DNA from: Nemopilema nomurai
Taxonomy: Eukaryota > Cnidaria > Scyphozoa > Rhizostomeae > Rhizostomatidae
DNA: 64,000 nt
Assembly: GCA_003864495.1 (NCBI GenBank)
Contig: ML133408.1
Span: forward strand, 1,495,006-1,559,005
Reading direction: 5' to 3'
Below the pieces are notes generated by a model. It was given only the letters and a program-made list of their open reading frames with translations, was not told where the DNA came from and made no database searches. The stretch's first letter is position 1. Every line of letters begins with the position of its first letter. Positions 1 through 64,000 of the stretch are shown one piece after another. The position numbers and the translations under genes were made by a program.

Positions 1-137
1 GTTATTATCATTATTATTATCATTCATTGGTTATTATCATTATTATTATCATTCATTGGTTATTATCATTCATTGGTTATTATCATTATTATTATCATTC
101 ATTGGTTACTATCATTATCATTATCCTTCTTTGGATG
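1..137. repeat. 29-bp minisatellite (TTATTATCATT-rich)
   Basis: A 29-bp unit is repeated at 1-29, 30-58 and 76-104, with a shortened 17-bp copy at 59-75 and a diverged copy from 105. The open frame across it is a by-product of the repeat. The rest of 138-630 holds no exon I can support; it must be intron of the receptor gene that continues at 631, because the paralogue at 19039 has a preceding exon that is not found here. Confidence 0.9.
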
Positions 138-630
138 ACACTCCTGTGGCAATCGCTAGGACGGGGGAGCCTCTTCCTTTCATCTTTTGGTAGAGCAAGC
201 TTTTCAAAGGCAAACTAGGTTGTTCTTTCATTCAGGAATTTGGTGTTTGTTGACATATCTTTGCGAAATTCCATTTTATGTGCGCAGCGAAAGTTCGCTT
301 TTGCTCCTGGAATCTTCTGGAGAAAGCTGTGACATAACGCTGATTGGTCAGTAGATATCCAATCACATTGTCTTCTCACAGCGTTGTGATGTTTCCTGAT
401 TCAAAAATGAATTCTCATTTAGTGATCTTGCCATCTTTGCATACTTTGGATTTATCAGGCGAAAAAGTATTGTCGGTATTGAAGCCTCTGTTTTTGCCAT
501 CTTCGTATCACACTTTTCGCTCTGTACATTGGTCAACGCAACAGAAGTAGATCTTGCATCGTAGCAATAGTGAGCCATTCTAAAAAGTAGCTTTGTTATT
601 TTCTATTTTTTTATGTGCTACATTATTTAG

Positions 631-3600
631 CCATCGATAATTACGTGCACCTGAGCTTTGCGATCGCTGGACGACGAGAGATGCCAAATTTCCTTGCGAA
701 GCCGTACGTTTCTCTGATTGACCACCCCGGGATGGTTCTGTACGTTCCGAAGCAAATTCTGGAAGAGCAAGTTGAAGAAATGCTGAATTCCATTATGGCA
801 CTTTGGCCTGTCTTCATTGTAAACTCCATCTTCATCCTACTGGCTGGTATTATCTTCTTTTTGCTGGTGAGTTTAGTTTCTGATGACACCAAATACTATT
901 ATTTAATAGCATGGGTAAGACCAAAGATGCCGCCTTTCGTGATACCAATGTTTCGAATGAAATGTTCTTTGATTCCTGGACTAAGCAACCATGAAGAACA
1001 ACTCCATCCTCGGCTCAGTGATTTCACAAACTCAAATAAGCATATATACATTCCAATTTTCATGCTAGCCCTTTATTAGATTAATTTCATCACTTATTCA
1101 ACTGTTTTGAAACCCAAGGAATCGCAGTTAAATAATTGGACGCAGAAATCATCTTTCACTTAAAAACCTTTAAATCCATTCTCATTTTTACAAAAAAATT
1201 ACGTTCGGTAGAAATTTATTTCTGTAGAAATAAATAGGGTTCAGAATTTTCTCTTTATCTTCAAAATGCAAGAAAGTTTACACATTGAGACGCGCTTCTA
1301 GATCAATGAAACGTTTTGGCAAAAGTGATAAAAAGTTTGAGTCTTAACGCTACTAGACGTTCGTTACTCAGATGATGTTGTTGTTGCGTTTGCATGTGAC
1401 TTGGCAAAGAAGATCATGGCCTCACAGGGAAGACGATAAATCAACACTAACATCATCATGATTTGAGAAACATTACCGTTGCCAAAGGTCTTTGTCATAG
1501 AAACTTCTCGCTAAAGCAACGATTCAGAACATTCTTCCTCTCACCTCTTCCCAAATGCAATGCTACATTTACGCAAGTCTTTAACCATTCGCCATAGACA
1601 CGCGAGGAGTCTTCGCCAAGTGGAAGATGTTTGTTTGTGTCTGGTTCCCTGAACGGAATGTACTGGGCCTATGTCACCATGTTCACCCATGGGTATGTGG
1701 TATTTATCATTTGCAATGAATCTTCGACAATTATTTGTATACTTCAATGCAGAAATGTCTATTTTCTCTTCTCACTAAATATCCTGCATTTGTAACAATA
1801 GATATGGTGACATTGTTCCGAAATCCAAGGCTTCTAGAATCTTCGCCATTGTATGGATCTTGGCAGGCCTTGTTACTTCGGCCATTCTTATTGGCGGAAT
1901 AAGCACAGCGTTGACGAGTACAAACAAGCCTAAGCAAATTGGCCTATACAACACAAAGGTAAGTACTTTCGTGCAATCTACAACATTATAATCACTCATC
2001 ATGTCTCCAACCGAAGCCAAAAACACACTAGGGATGACGTTGTCTTTAAAATATTAGTTCGCAAACAACTCCTCTTAGTAAAAATTGGCACTAAGTGTTC
2101 AAAGTTGTGTGGACATAGTTGTCCATGTGCTTATCGAATTGAACCAAAAAAGGATAAAAATAACAAGCTTAGTATTCTAGATCAGAACAGATAAACCTGG
2201 ATTCATTTTTAAAAAGGCCAAATTACACTCAAAACAAAGGCGCATATCCCATTGTAGAAGAAAATGTCACTAAAAAGCATATGCAAAAAAATAACAAAAA
2301 AGGTAGAAAAAACTAGTCAAGGGAAGAAACTTCAACCAAATTTAGTAACAATATCACGCATACTTACAAGAGAAATTATCAGCACAGACAATATTACAAC
2401 ACAAATCTTGAAAATCAGAAAAGGTATTACCGACTAAAGCACAGAAGATACATTTATATCACATCAATTATATGCAGGGCCAATTATATCACATCAATGA
2501 AGAAAAACTCAATATAAACACTTCTGTAGGAAGTCAATAATATTTGCTATAGCCTAACTTTTTGACACAAAACTGTCAAATCGAAACACACAAATTTTTT
2601 GGTAAGAAAAAGAAACCATGAACAAAAAAAATACTGCTGGTATGTTTATTTAAATTTTAGAACCGGTTTACATTATCTAAAGGAAGAAAAATATTTGGTG
2701 GAGAATCAGTTATTTTTGCAAGGCTATAGCCTTACTTTTTGACGTAGAACGGTCAAAACTGAAACACAATTATGGAAAAAGCACAGCTAGTTTGTTTTTA
2801 TAACGCGAAGAGCAAGCTACATCGATTTTAGGAAGAGAAGAGTTTCAACAGTAAATCAACTATTATTGAAATGTTAAGAATCTACTTTCTTACGAAAAAC
2901 GGGCAACACGTATTCCAAAAACACGTATTTCTTTGTAATTAAGGCAAATATGGTTAAACTTAAAACTCTGATGACGTGCTTATATGACTAGTGGAGCAAG
3001 TCCACATCAGAAAGAAAAAATGATTGAAAACAAGTCATTTTGGCAAGGCCTTCGCCTTTTCTGACGCGAAACGAGAATATATAAAACACGTATTTTTCGC
3101 AACTATGCCAAATGTGATCAGCTATGTGTTTACATTACCTCAAGAATACGTTTACATCAATTCTAGAAGGAAAATATGGTAACCAAAATGGTAAGAATTC
3201 TAACATTCGATACATTCGTTTCACAGCTTGCAGCCATAAACGGCTCTAAAGAAGAGGCAATTGGCATTTTGAGAAATGCTAAACTAAACACGGGTATGCC
3301 TAGTGTCCTACTTTTTAATGTTTCTTTTCTTTGGTGTTTTCTCCAAGGTTTTTCTGATGTAATGATCAATTTACGTCTTCTGCTTGTCTTGAATAACGAA
3401 TTACGTCTTTTTGTAGTGTCTCTCATAAGGTCTTATGCTTTCACCTTCTTATTTGTATCAAGAGCTTTTTGGTTCACTCACGTCTGGATCTTTCTGATTT
3501 GGTTGCTTCACCAATCTTTGATTACAAGCATTTAAAGTCACAGCTTTAGTCTAAACATATTTAATTGCTAATTTTAGACCGGAAGTATGAAAATGCAGAC

Positions 3601-4673
3601 CAGGTTTTTCAAGCACTGAAGGATCGAAGCGTTGGGGCGGCTCTTTTGGATGCATTTGTCGCCGCAGGGCGATCAGACTTATTCCAATCCGAAGTTGTCG
3701 TTGCTCAGGACATGATTAAGTATTCCTACACCTATGGGGTTGTACTTTCAGGAGCAATGGAGAACACTAAAGTGAATTTCAACAATTTCGTTTCTGATAA
3801 TCGTCAGTACATCACGCAAATGGTTGAGAAAACATTGCCTCAGCTTTCGGTAAGGATTCCAGTTTACCACACTGAAAAGCTGCTTTTAATTATCTGGTAG
3901 TAAATAGGTCCTGTCAAATAACATTTCTTGATTTCTAAAGCAAAATACCTGCTTAAGCTCTGTACAACCCTGTATTTGATTTATTCATTTGGCATCCATG
4001 TACGGGGAGCCAATGCGCTTGACTGCATTAGCTGATTACATTAGTTGGCTAAAAGGTTTTTCGGATATAACTTTGCTTTCATGATTGACAGGGAGCCTTT
4101 GGCAGTGCCAAGATGACGTCGCTCTTTGAGCCATCATCTCCAATCTTACAAAGTGTTCTGACTGCCTTGACTATTGTGTACCTGGTCCTTCTCGTCATTG
4201 GATCAGCCTACAGTTACAGCAAACACCGGGGAAGGCGGAAGATAGCCGATACGAAACTAGGTACGTTTTAAGATAGTGAAACAACTGTTTGATTTTGTGC
4301 ATGCTTTAAGCATTTCTTCAAATGGTGTGCATTGTAAGCACTTGGAGCTCTTGTGAAATTGAAAGCCATTCAGTGGGTTAATTAAAGGGGAAACGAATCT
4401 AAAATGCATGGATATTACTGCTGTAAGAATAATATTTGTCTTGTAGATGCAAAAGACAAAACGGAAGGCTGCGAGATGATTTGCGACGATTTTATTGGAA
4501 ATCTGGATAGGCTTTGCAGCCGACTGAATTCTTTAAGCGCACTTCATGATGCCAATGTGATTAAGATGAAACAAGTAAAGTCGGGTCAATCGAAGCAATC
4601 TCATGAACAGGGGCCGAGGAAGATTTTGGTAAAGGTAGTGAACAACGAGGATGATGACTCGGAAAAAGAATGA
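631..4673 (+). CDS. Glutamate-receptor-like channel with K+-type pore, copy 1 (3' part only)
   Basis: Exons read at 631-866, 1598-1692, 1802-1958, 3227-3293, 3578-3849, 4092-4260 and 4447-4673 (stop TGA); all phases join. In order they encode the end of ligand-binding lobe S1, membrane helix M1, a pore loop with the filter T-H-G-Y-G-D, helix M2, lobe S2 (beginning near N-G-S-K-E), a last membrane helix (about 4140-4215) and a basic, then acidic, cytoplasmic tail. Four internal exons are 95, 157, 67 and 272 nt long, exactly as in the copy at 19475-20736. The S1 end contains R-R-E followed by K-P-Y at the spacing of the agonist-binding Arg motif of ionotropic glutamate receptors. The 5' part (ectodomain and first half of S1) lies before base 1. 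Function as a ligand-gated, perhaps K+-selective, channel is inferred from this layout. Nothing visible marks it as a pseudogene. Confidence 0.8.
2460..3110. repeat. Degenerate intronic repeat
   Basis: Within the 1.27-kb intron 1959-3226, similar blocks recur near 2548, 2724 and 3045. Each has an AAGGCxTxxGCCTxxxTTTTTGAC-like core cut to variants, followed by a gaaacxcacaa-like segment. The copies differ at many positions, so this is an old repeat. No coding content is visible. Confidence 0.45.
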
Positions 4674-5355
4674 CTCTCAACTAATTACTAGACGAAGTTT
4701 CTCTTTAAAGAAGCTGATTAATGCCGGACAATGCATATTCTTTGGACATCGCTGCGCTGCTTGGGAAATAGATCGACCACACTAACTCATGAATGAACGT
4801 TTTACGCAAAGAACGGGAATGGTCGTGATACTGTTGGGAAAAGGCTGTATGGAATTTAAGAGTAAAAGCGAACTTGGAGCTACTTCGAAGTCATCGCTTT
4901 CGAAGAGGCGATGGAAAACATGAATAATTGCTGCTTTAATGCCAGTTGCACAGATAATGCGACAACATTGCACCATAAAAAACAACATCACTCTTAATTA
5001 TAAGTAAATGTTAAGTGCAATATTTTGTTCACATTATAATGTTTATTCTTGTTAGCTGAAGAGAAGCAGAGACAAAACTGTTTGTCTAATTGCCACTGTT
5101 CGGTATTCTTGTTTATTGAAGTTTCTGTAATTAATTAGTCATTGAAAAAGCCTACATTCATTTGAAAACATCTACTGTAAGGACCTGAAAGCATATGAAT
5201 TGGTGCTTAATTAGGGATGAACTACCTAAAAGCGCAGGGAGCTTGAGGTATGATTTTTAGCCAGTGTGAGTCACTTTTTGATCGTGGATCATATCTAAAT
5301 GCAACTTTGCTCAAGTATTTTCAGATTTGAACAAGTGCTTTGTAGTACGTCACAA

Positions 5356-5530
5356 TAGCTAAAAATAACGGAGCACGTTTTTGCATACTTAAAGTACATT
5401 TTTGTCCGACACGTCCTCAGAGCATGCAGACGTCGGACAATGATCTAAAGCTGACACAATAAATAGCCAGTTGTGGATTTTCGGACGAAAAAGTACTTAA
5501 ATGCAAACACTGGTTTTGCCGTTTCTAGCT
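5356..5530. mobile_element. Small inverted-repeat element, copy A (MITE-like)
   Basis: The left end begins TAGCTAAAAATAACGG and the right end, read on the other strand, is close to AGCTAGAAACGGCAAAAC; both inner borders carry a TACTTAA...GTAC-type block. The left 115 bases closely match 30083-30195, where a second copy has the same terminal arrangement. It has no coding capacity, so it would be a non-autonomous element. Exact ends and target duplication are not clear. Confidence 0.6.
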
Positions 5531-6708
5531 TTCAGTCTCAGGCTTTATGCTTATGGATATCGTAAGAACAAGTTAATAAGAAGCTTCACTAGCTGACTAG
5601 GCAAGGCAACAGTCTCTTGTCAAAGGCCGATTTCATAAAACTTCAAAAGCACATGACTATCTTCATAAAGAATGTATTGCCATCAATTAAGTAACAAGTA
5701 TATAAAGGTCACAATAGTTGCTAAACTTACCTGAGATCAATTGTGATCCAGAAAGTTACTGCAGCAGCTGCGACATACTGAAAAGGATAAAACACAAGAA
5801 ATATAAAGATAAGAGAACAGAGAAAAATAAAAAGCATTTTGTTATACGAGAGAAGAACGATTAGAGATTTGTCCTGAAGGCAGATTAAACAGCATAAAGG
5901 CGGATGACTATAACGAAAACAATTATTCAACAAAGTAGTACTATAGGCTCAATATGTTTCTTTAAAAAGATTCTGCTCAGCTCGAGCTTTGACGTTAGAC
6001 AGGAACCGATCGAACTTATGACTTGCTTCAGAATTTTTTTTTAACACCAGGATACACTTTGTTTACACTTTGTTTTTTGGGTACAATTTCACTGCGATTT
6101 GAGTGTGTGTTGCATTTAGAGATGCTTTTTGAGCAAATGAGCTAGGGAAAATGTGTAGATTTAGATGCGTGCATCAAGCAACGAGAGCGACGCTCATGAT
6201 GGAAGTCTTTGAACCACAGGTTGGGCGTTGTGCGTGTCAATTAAAGTTTGCTGTGTTTAAGATGCTTCCTTAAAATGGCGATTCTACAAGGTTGTAAACA
6301 CTGTTCCCAAAAGTTGATGAATCATTTAGAGCTTGTACCAGCAATGATAAGCCAAGCCGCTTTTGCGTCAACGTTAATCGTGTGCAAGAATTGTATGGTC
6401 ATATAAACATCAAAGTTGTCAGTTTCAGGGGGTAAGTCTTTGGTGGCATTTTATCAAAAGCTAGTTTACAAAGAAGCTACGTAATTGCATCACTTCTCGT
6501 AGTGCTACATCTCCATACAAACAGTGTTGGGTAGGAACTTATAAACTTCATGAACTAAAGCAGTGTTGGTATGAAACATTCACAAAAACAAATCGAATGC
6601 AATGATGCTTATACTTTAATCAATAAGGAAATGCCTAGACCAAAATCTTTTTATGATATTTTTCATTGCCTTGAAAGACCTCTGTGGAGTATTCTGGATT
6701 GAGGTGTT

Positions 6709-6960
6709 ATGATCATTATTATGCATTACGTGAACAGGAGATGCACGTCTTTAGGGTTCTTTCCATCAGTTGTGCCCATGTCTCTGTTACGATTCGTTAT
6801 TGACAAGGCTTTACAGAATCAATTGTTTTACAGTCATAATGTGCAAGGCAGACAAAGTCTTGCAATGTCAATTATGCAGCAATTCAACCAGCGCGCCGAC
6901 GAATTCAACTTAAATAGCATGGAGGCTGTGCGTGAGCTAGCGAAAAAGACTTACGATTAA
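6709..6960 (+). other. Isolated 83-codon open frame, unassigned
   Basis: This frame ends at TAA 6958-6960. From about 6770, just after a good pyrimidine-rich acceptor ending at 6768-6769, it reads like ordinary soluble protein (many Gln, Asn, Glu and Ala, no low complexity). It could be a lone last exon of an unrecognised gene or a decayed fragment. No upstream exon or donor that joins it in phase was identified, and I do not recognise the protein. Confidence 0.2.
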
Positions 6961-7251
6961 CATTCGCAACATTGGTGATTACATGGCATTTTGGCTTACC
7001 GTGGCAATGTCAATGCAAGTTAGGTAGAAGGATACTTGTCAAAGGCAACATGGTTTAAGGCCTACAGTGAAGTAACAAACGTTGGGGATCAACCCCCTCC
7101 CCTGTTATTTCGCTGCTCTGGCTGTCGTCTGAAAACAAGCATCAATAATTGATTGCGCATCGATTTAGCACTAGACCAGTTCATTTGCAGGATCAACACA
7201 GCATTGCCTTTGTGGAATCGATGCGTCACTGTATGTGAAACAAGAAGCACA

Positions 7252-10200
7252 ATGGTATGTTCCTGGACTTAATTCTTTCGCATACCGAATAACCTTCGAA
7301 GTATTTTAACGCTAAAGAGTCATGTAATGAACTCAACAGTAGATGGTCGGGTCGCTCTTACTACTAATACTTACTACGAAATTCCCCTCCTAGCCATCTG
7401 ATGTATTAATGGATGATACTCTCTCTTGCTTTAGAGATCTTTGTTGCACTGCATGCTTTTTATGGCTTGCTGTCTTGTCAAAGCTGCAGGAAGTATCCCA
7501 AAGGACTCAAATAGTAAGTAATTTCGCAAATTTATTAAAACAAAAGCCAAATCTTTAATTCTCAGAGGAATAATGGTTTCGCTGTGACCAAGAAGCTAGC
7601 ACCTTTCCTTGTTTCACAACATATTAAAGAAATTAGGAACAATGAAGTCGGACAAGACGACACGGCCTCAATATACGTTCTCTTTATCAGTAAGTGCCTT
7701 TTGAAACTGCATTCCCGAAGGCACTTCGTGTACCCTCAATTACAGCTGCTTCAATTTGCCCTAATTTCTCTTCCAGTTTACTTGAAGTGGTCTAATACAA
7801 ACAACGAGCAGAGGCATTTGTGCCTGAATGCAGACGGGCTAAGCATGAGCGATGGAAAGAAGCTGATGACATTTGTCGGCAATTGCTGCGGGTATCCAAA
7901 ATTCTTCTGGAGCAGGGCGACGTCTATCATCTCCAGCCAAGACAAATCTGTTTGCATTGAAAAAGCTTCGGCTTCGTACGACGTAAAGTTCACCAACAAG
8001 CGTGAGTCTTTCGAGGTTCACTCTCTCCGCACCATCCTGCCACTCATTTACCAACTCCCTCCCAAGATACCTTCCATCATGCCCTTCAGTATCTTTATTT
8101 TCGATTACAGATGAGTTTTTCTCCATCTCCGAATTCTTAAAATTCAGTCAGTGCGCTGTAAGCCATGCTAATACTTTGTTTATAATTAATTCTCTAGCCG
8201 CATCTTCAGTAATCTATAACCTTGTCAATTAAACTCACTAAAGTGTTTCATCTCTCGACCATTTACTTGAAATGAAATGTCTTAGTTATAATGATGTCGT
8301 TCGCCTCTGCGCTTGCTTCCTACCAAACCTTATTGATAATATCGCGCCAAGAGATGTTTGACCTGCTAAATATAAGGCCACTATTATCAGCAATCATCAG
8401 CTGACGATGACTAACTAGCCAACTTTTGACCCACCATTGATTTTTTGCACTGTGGTAAATTCTCTAAAACATTTTAGTGACAATAAGCCAATGAGTTTTC
8501 CACTAACAGTTGACTTTAAGCATTTGCGGCCTGTACTTTCACGCAACTCTTGCATTTTCATGCAACTCTTGTGCTAAGTGGATTATATCGTTCAAGTATT
8601 CATATTTCTTGTTTTGTGTCACAGCATGTCGTGCTATAAACTGTCAAAGGCTTTTTTGAAATTTTTTTGATAAATTCTTCTTAAACTCCAGTTTTATTTC
8701 CTTGAATTTAATTCTGGAGGGGCATGACTCTTTTTGTCATTATAAGCTTTAAGGGTGTTGCTTGTGGATATTCCGTTGTGCAATATCTCGCTCTGCTTTT
8801 AAGGACAATCATTTAATGCTGCAAATAGTGATTGACAAGTTTGACTCATCCACCTGCTGCTCTCCATTAAGTCGATGTTTCCCTCATTCTCCTCTTTTCA
8901 ACGTATCCATCCTCCAAGAGCCTGAATCCGTTATCGTAGGCTATAACAAAGTCTGCCTAATTATTTATTCAACGGGCAAATGCCAGACCATTGTTCATGA
9001 CAGTGTGGCTATGCAAAGCGCCCATTTTGGCAAGCTGCTGCTGTTTGTAAAATTCAAGAAACTCCATTGTCATGATATTGCATGGCCGCACTTTTCAGTT
9101 CCAGTTCTAAGTCCATTTCATTCTTGCAACCTTCAAATGCAAAATGTGTTGCTAAAATTGCAACCCACTACACGTTTGAATTCGGCAGCCAAGCGACCAC
9201 AAGGGAAGCAGTTTCTTAAGCTTCCAGTTATGCAATTACTTGATTAATAGCTTATCAGCCTTGAAAACGTAATCTTAATGCATTTTTGCACTTAATACAG
9301 TGTGTTCATATTTCTGAAAATAGCCCAACATACACTTGTCAGATTCCGTTCAGTCCAGAGCTGGTCTTTGCAGCCACCTGCTGAGCTCAAACAAACATTG
9401 CCAGCTACGTCCGATGATGGTTGCGCTGGCTGTCTGGCCAATGCCAGCTACGTCCGATGATGGTTGCGCTGGCTGTCTGGCCAATGCCAGCTACGTCCGA
9501 TGATGGTTGCGCTGGCTGTCTGGCCAATGCCAGCTACGTCCGATGATGGTTGCGCTGGCTGTCTGGCCAATGCCAGCTACGTCCGATGATGGTTGCGCTG
9601 GCTGTCTGGCCAATGCCAGCTACGTCCGATGATGGTTGCACTGGCTGTCTGGCCAAAGGCAACAATGGCTAGTTGGACTGTGCCAGTCAGAGAGTCAAAG
9701 GATGGACGTTGCAGTCTCCCTCTCGTCCGTCGCAGCCTCCCTCGCATCATATCATCTTTCCAGCTCTTGCTCTCATCCATGATATTTCATGACTTCAAAA
9801 AATCATGATGCCTTGCTTAAGTCATATCCCTAAAAACCTTTGGCATCTACATCTTAAACAAAACTCTTAACTTGCAACTCCCCAATGTAAGCACTTCTAA
9901 TTGCATACTTGATTTTGACTATTGAATTAACTAGCCAAATATTTATTAAAAGAAAACAAGATTTTGAACTCTGTGCTAAATCCTGTTTGTCCTTTCTGAT
10001 TTCAGCAGATGATTGTGCTACCTTCAAACTGAGCGAAGGATCATTGTTAGAAAGAACGGATGCACATGGCATTTGCATTCACCCTGACATGAGCAACGGA
10101 CAGCACATTTATAAGAATTGCAACGAAATTACAGAATTTCAATATGCCATCGCAGGTACGTTGAAAATGAAGCATTTCATTCACTACATAACAGGCGGAA

Positions 10201-13200
10201 ATTGATCTAATTCGATGAATGGCCGGGGGCACTTAATACAACTGCCGAGGCGTGTAATGCAATAGCTAAGGCATTTAGTTCCGTTTTGATGCGTATTAAT
10301 GGAATTGCAAAGCCGAAACGGGTATTCGTGTAATTAAAACGTTCCGCTCCGTTCTCTTGTATAGAAACGTTCCGCTCCGTTCTCTTGTATAGAAACGTTC
10401 CGCTCCATTTTCTTTTAATGGAAACATAGCCAAAGATGCAGCCAGGGACGCATGGGAACGAGGTTTTGTTACCAAAATTTGTATTTCGTAAACTTTCAGT
10501 CTGAAAGATTTCCAATTCTAGTGTAAATTATCTACTATTTTAGAATGCAATGAAACCTTGAGCACGCTTGTAGACAATATAGGACAATTAGTTTTCGAAT
10601 AGCAAGCTTTGCTGATTCTTCGCTGATTCTGATTTTTTTCTTCGCATAGGAGCCACTTGCAGCGCTGTGACTGGTAAGCGATTCAATATTTAATTATACA
10701 TCAATTGTAAGGTAGTGGGAATTGTAAGAAAGTACAAAGTGGGAATTGTAAGAAAGTACAAAGTGGGAATTGTAAGAAAGTACAAAGTGGGAATTGTAAG
10801 AAAGTACAAAGTGGGAATTGTCTTGTCAGTTTATCTCGCATTTGGCTGTAGATTTTGCGATAGAAAAGGAATTAGAATGGTGGAATATTAGTTTGAGAAC
10901 AAATGAGCCCCCCTTCACTCTCTGCAATGATTTCAGGACATGCAGTTAGGTATTTTATATAAAATGCGGGAGCTGTACCCACTTTTTTTAGAGAAAACTG
11001 CAGCTTCTTTACTTAAGTATCTACATCGAAGGCTGTACAAAATAAACTGGAAGCATTGCAAACTAGCATACGCTCTCCATTTTAGATACTACAAAGAATA
11101 TGGGGCAGTACTTTTACTTCTCTTCACAAAAATACTGCTGGATCCCTGAGTCGTTTTCAGAAGGGAAAGTATTAAAGGACAGCAATGATCAGCCATGCTG
11201 CGACTTGTATAGGTTTGTCCATAAGTCAGACAGGACTATTTTTGTGACGTCGACTACAGAGGTTGGAGAGTTCTGTGTGCAAGTAGATGGAATGCCATAC
11301 AACCTTCATAGTGAGCTGGACACCCGGAAACCAAAACTAAGTAGAGGTACCATGCACCTACCATTTCGTGTCAAAAATTCCAATCTTGTGCTGATTATGC
11401 AAGTAGCATTTTTCAATTCAGCTTTCCCTTCTTCAGTACACTAAAAATGAAGAAATATCGAGTTTCAAGATTTTTATAATTCCTATTTATTATGTGTAAG
11501 CTATTGTTCTTGGACGTGTTACAATGCGATTTCGGCAAGGCCACATTCACGATTGCAGAGACCCGCGGCCCAAAAATATTATAAAATTTTATGCAGGTTA
11601 AGCCGAGTTTGTAACCAATCTTCTATACTATAGTTGAACTGCACAGTTTGCCAGTGCTGGTTTAGGGCTGTTTCTTTGGGCAGCTAAAGAGGGCAGCTAA
11701 AGAGGGCAGCTAATGAGTGCAAATAATGAGTGCAAATAATGAGTGCAAATAATGAGTGCAAATAATGTGAATACCTTCATCCTGTAGACTGTAAAGGATC
11801 GGCCTTTGTGTATGACGCAGAGTTTCATCTGTTGCGCGTCGAAGGGACTGACAGATGCCTATTTCGATCAGGCTCCGATGATATTACTGTCAATCGATGC
11901 GACGCTACCTCCAGCTATACGTACAGTTATGGTTAGAATTATTTTTTCTTCCTTGCATTACTCCAGTTTCACGTATTCTTTTCCATCTTGTTATCATTGT
12001 TTTAGCCAATCTTGATTGAACTTGCATTCAATCCTAGTACAAAACTCTTTACGGTCCTTCCAAAACCCAATGAGTCCACAAACGTAGAATTTCTTTGCAC
12101 CTTTGTTTCTGCAATTTCATGCCGTTTAGTATGTTGTGCTTCGATTGTCGCCTCCTTTGAGCTGTGTTTTTAGTAGCCATTTGTCGCCACTGAAGTAAAT
12201 TCATTACGTTCGCTATGTACTTCAACACCTATGTCCCTTTCCAAAACCGATTCTGCTTAAAAATACTTTTGTTTCCCTCTAGGTATTTGCAGTGACACAA
12301 ATACTTTTACAACAGGTGAGTTATAATCATTTTAAGCACAAAGAGTACATTCGGTTGTCACTTTGAAGTTTGGTAACGCGTCAAGACTCACTATTGTTAA
12401 ATAAAGGAATCTAGGATGAACATCATATTCATAAACCGAGACGCTGCAAACTAAGGATGGAAAAACAAAATGGAGATTTATCTGCATGTAATCATTTGTT
12501 CTGTCTTCCAGCCGCCTATTGAGCCCTCTAATAACTTTGATGACAACTTTTCTTTTATAAAAGTGAAAGAATGCAATCTACCATATAACATAATATGCAT
12601 TAACAATTTCAGTCCCTACTACAACCGTTACCAGTGAGCTTACAAGAACCAGCATTGAGAAAACACCCCCATCTACGACTTCTATACTGTCCACTACCAG
12701 TTCAGCAACAATTTCACTTGTCAGCACCATGATGACCCCCTCTGTCAGCACCATGATGACCCCCTCTGTCAGCACCATGATGACCCCCTCTGTCAGCACC
12801 ATGATGACCCCCTCTGTCAGCACCATGATGACCTCATCTGCCAGGGCCACGACCAGCTCATTTTCCAACATCGGTGCCAAAATCACTTCAATTGACAGCA
12901 ACACGGGCATGTCACCTGTTAACAAACTGATGACGTCATCTGGCAGCAGCGTGTCAACTTCATTGGCGAATACAACCGCTTCGATTTCCCGCCCATCGTC
13001 GCTGTTTCTTCCTGAAATGGTCATCAACATCTCACTACCACTGACAAACACTTCCACGTTAATGGAGATGACGCTTTTGCCAACTGGAAGGTCCGGTATG
13101 TCCACTTTTTGATCAACAAATGATAGTGTAACTTTGTGTCATTAAGTGTCATCAAGACGCAGATTTTTAACGTCTCTCGCAACTTTGCTGAATCCTTTGC

Positions 13201-16200
13201 AGCAATTGTTGAGATTTTGCTGGTATCAAGAGCTTTTGACAATATTTTACTCTTTCGATACTTCTTTTTAGTGACGCCTACTGCAACAGTCCAAGTGCTC
13301 CCCTTCCAGCCATTTTACGAAGGTGTGTACTACATTTCAAAATGTTTCTACATTATTTCTACCCTTCATTTTTAGAGTGGATTTCTATTCTAACTCTGAA
13401 ATAAGATTAATTGAGCCATTGACAAATGTACCAGTCATTATGGTACAACAGTTAAAAATTCTAACATCTGTAGGTGTCCCTATCGACGGAAATTGGAGCC
13501 AGTGGACCACATGGTCATCTTGCTCCGTTAACTGTGGAAGTGGGGTGCAAGAGAGAATCCGCTACTGTGACAACCCTGCCCCCAGAAATGGAGGCCTGGA
13601 ATGTGTTGGCGGTACTAAGGAAACATTAGCCTGCACGTTTTCCAAGTGTTCAGGGGCTGGGATGGCAACAGATACCCAAAGCTGCTTGGACTACTGTCAT
13701 AATTTAGGTACTTTTGACGACCATGAAATTTTCAAAACAGTTTTTTAACGTCTTCATTTAGTCAAAAAACATACGGCAACACGCTTATTCAGTAATTCAT
13801 TATTGTACTGACACCCTCTTAAAGTCAAGTTAAAATCATATGATATGTATATAAAGATATGATATGATATGATATGATATGATATGATATGATATGATAT
13901 GATATGATATGATATGATATGATATGATATGATATGATTGATATGATATGATATGATATGATATGATATTATATGATATGATATTATATGATATGATATG
14001 ATATGATATGATATGATTGATATGATATGATATGATATGATAAAGATAAAGATTCGAAAAACGAGTGATAACTTATAGCAGGTTGGTTCCCTCTGGAGGA
14101 CCATCTTTCACTTAGGTATCCTCTGTTCGCTTCTAAAACAGTCAGAAAAAGGTCTTGGAAACCTTAAAGAAAGCTTTTCATTCAAGGGTTGCAGTGTGAT
14201 TCGGCCATATTTACTGGAAATTCTATCCTCCCGTTTCTCGGGGCCAACTTTACCTGCTCATCAGATGACAGTTGCAAAGTGTGGACAGAAAGCTACGAGC
14301 CTGCAATCCACCTGAACGACAACCGATGCTGCGGCTACATCAAGATTCCGTCTTTCGTCAGTTGTGACGCAAAACCACCAAATGGCATCCGAAGACTTTG
14401 TCAGTGCTATTCAAAAGGTAGATCAATTCGAAATGTAGGGACAATTTGGAAGCTTACTTAGAGCCTAAGAATCTGTTTTGCTGCCATCATTCATATTTGT
14501 AACTTCGAAATAATTCTTCTAAAACGACCTCATTTTTCAGATGATGCGGGGTATTTTCCATGGACTCCTTGGTCATCGTGTTCTAGGACCTGCGGAGGGG
14601 GAAGCAAGTCACGCGCAAGAATGTGCCTCAATTACACCATGGCAGCACAAGTGTGCAGAGGTAGTTCCAGTGAAACTGTCAAATGCAACACGGTGAACTG
14701 TCCAGGTATGAAGCACTGGGATAGCTTGCATGGTGAGCCAATGGGTGGCGCCCGTTTACGATAAACAGACATCGACACCAAATCCGATTTCCAATCAAAC
14801 GTCACGCAAAGCATCATTCCAAATCATTCTCTTAGTGGGGCCCAAACTAAAAAAAGTATTTTGGTAGTTCTGGTGGAGTGGCTAATTGAAACCGCATCTT
14901 TTAATAGTAACTTCCTTAGTTATAAATTTAACATAAGACGTCTTTCCTTAGTTGCTGGAGGATTTGCACACTGGTCCGCCTGGACTTCATGCTCCAGTTC
15001 GTGCGGAGGAGGAACAAGAACGAGAAATCGAACGTGCTCAAACCCGTACCCAGCCTACGGAGGAGCATTATGTTATGGAAAGTACATCGAACATGAATCA
15101 TGCCGTCTCTGGTACTGCCCAGGTGAGCAATTTGTTGGAACCGACGTTCTGATCAAAGAGATCCTTCATTTATCACGGGAACACAGTAACAGTTCCCCGT
15201 ATGAAAAATTGACCCCTTTCCAAACCGGTTTTCTTATTTCCAACCGTTCTCAATGGCCATCATCAGTGTCTTCGCGTAAATTCTAGCTCTCTTCTCTGTC
15301 AGTTTAATATAATCGTTGTAACGTGCTTTGGAGGCATGCATGTATACTTCTGTGTATACTTCTGCCTTGTCAAAGACTTACTCTTGCAGTGAACGGCGGG
15401 TGGACGTCTTGGGGCTCCTGGGAACACTGTAACAAGCCTTGCAATAACGGAACAGTTACACGACGAAGAGCATGCGCCAATCCGGTTCCAATGTACAGCG
15501 GACAGCGTTGTCAGGGGGACAGTGAACAATCGATTCTGTGCAACTCAAGGCACTGTCCAAGTATGATGCTCTTGACATGATGGGCCAATACACAGCCTTT
15601 TATCGTTTGTAGCGATCAGCACTATCAATTATGTTGAATCTTCCTGCACGGGCTAAGTCCGCTTCATGCTTGCTTAATGCCATTTGCCTGAATGAATTAA
15701 AATTAGTGAATTCAAAATCTGTTGCATTCTGTCGATGTACACCAAGACTCATACATTTGAAGCTTTCCAAAAAAATTTGACGTATTTTCTATAGCAAAAT
15801 GTTCAACGATGTTTCAATGAACAACAATGTATTCTAAATCGAATTATTGACGAGTGCTGTGAAAACTATTAGATTTAGAAAAGAATTAATGATTTTGAAG
15901 CATGGTAGATTAATGGTATATAAATCATTGGCAGATTCGGAAGAAAATGGTCTCAAATCAGTTGGTCTAGGTAGAGCTAGAGCGCAAAATGTGCCATTTT
16001 TAGAAATGAATATCGCAGTAAGGCGTGCAGGGGATATGCAGTGCAAGGTGGCTCTGCTTTCACGAATGTGGTTGTTGCACAGATGTGGTTGTGGTTGTTG
16101 CTCTTCGGGTATGATCTGTTTTCCAAATGGCAGCTCCTCCGCCTTCTAGTTGAATATCTCCACCTTCTTGGCAAGTATGACATACCGAGCTTTTACTTCG

Positions 16201-19200
16201 CACAGATGTCACACTTCGTGTTCAAAATGTCGCCTTCGATGTATCATGGCAGAGTGAATACGAGGACTGGAATGGCATTGCCTTCTACAACTTTCAACAA
16301 AGAATTCAGTCCAATGTATGCTTCATCGCACTCTTTTCCTGTTCTTGTGTCTGAAAGTCTCAAAATCTGTCTTACCTATTTGTATTTCAATAATTTCTTG
16401 CCCATTATGGACTTCAATAATTTCTCAGTACCATACAACTTTCGGCCACGATCGATTTGATCTTGCTTTCAGACAGAGAAAATGATGCGCTATGGCTTTC
16501 TAGGCACCTTTCAGATGACACAACTCCACAGCTTGAGGTAAGGGACATTTATGCGAAAATAGATGGTAAATTGGGAAGAGTAAATAGATGGAAATATGAT
16601 ATCGATTTCTTGCAGGTTTTTTTGACGATGGAACCCAAAAGCAATTCAGGTGTGCTTCTAAGTTCATAGCATTTAGAATGAATCTTTTTTTGCAGGCAGG
16701 GAAGTGTAATTGCCTCGTTCACGCTATTCTTCAATGCACTTGACTCGTATCAAGCCCTGTTCCTAATGGATTCCATCAACGAAGATTACTTCCTTGGCAA
16801 AATGCCAATCGTAAGAGGCCAAACAGCAAATTTCTCATCAACAGTTGGCAAGTATCCCAAATCTAGTGGTGTCTATTGACACTTTCAAATATTGATTTGA
16901 ATCAAACTACTGGTAACTGTAACTGTATTGATAAGCGACGTAGTCCATTCCATAGGCTCACTACTGAGCAACAGAAGCCAGAAAACCTTAGATGGGTCGC
17001 AACTCAAACAGACTCAATATTCTTTTTAGTTCCATCGAGCCCTCCAGCAAATGTGACAGGTGTGAGCAGTGGCGCAAACTCCATTGATGTCTCTTGGGAC
17101 GAGGTTCCTCCCCTTGATCAAAATGGAGTGATTACTGGCTATCTGGTGTTTTACCGGGAATCGTCGGCCATAAATTACACAACAGCAGCAGCAATGCAAC
17201 TCAATATAACGATTAGCGGACTGGCAGCCGCAACAACCTATGCACTGCGAGTGCTTGCATACAACGCCAACGGAAATGGCGTTGCTAGTGATCTGATGAT
17301 GATAAGAACCGATGAGAAAGGTAAGTAGACCCAGTTGCTTACTGGTACCGTGACCCAAAGGCTTCTGCTTTGCTCTTGCTTCAATGCGCCTGTTCCTTTT
17401 GATTACTGTCCGTAGGCATTTTATCTGCTGATGACTGCACTTTTCAGCGCCAACCCTTCCACCCCAGTCGATCTCAGTGGTTCCAATGAGTGCGTTCTCT
17501 TTGTTTGTGGAGTGGACCCACCCCCCAACCAGCAGTTGGAATGGCATTATTGCAGGTTACAAAATCGACATCAAATCGGAGGATGGCAAGTACACCAAGT
17601 CAATCAGTGTTGATGGCGCTGTGGTTAACACGAATATTGCAGGATTGTCACCAGCCTCGTTATACGTGGTCGATGTATGTGCCTTCACTTCCGCTGGCAC
17701 TGGACCTTGCATCAGATCATTCAACAAGACATTCGTCAGCAGTGAGTTGTTCTTACTTAGCTCTGAGTTACAGCACTGAGTTCTTTCCCGAGTTTACCCA
17801 ATGACGACACTCAAACCCATTCCCCTCCGCACCATTACCATCTCGCTTTCTTCCAAAGCTCCGTCGATGGCCCCACCAAATGCGCTCTGCCGAAACAGAA
17901 CATCAACTGGAAGCATCCACGTGGACTACGATGTCGTGCCAATCGCATTCATTCACGGAGTACTGAAAGGATATCGAATCGAGTACCGCCTGGTGAGCGT
18001 CGGCCCGGAGTTGAGACCGCACAGTCCGGTCCAGGCGGTGACAGTGGGCCCATTCCACAGCCGGGCCACTCTGCAGAACCTGGAAGCGAACAGCGTCTAC
18101 GAGATTCGTGTCATGGCTGTCAATGAGCATGGCCCTGGACTCAAATCGCCACCCCTCTATGGAGGTGATTGTTCTCTAAGCGTTGTTATACAGGGTACTG
18201 TGTTGATTGTTTCTAGCAATTCTGTCTGGCCAATCATTTGTCTAGCCTTGCAATTGCTGAGATTGAAGTGTGATATAAAAACGAGGACATAATCCAAACC
18301 CCTGCTCCAGGATGCAACTTCGATTTTGGCTCTTTACAATTCCAATTGGATTTATAAGCTGTTAACGCAGATAATACTTTTGATGATCTTGAAACCTTAA
18401 AGTTGACAACGAAAAAAATTGTGACCAAAACCACCATATTTGAGTCTATATCGAAAGAATTTTCGTTGAAGAAACATGCTCCTGCCCAGAGGTAATCTAC
18501 ACAAACTACGCAACAAAAGAGCCGTACATATACTACGACGCTAAAGGGTACATGAAGGGTATATTCAGCATTCTGCTGCATAACATTACGTCATCAGTAT
18601 GCGGAAGCTGCAATGGACGCAAAAGCAGAATTGACTACTTCAATGATGGCAAGAATGGTTGGTCGGACAAGAGAAACTCTTTGCAGGTCACCAGGGGTGT
18701 GTCCTGCCTCCAATTAATTAGATCGATCTTCGGCATCTTAGAAATTTTATGTTAGAATTTAACGGCATTGAATCACGGCAAAAAGCGGCACTCCACTGGG
18801 AGTTTGTCTGTTTTCATATGATAAGTTGGTCTTCATTACAGCCAATCAGATTGGCGAAGCTATCATATTGCCTTGGCAATTTGGGTATACGCTTTCCATT
18901 TACCATGGCGCAATGCTCTAATCTAAGTTGTTGCCTAGGGAATTCTATACTTATATTATTAAGCGGGCCATTTATCCTTACTCATCTGCAGCTGTTATCC
19001 AGTGAATCGCAGCTACTGACAAATGACCTTTCTTCCAGCCATCGACGATTTTGTTCACATCAGCTTTGCCATACCCGGAAGCCAGGAGCTGCCAGTGGTT
19101 CTTGGAAAACCGTACATACCCCTTGTCGCTCATCCAGGAATGATCCTCTTCACTACGATGCCAACACAAGGAGAGCAAGTTAACAGCATGCTCAATGCAC

Positions 19201-22200
19201 TCTTTAGAATATGGCCCATCTTTGCCACCAACCTTGCCTTCATCCTTGTAGCCGGTATCATATTTTGGGCATTGGTAAGTAAACTTAATGTTATCATATA
19301 ATGTTCTGACTGAATTCATGAACAATATCTTGTATTCATTGAACAACACGCTGTTCTGGTGACTAAAAAAACTAAACCCAAGATCCCATGTGAAGTTCTA
19401 TTCGTTAATACATTAAGCATTGACTACATTTGTTGTGTTTCATTGCACTAAAACTTCACTTACGTTCTTCACAGACCTTCAAGGATACTCCGAAATACAA
19501 CTGCTGCAGTTTTTTCTCCGGCTCACTGAGAGGATCCTACTGGGCCTACGTCACCATCTTCACGCACGGGTAAGCTGTTGCCGTCAGTGAGTTGATGTTA
19601 CGCAACATTCAGAAAGGGTCAAAGGTCACTTTATCGTCACTACGCTGATTAAGCTGGAATTCATAATACCAAAGACCTTCTCAGTATATCCAAGAAGCAA
19701 TCCTCTTCGTCATCCTTCACTATAAGTAGCATTTCGAACTCTCTTAGAAACTTTAATTCAGTCCGGGTAAGCTTCCTTGTGAAAGCAGTGGAACGCGTGT
19801 AACGCAGCAAACAGGCATGAAATTACGTCATTGTCAATAGGTACGGTATTAACTTATTTTCCATTCCAAGCTATGGTGACATCACTCCAAACACAGTGGC
19901 ATCAAGGCTATTTGCAGTCGTCTGGATTCTGATCGGGTTGGTGACGTCAGCCATCTTGATTGGTGGAATGTCAACAGCATTGACGACAGCGAGTGTTCTA
20001 CCTGACGTCACACTGTACCGGACCACGGTAAACTGCCAGTCATAGGCGCCTTTTATAATTCGCGTTGTTGAAAAGCATTGCGCGGAATTTGTCGAAGGCT
20101 CTCATGATTACAGTAATGAAATGTCTTTTCCAAACAGGAAATGTTTATTGCAATAGTCACAGGCACTGCTTCTTTGGTCTTACACCCTATCAGTGCTAAG
20201 CTTTTCGTACTTCTAATTTTGCTGACCTCTGACCTCTTGCAGCTGGCTTCTCTGGATGGCTCCAAAGAAAGGCTTGTCGGGATATACAGAAATGCTATAG
20301 TCACCCCAGGTAGGACATTGCTTTGGTGTATGGTAAGCTCCTTCGTGAACTCTTGAAAAAGCACTTGCATCTTTATGAATGGCAGAGCATTGTAAATGCT
20401 TGAGGTACACTGAAACATCTTGAAAGCTAGGCTAACTACTTCGTGACTGTTGCTTTGCTTCTAGAAGCAAAATACGAGACGATAGAGGCGGTGTATCGTG
20501 CACTCAAAGACCGAAAAGTGGAAGCAGCGCTAGTAGATGCGTATGTCGTTGCAAGCCGACCGGATTTGTTTACGGACAAGGCGATCATCGCGCGCAAAAT
20601 GATTCAGTATTCATACACTTACGGAGTCGTCTTGTCAGGGGCCATGGAAAACACAAGAGCCAACGTCAGAAGCTATGTGTCTGAGATCCGCCAGTACATT
20701 GCACACATGATCGAGGAAACGACACCAAAGTTCGCTGTAAGCCGCCTTTCCTTATTCTGCTGAGTGTTTCACTTCAATTCTGTAAATGAATTAGAGCAAT
20801 TTAAGACAAGGAAGCAGGAGAGTAAACACAGTGCTACTGAGTTTGTTCCTTGACGACCCCCCACATCATGGCTGATTCTATTTAACCTAAAACAGCGACT
20901 TATAGTATGCAAAGTGTACAGTGTCCCAAGAATGCAAATCTGATTCCCTTTAAAGAACAGACCCCAGTAGTGGCCACAAGAGCTACTTTGTCGTCCTCAG
21001 AAGTGTTTCTCATTCCTTTTGTCGGCAACCACCTCGACATTGCATATTTCAATACAAATGACGTCATAGCTCAAGTGATATAGTGATGCTTATCCATTCT
21101 ACTCACTAAGGAAGGTGCAAACAAATAAATAAAGTCCTAATCTTGGCAAAATTGGACACAGATTTAATTCATAGAGTTGATGGACATCCTTGTTTTCAGT
21201 TCATTCAACCTCAGGTCGGTTTGTATCTTGCAAAACCCCCTAGAAGATGTTCATTAAACAGGAGCCTTGGTCACTTACCCCCTAAAAACTGACCCCTTCC
21301 TTAATGAATGTTCCTAAGAGAAACAAGAACAATAACTAGCGACAGGAAACGGGGATGCATTCACTTGAGAAAACTACACACACGAACGTATTGAATGAAT
21401 TAGTGCTTATAAAATGAAGAAGTTTAAAACACTTACGAGTGTGTCCTCAACAAGGCTACCAGGCTGCACTTGAATTCTCTAATTAGCCAAATGTGAGCTT
21501 TGAAGGAACATCATCGGCATCTTTTATCCCTAGGTCAACTCAAAAGTGGAGAACCCAGCTTCGCTTTTCGATCCATCGTCTCAATTTCTGAGACTCACGC
21601 TGGCAGTATTGACTGGGATGCTACTCCTTCTGCTGGTTGCAGGATGGGTATACAATTGTTGCAGAAAGCACTCAGCAAAGTGTCGCGGCAAGGGAAAAGG
21701 TCTGTAGGTTCTCGAGAAGGCTCCGCAGGTTCACTGCGCAGCGTTCTCAGGCGCCATCTATATTCAGTAGTGTTCTTAAGCTTCTTGAACTGCGACTTGT
21801 GTCAGAATGAAAGCCTGATCAAACGAATTTTCTTGAAGCTGAAGACATTGAGCCACAAGGGTTTGAAACTTGACAACTACAATATTCCGCATATTTGAGC
21901 CTCGGCTCTCGAGAGGATCTTCTCCCCCGCAAGGTTATTTAAGGGTCAGGAAAACAGAGATGAAAAGAGCTTTGACATCCCCAACAACACCATCAACATC
22001 AATCGTGCTCAGCCTCTTTCTGAATATGGATAGTCTTGCTGTAGCTGTTTTCTTAAACTCCTCACTACCTGCTCTTCCGCCCTTTTCATCATTTCCTGAT
22101 TTCTATTCTTCTTGAATTAAAACGACTGTAAGTAAGAGCTGAATATGGAATTGACTTTTTTGGAGGTGAAAGTCAAATGAAAACCATTGGTTTGGTTTTA

Positions 22201-22667
22201 GACATTCAAATCTGGCACAGTGCAAACAGCAAATTGACCATGTCTAAGTGATTTGCAGAAAAATAAGAACCAAAGATTCACGTTTGTTTGTTAGTTGAAA
22301 AATGAAATAAAACCCTCAAAACACGACATTACCATGTGTTTTCAAAAGGTTTTAAATGAAGAGTTTGTTTTTAGACCCAACTGAGGCCTTGTTCAAAGCA
22401 GCAGAGAATGGGATTCATAGTGACCTCGACAGTTTGTACAAAAGAATTGCAATGAAAGAAGAGGAACATTCGAAAAGGTTGCTCAAAGTCAAACGGCGAA
22501 AGAGGGGTCACGTTCACCCAACAATGTCGACAGCGATCTTGAATGGGTCACATGGGCAGGCGAATGGAGGAGGGACCGATGTCGTTTTACCATTCAACAA
22601 AGACGAACGCCTGATGAGGCGGCTTGATTTATTATTGTCAGAGGAAGCTAAGAAATCCAGAAAATAA
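7252..22667 (+). CDS. Multidomain receptor-channel: trefoil/TSP1/SEA/FN3 ectodomain with split ligand-binding domain and K+-type pore
   Basis: Exons: 7252-7254, 7435-7513, 7777-8001, 10006-10155, 10650-10673, 11086-11346, 11788-11931, 12283-12315, 12613-13095, 13272-13322, 13474-13707, 14187-14417, 14541-14705, 14952-15122, 15390-15560, 16206-16315, 16473-16565, 16616-16649, 16696-16847, 17030-17320, 17448-17741, 17859-18164, 18472-18696, 19039-19274, 19475-19569, 19871-20027, 20243-20309, 20465-20736, 21534-21699, 22374-22667 (TAA). About 1,740 residues. The start is the ATG directly before a GTATGT donor at 7255; joined to exon 2 it gives a good signal peptide (M-R-S-L-L-H-C-M-L-F-M-A). A short upstream ORF from 7222 ends at TGA 7237-7239. 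All junctions join in phase except 16315/16473. Topology and modules match an extracellular sensor joined to an ion channel; ligand and ion are inferred. Alternative 5' exons (e.g. one ending at 7699) are possible. Confidence 0.75.
9399..9656. repeat. 43-bp tandem repeat, six copies, in receptor intron
   Basis: Units start at 9399, 9442, 9485, 9528, 9571 and 9614 and are almost identical; the last has one G-to-A change. It lies in the 2-kb intron between exons 7777-8001 and 10006-10155. The rest of that intron holds an open frame at 8762-9247 that I judge non-coding. Confidence 0.95.
10339..10412. repeat. 28-bp tandem repeat, 2.6 copies, intronic
   Basis: The unit contains CGTTCCGCTCCGTTCTC and repeats at 10339 and 10367 with a partial third copy. 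It lies in the intron between 10155 and 10650. Confidence 0.85.
10715..10822. repeat. 24-bp tandem repeat, 4.5 copies, intronic
   Basis: The unit begins GTGGGAATTGTAAGAAAG and repeats at 10715, 10739, 10763 and 10787, with a partial copy to 10822. The copies are identical, so the array is young. It lies in the intron between exons 10650-10673 and 11086-11346. Confidence 0.95.
11678..11768. repeat. 13-bp tandem repeat, seven units of two types, intronic
   Basis: Three units of the GGGCAGCTAAAGA type pass into four units of the GTGCAAATAATGA type without a break in the 13-bp period, so the array has changed its unit by drift at one point. It ends 19 bases before the exon at 11788. Confidence 0.9.
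12613..13322 (+). other. Ser/Thr-rich mucin-like stalk of the receptor, with coding 24-bp repeats
   Basis: Exon 12613-13095 (plus short 13272-13322) encodes about 178 residues dominated by Ser, Thr, Met, Val and Pro. Bases 12720-12839 are five 24-bp repeats (last diverged) encoding S-T-M-M-T-P-S-V. The exon length is a multiple of three with phase-1 ends, and the repeat unit also keeps frame. Such stretches are usually densely O-glycosylated stalks that hold ligand-binding modules away from the membrane; that role is inferred. Confidence 0.75.
13474..15560 (+). other. TSP1 array of the receptor (four domains) with an intervening Cys-rich module
   Basis: TSP1 domains are encoded at 13474-13707, 14541-14705, 14952-15122 and 15390-15560; all but the first are single exons bounded by phase-1 introns, and the first exon carries extra residues after its TSP1. 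Each has the W-x-x-W core and six Cys. Domains 2 and 3 have the C-x-x-[ST]-C-G O-fucosylation motif; domains 1 (C-S-V-N-C-G) and 4 (C-N-K-P-C-N) lack it. Exon 14187-14417, with the end of the first exon, encodes a further Cys-rich module ending R-R-L-C-Q-C that I cannot name. TSP1 repeats bind matrix glycans and proteins in many adhesion receptors; the partner here is unknown. Confidence 0.9.
13857..14042. repeat. ATATG pentanucleotide microsatellite
   Basis: An almost unbroken (ATATG)n tract of about 185 bases with a few insertions (TATTATATG, TTGATATG). It lies in the intron 13708-14186. The long minus-strand frame across it is repeat-derived. Confidence 0.97.
16206..16847 (+). other. SEA domain of the receptor, with G-S-V-I motif
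   Basis: Exons 16206-16315, 16473-16565, 16616-16649 and 16696-16847 encode a SEA-type domain. The first strand is V-T-L-R-V-Q-N-V-A-F, a helix follows (F-Y-N-F-Q-Q-R-I), and the conserved R-Q-G-S-V-I-A-S-F strand is at about 16694-16722. Mucin-type SEA domains cleave themselves between G and S of this motif, so a non-covalent split of the ectodomain from the FN3/channel part is possible. The junction 16315/16473 does not join in phase as read (phase 0 to a 2-nt start), so an exon end here is wrong or a tiny exon is missed. The last exon ends with a GC donor (G|GCAAGT at 16848). Confidence 0.65.
17030..18164 (+). other. Three fibronectin type III domains of the receptor
   Basis: One exon each: 17030-17320, 17448-17741 and 17859-18164, all phase 1 at both ends. 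Each begins with a Pro-rich A-strand (P-S-S-P-P-A-N-V; A-P-T-L-P-P; S-M-A-P-P-N-A) and has the G-Y-x-[IV]-x-[YI] C-strand and L-x(5)-Y-x(5)-A F-strand (for example L-A-A-A-T-T-Y-A-L-R-V-L-A-Y-N). The first two show the expected early Trp. They probably act as spacers next to the ligand-binding domain. Confidence 0.92.
18472..21699 (+). other. Ligand-binding domain S1/S2 split by M1-pore-M2, plus final membrane helix
   Basis: S1 (18472-18696 and the start of 19039-19274) opens with P-Y-I-Y-Y-D-A-K-G-Y-M-K-G-I, the usual start of a periplasmic-binding-protein-like lobe. M1 is near 19200-19274. Exons 19475-19569 and 19871-20027 carry the pore helix, the filter T-H-G-Y-G-D, and M2 (G-L-V-T-S-A-I-L-I-G-G). 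S2 (20243-20736) opens with L-D-G-S-K-E and contains V-D-A-Y-V. Exon 21534-21699 carries the last membrane helix and a basic stop (C-C-R-K-H). This is the order of ionotropic glutamate receptors, but with a K+-channel signature as in bacterial GluR0. The 18696 donor (GG|GTGTGT) is chosen because it alone joins exon 19039 in phase. Confidence 0.8.
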
Positions 22668-23800
22668 TTGGATGATGCTTGCAACAAGGCTCGCGAAAAC
22701 TAAAGATTACGTCAGTTATTATGATCGCTTGAGTAGTGACCCTTTAAAGAAAACGTGTCGCAAATAGGTTGAGCACGGAAAATCGTTATAGACTTAGTAG
22801 AAATGAACAACACTCTAGACACTAGAAATGAATACAACTTGCATTTTTATATAAACACTTGTATAAACAGTAAGGGCCAGAAATGATTGCCAGCTTCATT
22901 CGCTCGCTTAACTTGGACAGCCTTAAAACATGGTTCACACCACGAGGGTGCTCCTTGGAGAGCACAGCCAGCGAAGACTTGAAGGATTCTTGGGGTGAGA
23001 AAGCAGAACGGCAGGCGTGACAAAATCAACTGCTGTTTCTTGAAATGGATAATCTGGCGTGCCAACACAGATTAAATACAATGCACCATTCGCAAGAAAG
23101 ATAGCAAGAACGTATTTGCATAACGTAGAAATTAGCTGCTGTTACCCAATATCATTGGTGTTTTCTTGTCATGATAGAGAAAAGAAAATGAAAATTTTCT
23201 TCCTTGTTTTGTTCGAAAAGCCTCCTGTACAAGGTCAAAAGTAGAGAACATTGTGTGGGGTTCCTAATATAAGAACAAAAGAACGCACGAAATAAAACAA
23301 AGAAGGAGAATTCCAGGTATAAGTGTAAAAAAGAGAAAGAAATAACTAAATTATGAGGAAAGGAGGAGTAAACTAGAGGATTTATAAGATAATTCTTGAT
23401 CGAAGAAAAAAGACAGTGGGAACGGTTTAAACATTGATTGACAAAGAAAGTTTGTTTCATAGTTCCAACAAAAATATATGAGCAGTAGTGTGTGACGCCT
23501 AAACTGATATCTTGGGCAAGAAAAACCTTTCTCGATGAAGTTGATAAAAACAAATCGAGGTAAGCATAACATACAATGTCAAAATATACAAACAAGTTTG
23601 TCTTCTCCACACAGTGACCAAATCCAAAATAGTTTATTAAAATATTTTCACTTGGCTGAGTAGATTTGATGAGAGCCAGCATAAAAAGTAATTACTAGCC
23701 GTATCATGCCAAGTACTTTGACCATCATCTCTAAATTTTGTCGACCGTAGAGGACCAGGACCTCGATTGCACGGAGGTAACCGATAAAGAGATTCCCGTT
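22668..23800. other. Convergent spacer between receptor and claudin-like gene
   Basis: The two genes end toward each other. The stretch is AT-rich and probably holds both 3' UTRs. A minus-strand AATAAA (TTTATT at 23633-23638) lies 163 bases past the claudin-like stop. The long minus-strand frame at 23152-23682 is Phe/Ser-rich and has no start context or splice partner, so I do not call it. Confidence 0.5.
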
Positions 23801-25420
23801 TCATTGCAATCCACTTGGGGAAACTGCAGTCTTCCTTAATGACCAAAAGGCAAAAATGCAACTTGAAATGTTCAAAATTAGCGAAGCTGCAACGAAATAG
23901 AAGGAGTAGCTGTACTCATCGCCAAAGTTGTGTCCTTGAGTGGCAAAAGTGATGAGGGCAAACATCTGAGCAGCTCCTGGGTAAGGAACAGGGGATCTAT
24001 GTGTTAGAATGAATGCTGGGTATAGAGTACATTGGTACAGGGTACATTGGTATAGGGCACATTGATACAGGGTACATTGGTATAGGGCGCATTGGTACAG
24101 AAAACATTGGTACAGGGTACATATCTAGGTACAAATGCATTGTGCTGCGGCTCGAGGCCTAGCCATGCGAAACTTATAGATGACATGGCTGACATTCAAG
24201 CAATCCTTCGCCCCAATTGGACACGGACATGTTCGTTGTACTCATCGGAAGCTGCAAAGTCCACCGCATATCTTGTCAAGCCCTCTTTCAGGTTTGAGGC
24301 ATCTGTGTTTATCTTGACACATCACTGAAACAAGCTACAAAACGAGACACGCCTAGAAGCAAGAAAAAGACACTTACCAGCAGCCACTTGAAAGAAAACG
24401 TAGCAGTTAATACGGAGGCGCACCAGATCCCTTGCAACAATGAAGATGCATGTCATGTGGATGAGTACGGATGCAAGTGGAAGGAGGGAAGTGATCATGA
24501 ACCAGTGAACCAGCTCTAGCTTTCCTGAAACAGGCAGAGAGACCTGGACACAGATTACGCAAGTCAGTTCAAAATGACAAGCATCGATCTACTGGTGACT
24601 GGCATTTAACGAAGAGACCAGATGACCACGGTAAAGATGATTCATGTGTGAAACAACGATTTCGCAAGACGGAGGCAACACAGATTCAGCCCTGCCTTTC
24701 AGCCACTGGGAGATGAAAAGGAGTGTTTTCCTTTGGGCAAGGGGGACTGTTATTAAGCCATTAATCCCTCCTTCCCCTCTCACTCCCCCCTCTCACTCCC
24801 CCCTCTCCCTCCCACAGACGGACAGCTAGAAAGCTGATGTCAACACGACATCGACTTGTTAACACGAACTTGCAATGCCAAATTTACAACCCTGTAGTGC
24901 TTGCATATTGCAATGGTGGGAGGAATTGAGAAAGCGCTTACAGTTTCTGTGCTATGCTTTGATCAATCACATGTTCTCATTATAGCATGATATAAAACTC
25001 ATTATAGCAACCAAAAAGAAAAGTCACCGATTGTCAATCTGGTCCTGAGCTATAGCAAACACACCTGAGGTGTAACGAGATTACAACCAACTTGGTTCTT
25101 CTTTCCATGGTTTCTCACCTGTTAAATATTTGTCAAGGCTAATAGCAACCTAGTATGGATGACATCTTGATTTACCTTGACTGCTATTGAATTCGAGCTC
25201 CATCAATCAAAGCATTTGACTTACCAGTCACCGACGCATCCTTCGGGTACTGTTCGCATGAAGTACCAGTGCACTTCCTATGCAAGCCAAAAGAAGTCGC
25301 GCCTGGCTGCTTTGGCGCGCGAACCCTCCAGGAGCTGGTGAACAAACAGGCCACTGAAAGGCACGTGCTCAAGAACACCGTAACGAATATGACTGGCAAA
25401 GTGCTCCTTGCCTGTGGCAT
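23801..25420 (-). CDS. Claudin/PMP22-like four-pass membrane protein
   Basis: Exons on the minus strand: 25420-25225, 24524-24378 and 23976-23801 (TGA); phases join and give 172 residues, the usual size for this superfamily. Membrane helices lie near residues 8-28 (L-P-V-I-F-V-T-V-F-L), 75-95, 110-125 (A-A-Q-M-F-A-L-I-T-F) and 135-158. The first extracellular loop has a Trp just after helix 1, then G-L-x-x-K-C and S-C, a variant of the W-G-L-W-C-C signature. Family members form or regulate cell junctions or associate with channels; which applies is unknown. I chose the Met at 25420 because it places helix 1 close to the N terminus. An in-frame Met at 25525 would add 35 residues read through a 20-bp repeat. 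TMEM47-like or EMP-like membership is possible. Confidence 0.72.
24018..24123. repeat. About 15-bp minisatellite in claudin-like intron
   Basis: Variants of GGTACATTGGTACAG (some GGTATAGGGCACATTG) repeat about seven times in the intron between exons 2 and 3 of the claudin-like gene. The apparent N-V-P-C-T/Y-T-repeat minus-strand frame is repeat-derived. Confidence 0.85.
24770..24820. repeat. Polypyrimidine tract
   Basis: A run of CTCACTCCCCCCT-type units on the plus strand lies inside intron 1 of the claudin-like gene. It could form non-B DNA, but no function is indicated. Confidence 0.7.
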
Positions 25421-25461
25421 GTGGCTGGTTTGCTGCGTTTCTGCGTTGAAACCTCTGAGAA

Positions 25462-25514
25462 CAACAAAACTCGAGATGCGCCAACAAAACTCGAGATGCG
25501 CCAACAAAACTCGA
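25462..25514. repeat. 20-bp tandem repeat, 2.6 copies, at 5' end of claudin-like gene
   Basis: CAACAAAACTCGAGATGCGC repeats at 25462 and 25482 with a partial third copy. It lies just upstream of the chosen start of the claudin-like gene. From here to 26314 no gene is supported. Confidence 0.9.
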
Positions 25515-26314
25515 ATGACTGACATCGGATAGCATACAGTTGTCTATTCAGGGCTCAGGTTTCTCTGTGAAGGCTTCTTGAGACACTTGATCTCCTGAGC
25601 TTAGTGCGTTTATTGATTTCTTAGGCCGCATTGCAAATCGAACTTTAGAGGATACATTGGATACAAAAGGGGACCTGGGGACGATGAGGTATGACGTCAC
25701 TTTGTGCTAGCAGTGTTGTAGCTGTAAACAGTAACTATCAGCGTGAACGATCCTTTTCTGCGTGTTGCCTCTCCGTTTTCCACTTGATCTGCAACAGCGT
25801 TTATTGGAGCACATTGTAACAACATCTCCATGCGCAATTGGTCAGCTTTGTAGACAGGGTTTAAGAAAAAACAGAATCATTCGCAATTAGCCACATGACC
25901 AGGCCGCATGATCACATCTTCATCTCATATGCTGGTGAAAATCTACTTCAGTGGAGGAAAAACTACCCTCGGTATCAGAAAGTGTTTAATTCAAAATTGA
26001 CTATGCATTATTTGAAGTCAATTTACAACAGTTATATCAATAAATCAGACGTGTTTCAACTTATACGAGATGATTTGTTAATCTGAAATCTTAAGTCGTC
26101 ACAAGAAAGCAGAATAAAGCTCACATTGGAATTATGAAATGGAGTTCCTCTGCCACAAGAATGCCCGTTATCTAGACGACAAAGCCAGTCAGAAACAAGT
26201 CAAACTAGCAAGTAACTGTTGTTTAAGGCGACTATTCGATGATACCACTGTAGGGTGATTGTAAGGTAAGTTAACGATATTGCGAGAGACACGATGAAAT
26301 GACAACAAGAAAAG

Positions 26315-29300
26315 TTACGACAAACGATCAACAGCTTTTAAGAATTCTTCTATTCTGTTTTTCATTGATTCCTCGATAGTAACTCCAGCTTGAGAGGACT
26401 CTAAAGCCTTTGTTCCAAACATTTGCGCCTGAAAATCAATATATTCGTAGTTAAACGCCTCAATATAACCTGTGTAACATGGCAATTAAGCTTGTCTTGT
26501 CACAATAAGGATAGCTCATGTTGAAGTTCTGAACGTTAACATCATTTGTGGAGAATAACAAACAGGCGATTCAGGAGGCAAACGGGAGTTTCCATGACAA
26601 CCGACCTTCTCGAAGTTGCTTAGCACCAGATGCATCATGGCGGTGGTGAAGTAGATGCTGCACATGGTGCTAGGCGTCTGTACCGCCTGGTTCTCTCTCA
26701 GCTCCAAGATGGCCCCCAAAACTTGCAGGGCTTCTGCTTCTTGCGCCTCGTCTAATTTATATAAAATATTCCCCTTCATCAAAAGGCAAATGAAATGGGA
26801 TGGAAATCATTATGGGCTGGATTCCAATCAAAAGCCTGCTAAACTAGAATTTGCCTGGAAGGTACGGCTGAAAAGTCCGTCGTTAACTGTGATCCTGCTG
26901 CACAGCCAGCGCATTCTATTGTCTATCATCTACTCTCAATGCAGGCTTCACAGTCAACTGTGTGTGGCAATTGTAACGTAGCTGTTGACTCAAACTCACC
27001 AAGATGATCGAATTCTACTTTCTCGCTTGCGACTTGCGCAGGCCCGATTCCGGTGGGAGGGGGAGGCTCTTTGATTCGCTGCTCAACAAGTTCATTCAAG
27101 TGATTGAACCAAATTTCCGTTACCTGAAAATCGATAAAGTCGAGCCATCTAACAAGCTGCGAAAGTAAACGTGCAGTGGCGCTTTTAGGCGGGGCAGGGG
27201 GCATGGATTCAGGCCCCGCGTTTATGGTAACCCAGAAAGGGTCCCGCACCTAAGAAATGATTGAAAAGGCACCACTTTGAGGCATAAGGATTTCAACGGA
27301 AAAGAACTTGAAGAGTAATCTTGGCTAACAAAAAATTTCAAACAAGGGCCCGAAGTCCCTCAAACAGCCACTGTCAGTGTAATGTACTTAAAAGATTTTA
27401 AAAAGAGGCATTGGAGGTTGTGAATATTGGAGAAGGACAGCGGTTCGAAAAAATTCTTCTGGGCTAATTATTCTGGGCTAAAAATGTACTGAATTCTGAG
27501 AGCATAACAAATAAATAATTGATGATACAACATATTTATTATTAATTACCGTACCTGAGAGTAAAGAGAAAATGCGACATCCAACTTGTTTTGACGGAAA
27601 AAAACGTTTGCCATATGAAAGTATCCACCAGAAGTGTTGATGTTGTTTGTTCCAAATTCCAAAGATGAATGATATATCTAGATCAAATGAAAATTAAATG
27701 CAATAACAGCATAAAACACCATAAATGACACATCAAAACATAAACTGGCAAGAAAATTTAATCTTTGAAACAGCCAAGATAGAATCCTGATCTAAATGAA
27801 TGGACAAATAAATTGGACTAACATCATCTGCAAATTGTCTGAGTGCTTCCTTTGAATTGCCTTGAGTTGCATAAAGAAGGCCAATGTTTCTGTACAGTCT
27901 GGATTTTATGGCATCACTGCAGGTTGGGGTCTTAAGCACCGTCCACTGTGCTTGGGAAAGGTACTCTTCTGCCTGTGGCAGCCGCCCTAGACCTGTTGAT
28001 AGTTGGCTGAATTACCACAACGCTTGTCTAAATTATAAATTCAGCCTACTTTAAAGCTCATGAGTGGCAATCATAGAGCTTAGTTGAGAACCAAAATATT
28101 TGGCTGGAAATGCCAAGGGTTCACAGGTCAAATCAAAACACATAAGGTCAATAGCATCTACATGGCAACATCAAATCACTATATCACAATTACAATAATC
28201 ACAATTAATATCACAAACACAAAGGAATCAGTCCTCAGCTATCTATCCCCCACATACCCTTACAGAGTCAGGTAAAGGAAATATCAGAGGTATATACCTA
28301 TGCAAGCTTCTCCAAGGATAAGATATGACGGAACAAGCTCAATACTTGCTAGGCCATAAACATCTATGGAGAATTTGAGTGACTGCATTGCAGCTGGAAT
28401 CGCATACTCATATTTCCCTTCAAACAGAAGCTTCTGTCCAACAGTTCTTGTTAGCTCAATCATTTGTTTCTGCAAAATAAATAAACAGACATCAGTAATA
28501 ACATAGGCAAATATTGATGAAAACAAATAATGATATGAATAAAAATTATCAAGAATGAACCTGCTTCAGACCCTTGTAATTTTGCATAACCTTGCTTGAA
28601 TACATATTAAACCATATGAGTATACAAGAATATCAGTAGTGAATTAGTTAAAACATTGGAATCCTTACAGTGAGAAAGCGTGAACAGGATAGATGTTCTG
28701 CAATGCAAAAATGAATGTGTATTGCACGCTTGAAAGTAAGAGAGACCACAAACAACACAGATTTCATGGCTGTTTAAATTGAAGTAGCCTGGTAACCTGT
28801 CTTATTTTCTGCTGTTCTTTTCTGTGTCGCCTTTCTTCTTCTGAGCCACTGGCAAATGGAATTGGTGTGCGCAGAGGGACCAACAACTGACAAACCTTCT
28901 CATGGATTCCAATCCAGTCAATGTTCTGATGCTCTGCACCACTATAATAAACATATTTCATAAATATAACTATTGATAAATTGATGGTACATGCACTAGT
29001 TTTATTTACCATAAACAAGTGAAACACCTAACTATTATCCATCTGTTTAGCACTTCTTTTATCCTTTTATCACTACCTTTCAAGTAAAAATATAATACTA
29101 CAGACCCAGTGTTAATGTTTGCAAACGTAAGAATACAGATTCATCAAGAAAAATCTTTGACGCAATAATCCCTTACTGCAGCCTGGGTTGAAAAATTGTT
29201 GCAAAAATATATCTAACCACAGACAGCTGTACATGTTTTGTACAAAATACTACAGCCGTCTCAATTTTCTTTACATTTTCATCATTCCCGTTCAGAATAT

Positions 29301-29570
29301 CTATTTTCTTTGTTGGCTTTTTCGTGTGCTATGTGCACAAAAATACTCGTAAACGGTGAGCATTATTTCTTCACTCGGATAAAAGTTGTTCAGGTTGATG
29401 ATTACTTCGTTTCTTAGCTACACTTGTATTCCAGTAAATGAAAGGAAATCGACAGAATCATACCAGTAGTAAGTCAGTCTGCATTTCGTGCATTGAATAA
29501 GAGCTGGCTTTTGGCAGAGTTCGCAAAGAAGCTTTATTCCTTTCGGGTTGGCAAGAGGATTGACCGCCAT
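26315..29570 (-). CDS. ZMYND12: ZMYND12: MYND zinc finger / TPR protein
   Basis: Eight minus-strand exons: 29570-29464, 28941-28797, 28469-28298, 27992-27823, 27677-27555, 27123-27000, 26751-26606 and 26428-26315 (TAA). Phases join and give 366 residues, against 365 in human as I recall. The N terminus carries the MYND Cys/His pattern (L-L-C-E-L-C-Q-K-P-A...Q-C-T-K-C-R-L-T-Y-Y-C...H-E-K-V-C). After I-H-E-K-V-C-Q-L-L-V-P-L-R-T-P comes a TPR-like helical region with typical blocks such as A-Q-W-T-V-L-K, F-G-T-N-N-I-N-T-S-G-G-Y-F-H and D-E-A-Q-E-A-E-A-L. Orthologues are tied to ciliary and flagellar axonemes (dynein regulation, male fertility). The gene shares a 128-bp head-to-head spacer with NADK. 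The 26606 donor is GTCGGT, weaker than the others. Confidence 0.94.
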
Positions 29571-29698
29571 TTGCAAAAAAATTCATTGATATTGTTGTTA
29601 TGACAACACAGCTTTTGTACTGTTGTTGTTGGGGTTATCTTAAAGGTTGTTGTACCTGTTGCCCTGTTGCAAAGTTAGTTTCTTGCCATCGATAAAGA
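29571..29698. promoter_or_regulatory. Bidirectional promoter between ZMYND12 and NADK
   Basis: Only 128 bases separate the two divergent start codons, so both 5' UTRs and core promoters must fit here, overlap, or extend into upstream exons. No TATA box is obvious for either direction. The stretch has (GTT)n-like tracts near 29593-29640. It is inferred from gene positions only. Confidence 0.5.
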
Positions 29699-32600
29699 AT
29701 GTCAGAATTCATCCATACCGGGAGCCAAGATAATGTTCCAGATAAGTCCAAAGAAAAGTCTGCTGCCAAGAAAAATGGCAACAAAGAGCAAAGATCGACT
29801 TCAGTTTACTCAAGGTGTTTGTCTAGGTAAAAGAGTGATGATGTCTCTTTGGCCTGGCTTACGCCACATTACTCTGACTCAAACACGTCTGAAATTCCCC
29901 ACTTTACGAGTAGAAACAGTATGCCTTACATACGAGGAAGCTTTCAATTTGTGAATTCAGGCGCGAACTTGGGATTTTACATATGTCTTGTTTCCCGCAA
30001 TTGGATAACGCTGTTTTAATTCAAGCTGTTTGTTGTATAAACAATAGAGTGAACAAGTACTTGGTGGTCCTAAACTTAACAATAGCTAGAAAAGCGGAGC
30101 CAGATTTTGCATACTTAAGAGTACTTTATCGTCCAACACTCCTCAGAGTATGCAAACGTCGGACAATGACTAAAAGCTGATACAATAAATAGGCTGATAA
30201 GAGAAGCGCGTGATTGGTTATAATTGACCAATCAGCGTTACTTAACACCTAACTTAAGACGAGCCCAAGGGAAAAGACAAATTCATTCTGTGTACAAAGA
30301 AGATAGTGTAGACAGACTCCAAAACACGTAGGTGGAAAGATGACCTAGCTTGCGCAACTATGCGAAAATCGTCTTCACTGTATTCACTGTTTTAGCGCAA
30401 TCTGGATCTAGAAAAAAGTACTTTAAGTAAGCGAAAACTGATTCCGCTATTTCCAGCTACTGTGAAATAAAATTGTTGAGGATTAACTTTGATATTGTTG
30501 GACTGGCTACACGGCAAGAAATGCATCAAATATTTTCTCATGCAGTTTTAAGCTGTCATTTATGGCAACTAATACCTATGATATGCAGACAACCCTAAGT
30601 TGATTAGTTTTCCTCAAAGAGAAGCAAAGTTTTTTCATTCATTTCTAGCAACCGTTCCAACTTCCATCTCTTGGGACCAGAGCCTGCCCCTAGGCTTGGC
30701 CCTCGGGCATGTTTGTTGACTGAGAGGAATTTTGCAGATGGCGACATCAAGAAGGAAATGTATGTTTTGTATTGCAATTATAGTTTAAAACTTTCAGATT
30801 CCTTGGATTTGAGAAATGCCATGCTAAATGCAACAGCCATTAAATTAATCACTTTTACGCACATTTCTAAAAGGTTATTTAGGTTTTATCATATTGAAGC
30901 TTAAATTTCTTCAAAACCTGCAATTTATTTGATACCTGCAAAAAAGCCCCTGTCTTATTTTATATTCCTTTTTTATAGGTTTATTCAAGACCCAACAAGT
31001 CAGTTTTTACACTGGAAAAAGTGCCCAGAAAATGTACTCATCATTAAAAAGATTAATGATACAGATGTAGTTGAAAAAGCTAAGATACTTGGAAGATGGC
31101 TTGTGGAGGTAATGATTGCAATGCAAGTTCTCCTTCCTAACTCTAGACAATCTCTAAATGCTATCTTCGGCCAGTTTATGCACTAGTTGCTTTTTTCTAA
31201 AAACATCAAAGATACTTTGCATTTGTTTTGCTATATGTATAATATATAGCTCTTTTTAAGAAAATATCTGTTTTTCTTTTCTTATCAAAGGAAAAGGGCA
31301 TGACAGTCTTTGTTGAAGAGAATGTTTTAGAAGAGAAAGAACTAACAGAGGATGAAAGCTTTAGGCAAACAAAGGAAAAACTAATGGTGTATAGAAATGG
31401 TTTGTTTACAGTTTCCTTTCTGCCTGCTATTTATTTTCATTTAGACAAGAAGCAATGCTGCTGAACCTCAATGATTAGAAATCAACAGATATTTCTGAAC
31501 AATGCTTATGTTACTCCTCCTTTTCCCTCCTTCATTTCAATAATTTCCAATGGCAGCCCAATGATTCCCTGCATCCAATCACAACTTGTTTATCTTACTT
31601 CACAATGCAGCCTATATCCATGTCATCTTTCTCTTTAGACGTCAAGATTGAAAGACATGTCAGTAATCACAGTTCTTTATCATAATTTCAACAGTCCCAT
31701 TTCAGATAAATTTTCTTATTGCTCTATTGATACTTAAGTATTGTTCTTCAGCCAGCATCCCTTGTATCAACAGCACCTCCTGCCTTGCTCTTTATTTAGC
31801 AAGTTTTAGGAACACTAATGTAGAGTTTTGACTTGTAGCAAATCAAGGGCACGAACAAAGTAACATTGATTTAATAATATGTCTTGGAGGTGATGGAACA
31901 TTGATTCATGCATCATCGTTGTTCCAGGTGATTTTTCTTTTGCTTTTTAGTGAAGTGAGAAGTCTAGGTATAGTTACGATGAACTATGATGATCAGCAGT
32001 TCATCAATAAAGTGCATTTGCCAGTTAGTCATTTGCAAGAATTGAGCTTGTTACATAAGATGTATTATTTATCTGTTTGGCTTCCATTGGCTTTTTTGTG
32101 AAATAGAATAATTCTAAACCATTATGTACCAGAAATTGTATTTGTTTATTGCCTTGTTTAATTGACACACTTATTCAGAATATTAATTTAATGAGACTTC
32201 TTTCCACTTAATTTCCACTAGATTCAAATGTAAACATGTCTTTAAAAAGACTTTTTACGAGTGGTGTGCTTGTTTGTAAAGGTCTTAACTTTATTAATAG
32301 TAGCACTAAAAATAATAATATCATAACAATATTCTAGGAAAGCTGTCCACCAATAGTATCTTTTCACCTTGGAACTCTTGGATTTCTTATGACTTTTTCA
32401 TTCAGCAAATTTGAAAAAGTTATCAATCAAACATTAAGTGGTGAGATCCAATATTTACAAAGCTTTTTAAATATAAACCATGAGTTTTCTATTTTTGCAG
32501 CAGTATGTAGCACTTAGCTACCACCTGTTTCATCTTTTAGAACTATTGATTTTGTTTGAAAATATTAAAATATCTACAGCAGGTATTTTATCCATATTGC

Positions 32601-34289
32601 AATTGGCTTCTCTTGACAATAATCTACATGCAGAATTTCTAAAACTGTCATTCCTTTTGACCAGATTCTGATGTTAATCAAGCTTCTCTTTATAATGTAG
32701 AAACAGTCCACAAAGTGAAAGCCAGACATATCAAGTTTCAATAGTGCTGTATATTCACAGTTTTGTCTATATTGGAACTATAAATCATTAATAAGTATCC
32801 TGCCATGATAGATCACACTACCATGTCCTGTCCTCAGAATTATCTGCTTTAATTCAAACATTTAAGTTTAAGATAACACATTTTTTTTCTCTTTCAAAGA
32901 AAATGTTGGGCTAACACTGAGGTCAAGATTAAAATGTAAAGTTATTCAGGAAGAGGATGGGGAAAACCATGTTCTTTCAGAGTATTTGGTAAGGCCTTAA
33001 AGCTACTACAAAGTTATGCTAGCATGAAAGAAAATTTTTTCAGTTGGAACTTTTAAAGCCTTATTGACTAGAAAGCCTTATTCATGCATAAGCACAGCAA
33101 CATTTCTACCAAGTTTTGTCTTAAATCGTTTCTAAAAATTTGAACTATATATCCTTCCACATTATAGGCACTAAATGAAGTAGTGGTTGATAGGGGCAGG
33201 ACTGCAAGTTTAGTAGTTTTAGACATTCTTTGCAATGGACAACATTTGACCAAAATCTCTGGCGATGGCAAGTAAATTTTTTTGTTCTTTAATTATCAAG
33301 TACATTGGTAAATTAACACACAAATATCTTATCAAGTCATGTATTTAAATTTTGAAATCAAGTTGGTAAGAGGTAAAGATCTTAGTGTGATTGCCACTAA
33401 GCTTCAAACACACACTGAACTTCCATAAGTGTTTGGGCAAACTTTCACTTTTAAATTTTTAATTTTAAAGGTTTGATCATTGCAACTGCAACTGGAAGCA
33501 CTGCATATTCTGCATCTGCAGGGGCAACAATGGTACACCCAAGTGTCCCCTGCATCATCATTACCCCTCTCTGCCCCCACTCCCTATCTTTTCGACCCAT
33601 AATTGTGCCAGCCGGTGTTGAGCTGAAGGTTAGTTAATGCTATCCAAAAACTGTTTACCACCTTTTTGTCTTGTTGAGTTTAGAAGTTTTGTCAGAATTA
33701 ATCAAAATCACATGCTAAACTTTTAAATTACTCTAGTTATTGCATCTGAGAAATGTTGCTATGAAAATATTGTCAAAAAGTGTTATTTTGTACAGAAACA
33801 AATGTTAAGCCTGGTAACACAAATTTTTTATTCCCTTACCAGCTCTGGATTTCAAAATTTTTCTTAGAGAATAAATAAATGGGAGTTTCTATTATGTGAC
33901 CTGTTTTTCATCTTATTTGTTGAAGATTATCAAGACAACTGAAAGTCGCTCCCCTGCTTGTGCTTCTTTTGATGGTAGAAATCAAGTTGAAATCACTGAA
34001 TCCAAATTGTAAGTAAATACTTTCCACTGCTACTGATTATCTTACAGAAAGAAACCTTTAATGACACCCGGATCTCATCTTCTATGACCAAATTGTATTT
34101 TCCAACAAACTTAGATGACTGTGTCTTTTTTCTTTCAGCATACGCCTTACAACATCAGTATTCCCCTTGGCTTGTGTTAGTCATAAAGACCACCTTAGGG
34201 ACTGGTTTGATAGCCTAGCTGATTGCTTGCAATGGAACACGAGAGACTTTGGTGTCAGAAGACACAAAGATGATGATGATCTTAACTAG
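29699..34289 (+). CDS. NADK: NAD kinase (cytosolic type)
   Basis: Eleven exons: 29699-29826, 30649-30759, 30979-31108, 31291-31399, 31839-31927, 32338-32440, 32900-32988, 33168-33267, 33471-33628, 33926-34008 and 34139-34289 (TAG); 416 residues, all in phase. The enzyme phosphorylates NAD+ to NADP+ using ATP. The ATP/NAD-kinase motif L-G-G-D-G-T-L is in exon 5. [18 protein letters not shown] and the T-A-T-G-S-T-A-Y loop ([10 protein letters not shown]) follow. The animal-type N-terminal segment G-P-R-A-C-L-L and I-Q-D-P-T-S-Q identify the cytosolic NADK rather than mitochondrial NADK2. The exon-8 donor is GC (GATG|GCAAGT). Exon 1 could instead end at 29815 (AG|GTGTTT), which keeps frame. AATAAA at 34377-34382 lies 88 bases past the stop. 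Confidence 0.95.
30083..30459. mobile_element. Small inverted-repeat element, copy B (MITE-like), in NADK intron 1
   Basis: Left end TAGCTAGAAAAGCGGAGC and right end (reverse strand) TAGCTGGAAATAGCGGAA form imperfect inverted repeats of about 42 bases, each ending in a TTAA-GTAC block. The first 110 bases match copy A at 5356-5470. The 377-bp element has no coding capacity. Intron 1 of NADK (29827-30648) contains it entirely. Confidence 0.65.
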
Positions 34290-35179
34290 GCATGTAAATT
34301 CATTTTCTTGTCTATCAATTTCATAGGAGAGTCATGAGCACTGGCCGCTAAATGCCACATATATTACAGAAGGAGGAATAAAAATATATATTATTCTATG
34401 CTATAAAGAACATACCCTGCCTGTTACTCCCATTGCCTACAGAACTTGATTAAATTTGATGATGTGTACCCAACCAGACATATCAGTGTACAATTGGTAA
34501 CCTTATTCAGTATGAGGGATTCAAGATGTAATGGTATATTTTAATATCTATACATAACAATTTAAGTAAATTTTTAAATATTTTCATATTTTTAATTGAT
34601 GAAAATTGTGCTGCTTTGCCCAGTGAAATTATCTGTGAAAACCCTATGTGCATACTAAACAAAAATATGGTTTGAGCCTTATGACTTTTGTGCCTCAAAG
34701 ACTAAAAACAAACAGTGTTTAACTTGTTCACCCCTACTCATGAACATGGTTAAACATTCAATGAAAGTGTAGAATAAAGCTTTACCAATATGGTTGCATC
34801 TTGAAGAAGGATTCGATAATTTTCTTATATACACCCATGCACATTCTTTCCTGCATCTAGTCTGTGCTGCAGGTTAGCAAACAGAATCAGCATGCTTAAA
34901 AAGTCAACTTCAGGTTGAGCCTACTAAGTATTGGTATCTCAATGCTGCCAGTGATAAAATACAAGCTACATCAGAGGTTCTTGTTACAATTCATCACAGA
35001 GACAATTAAAGGAATGCAGGTTCTGAACAAGAACTGACTTACATTTAATTTTTGTCACTTCTTTGTCAATAAAAAGGGTGCTAAATGACAATTTACTGAT
35101 TTATATTTTTGGGCTTGGAAGGGGAAAAAAGCTAGACTGAATATAGCCTTTTCATGTTCAAGAATATGTAAGATATCAT
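34290..35179. other. Convergent spacer, NADK and eIF5A
   Basis: Both genes end toward this 890-bp AT-rich stretch. It contains AATAAA at 34377-34382 for NADK. No further gene is seen. Confidence 0.6.
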
Positions 35180-36640
35180 TTAGTTCAATGGCTTTGTACC
35201 CACAGCTGCTTCTTCACCCATTGCAGTCAGAATGGTCACAAGAATAGCTTCATCAGCTTGGAATTTTGCCATAATTTCCTTTCCAGCATCATTATCTGGG
35301 ACTTTTACGTCTTCTTTTTGCTCCCCATTATCATTCATGAGCGACAAGAAGCCATCATCAATGTTGACCAACTACGAAATAGAAGGTATTTCATACTCAT
35401 GGTCATCAAATCAAAATGTCTTTCTAAAAAAAATAGATAGAGATAAGAATGAACCACAGACAACAACAGAATCAAACAGTGGTTAAAATTTTTGTAAAAC
35501 AACCTTCAAGTAAGATGCAAAGCAGGTGTTGATAGGAAGACAAGGAGTTCAGTAGGTGGCGATAAAGTGATGGCAAGAAAACATAGAATGATGAATATGA
35601 TGTAAGTTACATTCTTGGAAGTGAGTTGTCTTTATAACAAAGAAGACCAAATCAACGTAATTAGCCTAACAGGAATAAAAAATATTCTAATTAGCTTAAC
35701 TAATTAGCTATGGTTGGCCAAGTGGCAGAGGCAATAATGAAAAAATGTTGAAGAAGGCTACCTGACAAACAAAACTGTGATAAGAAATGGCAGTTTGTAA
35801 ATAACAGGTATTGGGTAACTTTACCTGATAGTCCTTGCGTTTGACATTAGGCACATTCATGTTATGAGTTGATGGGCAGATATCTTCATACTTTTTTCCA
35901 GTGAAAATGTCAATTCCAACCATATGCACCTGAAATGAGTTGTATAAAGTGAATAAAATTACAGGCTGCCAGTCTCCATTTTATTGCCCTCAAACTGAAA
36001 ACTTGAGCTACAGTTGTTTTAAGATTAATCATCTCTAATATTTCTTATCATATATAAAAAAATTCAGTCCTTCAAATGTTCATTTTGATAATCCTATGAC
36101 AATGAAAGATGAGAATAAAACTATACAGTTGATTTTAGGCCCAGGAATATATTCAGTTTGTAAATCTTCAAGGTTTTTGGTACCAGCATTTATTCTGCTA
36201 CTTTCTGTTAATTAACATGTGAGGCGAAAACAATAAATAAGAAATAATTCATGCCTATAATCCCTTATGATATGGCCAACTGATAATCATCTTAAAGATG
36301 ATAATGCAACCATTCATAGAGACGCTGAGTGAGTGCTGGGAACAGGCAGCTCTTTGAATCATCCAAAAAAGTGCTACAGGCAAATGCTATAAACAAAAAC
36401 CAATGCTATATGGTTAGGCATACATGTGAATGGAGGAATATCCGGTCACTTGAGTGCTTTTCATACCTTGGCATGACCATGCTTTCCAGTCTTGGACGTT
36501 GACATCTCAACAATTTTACAAGGACGGTTTTTTATGACAACAAATCCATTCTTTCTCAAAGCAGAGCACTGTGTTGGGTAGGTTGTGGATGCCCCTGCAT
36601 CTACAGAAGCAAAATCTCCTTCTTCAAGAACATCAGCCAT
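35180..36640 (-). CDS. EIF5A: Translation factor eIF5A
   Basis: Minus-strand exons 36640-36467, 35929-35825 and 35371-35180 (TAA) give 156 residues, normal for the family. The hypusine site sits in [11 protein letters not shown] at the end of the first coding exon; the Lys between G and H is the one modified by deoxyhypusine synthase and hydroxylase. The second exon encodes [14 protein letters not shown], and the last the OB-fold C domain. eIF5A helps the ribosome through difficult peptide bonds and in termination. A pyrimidine-rich acceptor ends 5 bases before the ATG (TTTTTGTTGTAG|CAGCC), so there is an intron in the 5' UTR whose first exon I could not place. Confidence 0.97.
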
Positions 36641-37465
36641 GGCTGCTACAACAAAAATAATATTTATCAAACAAAGTTTCACATTAAATTAAAATTTATC
36701 AAGCAAAGTTTTACATGAAATCAAAAATGAACAGGGAATTTTGCTTTTTAACTTCCTGCAAAGATTTCCTTAGCTACTTAGCATTTTCAACACATCATTG
36801 TTTCTGGAAAGGGTGCTGGCCTTCTATTTAAGAGATATGGGGCCCAAATCAAATAATTTACTCAATGGCTCATAATTCTAAATGATGATAAACTCATGAT
36901 TTTTAAAACAAAAAGTGACTGTACCAGATATTTAGGCCCATGTCTATTGGTTTTGGTAATTTAAGAACTAAAATGGTTTATCCCTAGGCAACAAAGAAAA
37001 TTAAAAATAAATGTTTTTACAAAACAACTATAGAACAAAAAAATATATATGTTTTCAAAGTTGTGTCTAAGCGATGCCCCATGTTATTCATGACGTCTCC
37101 TTAATATTCAACCCTTCTTCGACCTGTACATCTCGAGCGGCGATTGATTACTTTTATCACGTTAATATCAATTTCTTCAAAAGAAGACTTTGTTCAACCA
37201 ATTAAAGATTTTGTTCCGATGAATTCTTAAACTACAAGAAATAGTTCATCAATAAATATTTCCTATTCAGATAACTTTTTGCAGAGCGAAATGAAGCCCT
37301 TTCTTCTCTCGTTCACAACAACTTATATCTATGTATGATGTAGCCAAAGTATTCTGAAATCGACGACAACATGGATAATACAGTCCTTTTTCGAACCAAT
37401 ACTAATAAGGAATTTGCTTCACTGTTACTTATAACAATTGATGAAATTCCGACAAGTGTATACTG

Positions 37466-37843
37466 ATGTCGACAAAAAGAGACAACTGGCCTAAACTGGA
37501 ATTATTTCGTGGTGATCAAGTCAATGAATTGGGCTTCAGTAAAACCTATCACTCACCGTTAGCACAGACAAACGGTTTTACCTTAAGACGCTTTTATCTT
37601 ACCTCAGTGTCGGAACTTAAAGTCTCAGATGATATTCCTTGCCCTTTGAGGCCGAGTAAGAAAAACGTGGATTGGAAAGGCGAAAAGAATGATAGGTCAG
37701 CATGCGGGGAGGAATGGGCACCAGGGCTAGGGCTAGGGCATTCTGGGATAGGAAGCAAGGCGTTTTGTCATAGAACACAATCTATACAAGTTCCTTATTA
37801 CAAAAAATTACGGGTGCGACCAAAGCAAGGAATTGGGAATTAG
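37466..37843 (+). CDS. Possible small single-exon gene, 125 residues, unrecognised
   Basis: ATG at 37466, TAG at 37841-37843. The predicted protein is hydrophilic and of mixed composition (D-N-W-P-K-L-E-L-F-R-G-D-Q near the N terminus; a G-L-G-L-G-H-S-G-I-G stretch late), with no signal peptide or membrane helix. It lies 826 bases upstream of the eIF5A start codon on the other strand. Length and composition are better than chance for this AT-rich DNA, but no family is recognised and it may be non-coding. Confidence 0.28.
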   Translation: MSTKRDNWPKLELFRGDQVNELGFSKTYHSPLAQTNGFTLRRFYLTSVSELKVSDDIPCPLRPSKKNVDWKGEKNDRSACGEEWAPGLGLGHSGIGSKAFCHRTQSIQVPYYKKLRVRPKQGIGN

Positions 37844-39352
37844 GGGAGATTGATTTAGGAATTTTTTTTAAAGAAACTGAGGTTTAATTTCATCGATTGA
37901 TAAATAGTGCAGAGGCTTTTTTCAAGGAGCACCACATTTTGAAAGATATTAGCCTCAAATTTGGCCCACAACGAGTTCGTGTCCTGCTCGAGTTGATATT
38001 CTTAATAATGCTAACTGATAGCACGAACAAGCATATGCCTCTTATTAAAACGCCAAAGAAAATTTAAGATGACAAACACATGTAATTTAACTCACAAATT
38101 TTGGAAAAAATGTGTGTTCTTAAGAACTGCAACAAAAGAGTTTAACGAAAAGGTCATCAAGAGTTTTAAAGTGCGTTTTGGTTCATGGAAGAAAGCTCGC
38201 CTTCGCGCGCTTCTTCTAAATGTCAACCTAATTGAATAGTTCGTTTCGTTGCTTTGCGAGAACTATTACTTCGTGAACAAATCAAACCTGACCTTACCAA
38301 ATCATGATGGTTGCAGAAAGTTTCGGAGCAATAGCCACTATGGATATTCTTGGAATCTTGTAAAATGACCGCTTTTTACTCTACCAGTGTATGTTTATAT
38401 TGTTAGGCCAAAGACATATTCGCATACGAAAAATGTGTTAGGATGAGATAATGATGGTGGAATGTAGATGGAAGAGCCTATAATGAGGAGCGAGCGAAGA
38501 TGATTCAGTGTGACGAAATGTAATAAGAGCTAGCAATACGAGTTAACCTTAGATAAAGAGATTGTTACTTCTGTTGTTATAGGGTACCGCATTAGTGATA
38601 CACACTGGCCTAACTATGAGCCTCTTGCCCAAGATAACAGCCTCTTACCCAAGTGGACACCTTCCCCGGCGGCTCTGCCTTTTAATTTTGTGTCGGTATA
38701 ACCTCTGTTTCAATAAAACTGGCGAACTGCTTGAGGAAGAGATCGCTTTCAAGAAAAATGCGTGCAAAAGAAGTCAGCTATACGTGTTGACGTTGAGACA
38801 ATATAAATAATTCATAACAGATACCGACTGCTAATTCATTAGTTTAGGCAACTGCTAATACGACCTGCGATGTCATACATGTTACTAAATATTCCGTCAT
38901 GCAAACGGATAAATGGGTAAACATTAATGTATGCAAATCAATAAAAATAAATTTAATGAATTCTTTAAATAAAAATTGCAATTATAACCGACAACAAGAA
39001 GATGAAGACAATGTCTCCTTTAGCATAAATTAGCTAAAAATTTGTTAAATATATTTAGCATTCACACGAAAGTATAGTCTAAGTTAAGAAACCTACTGTA
39101 CTGCATATGAGTTACACATATAAGATAAATATGTTTTGCTGGTAATAATTCATTCGTGTTTCACTGTAACATAAACTCACCTGTGTGATCCAAGCTATTA
39201 AATCTAATATTAATGATTAGGACGATATTTGCTGATATATTCAAGACAACATGCGTTACACTATATTACAAAAACTTATCTTACAATACAGACACTCTGC
39301 ATAGATTTCTGCTTTAAAGGCATCTATTTACTCATACAACTGTAACAACCAC

Positions 39353-39560
39353 TAAATAATGACCACTACGATGGCGGGGCTTACCTAAAATAATGATCAC
39401 TGCGATGGCGGAGTTTACCTAAAGAATGACTCAAATTTCTTGAAATTGCAGAGCCTCCTATTCAGAAGTCCTGGCCAATCGAGGCTAACCCAGTCGAGGC
39501 TAACCCTTTAATGTAAGCCGGTTCAGCTAAATAATGACCACTGCGATGGCGGGGCTTGGC
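39353..39560. repeat. Three copies of a TAATGACCACTGCGATGGCG-type repeat
   Basis: Similar 30- to 35-bp blocks with the core TGCGATGGCGGGGCTTA occur near 39356, 39390 and 39532. The first two are adjacent and the third is 140 bases away. It is probably 3' to calsyntenin. Function unknown. Confidence 0.7.
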
Positions 39561-39888
39561 GCTGATCCACGCAAACCATGCAGAGAAACGGTCTTTGGTG
39601 CGTTTGCAGGCCCCACTAGACCGAGTGAAAATTAAAAAACACTCAACAAAGCCCAGACTAGATTTCAGTACGGAATGAAGTCGCAAAAAGACCTTGGAAC
39701 TCCTAAAAACGTAAACCACACAATTCCTAATGTGTATACTAACAGCTGCTGTTCAATGAATTATTAATACTTTACAAATATACAAGAAAGATAGATTAAT
39801 TAAACAGTCACAGAAATAATTTAATGCTTAATAGTTTACTTGAAAGGCAGCAAACCAAAACAATTTGGGTGTCCGGTTGAGAATCGCC

Positions 39889-42800
39889 CTAACAATCGGG
39901 TGTTGATTTTTGGGAGCCATCCTCTATCGATCCCGTTATTACTCCTTCGCAGCCAACAAAAACGTCGGTCTTCTCCTCCGCAGTGGGATCTTCCACGTGA
40001 CCATCAAGCGTGTCGCCAAATTCTTCCTGGAAAGTTGAGTCCCACTCCAGCGCGTTCTTCGCTTCGCAGTTGCTTTCGTTGTCGTCCTCCGATTCGCTCC
40101 AGTACAGACTGCCTTCCGAGCTTTCCTCCAAGCAGCTGGGTGAATCTTCAGAGAAATCTCCTTCAGAAAGGCTGCAGTCGTTGCGCAACCGCAGTAGAGG
40201 ATTTAGCGTGATGTTCATCGTGGAAGGGAGTCCCTCGTTGTCCCACAGTAGTTCTGCTGTTCGTAATTCGTTCTCAGCTACTTCTTCATCTTGCGTTCTC
40301 CTGAATTGTTCAAGTGAAAGGGTACAAGCATCAAGGAAAACTTCACTTAGTAAACCAAAACGCGGAGTGCAAAACGCGGAGTGCATAATAAGAATAATGA
40401 ACAAAAGTATACCTATGGAATTTGACAACGGCGAGTCCAGCAACAGCAACCACAACGGTCAAACTAAGAATGACGGTGATGACAAGGACGCCTTGGTTTT
40501 GGCCAGAGCTCTTGACTTTGTCAACAAGCAAGCTCTCTGCAGATGACTCCACCTTCGAATGCAGGTAAAACAGCGTGGGCTTGTCGGGCGCCTTCTCGCT
40601 GTCTTGGCGCTTCACTTCCACGCCAACAACCAATTCACTGGAGGAAAAGCGGCCATTTTCAGCAGAGACCTCGATCTGCAAAGCAGAGTTTTATCATCGA
40701 CATAAGACAGAAAGCATAAACACAGTGACGTCACTTAACATAGAAATTATTATTATGGGCGATGCGTTCGCAAACACAGGACAAGGAACAACTCAACGTG
40801 CTGGTAATGCAACTCTTCCACGAAGAGGATTTCCTCAATCAAAGGCTGTGTGAATCACGTTTTTGCAATTTAAAAGGCTTGACTGCAATTTGCATTCAAT
40901 TCTGACATTAACTAGAACCCACTGCCAAGCAATTGCCTAGCTTGGAATGCTAGAGGCTTCTTTACTTTAAAATATAGATTTATCGGCCCTGCATCCAAAA
41001 GCCATCCTGTACCTTCACTTCCATTGATTTTTGAATCGACATTGCTGAAGGAATGAAGAAGACGTTCCTGAGAACTTCGGCATAATCACTGTAGCGAGCA
41101 ACACCCGAGATTCTGAGGACGTTTGCGTTAAAAGCTGCATTCAGACCAAACCGTTTTTGAACTGGAAACGGGACAGAGAGATTACCAGTGCCAATGATGT
41201 CTGAGTTGATCACCACCAGAGCCTCGTCGAGAAACTTCAAGCAGCCCTCCACATTTATGCTTATATCGGGACAAACTCGCAATCCTAAAAAGACAAGTAT
41301 AATTATATTATCCGTGTTTGTCAAAAAAATCAAAACCACTAAGGAAACAATGTCAATAGAACAATGTTGCAAATCACAGAGGAACGACGGAAGAACAGAA
41401 GAGCTAGTCGTAATCATTTTACTTAAGTGGTGCAAAAGGTGGTGGGAATGCAGACATAATCGCCTTCGCCTTGAATCAGAACGTAAGAAGGCGTTGAGTC
41501 TGAATCTTAGATTTCGATCCGCTGTGCAGGCATATTTTCCTCTGGACTAAAAAAAGACAGACCTAAACTGGAGAAAGGATCGAACTGATTACCTGAATCC
41601 AAGGAGCCATATATTTTGACGTTGTTGTCGCATTTGCCAGTTAATGCTATGGATGGACCAGCATGCTTTGGTACTTCGATGTCCATGGTGAGAGGTGACA
41701 GCAAAACGTCATCAACCATCGCTTTGATACGAACATGGCGCATCGCGGGAGTAGGGTAGGGCATCTCGTTCACGTACACAATGCTCTGAAGGATCTTGTG
41801 CAGGTGCGAAAGAGAACCTTTTCCGGAGATGCTCAACATCCTTTCATCAGATATCCTTTCAAGCTGAAAGCCACTTGGAATTGGAAACCGGAAATCGACG
41901 TTTTCCTTGCATTTCAAAATGCAACTGAAGCCCTGCAACAGTGTATATATCATCAAAAAGAGGAAAGGAATATCATAAGTCACAATACATCAAGATCGGA
42001 GGCCTTCTGGGCCCAAAAAAACATTGCCCAAGAACTTATGAACTCTGTTGCATTTTTCAGCCTACCCGAAGCTGTGGATGTAATATTTTGAGAAACAGAG
42101 CTGTTGCTATTCAGAAAAGTTGGCTTCAAAAGCTTGAATGGAAAACCCGTACAATGCCTTTGCTTAGAAGGCAGGTAGAAAGAGGTCACATTGAAGGAAT
42201 CCTCACAATGATAGTCAACGAAGCTCAGAGGAAATTACCTTGATAACTCGCTTGCTAAACACCATATGGCTGACCTTGCCTCTGAAAAAGTCGGTGTACT
42301 TCTCCTGCGTCCCCACCCAACGCCCTCCCACCACATACTTGGGTTGGATGTGCGCCTGCTGGACTTGCATTGTTTCAGTCACTCCAATTGGCTCTACCGC
42401 TTTACCACCAATTAGCAGCTGCAAAAGGTGAGAGAAACATGTCTATTACTCGTCAACAACAACAAACCAAGTCGGGACTTAAATGTCAGGGTAATGGTAA
42501 AGTGAAGGAGTTTTAAAAAACTACGGTTTTAGGGAACGTGTTGCGTTATCTCACTTTAAGATTGCACTGATCAACCACGACAGCAATGTGACGCCATTTC
42601 GAATTTCTGAGGTCAACGGCCCATTCTTCGTGAAGCCTGCACTTCCCGCTGTTTTTGATCATGACGAATCCGACACGAGAGTGAGGCTCATTAGGCCTAT
42701 TCAGTGCGTACAGTCCCGTGTAGCTGTAGCCCAGTTGCATTCCATCAGACAAAGAAAGCAAGAACTGCGGCCTTGCAGACGTTTTGACGAGAACCCAGGC

Positions 42801-45800
42801 AGCTATCGTGAAGCTTTCCTGCCAGTTTTCTCCCAGAATGCCTCTCGGCAACCGAGTGGCGGCATTTTCGTCAAAGACGTGGTTTGTTTCACCTAAAAGA
42901 CGACAAGGCAAAAACTCCCAATACCTGTTGGATGTTTTGACACAGTTTGAAGACACACGCAAATCTGGCATCTGCTACCGTATACCAATAATCGAAAAGG
43001 TGAACGGCAACATAAGCCCGGGGGCTAGACCAATACAATACTTATGCATACCGAAATAAACTTGCAAATGCAAAAAACACACAAGCGACTTCGGGCGACA
43101 TGGCAATACCCCCTTGCTAGTTGCTTGGAAAGGGAAGCTATAGAGGTGCAAAACAACAACAAAGTTGTGAAAATGATTTTGAAACCCAATGCACTTGCAT
43201 ACTCAAATAATAGCAATTTAGTATTATTACATGAGCAAATGCAAAACACACAGCGAATGCAGTGAGTTGTGCTTGAACCTGGTATCATGTAGCCTGCGTG
43301 CAGCCTCTACTGTTATTGCGGAGGAGGATCTCCTCAGCGCAAACAGTGAGCGCAAATCAGTGAAATCTTTTGCGCTCTTGCCTCCCCCGCATTAACAGTA
43401 GAGGCTGCACGCAGGCTAGGTACCATGTGGCATTTTTTACAAAGCACATTGGCGAAGGACAACTAACTAGCGAATTATTAATTAGCAATGCATATTCTTG
43501 AGGAGTACGTGTCTCCTTATGAAAAAAGAAGAAATTAAGGAAACCTTGAACAGTCTCCTCCAACGTGGTATCTTCCATCCAGCTGGGGCTTGGGTCTGGG
43601 AGGAGCTCGATGACGTCATCAAAACCACATTGCGAGTAAACATTTTTGACTGGATCATGCGACCTTTCACAGCCTTTTTGTACCAATGATGAGTCAAGAA
43701 GAACATTGACGGAGATGCTATGGTCCTTTGAGTCACCACAGTCGGTCAAGTGCAAATTGGAAAGAATAGGTAATTCGTTTGTACATGACGGGAACTGAAG
43801 AGTCGAGGATTCCTTTTGCTTCAAACCTTCAATGTGATCAGGGTATATTTCGACAACAACAAAAAAGACAAAAATAACAACAACAACAAATGAGGTACAT
43901 GGCTCCTTGCAGTATGCAACTAAATAGCGCAAATGAATGACAAAAGCAAATAATTTATCACAAAATTGGATAGCATCATCCACAGGCAACAACCAGGTCA
44001 AAGCAACAGGCTTCCAAGTATTTAATGAGAGGCTTAGGAAATGGTCAAGAGATTAAATAAAACATGCATTTCACTTTGTTAGATCTGTGAAACTGCCAAT
44101 TAATGGGTGCTGTATCCTTGAGAATACATTACTTGATGTGAATCGCTAGCTAATTTTGAGTTCAAAAACAGAAAAATTATTGCTTTATGTGAGATCATCT
44201 CAGATAAAGCAGTCAATGAAACAAAAATATTTTACAAAATACAAGAACCATTCAAAGCACATACCAATGTGACAATCTGGCATCTGGACAGGAACTGTCC
44301 CTGCAATTGCCCTTCCTTGACTTTTTACTATCACCCTCACAACAGCATCTTCATCAGAGCTTTTTCTTGCACAATCTGTGGCTCTTACATGAAAAATGAA
44401 ACTGTTTGGGGAATTAGGTGGTAATTGTTCAGGCAGTGACAGCACACCATTAGCATCTATGCTGAAAGGAACATCACCCTCAACAATCTCATAATTACAC
44501 ACTTTTCCATTTTTGTTGCTGATATCTTGGTCAATGGCCTCCAGCTGAAATAACAGAGAAATATTTGATACAAATCTAGATCAAAGCATGAATGCTATAA
44601 GAAACATTAAATCTACTGAACTCATCTATATTGTGTTGTGTGTCCTAACACACACCATTGTTCCTGTCATTATTCATAAATGGTAGCATATCATATATCA
44701 TTCAAAACAAAAACCTGGTAGCTATAACCAATGATAGGAAATTATACTGGCAAGTTTATTATTGTCCATGTTTAACTTTTGGGTGCCAGAAGTACATCAA
44801 ACCAGTTTATTATATTGCTTTAATGTCTTGTCTACAGTATGCCTAATTCATACATTGGTTAAAAACATAATAACTACAAAATTCATGACTGTGATCAAAA
44901 ATTACCAAATACTTACAGAATATCAAAAAATTACCAAATACTACAAAATGTTTATACCTTGAATTGAAAAAAGCTTAACTTACCTTGATTATGTTTTTAT
45001 ATAATGTCCCCCTTTCTACTTCTGCATTGTATACAGGGTGTTTGAAAATCGGTGCAAATTCATTGACATCAACAACTTCACAATAAACTTTAGATCTTTC
45101 AGATTTCCTTGCTCTTGTTCCATTGTCTACAGCATAAATACTGAAGCGATATTCTGAAACACTTTCTGCATCCAAGTCTTCAGTTGCAACCAACTTAGCA
45201 TATCCACTATCCCCCATAACAATCTTAAATGGAATACCCTTTTCACGGATCCTAATATGCCTTATTTTTCCTAAAATGAGAAAGAAAATTGATGAAGAAA
45301 CGTCAAGAGAGGTTTTCTACCTAAGAATCAACATCAAATCTTTTTTAAAAGTATAGTATGCCGGGATTAAAGTATAGTAAAAGTATGCCGGGATTAACTT
45401 ACAACAGTTTGAAAAAGTATCTGTTGGCATTACCTATAAGCACAACTCAAAAAAGGAGAAAAAACATAACTCTTAGCAAAATGTATTTCACAGCCACTAA
45501 ATGATAAATAGTCATGGTAGATAGCATAATTAGCTTGAAGACAGCTGATCAACTTTCCTTTCAGGAAAATTACATGAAGCTCTTCATTGTAAGCTTTTGA
45601 AATGCAATCAAATGAATTTGATAGTAAATAAAATTAGTTCATCAGCATCAAACTCCTAGTTATGATAGTTCAAGAAGATTATCGGCAGCTTAAATAACTC
45701 ACCAGCTTGGCCTTCATCCCTATCACTGGCTCTAATTCTGGGCCTGACTTCCACAGTCCTTTCGTTCTCATTAACAAAACAATAATACTTTGCTGCTGAC

Positions 45801-47314
45801 ATGATAGGCTTGTGCTCATTGACATGGACAACAAACACTTGCACTTGAGTTGAAGCTGTGCATAATGATCTTGCGTCTTTTACTTGCACATTGAAAATAA
45901 ATGTTGTTGGGCTGCTCGCATGCAGTGTATGGGGTAGATAAATACTACCATTGTGTGGAGATATTTTGAATGGATGGCTACGCTCAAGAATCCTGTACTC
46001 TAACGGCCCATATTTGCAATGTGGAGCTATGATGTGAAAGAGGGGGGTGTTTGGTCTAGATGTTGACTTGATCACATGTGCATAAACCTCTTCACGGAAG
46101 GAAAATTCAAACTCTGAAAAGAAAATGATCATACAAGTAGGTGTTTGCAAGAAATAATTCACAAAACATAAGTCTTTAGGACGACAAGGAGAAGGCTGGA
46201 TCAAAGACCTCCAAACTGTTAGCTTTGATTTAAGCTTGCATTATTGCATCCTCTACAAGTTATAGTAAGAAATCCTGTTGCCTTTGAAAGTAACATTTGC
46301 AAAGTAACATCGTGTTTGCCTAAGGCCAGAATTTTCAATAATACATTGATAAACACAGAGTAGTGCTTCTCAAACAAAATGAAAAGGCAAATTAACCTTG
46401 ACAAAGTGTTTTTATATTTGGTGTATTACAAAAACCACAAAACGAAACCTTAAAAAATACTATGGACAACTTTCATATTTACTGTAGACCTTCACTTTCT
46501 ACCTACAAAAAAACTATGGCTTTTTCTTTCGTCTTTTAGCTTTATTTCAGTGGCAGGACTCGTCGTAGCATATGTGCATTGAGTTAACAGTGGGCGATCA
46601 TTCGGTAATCCATTGAAATTCGAGTGTTTGCAAGCAGCTTTTCCCAAACAACCCAACGCAAAATTACAAACATGCTTTAAAACTCACAAGGCTTTGCTAA
46701 GCTTGGGAAAACATGCATTATACTTAAAATCGGTAAACCTTGTGTTTAAAATTTCCCATTGGCATCTGATATATATATATATATATATATAAAAACATTT
46801 ATTTGAGTTACGTTTATCGCAATTAAGGATAACACCCGTTGCTGGCTTCGCTCTACAACGCGAAGTTCTACACAAACATTTGAGCAAGGCGCAAAGTTTA
46901 CAAAACATGGACTTCTGCCAATATTTTATTAGTTTGCGTGCTTATAGGTTGTGTAAAGGATTTCGAGTTATGTCTAGGTAATGCAACAAGAAAAGGGTTT
47001 TTTCCTCGAATCAATTTCTAGTTCAAATCGATTTATTTTACATTGTGAGAAGCTGAAACAATCAACAGCAACGAGAAATGGACTGTATGCTACAAAGTAA
47101 TTAAGAAATTACAACAACATCCCATGCTTGTTGAGAGAGTTAATCTCCAACATGACCCCAGTCCGCCGTGATATCTTGCATTTGGCGTGAAAAACATAAA
47201 ATCTCCTTCTTCCCGAGGAAATGTAGGCTCACATTCTGTCTACTTACCACAAGTTACAAATGCCAAATTGAAGAGCGAAATGCTTAGAACCATCAGAATA
47301 GGTGCACCCATCAT
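39889..47314 (-). CDS. CLSTN: Calsyntenin
   Basis: Eleven minus-strand exons: 47314-47248, 46113-45703, 45270-44984, 44544-44265, 43826-43545, 42892-42555, 42418-42239, 41932-41593, 41284-41013, 40675-40413 and 40300-39889 (TAG); all phases join; 1,043 residues. Order: signal peptide (M-M-G-A-P-I-L-M-V-L), two cadherin repeats (R-A-S-D-R-D-E; V-V-D-V-N-E-F-A-P; L-E-A-I-D-Q-D), a Cys-containing linker (N-L-H-L-T-D-C, L-L-P-D-P-S), the LNS/LamG domain (F-T-I-A-A-W-V; H-M-V-F-S-K-R), the calsyntenin-specific region, one membrane helix (near 40435-40500) and an acidic tail. The tail has L-L-W-D-N-E-G and A-L-E-W-D-S-T, matching the two kinesin-light-chain-binding Trp-acidic motifs of vertebrate calsyntenins. 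Vertebrate members act at synapses and link cargo to kinesin-1. It is somewhat longer than vertebrate proteins. Confidence 0.94.
43290..43418. mobile_element. 129-bp MITE with perfect 26-bp inverted ends, in calsyntenin intron
   Basis: 43290-43315 and 43393-43418 are perfect 26-bp inverted repeats (TAGCCTGCGTGCAGCCTC...). Flanks 43281-43289 (GGTATCATG) and 43419-43427 (GGTACCATG) look like a target-site duplication with one mismatch. It has no coding capacity. It lies in the intron between exons 43826-43545 and 42892-42555. Confidence 0.85.
46771..46792. repeat. (TA)n microsatellite
   Basis: About 11 TA dinucleotides in intron 1 of calsyntenin. Confidence 0.9.
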
Positions 47315-49585
47315 TGTTTTGTCGAAATTCACAGCAACAAATATCTATGCCGGCTAGATTTCGATGTCTTCTAAGCTTTCCTTCGGCCTTCTACATCATC
47401 CAGTCGTTCCTAACAATATTATCTGTATGCAAATCAATGAACGAGTTAAGACGGGGGCTACCAAACACTCCAACAATTCAAATTCGGCCCAGACTTTCTC
47501 TGGGCACGTGTGAAGTGGAACAGGTTTACCGTAAAAGCTTTATTGAATTCCGTGATTTAACAATTAGATTTCAGCCACTATTTCGTTACATATCAACCAG
47601 AAAGTACAGGGAATTAAAAATTATCTCTGTATCCTTGATGTTGATGTTTGCCCCCCTCAAGAACCCCTCTCAAATAAGCCCCCAGGGGTTTAATATAGCT
47701 TTCTTGGTATTTCTAGAACTGGTCCATTTGCACATTTAGCAAATGCACCTCATTTGTACCTACGACTCGCACGTCTTGTTCTGTATTCCCTCCTGATCCA
47801 ACATGTAGCAAAACTGCACTCCCCCTTCAGAAATAAATTTGAAACCACACTCTCTTTAGTCCTTCTAGCATTACAAGGTCATATTTGACCCTGATGGAAG
47901 GTTCGCACGTCCAAGTTAAAAAACCCATTTTTCTCAAGCACATCTTAACTGCAAGAGATTCAAGTATCTACCAAAAGTGTCACTATAAAAGCAACTATAT
48001 TTACATAGTTAGATGTTTATATGATGAATGACTTCCATGCAGATTGCAGAAAGAGAAGACGGATTACATTTCGCATCTCAACAAGCTTATTTTGTGATAT
48101 TCACTCGTCTTCATAGCTCTTCCAGTACCAACTTTGTCAATGAATTAATGCAAGGCTATGAGCCACTGATAAATCATAATAACAAAATATATTTGCAAAC
48201 GACTTCAAGCGACCAAATATTAAAATCCGATATGAAATGCAATGCAAAAGATTCTGTAGTCACATTGAATCGGGGTCTATTTGGGTGCTCAAAGTCTGTT
48301 TGATTGTGAAATCGGCAGAGACACGGCGTACACCAATCAGTGCTCCAACTAGCTAAATCGAGATGAAAGATTTGTCTCCTCATGTCTACATGCGTAGACT
48401 GGCTTTGAGTGGCTGCATACCCCCTGTCGAGGTGACCATGAGCCACTTTGAGTCGATTAGTAGTCTAATAAGCATTTCTTTGTCTTTTGAAATAGGATAT
48501 TTGGTTCCTTAAGAGTTGACGCGAGATAAGCCCAAACTGGCTTGTATTCCGTCGGCCATGTTCACCAAACACAGGGAGAGCTTAACGATATTGAGTTTTT
48601 TCCAGCAGCACCTCATTGAGCTAAGGCTTGTCTAATAACTTTTACAAATGTGAAAAATTGCCGCAAAATCTGTCGCCATTATATCTTCAGAGAGCGCAAG
48701 ATCAGCTGATCAGCTATTCATAATCTAGAAAATTCGGTACCAACCCCCTGATTCACCATCCTCTCGTTTTAGAAAGATCTCTCCAGTTCTTTGTGGCCTC
48801 GATTTCATAAAGCTTGCGACATTATTTTTTGAATAACCTTCTTAGTCAGTTATCAATTATTAACAACGAACATTGTAATACGAAAAAGGGCAGGTCAGTT
48901 TGTACATTAATTCACTTAGAAGCGTCTGGACCCAAAAATGACTTAAAAAGCAAATCTTTCAAAACTGAAAGACGTCAAAGGGATTTGCGACTTGTTTCCA
49001 CACACAGAAATGGCTGCTTTCAAACCACACTTTCGTTATTTGCACTCAACTTTCATAATTCATGAGGTCAAACTCTGGCTTTTGAATCAATTGATGTTGA
49101 CTCCCCAGTGACATCTTCTGTCCAACCCTCTAGTAGTTTCTAGGAAGAAAATGGGGTGTTGTCCACCTGTCGCGCGACTCATGTGTTTTCCTTTAACAGC
49201 GTGCAAGCTGGCACTTACCCTTAAGCTGGAGTTGGTTGGTTAGTGGAAAGACGAACTGAGAAAAAATTATATCTACTTGCCAGTAAATGAATTACCCAGC
49301 ATGTCGTAGTAAAACGACTCATTTATTTATTTATTCATTTATTTATAAAGTATAATCAACAATCGGCCGTTTTCTAATTACTCTTCAATTCAGCAAACCA
49401 AATTGTTTCGAACACTATCATCAACACCTTTTTTGGAAAAAGCTTTGCACGGTTTAACGATCCTGTGTTCTTCAATTTTTCTACCTTAAGATATATTCTC
49501 TTGGCATCGTACATAGAAGAAATCTTGGAAGCTTTCAGCGGAACCAATCGTGTGCTTCTTTTAACTCTTCCTAGGTTGCAGCGCC
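47315..49585. other. 2.3-kb spacer between calsyntenin and the UBX gene
   Basis: This should contain the calsyntenin promoter (just above 47314) and the UBX gene 3' UTR. A C-rich segment near 47652-47695 (CCCCCCTCAAG...AAGCCCCCAGGGG) looks like part of a dispersed repeat. An ATTT-rich stretch at 49319-49347 contains several minus-strand AATAAA signals, about 240 bases past the UBX gene stop. No coding exon is supported; the open frame at 47302-47739 runs antisense across the first calsyntenin exon. Confidence 0.55.
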
Positions 49586-50849
49586 TTAGGTATCATCGAG
49601 AAGCATTACATTTAAAATTGTCCTATCTAAAAGTCCGCATTTGCTTAAGGTCGCTTCAAAATCAGCCAGCTTTCTTTTTGGAACATCATTAGTAAATAGT
49701 TCTATTTTCTGTAAACTGAAGTTACCACTGTTGAGATCTAGTGAATCTTTCAAAAATATGAGCACATCACCAATGCGATCTGATGGACTGAAGTACCTCT
49801 GTAGTCTTTCTCCCCCTGGAGTTCTAAATGCCACTAACAATCTATCCTCACCCATACCAGGCTCCTCTGGTGCTGAGTAATGAAAATTGCTTTTTGACTG
49901 GCTTGTTGTCTTTTCTGCATTTCTTATGTCACCACTAGTTGAATGCTCAGTGCCATACAACTTGAAAATTTCCCCTTTACGATAAAGTCTCCTGCCTTCC
50001 TTGATCTCAATTTTCCTCTCAACTGGCCCATCTTTGGTTGATGAACTAATAAATTTTCTTTGGTCATTATACTTAGCTACCAAATTTTTTTCAAAGGGTT
50101 CCTGATCTTGTCCTTTTTTGCCAAACTTTTCTCTATCAAGCTCTGATGTTCCTCTAAGTGCAAATTGTCTATTGTTATCTCCATTAATGATGTAGGTAGC
50201 ATTCTTTTCCAGTTGCTTATGGCCAGCATCATCAGACATATGGATAGGGGGAAGTATGCCATAACTTGAAAAGGAAGAGTTTCTTCCAGTGGACGACAAA
50301 CTAGAAGTCTCTCTAGTGGCTTTAGCAGCACTGTCAACATTTGCTCTCATTTGGTGTTCAGGAGAGGATGCAGCTAAAATTTTCATGCCTACCCTAAAAT
50401 GCCCAAAAAATGGAAACATATTCAAAACTGATTGAATCATGTTATATTCGACAAAATAGAGAAAGAAGAAAACTATGAGCATTCCTCATGAAGATTGATG
50501 TAGAAGAAAGTAGAAGGTTGATGTTGTTGTAGAAATGAAAAATTTAGAGCAAATTAAAAAGTGGATAAGCACTCTAGCAATCACTGCCAAGACATAAACA
50601 TCAAAGTCCTGTGACAAGACTTGGAGAAATGGTTGAAGGAACAATGCCCTCTTTTGCAATCCCGTTGAAAAGACAGCATTATAGGCAGCATTTAAGGAAG
50701 ATGTATTATGGACCATGTTTTAACAGCTCTGCATGAATAGAAACAATTAAGCCATTGACAATAAATTCAAGCCACCTTCTCCCGGAGATGGGCTTTGCTG
50801 AAGATGGTGGTGTAGGCGTAAACTTGTGCTCTGGATCCTGCTTGGCCAT
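49586..50849 (-). CDS. UBXN10: UBX-domain protein, UBXN10-like
   Basis: Minus-strand exons 50849-50776 and 50393-49586 join in phase (AG|G); 293 residues. The first 190 or so residues are polar and probably disordered, with a short basic N-terminal motif (A-K-P-I-S-G-R-R). The C-terminal 85 residues form a UBX domain: R-L-L-V-A-F-R-T-P-G-G-E-R-L-Q-R-Y-F, then a Val-Pro-[KR]-[KR]-[KR] block (D-V-P-K-R-K-L) and a final L-N-V-M-L-L-D-D. This pattern fits human UBXN10 better than the NSFL1C or FAF families. UBX domains bind the AAA ATPase p97/VCP, and UBXN10 links VCP to cilia and IFT-B. The UBXN10 assignment rests on pattern resemblance only. Confidence 0.78.
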
Positions 50850-53203
50850 TGCTTGTTACAACAAAAAGTCAAATAACTGCATCATTTCTGTCCTGTAAAA
50901 GACAAGCAAATAAACATTGAGACTTTCTCACAAAACTTCTTTTTTTCCTAAACAACAATCATGTACTCTTGCATCTTGGCAATGCATATGACTTTTTACA
51001 CGCAACCTATTGTATTGGGTATCTAAAGGGATTTTAATTTTCATCCACCTATTATTTCCAACAAAAAACTTCTTCAACCATAGCATGAAGCAACATTTTA
51101 CAACAAGGTGTCAAAATGAGCCCAGAATCAAAAAAGGAAACATTCCCCAAAATTTCCTAAGTGTGCCTATATGGATCTATCTTGCTGAACAGGTCAGAAC
51201 AGCAAGCCAAGTGTTTTTACTCAATATGCTTTAGAGTCTGCCTACATCAAAACAAAATATCCTAATTTGTTTAGAGGTGGTGAGCCTTGGGGTTGTTTTG
51301 ATGTCAAAATTATTTCGATAGAACATGCTTGACTTGGCTTCATCCAATTTCACTTTGACACATTTACATGGCAAAACCTCAACTGAAATATCAAATTTTT
51401 GTAATAGTTGGAAATTAAAATTATTTTTATTATTGAAAATAATAACTAAAAATCAAGTTCACAGCATACATTGCATCAGTTTTTAGACTAACTTCTCTAC
51501 TCAATGAACTGCAGTATCTTGTATTTAGTTATAAATGGGACTCATGAAACCAACCTTCAACTTCTTTCAGGAAGGGTGTTCTTGTGACAGGATCCTCCTA
51601 GGAGGCAATTCAAAGAAACTTTAGGTAAGTAGTTTGGTCAGACATCAGGCTTCGTTGAGGTAACATTTCTATTGTTGATCGTATTCTACAAATTTGTCGA
51701 TATTACCAATAATTAAAAACCCTTTTGATTTGATTTATCACTACGTTAATGTTCGAAATACATCAACAAATGATGTTGTTTTGCCTCCACATTTCAATGT
51801 AAGGTGGGAATCTAAATGTTATAGTCCCTATAATGAAGGTATTGCGTACTACAGGAAAGTAGATTTTAATCAAAGAAGGTTCTCTAGAACAATAAAAGGC
51901 AATTCAATTATATGCAACGTCTTATTACACAAAACCTTCAATGAAAACTGTACCTTGCTCAGTGGATTAAACATCGTTGGACCAATACATAGATGGCTAC
52001 TGCTTCCATAACAACAAGCCTCGTTTTGAATAGCGGCATTTGAATGAGACCGGGGGCATGAGCTCAGATTTTCTCCGCATTGACCCACCCCCAAACCTAA
52101 TTCCTTCTTGATTTTCTGTCTAAAAATTGGTGGACGCCTGTTTTCAAGAAGCAGAGGAAAATAATCTAGAGCGTACAAGACAGTGAATGACTATAAGGTA
52201 GAAAACAAGAAAGGAACAAGTGTCTGATTCTTCGTCTGCAAATGTGTCTGATTCAAAACTTTAATATTAAACAGTTGTGGCCTGACGTTCCAGATTACCG
52301 ATAATTATAACATGAAGGGCATAATTAAGCTAAAAAACTTTCATCGCTATTCAACCTATTTGGAAAAAACAATCTTTTTGGCAATATACAAAGTTCTAGG
52401 CACACATCATCGGGCAGAAATTTTCGTAGGGGCACTTTAATAAATGTTCTCCGATCAGGATCATAATCAGGAGGGATTAAAGCAATGCAATCTAGTATTT
52501 AGCATTTTAGATAGCACCCGAAGGTAGATTTAGGACACTGAGAAGCTTAAGCTTATCGAGCAGTGTCCTGGTCCTTCCTCTCGATGTGACCACTCATCGT
52601 GATTCCTTATGCTGGAATTACAGAGAGCTGGCCACTCTCCACACTCTGGGTGAAAGTTTGGTCATGCCATAGTCGGACCCTTGACTCCATAATCAGCGCC
52701 TCTAACCATTGAGGCATCCTCGCATAACTAACCTTTTAAAAGGTCTTTCATTTCCTAGAGAGCAATTAATGGCCAAAAGTGGGGAAACGAAAAGGAACCC
52801 CTTCGTCAACCATATTCCGTAGGAAAGTAGTAATATCGTGTCCCTCACTGTTCCACGAAGCATGTTTAAAGAAAAAACTGGAAACCAAGTCGTAGAATAA
52901 ACCCAGAGAAAAGCCAATTTCAGAAAAGAAGGAGGTAGTGTGTGGTAGAAAAAATAAAAAATGCCAAAGAAAGACTCAACCAAAAATTAAAGCCACAGTA
53001 TACTTATTAATATATTTATTCGAATACTAGCACTTTGTATAACCCATATCTTAAAAATGAGTTAAAAATTACGAAAAGATAACAAGTCTTGAAAAAATGA
53101 AAGGTTGTTCACAAAAAAGCAAAGAGGGAGCAAGAGCACGGACGCCTCTCCGTCATCAAGGATGGCCCTACGCTTCTATCTAAAGGACGCCCTGTCACAG
53201 TTG
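50850..53203. other. Spacer between the UBX gene and the DDX19-like gene
   Basis: 2.35 kb with the UBX gene promoter at its low end and the helicase 3' UTR at its high end (minus-strand AATAAA at 53015-53020, 184 bases past the stop). A tRNA-like segment at 52560-52730 is the only notable content. No further coding exon was found. Confidence 0.55.
52560..52730 (-). repeat. Possible tRNA-derived SINE
   Basis: Read on the minus strand from about 52730, the segment GCCTCAATGGTTAGAGGCGC resembles the D-arm/A-box of a tRNA (GGTTAGAGxGCT). GGGTCCGACT follows 20 bases later but is a poor match to a B-box. A complete cloverleaf was not found, so a functional tRNA gene is unlikely; a tRNA-derived SINE head or a decayed tRNA fits better. 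Confidence 0.35.
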
Positions 53204-56200
53204 TTATGCCAACGACTCTAGTTTCTCGAGCTCGTCTAAATCATCTGTAACGAGCTTGGTTATTGTCTTTTTAAAATGTTCAGAAATCTGCTTCACCATG
53301 GCCATCGACCGAGCCCCATCAACAAAATTGATTGCCAGCCCTTTCTTGCCAAATCGGCCTGTTCTTCCGATTCGATGCAAGTATGTCTCGAAATCTGGCT
53401 TGTTGTATTGGGTAATAGGCATGTCATAATTGACGACAATTGTCACTTGTTCCACGTCGATGCCTCTGGCACACACGTTGGTCGTGATCAGCAGCTTCTC
53501 CTTGCCATCGCGAAACCGATCCAGGATCGACAATCGCTGCTCGATCTCCAGTTCGCCGGTCAGCAAGCCAACAGCGTGCCCGTCTTTCTTCATCTTTTCT
53601 GCCAACCATGATGCAGATCTCCTCGTCTGAAAACGAACATAACGAGGCACATTAGATGCACACGAGGCACATTAGATGCACACGAGGCAAAAGACACACC
53701 TCTGGCATCAACTGAACTGCAACCTTGAACTGGAATTACAATACTGGAAAACAAGACGCTCTTATTTAAAAAACCATAGCATTGCTAACCTAATGCGAAT
53801 GGATTAGAACCACATAGAAATCCCGTAGGCATCTTTCCGTGCGTAGCATTAAGTCATTTCGATAAAACACCTCCTACTTTATTGAGCTGCGCAAAAGCCC
53901 TATTAGGAGTACAGGTGGAACAGCTTCAAGCTGTTGGTCTAGAGAGAGTTCTGCCCGAAGCCTTGCGCCTGGCATGTTGTTGTATATGAAACAATGGATG
54001 TCACTTGTATGTTGTTGTATATGAGAATTGAGAAACACTGGGTGTCAGTGGACTGCCACCTGACGAGTTATCAAAACCATCTGTGCCAAAAACTCGTAAA
54101 AACTGTGTTTAACATTCAAAATAACAGTTTGCTAAAGCGCAGGTTACAAAAGACGGCCGGATTCAAAGCTACGAAAATTGTCCATTGAAAACAATGAACA
54201 TTGCCATAAATTCTTTGCTTCGCAAGCAGGTGAAACACAGTACAAATAGAGGGCGAGATGCATAATCAATACCGCTAGAAAGAGAGCTGTTAGTGCCACA
54301 TGGTTGTGCCAAGTGGTACAGAGTGATGCAAAATGCGGGAAAGGAGACCTACGTGACAAAACACCATGGATTGTCCAATGGTAAGAACTCCATATAGATT
54401 GGCTAGAGCTTCGTATTTCTTCTCCTCGCTTTCACAATCGACGTAGAACTGTTTGATGTTGTCAAGACTTTCCTCCTCTCTGCGCAGTCGAATGACCACT
54501 GGATTCTGGACAATGGTGCTTGCAAACTTCATCACTTCTTGCTCGTAGGTTGCCGAAAAGAGCAAGAACTGGCAATTGCCACTCAAGTTTCTGAAACAAC
54601 AAATCGAGGAAAGTCATATCTCATAAAAATAGAAAATAAAAACCCATTTTATCATGTCAAAAAGGAAAAACAAACCTATTTTATAGATGAAAGCGATGTA
54701 TTTCTCAAGAAACATGCAGAATTTATAAGGTGAATGTCATGGAAACAGTAGTGGGAAAAGGCTGGCCTACCTTCTAATTCTAATCGACTGATCCTGGTGT
54801 CCCTGTGTTGAGATCATCACATCCGCTTCATCAAGTACAAAAATCGCTATTTTCTTTGGATCAAAGCGACGATGCTTGAGTAACCAATCAAGTACTGTGC
54901 CAGGTGTTCCAATTACCACATGGCAAGGTGACTTTTCACCCCTTGACACTGAATTGAAAAGACAGATGGAAGAAATCAAGAAAATGTCGCTTATGAAAGT
55001 TGGTTTATTTGAATCTGGAGGCTAATTAGTTTTATACTATCCTAAATCAATTATATACTAAACCAAACCTCTTTCTCCTCGTAATGCATAGTCAATTTTC
55101 AATCCCTTTTCTATCAAATACTTTCCCATCCTTGACAACACAGAGCCAGTTTGTCGTGCCAGTTCAAATGTTGGTGACAGTAGCAATGCCTGGAGAGAAC
55201 AGAGTTGATTTGCATCAAAATGAAAGTTAAAGTGAAAAGTTTACAGTTTACAGCGTTTACAGCCCAACATCCAAGTTACATCCACGATGATGATAAAATT
55301 TGCTTGTTCTTATTTATTCCACACTCCAAGAATACACTGCATTGCATCAATAATCATGGGTAGAAGATTGATGAATTAAAGATCATTGTATGAAAATTTA
55401 AGAAGAAGTTACCTGAGGATAGTTCTTGTCTAAGTCAACCCTGGACAGTAATGACAATACAAATGCTGCGGTCTTTCCGGTGCCGCTTTGAGACTGGGCA
55501 ATCATATTACAGGGGCTGTTGATCAATAAAAGCACAAACAGTAAGGCAGCAAGAAGGCTTGCTAAGCAAAGACAGATAATACAGGCAAGGCAATTTAGTG
55601 AGTTAAGTTGCAGGGATTATAATGCAAATAATCATCAGTAAACAAGAAAGAAATATTGACAAATGTAGCAAAAAATTAATGGTCACATACGGATGGGCTA
55701 GCAGCATAGGGAGTGCTGTTTCCTGAATCTTTGATGGCTTGTTAAAACCCATATCATATACACCTTTTAATAATTCATCCTTTCTGAAAGATAAAACATT
55801 GTGAAAAAGACTGCAATGCTGAAGCATCTGACTGCCATGTAACCAGAGAACACACTCTGGCTGAGACTAGAGGCAGGCCTCTTTACATGCAAAAGTATAT
55901 GATCAATGTTTAATTAACACTTAGAAGTCCCTAAGCCTGTAACCTAACAAGTATACATCTTAAATACTTAACTGATTTGTCAAAATCTCCATTAATGAGA
56001 CGCAGGTTTTAAGATAGTGAGTTGCAATATAGGTTAGAGGTCCATCCATTGGCTTCTGACACAGTGAAATATTTTGACATTTACAACACTAATACTTCCA
56101 GCACTGGCAAATTCAGTAGAAAATGTTTCTCTATTTTCTGACGGCGAGACAAACTAAAACTTTGAAATGAAAAGCTATCTAGAAGTTGGTTTATAAATCT

Positions 56201-58552
56201 AAAGGCCTAGGAAAATGCTTAGAAAAGTTAAGTTAGCAACTCACAAGTTAAGCTCTTCAAAGGTTTTCACAGAAAAAAGTGGTGAGTTTGGATCCCTTTG
56301 CAACACTTCTACTTCACTTTTGACATTTGTCAAATGTGTACGCAAAACTTTTGTCATTAACGAGGCCTCCGCCAGAGTTACTTCTTGGTCTAAAAATCAA
56401 GAAACAACTTTCTTGTGCAATAGAAAGGTATTAATTTTATGACTGGCCAACAACAAAGCACAAAATTTCCTTTTGGCCTTTAATTTTATTTTGTGGCCTT
56501 GAATCTTGCAATCAGTCATCATTTTCAGAAAAATTTAAAAGAGAAAATTTAGAGCACAAAGCTCTGCAATTACAAAAATATCCCCATTAATTTCTGTCTG
56601 ATGACTTTGTGTCAGATTTGTTCAACAGTATACATACTAGTAGGCATACAAAACATTGGCTTGGTAAATATACATGGAATACAAAAGTACCTTCCTCTCC
56701 TGATTCAGCAGGCTTTGATTTACTTGCCTCCTCATTAGCATTCTGCTGCACAACAGCTGATGTCTTTTCATCAGCTACATTTAGACTGTTGACCTAACAG
56801 GAAAAAACATAAATTTCAGAGATAAGCAAAACAATGGGTAGACTAAAATGGATTCTTGCTCAATTTCACTGCCAACAGACTGCAATGCCATGTTTGCGAA
56901 AAGTAGTGACTTTTTCACAAATGCTTTTAAATATGTTAGAATAAAATATTCTGGGCAAATTTATAATCAAATATTATTTTGAATGATCAATTTTATTTTA
57001 CACTACTTTCCACAGCAACCTGATAAAAATAATTTGTCCAAATGGTGACCGCGTTCCCCAGCGCATTTAGTGACCTGCTAGTAGGTGCAAAAACAGTGTT
57101 TCTACTTTATTGGATCACAGCTGCTGCACAGTGAATGAGTCGAGAAGTTGGGAGATGATTATATAAATCAATATAAATAAAAATAACCCTACAATTGTGT
57201 TCAAATCAGGAAAAGAATCACTGATAGGTTTCCTTAGTTGGTTTTCCAGGAATGTTGTTTTATTTCATTACAACATATCTATCCTTGAATTTTCTTTGTC
57301 GCAGCTGCAAAAACTCTGTTGTCGTGTCAAAAAAACTAAGAATTATTTGAATAACTCCTTATAATTCTCTAAAAGGTTTTTGACTCTTACCTTAAAAAGA
57401 ATTGCGGTATAAAATTTAATGGTCAATTTACTAATATTTAACAGTTTCTCTTACTACAATAGGTTGCTGAAAGATTTTAACATTTGTGGAGCGAGGTGAG
57501 TGTTTAGGCCACAGGAAGAATTACCACATACCATCCAGCACCAGATTCATCCCAAGATTCATTCCCAGATTTGAAAAATTGCTGGTATTGCTTGAAATAT
57601 GTTGAGATGGCAATGATTAATAAGAGTGTATGTTATTTCAGGAGTTTCCTTCACATTCCACTAGAAAAAAGCTTTCAATTTATTTCAATCTTGCCAATTC
57701 ATTGCTGATGTTTTTGTGGGCCTAGGCATGCACATTTTCCATCCCCAGATTTATCCCCAGAATTGCGTTTGGTAGAGAATGGGTCTGGAAAGGTTATGAG
57801 ATGTGTTAAAATGACAATAATTTGAGAGGATGTGCAATAATATACAGTTTTCCGTCAATATCTTCTATATAAATGTCACTTTTTCTAAAACTTGTTTCCA
57901 ATATTGCTAGTTGGCCTTGACAGTACTTTTCATCTCAAGATTTGCGTTCATAGGATACCATTGCCAAACCTATGCAAGTAAGGACTTTCGTGTTGGAAGA
58001 AGAAAAAATGCATTATTTCATTTAGGCAGAAGAAAATAGATAGAATCGAATTTCAAGTTTAATTGAATCTCTATTTAATCTGAATCAAATTTGAAAAATA
58101 AATGAAGTTCTGAGGCACAATATAACGATCCCTGTGGTCGTTTGGTATCCCTATGACCACGAATCTTGGGGTAAATCTGGGGGTGAATGGTGTGCGATAG
58201 AAGGATTGTCTTCCGCGCTGTTACAGCTGTGATATAAGGTTGTGGAGAGGCCCGAAACCACATTAGCGTCGCAGCGAGTAAGAAAATTTTAAGATATTAA
58301 AACAAAACATGAAATAATAGATTCTTGAATAATTTTCACAATATCCAACCTGATAATATGTCAAGTTACTTTTTTCTACCTAATAGGCCTCAAGGCCAAC
58401 AACAGTATGGAACTCGAAAGATCAATAGCGTCAGCCACACAATAAATTACCTTGGTTTCTAAGCCAGTTGTACTACTCTCTTGGTCCTTTTTATTTTTTT
58501 CCTTATACTTCTTTTCTTGCTCGTTTATCACTGCCAACCAGTCGTCCATCAT
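53204..58552 (-). CDS. DDX19: DEAD-box RNA helicase, DDX19/DDX25 type (Dbp5)
   Basis: Nine minus-strand exons: 58552-58451, 56793-56691, 56389-56245, 55783-55691, 55515-55413, 55189-55069, 54948-54771, 54590-54353 and 53626-53204; all phases join; 501 residues. Motifs in order: [14 protein letters not shown] (DDX19-specific), Q motif (F-N-K-P-S-K-I-Q), motif [11 protein letters not shown], Ib [32 protein letters not shown] and [10 protein letters not shown]. The family works at the nuclear pore, where it uses ATP to remodel mRNPs during mRNA export, and also acts in translation termination. The N-terminal 70 residues are Lys/Glu-rich and less conserved. Start is the first of two adjacent Mets (M-M-D-D-W). 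The gene is divergent from the 59313 gene. Confidence 0.95.
53643..53688. repeat. 20-bp tandem repeat, 2.3 copies, intronic
   Basis: CGAGGCACATTAGATGCACA is repeated at 53643 and 53663, with a partial third copy, just upstream of the last helicase exon. Confidence 0.85.
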
Positions 58553-59312
58553 GGAAGTCTAAAGCGGTTCAAGCTGGTTCACAAATGCATGAACACCGCC
58601 TCCTTCTGGGACAAGCTAGCAAGTCACTTCAGAACGAGGTCAACAAGTTAATTATGAAGGGGTCGATTGGGGGGGGGGGGGTACATAAGCCTATTTGTCG
58701 TCATGGAAACGCTACAGTTTTCTATCATAAGAGCAATTAATGTGTATTATGTGACTTCAAAGCAGAATGAATATATAAGAATGAGTTATAAGTTATTACA
58801 GTGTTTTCTATGTGGAAGTTAGAATTCTGACTTTCGATTAACAATTTTTTTTCATTTCATGTAGAAAAAGGCCAGTTGACATGATGGCCATGGTCAGTTT
58901 TGTAGCTTTGCTGCATATTTTCGATATTTCATTTTTCTTAAATTTATTGTTCAAGTTCAAAACCCATTTCGACCTTGTTGTTAATTAGCGCTGCCTTGTG
59001 TCCCTGTGATCTTGTTTACAATGTTGCCTGCGATACCAAAGGAAGGTGAAGAAGTTCATTACGAACGCAATAAGTGGATTTGGCAGTTGACGTAACAAAA
59101 AGCCAGGGAGTGCTTTCAAGCTTTCACGAGCCTTTATTTGATTCGAGAATTTAAATCTGGATCCCCATAGTGACACTCGATAAACGAGATGGGATGCATC
59201 GAGGACGAGTAGGTTCGCGGAAACATAACTGCATCAGGCAACCAAGTAAGAAGAATTTGTTCAAGCTACGGGAGTTGCACTCTCTTTCCTTATTGTGAGT
59301 CACTAATTGTGC
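58553..59312. promoter_or_regulatory. Divergent promoter region, DDX19-like and 59313 gene
   Basis: 760 bases between the two divergent start codons. A G-run of 13 lies at 58669-58681. Neither direction shows a clear TATA box. Inferred only from the gene arrangement. Confidence 0.4.
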
Positions 59313-61892
59313 ATGAAAATGTCCGGGATTGCTTGCTCCAACATTGCTATTACCGAAAATCAGCACGAGAAGGCCGTTGCAAATGAATTTATTGTTCTGG
59401 GATTTGCAGTCTGCTTTTTTGTGGCGGTCATTTGTGTCATCGCATTTGTCAGGTATGTGGCGAGGCAATTGTCTGTTGAACGTGAAAGGGAAAGAGATAC
59501 AAATCGAAGAAAAACTTTGAGAATTCAGACTGCAAAGCGAATTACTGATGTGGTTGACGAAGATCAAAACTCAAGTGAAACTCTGCCATTGGACACAAAT
59601 TACTTGTCTTCTACCACGACCGAAATGGCAGAGAAAGTCGATTTAACAGAAGAGAGAAGCCATTCACGTATTACTCTGATGATTGAAGATGTGAATTATT
59701 CTGACTCAGGGCTGTCTGGAAGTGATCCATTAACTACACTTGCGACACTTTTCACAAGCTCCAGAAACTCATTACCTCCCACAACTACTAACCATTGTTT
59801 TGATTTCATGCAAACATGTTTCGAACAGATTTTGTCCTTCCACCGGGAAACATTTTCAGCACTTCTTCACTTGATGCTTAGTATTTTATTTGAAGAGAAA
59901 AGAATAAATGAAATTGAGAAGCTACAAATTGTTGCTAGATATGAGCAATTGCTTGATGAACCAGTGAAGGCAAATGATATTATTGGATTCACAAACAAGC
60001 TACATTTTGTTCTTGCAAAGCTAGAGAATGAAATAAACTCAATGATTGCATTGGATGATGACTCACATGATAAAGCATTCAATGGAAAAAAGCTTAGCAA
60101 GTATATGATGGTCATTCAAAGAGAGCTATCTGCTTATGATTGCAATGAGATTGTCAAAGAAATGTTTTCTGTTAGGGAGTATGGCTTGTCAAGTGCAATA
60201 ATGGATAAGTGGTTTCATTTAGAAGTCATACGCTACAGAATAAGTGTGATAAATGATGCAGTGGAAAAAGTGCTTGAGAAAAGCACTGGAAACTGTCATG
60301 TTATCAGAACAGTTCTGGGAAATTACATAGGTGATGTGTGCCAGAGTCTTGAAACTTTTTGCCAAGATTTTGAGAAAGATCTTTTTGACTTGGTGGATAA
60401 GGTTAAAAAAGACACTGAGAGTCAATCAAAGCAAGCATTTATAGAACTGGAAATGGCTCGTTTAGAACAAAGATCAAAGGAAATAGGAGGCATGGACATC
60501 TCAAATAGGAAATTAATCTCCAAGTTTGTTGTTGCACAGATTGATTACATTCTCAAAGACTTGAAAACTTTTACAAATTATAAGTTAATCCTTCAAACAG
60601 AGAATTTGGATATTTTTGCAGATTTTCAAAAGGCAAAGGAAAAGGGTATCACAAAGCTTTTGAAAAAGTGCGAAGAACATCTGTTTGATGCATTGCAAGA
60701 CAATGATATTATGGATGGGGACAGTATTGTGAGTTTGGGAAAAACATTGTCAACTAGTCTCAAAGATTTTAAGACTGCTCAGCAGCAACTAAAAATTGAA
60801 AAGCTACAGAAAATAAAGGATAGCATTACATCTGTGTCAGACATTGCAAAGGCCACTTACCAACTAACTCAGAATAAAATAGAAAAAGGAATTGAAGATA
60901 TTAAGATTGAATGTGTTGAGGCACTTCATTCTCTGTCCAACTTGACAGAGCAAGAAATGAACCAGTTAGAGCATGAATTTGAAGTGGCATTTTCATCACT
61001 GGCCTTCAGTTTCCAATTTTCTATAATGTCTGGATTTGTCACATCAGTTCACAACACACTTTCAATGAACCTCAATGAGAGTAACTATAAAGACTTAAGC
61101 TTCAGTTTAAATGATATGGTCAACATTCTGAAACAAGACAAAACTGTGTTAAAAAGGCCATCCCTTTTTGAGCCTCTGGACTCCAGCTTCTATGTTTCTG
61201 TGGAGACCCAGTTTTGCAAGATTTTGGAATTAAAATCAAGCCACATTGATGACCAGCTCAACAGTATGGCAGCGACCATCAATAGATTTATCATACCCAA
61301 GATAGACAGTGTCCTGCAACATACTTCTACAAGACAACTGAAAAGCTATCTCAATAATCACTGCATTGCCAAAGAAAAACTTTTAGCAGCCAGCATAAAT
61401 AGCAAAGGCTATACTTCTAGCTCAGCTTCAGTTTTCACCAAAAACTGCTTTGAGTTTGTCCTTAACATTTGGGAAAGTCAAGCAAACTTCAAGCTGCATA
61501 AACTGAAGGAAGAAACTGATTCGACAATGAAGGATTTTGATCCCATATTTAAAACTTTTTTTTCCCACAATGACAGTTACAAACATTTTGACAAACGATT
61601 TCAAGAATTGAGAACATGTCTAGACAATGAACTTAGCTTCTTTGGACATTTAGAGAGAGAGGTAAGAAGAAACTCTGTAGAAAGGGTAATAGATGCCAAT
61701 TTGGAGAATGAAATCATGATTGCAAAATTTGAAAACAGACTAGAAGGTCTTGAATCAAGAGGCGATGATGAAAGTTCTGGTACAAAAAAAAAGAATTTAG
61801 GATCAAGAAGATCCAATCTAGTTGAGGGCAAAAGTATGTTATCAGGGAAACAGAGTTTGCGACATTCCATCTCAAGGAAAAAGAAGAACTGA
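59313..61892 (+). CDS. Single-exon 859-residue membrane-anchored coiled-coil protein (EVC/EVC2-like?)
   Basis: An uninterrupted frame from ATG 59313 (stop TAA at 59304) to TGA 61890-61892. A second Met at 59319 may be used. Residues about 25-50 form one strong hydrophobic helix (F-I-V-L-G-F-A-V-C-F-F-V) followed by an Arg/Glu-rich stop, so a short N terminus outside and a long cytoplasmic part are likely. The rest is helical and coiled-coil-like with evenly spaced Leu, Glu and Lys, and ends in a basic tail (G-S-R-R-S-N-L; S-R-K-K-K-N). One N-terminal helix, a Ser-rich linker, long coiled coils and the R-R-S-N-L tail recall the ciliary EVC proteins, but I see no decisive motif. It is intronless among intron-rich neighbours. 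It could equally be an unrelated coiled-coil protein. Confidence 0.85.
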   Translation: MKMSGIACSNIAITENQHEKAVANEFIVLGFAVCFFVAVICVIAFVRYVARQLSVERERERDTNRRKTLRIQTAKRITDVVDEDQNSSETLPLDTNYLSSTTTEMAEKVDLTEERSHSRITLMIEDVNYSDSGLSGSDPLTTLATLFTSSRNSLPPTTTNHCFDFMQTCFEQILSFHRETFSALLHLMLSILFEEKRINEIEKLQIVARYEQLLDEPVKANDIIGFTNKLHFVLAKLENEINSMIALDDDSHDKAFNGKKLSKYMMVIQRELSAYDCNEIVKEMFSVREYGLSSAIMDKWFHLEVIRYRISVINDAVEKVLEKSTGNCHVIRTVLGNYIGDVCQSLETFCQDFEKDLFDLVDKVKKDTESQSKQAFIELEMARLEQRSKEIGGMDISNRKLISKFVVAQIDYILKDLKTFTNYKLILQTENLDIFADFQKAKEKGITKLLKKCEEHLFDALQDNDIMDGDSIVSLGKTLSTSLKDFKTAQQQLKIEKLQKIKDSITSVSDIAKATYQLTQNKIEKGIEDIKIECVEALHSLSNLTEQEMNQLEHEFEVAFSSLAFSFQFSIMSGFVTSVHNTLSMNLNESNYKDLSFSLNDMVNILKQDKTVLKRPSLFEPLDSSFYVSVETQFCKILELKSSHIDDQLNSMAATINRFIIPKIDSVLQHTSTRQLKSYLNNHCIAKEKLLAASINSKGYTSSSASVFTKNCFEFVLNIWESQANFKLHKLKEETDSTMKDFDPIFKTFFSHNDSYKHFDKRFQELRTCLDNELSFFGHLEREVRRNSVERVIDANLENEIMIAKFENRLEGLESRGDDESSGTKKKNLGSRRSNLVEGKSMLSGKQSLRHSISRKKKN

Positions 61893-63690
61893 GAGCTATT
61901 AAAAGCATCTAGTGTAGCTCGGTAATGGTCATATTTTTGTGAACTATTTTGTATGAATTTGTAAGCTTTTCATAAGAGGGAGGCTTTTTGGAGCAATGGA
62001 AGAGAGCATACAAATTTTTATAAGAAATTTTTGCTTTCAACTATTTATAGATTGCCCTCCTTATTTCCAATAACAATGCAGATTTTAAGTCATACGAAAA
62101 ATTCTAGCTACAATTAAAGCTGTTTATGAAACCTATTAAAAGCTAACCTATTTAGCATGGTTGAATCATATCTTTAGCTTTCATTAATGCAATTCAGTTG
62201 GCGGAACAGCTGTGAGACGATGTAGCCTTCAGACCAAAAATTACACTTAACAAAGGTGGAAAATATAGATCAAGGTAGATCAAAAATTTGGCTCCAGGAC
62301 ACGATTGTAATTTTTACTTTCAATATTGAATAAGGATTTGTTTTTTAGAAATTTAGAGATAAGAAATTTATAGAAGATACGTAGAAATTTTAATTCACAA
62401 GATGAAAATTCTTGATTTTTTTCCTTGCTTAAGCTTCTTAACTGCCAGTCTTAATGCATCTTTATGATATTTGTGATATATTCATTTAAAAAAAACTCTC
62501 TTGGCGTGGGAGTGAGTGAGGGGCATACAATGACCTTGAAAGAATGTTTATAGCGACCAAGTTTTTCACAGTAAAAGCTACCAACTCAATCGTAGCCTGG
62601 GTTAGTACCAGCTTAAGACAACTTTCTGAGAAGCTCCCGAATTTTTACAAAAGCAATTTGTAGATGCCCCAATCTCAGAATTATCATAAAAAAGATGATA
62701 AATGAAAGTGAATCATCATTTAAACCAGATTTTAACATGCAACTTAACACAAATGAAATTATTTGCGTTCAAAATTAAATTCGGAAGAGAGAAGATGAGG
62801 AATGAGTATGTGTGTGTGTGTGTGTGTGTGTGGTGTGTTTAACCGTCTATGATACAGTCCTCTAGAGAGTTTTCTTCTGTGCCCACTCGTTTGACTGTTC
62901 GAAATGTAAACGACGCTTCTCGGTCATCAAAATGGCGCAACACAGGGTAATAAACAAGCATTGTATCGCTTTGTGATGGTCCCTCAAAGGAATTCGATGT
63001 CATGCATTTACAAATAGAATGTTACCTTGCTGACGATGGCCCTAGTATTCTACGAAGACCACATTCAGAATAACATAATTATATTAAACTTAAATGCCCC
63101 ACGCCACGAACCTTGAAAGTTGAGGGGGGGGGGGGTCAGGAGGCATGGCTAATGAATTGAATTTGAATTAAGTAGCTCGAATCTGCTATATTTTATGGAT
63201 ATATTGGGATTATTTTCTTCGCAAAAAGTGGCGTGGACCCTGTCATGTGATACTAAGCATCTAGGGCAAGAAATGAAAAACTAAAAATGTGACCACCCTT
63301 TTCAGACCAATTTCAGTTCTCTCTTAAACATGCTGCCTTTAAAGGAACGCGGTTGCTAAGAAATACAAGACCTTAATTTGAATCAAGAATGCAACTATTC
63401 GGAATCTCATCTAAAGAAAAAACCATTACTGCAAGATTCAAGTGTAAATCTCTATAGTCACGTTTAGTGTTAATGAGATCTCTGGCTCTAGAAGCACATC
63501 ATCTATAATACGTAATAACTTAACAAGCATCAAAGAATGAATACCAGTTATTGGCTTTCATTTAGTCTCGTATACTTCGATTCTTCTGCACGACTATGAT
63601 GAATTCCAAACCCAAAATATACAATTAGCCCTACAATAGAAAAGCAACCATCGTTACATCATGACAGTAATAAAATAATCGTCGTCTTAA
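61893..63690. other. 1.8 kb after the single-exon gene
   Basis: AT-rich and probably holds the 3' UTR of the 59313 gene. It contains a (TG)n tract at 62809-62832 and a G-run of 12 at 63124-63135. ATG at 62932 in ATCAAAATGG context, followed after five codons by AGG|GTAATA at 62947, could be a first coding exon of a plus-strand gene beyond the window, but this is speculative. Confidence 0.4.
62809..62832. repeat. (TG)n microsatellite
   Basis: About 12 TG dinucleotides. Confidence 0.95.
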
Positions 63691-64000
63691 ACATCGTCAT
63701 TCAAACGTGATTACCTTCAATGACGTCATCCTCAAAGTCATCATCTACAACATCGTCTTTTTTAACATCGTCATTTTAAACATTGTCATTTTAAACATTG
63801 TCATTTTAAATACGTCATCTTAAACATTGTCATTTTAAACATTGTCATTTTAAACATTGTCATTTTAAACATTGTCATTTTAAATACGTCATCTTAAACA
63901 TCGTCATCGTAAACATCGTCATCGTAAACATCGTCTTTTTTAACATCGTCATCTTAAAGATCGTCATCTTAAACATCGTCATGTTAAAGATCGTCATCTT
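63691..64000. repeat. 15-16-bp minisatellite running off the window end
   Basis: Variants of AACATCGTCATCTTA and AACATTGTCATTTTA repeat about 19 times and continue past the end. Some units are interrupted by a TACGTCATCTTA form at regular spacing, which suggests a higher-order unit. Confidence 0.92.

Follow-up and report, generated by a model that had tools for sequence, protein, structure and literature searches.

Results

Exons of gene B and of its tandem paralogue

The window (the whole stretch of 64,000 nucleotides analysed) carries two tandem paralogues, which we call gene A and gene B, the latter comprising a core at 18472-22667 and the exons upstream of it. The core of gene B consists of eight exons with GT-AG introns throughout, which join into an open protein of 503 residues in the order S1, M1, pore loop, T-H-G-Y-G-D-I-T-P, M2, S2, M4 and tail:

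18472..18696, + strand: S1 lobe, first exon, with PYI...GIF motif and Cys cluster
19039..19274, + strand: second exon of the S1 lobe, with the M1 helix; Gln where iGluRs have Arg
19475..19569, + strand: pore helix up to T-H-G
19871..20027, + strand: selectivity filter YGDITP and M2 helix; Pfam Ion_trans_2 match
20243..20309, + strand: S2 lobe, first exon
20465..20736, + strand: second exon of the S2 lobe; Asp of LVDAY at the alpha-amino acid position
21534..21699, + strand: M4 helix
22375..22667, + strand: cytoplasmic tail and stop codon (TAA), phase-compatible and aligning with gene A 4447-4586

By hydropathy the core is predicted to cross the membrane three times, at residues 136-154, 199-217 and 372-390, with the filter falling between the first two. 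The codons of the filter are themselves interrupted by an intron (GG, intron, C TAT GGT GAC). The same internal junctions are reproduced by spliced alignment, a support that is partly circular because gene B sits in the query or profile.

The following features lie upstream of the core:

11784..11906, + strand: stretch also conserved in an ORF of gene A (tblastn E 2e-6)
13458..13655, + strand: thrombospondin type 1 (TSP1) domain 1 (Pfam TSP_1, 52.9 bits, cut-off 21.6), with a gene A counterpart
14174..14422, + strand: Cys-rich module (tblastn E 2e-20 and 3e-13)
14543..14707, + strand: TSP1 domain 2 (Pfam TSP_1, 46.2 bits)
14951..15124, + strand: TSP1 domain 3 (Pfam TSP_1, 48.8 bits)
15383..15562, + strand: TSP1 domain 4 (Pfam TSP_1, 37.1 bits)
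16190..16858, + strand: multi-exon module that follows the TSP1 domains and precedes the Fn3 domains, resembling SEA only by eye
17030..17320, + strand: fibronectin type III (Fn3) domain 1, single exon (Pfam fn3, 52.7 bits, cut-off 25; AG/GT ends, frame)
17448..17741, + strand: Fn3 domain 2, single exon (Pfam fn3, 43.8 bits)
17859..18164, + strand: Fn3 domain 3, single exon (Pfam fn3, 34.8 bits), in frame with exon 18472

The three Fn3 exons (17030-18164) and the core make a single open frame, 800 codons long, whose sole stop stands at the end, and since they join in frame, gene B begins well before 18472. In the 18472 frame, the interval from the preceding stop to the acceptor was found to have no ATG. 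Further upstream, the Cys-rich module is kept in gene A and upstream of C24 gene L023. The module at 16190..16858 gave no SEA match in Pfam; its phmmer matches lie upstream of gene A and at nine further family loci, the weakest with E 0.003. The TSP1 exons may belong to the same transcript as the core, and the conserved stretch at 11784..11906 is possibly part of the ectodomain; the ORF around it (11766-11933) had zero matches in a Pfam search.

Gene A was identified as follows, its S1a, Fn3 and TSP1 exons lying upstream of the window:

1..4586, + strand: gene A, tandem paralogue of gene B
631-866, + strand: S1b and M1
1598-1692, + strand: pore (P)
1802-1958, + strand: filter and M2
3227-3293 and 3578-3849, + strand: S2
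4092-about 4250, + strand: M4
4447-4586, + strand: tail

Neither gene A nor the TSP1 and Fn3 exons upstream of 18472 figured in the sequence-only reading of this receptor.

The family in the genome

At least 22 genes of the Nemopilema nomurai genome, gene B among them, make up one family. The set studied here (n = 22) comprises genes A and B and 20 other chosen loci, all with stop-free models, and each of the 22 has the pore core, the T-x-G-Y-G-D signature and the filter intron after the same base. The second residue of the filter varies (TVGYGD in 17 of 22, THG in four, TQG in one), gene B having His. Because pore core, filter and intron site are conserved at 21 other loci, the pattern in gene B cannot be due to chance. 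Together with the exon order and the T-H-G-Y-G-D-I-T-P motif, this conservation bears out the earlier claim of a glutamate-receptor topology with a K+-channel filter.

Models extend through S2 and M4 at 17 of the 22 loci, and five stop short of S2. At 13 loci, which together make up a single clade (97/89), Fn3 exons lie ahead of S1; none were found at the remaining nine, where the channel is kept. The family core is under selection against amino-acid change, pN being lower than pS in all six pairs compared (0.285 vs 0.778 for genes A and B).

Domain, structure and profile matches

A profile search had been proposed for the core. Pfam Ion_trans_2 matched gene B at 44.5 bits (cut-off 22.5, core residues 145-223), and Lig_chan reached 20.3 bits, under its cut-off of 30.8. 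Among three members scanned with Lig_chan, two were above the cut-off (L038, 42.5 bits; L032, 32.7 bits) and one below (L035, 28.2 bits). At E up to 0.1, all 12 aligned members matched Ion_trans_2, Ion_trans and Lig_chan, whereas a KcsA control had no Lig_chan match. The K+-channel models of NCBIfam were likewise matched in 12 of 12 members, gene B lying under the cut-offs of those models.

The S1-S2 part alone, from 12 members, had zero matches to SBP_bac_3 or Lig_chan-Glu_bd in Pfam. Against the PDB its profile gave eight matches at E up to 10, with 2pyy (E 1.1) as the sole receptor and no rotifer receptor named. AlphaFold2, run on the S2 exon 20467-20736 by itself, gave an all-helical prediction (mean pLDDT 70 in the best of five models and 46-48 in the rest), which was discarded and lends no support to a clamshell.

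In a scan of 84,980 prokaryotic species genomes, GluR0-like proteins were the top relatives among the matches listed. Some of these relatives align from S1 through S2 (L056, residues 4-338), and all four that were scanned have SBP_bac_3 and Lig_chan. Among viral contigs, most of the 80 matches listed cover the pore only. With 43 of the 80 kept relatives as the bacterial side, hhalign gave 100% over 287 columns for the whole core, 100% for the pore and 95.4% for S2 (score 49.4, reached by 0/150 column shuffles). For S1, 16 members gave a value of 15% and 21 members one of 42.3% (score 26.6, 0/150 shuffles), compared with 20.9% over 28 columns in a crossed control of animal S2 against bacterial S1. 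Judged on these profiles, the pore and S2 are homologous to those of bacterial GluR0-like proteins, and there is a hint that S1 may be homologous to the S1 of the same receptors.

In the pore tree the family forms one clade (99/93). A grouping of the family with 35 ordinary K+-channel rows, which were named after the tree had been seen, was rejected (p-AU 0.007). The best tree places the conventional iGluRs apart from the family, among GluR0-like pores and on a long branch. The comparison with GluR0 made at the outset is thus upheld by the prokaryotic relatives, by the hhalign values for pore and S2, and by the pore tree.

Discussion

We consider it likely that in the gene B family adhesion-type domains lead into a GluR0-type receptor channel that passes K+. 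The product of gene B would then consist of four TSP1 domains, a conserved unnamed module and three Fn3 domains, followed by the channel, whose two-lobed ligand-binding domain (S1 and S2) would be split by M1, a pore loop of the K+-channel type and M2, with M4 and a cytoplasmic tail after it. Four subunits would form the pore, which may open by closure of the lobes or by a pull on the ectodomain, and passage of K+ through the T-x-G-Y-G-D filter would hyperpolarise the cell, giving the receptor an inhibitory role. Gene B most likely encodes a K+ channel gated by a ligand or by contact, whose ligand, selectivity and gating we infer.

The order S1-M1-P-M2-S2, the GYGD filter and a homologous pore and S2 are common to the family, to GluR0 of Synechocystis and to bacterial GluR0-like receptors including PDB 2pyy. 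Unlike these, the animal family adds an M4 (core residues 372-390), a tail and, at 13 of 22 loci, Fn3 domains, has a Cys cluster in S1, and has lost the binding-site Arg in 20 of 21 members. The 2TM and 6TM K+ channels (MthK, Kv) have the filter and pore helix in common with the family, whose best sequence matches in the PDB are MthK and Kv-type pores, but its pore is flanked by the S1 and S2 lobes, and a grouping with ordinary bacterial K+ channels is rejected.

At the position that we take, from the alignment, to be that of the alpha-carboxylate Arg of S1, gene B aligns with Gln and gene A has Arg, which is found in only 1 of the 21 members with a residue there. Since this place holds Gln in gene B, the GluR0 comparison makes an amino-acid ligand look likelier than it is, and from the alignment gene B probably does not bind a plain alpha-amino acid through the usual Arg. 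This replacement, like the TSP1 and Fn3 ectodomain, would also suit a receptor of the adhesion or matrix type in which contact or tension gates the channel and S1-S2 no longer binds a ligand. We regard such a receptor as rather unlikely, since S2 retains its acidic residue (of the 17 members with a residue there, 14 have Asp and three have Glu), the core is constrained and the channel is kept at the nine loci showing no Fn3 exons.

The metazoan iGluR clades (AKDF, NMDA, epsilon and lambda) have the same topology including M4, and their Lig_chan similarity to the family is weak. They differ in the ectodomain, in the S1 Arg that holds the ligand alpha-carboxylate (Gln in gene B) and in their Q/R/N-type filter, GYGD being present in 22 of 22 family members. 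That the family is a side branch of the conventional animal iGluRs in which a K+-type filter was kept or regained, with no separate GluR0-type lineage, seems to us quite improbable. The M4, the Lig_chan matches in 12 of 12 members and the fact that a clade with the six conventional iGluR pores of the same genome is not rejected (p-AU 0.252) would agree with such a branch; against it, the best tree keeps the family in its own clade, and the M2 end of gene B (ILIGGMSTALTT) is without the SYTANLAAF-type motif of iGluRs, a like stretch being seen in L001. We think it very unlikely that there are two adjoining genes, one for an Fn3/TSP1 adhesion protein and one, beginning near 18472, for a channel: the 18164 to 18472 junction is predicted from genomic DNA, but Fn3 exons stand before S1 at 13 of 22 loci and share the open frame in gene B, and the 18472 frame lacks an ATG from the upstream stop to the acceptor.

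The sequence-only reading listed animal receptor families (AMPA, kainate, delta, NMDA, epsilon and lambda) as being without GYG. This list leaves out an animal iGluR with the K+ signature that has been published from the rotifer Adineta vaga, AvGluR1, for which selectivity for K+ over Na+ and activation by amino acids are reported (PMC12226733, PMC11479355). Compared by its description, AvGluR1 resembles the family in its four-pass iGluR layout and K+ signature filter, and the passages describing it mention no TSP1/Fn3 ectodomain. In the review PMC11479355, the iGluR pore loop is traced to a K+ channel, and a single animal, a rotifer, is named as having a K+-selective receptor. As far as these accounts go, glutamate receptors with a K+ signature are already known in bacteria (GluR0) and in this one animal. 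The TSP1/Fn3 ectodomain, the large size of the family and the loss of the Arg that usually binds the amino acid are new, and no published family of the same kind was recognised among the papers listed by literature searches.

Returning to the GluR0-type receptor channel, we propose tentatively, with somewhat less than even confidence, that these genes are an expanded family of animal receptor channels, inhibitory and K+-selective, that lies outside all named metazoan iGluR clades, and that some of its members link an adhesion-type ectodomain, and a signal given by contact or by something other than an amino acid, directly to a K+ pore. With its 22 or more K+-filter genes, such a family would be a second and much larger animal case, useful in testing how animal iGluRs arose. 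If functional, it would add to animal inhibition a class of directly ligand- or contact-gated K+ channels, and, if the proposal is true, a fast inhibitory receptor class using the flow of a cation and not of chloride. The TSP1/Fn3 ectodomain would link cell adhesion with membrane potential. With a cell-adhesion-like outer part in many members, the family suggests that chemical or contact signals quiet a cell through the exit of K+.

Results

The channel core of gene B is encoded by eight exons with GT-AG introns of compatible phases, preceded by three fibronectin type III (Fn3) exons.

Exons of gene B in the window
17030-17320, plus strand, Fn3 exon
17448-17741, plus strand, Fn3 exon
17859-18164, plus strand, Fn3 exon
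18472-18696, plus strand, core exon
19039-19274, plus strand, core exon
19475-19569, plus strand, core exon
19871-20027, plus strand, core exon
20243-20309, plus strand, core exon
20465-20736, plus strand, core exon
21534-21699, plus strand, core exon
22375-22667, plus strand, core exon

The spliced core gives 503 residues ending at TAA, in the order S1, M1, pore helix, T-H-G-Y-G-D-I-T-P, M2, S2, M4 and tail, S1 and S2 being the putative lobes of one clamshell-like ligand-binding domain; M1, M2 and M4 were recovered by hydropathy. The eight in-phase exons and their translation thus bear out the coordinates and the S1-M1-pore-M2-S2-M4 order of the sequence-only reading. Against Pfam the protein scores 44.5 bits with Ion_trans_2 (cut-off 22.5), 26.7 bits with Ion_trans (cut-off 25) and 20.3 bits with Lig_chan, under the cut-off of 30.8.

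The Fn3 exons (35 to 53 bits, Pfam fn3; cut-off 25) and the core exons read through 800 codons as a single open frame, whose sole stop is at the end, and Fn3 and channel are taken as one gene. Four TSP1 domains (Pfam scores of 37 to 53 bits; cut-off 21.6) lie upstream of 18472, on exons that probably belong to this same gene, and the module between TSP1 and Fn3, for which Pfam gave no match, looks SEA-like. Four TSP1 domains also lie upstream of the tandem paralogue gene A, and three TSP1 domains with a Cys-rich module upstream of L023, a family gene on contig C24 (on L042). Genes A and B share 99.0% identity over a 1476-base block holding the three Fn3 exons and their introns (window 16693-18168; for gene A C42:1493146-1494621, upstream of the window), against 89.6% in a TSP1 stretch and 68% in the S1 DNA, which points to recent gene conversion or partial duplication. 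Hydrophobic ORFs on the minus strand at 23637-24588, a short way downstream of gene B, resemble by eye the exons of a small multi-pass membrane protein.

The assembly containing the window (213 Mb, 226 contigs) was searched with the two pore exons, giving 47 exon matches, of which genes A and B account for four, gene A lying at the window start. Twenty further sites were fetched, a hand-picked and non-random sample, and the M1-pore-M2 core is present in all 20. Together with genes A and B these make 22 family models, all with T-x-GYGD and none with a stop codon. The filter intron follows the same base of the glycine codon in 22/22, as placed by a spliced aligner whose guiding family profile could bias toward common junctions; raw tblastn exon matches end near the same place. 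Five models (L031, L032, L033, L036 and L037) stop short of S2 and L038 is without most of S1. In all six family pairs compared pN was lower than pS (pN/pS 0.24 to 0.40). Fn3 exons occur upstream of S1, each time with at least three matching frames, in 13 of the 22 loci (genes A and B, L021-L030 and L040), which form a single clade of the pore tree (97/89); none were found in the fetched stretches of the nine loci L031-L039, some of which have little upstream sequence.

Two family loci in opposite orientation on C24, L021 and L022, are nearly identical in the first part of S1 and in the second S2 exon, and differ more in the stretch between these parts. The remaining match sites, including those on C60 and C73, may be additional family members or other channels. 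Short frames like the family pore are repeated on these two contigs of the assembly G000 (about 801-948 kb on C60, about 114-325 kb on C73), and may represent an additional subfamily or an array of some other K+ channel; the pore of L019, the single C60 locus examined, is TTAGYGDIAP.

When a five-member family alignment was scanned against a collection of 84,980 prokaryote species genomes, at least 411 relatives came up, of which 80 were kept, 43 of these having the full S1-pore-S2 layout by a length rule. SBP_bac_3, Lig_chan and Ion_trans_2 were all present in the four relatives scanned, and the best solved relative of L044 is a bacterial homologue of ionotropic glutamate receptors, 2pyy. In profile comparison with the 43, the family reached 100% for the whole core over 287 columns, 100% for the pore and 95.4% for S2. 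S1 gave 15% with 16 members and 42.3% with 21, figures that are weak taken alone, since in the crossed control family S2 reached 20.9% against bacterial S1, over 28 columns; family S1 against bacterial S2 gave 0.1%. Column-shuffled animal profiles equalled or exceeded the real score in 0/150 trials for S1 and 0/150 for S2. With HMMER, S1-S2 had no binding-domain match in Pfam, and the sole receptor match in the PDB was 2pyy (E 1.1). In two viral-contig loci, L123 and L124, the match takes in the pore together with part of its flanks (residues 91-254 in L124); these loci could be virus-borne channel genes or misassigned host contigs.

Discussion

The pore tree was built from 108 rows and 109 columns and rooted at the midpoint, and its bootstrap had not fully converged. 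In it the 22 animal rows form a single clade (99/93), which falls on the same side as the GluR0-like rows and those of conventional iGluRs. Grouping the family with the ordinary K+ channels was rejected (p-AU 0.007), for a group of 35 of the 37 rows so labelled that was defined after the tree was seen, L066 and L073 being omitted for their position among the GluR0-like rows. Placing the family together with six conventional iGluR rows from its own genome was not rejected (p-AU 0.252). L121 and L088, called GluR0-like by the length rule, have odd positions. On this placement and the p-AU tests the family pore is judged to be of the glutamate-receptor kind, and the family may be either a GluR0-type lineage of its own or an offshoot of the animal iGluRs. 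Elsewhere in the genome, C19:6228506-6373930 carries 17 consecutive Lig_chan matches, whose spacing (mostly about 7-13 kb) and several equal scores make a tandem array of conventional iGluR genes probable there; the closest solved relative of L007 is NMDA receptor subunit 1.

The earlier description of gene B as an animal receptor with a K+-channel filter, likened to GluR0, was right in kind, but its comparison omits the rotifer AvGluR1, which like bacterial GluR0 already combines the glutamate-receptor layout with K+-type features. AvGluR1 is described as K+ selective in PMC12226733 and PMC11479355, and as four-pass in the latter. In the literature searched, mostly without subscription papers, no publication was recognised that describes an animal family bearing a TSP1/Fn3 ectodomain on such a channel.

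The position which, from the alignment and iGluR structures, we take to be that of the arginine holding the alpha-carboxylate of an amino acid is Gln in gene B and Arg in gene A; in the other 19 members with a residue there it is Lys (nine), Ser (five), Gly (two), Ala, Met or Thr (one each). In S2, 14/17 members with a residue at the acidic position have Asp and 3/17 have Glu. Judged from these residues, the ligand site of the family is partly retained and re-tooled, so that glutamate is an unsafe guess and the ligand doubtful. The filter is TVGYG in 17 of the 22 members and the His in THGYG of gene B is unusual; K+ selectivity, as predicted from the filter, is therefore more likely for the family at large than it would be for gene B.
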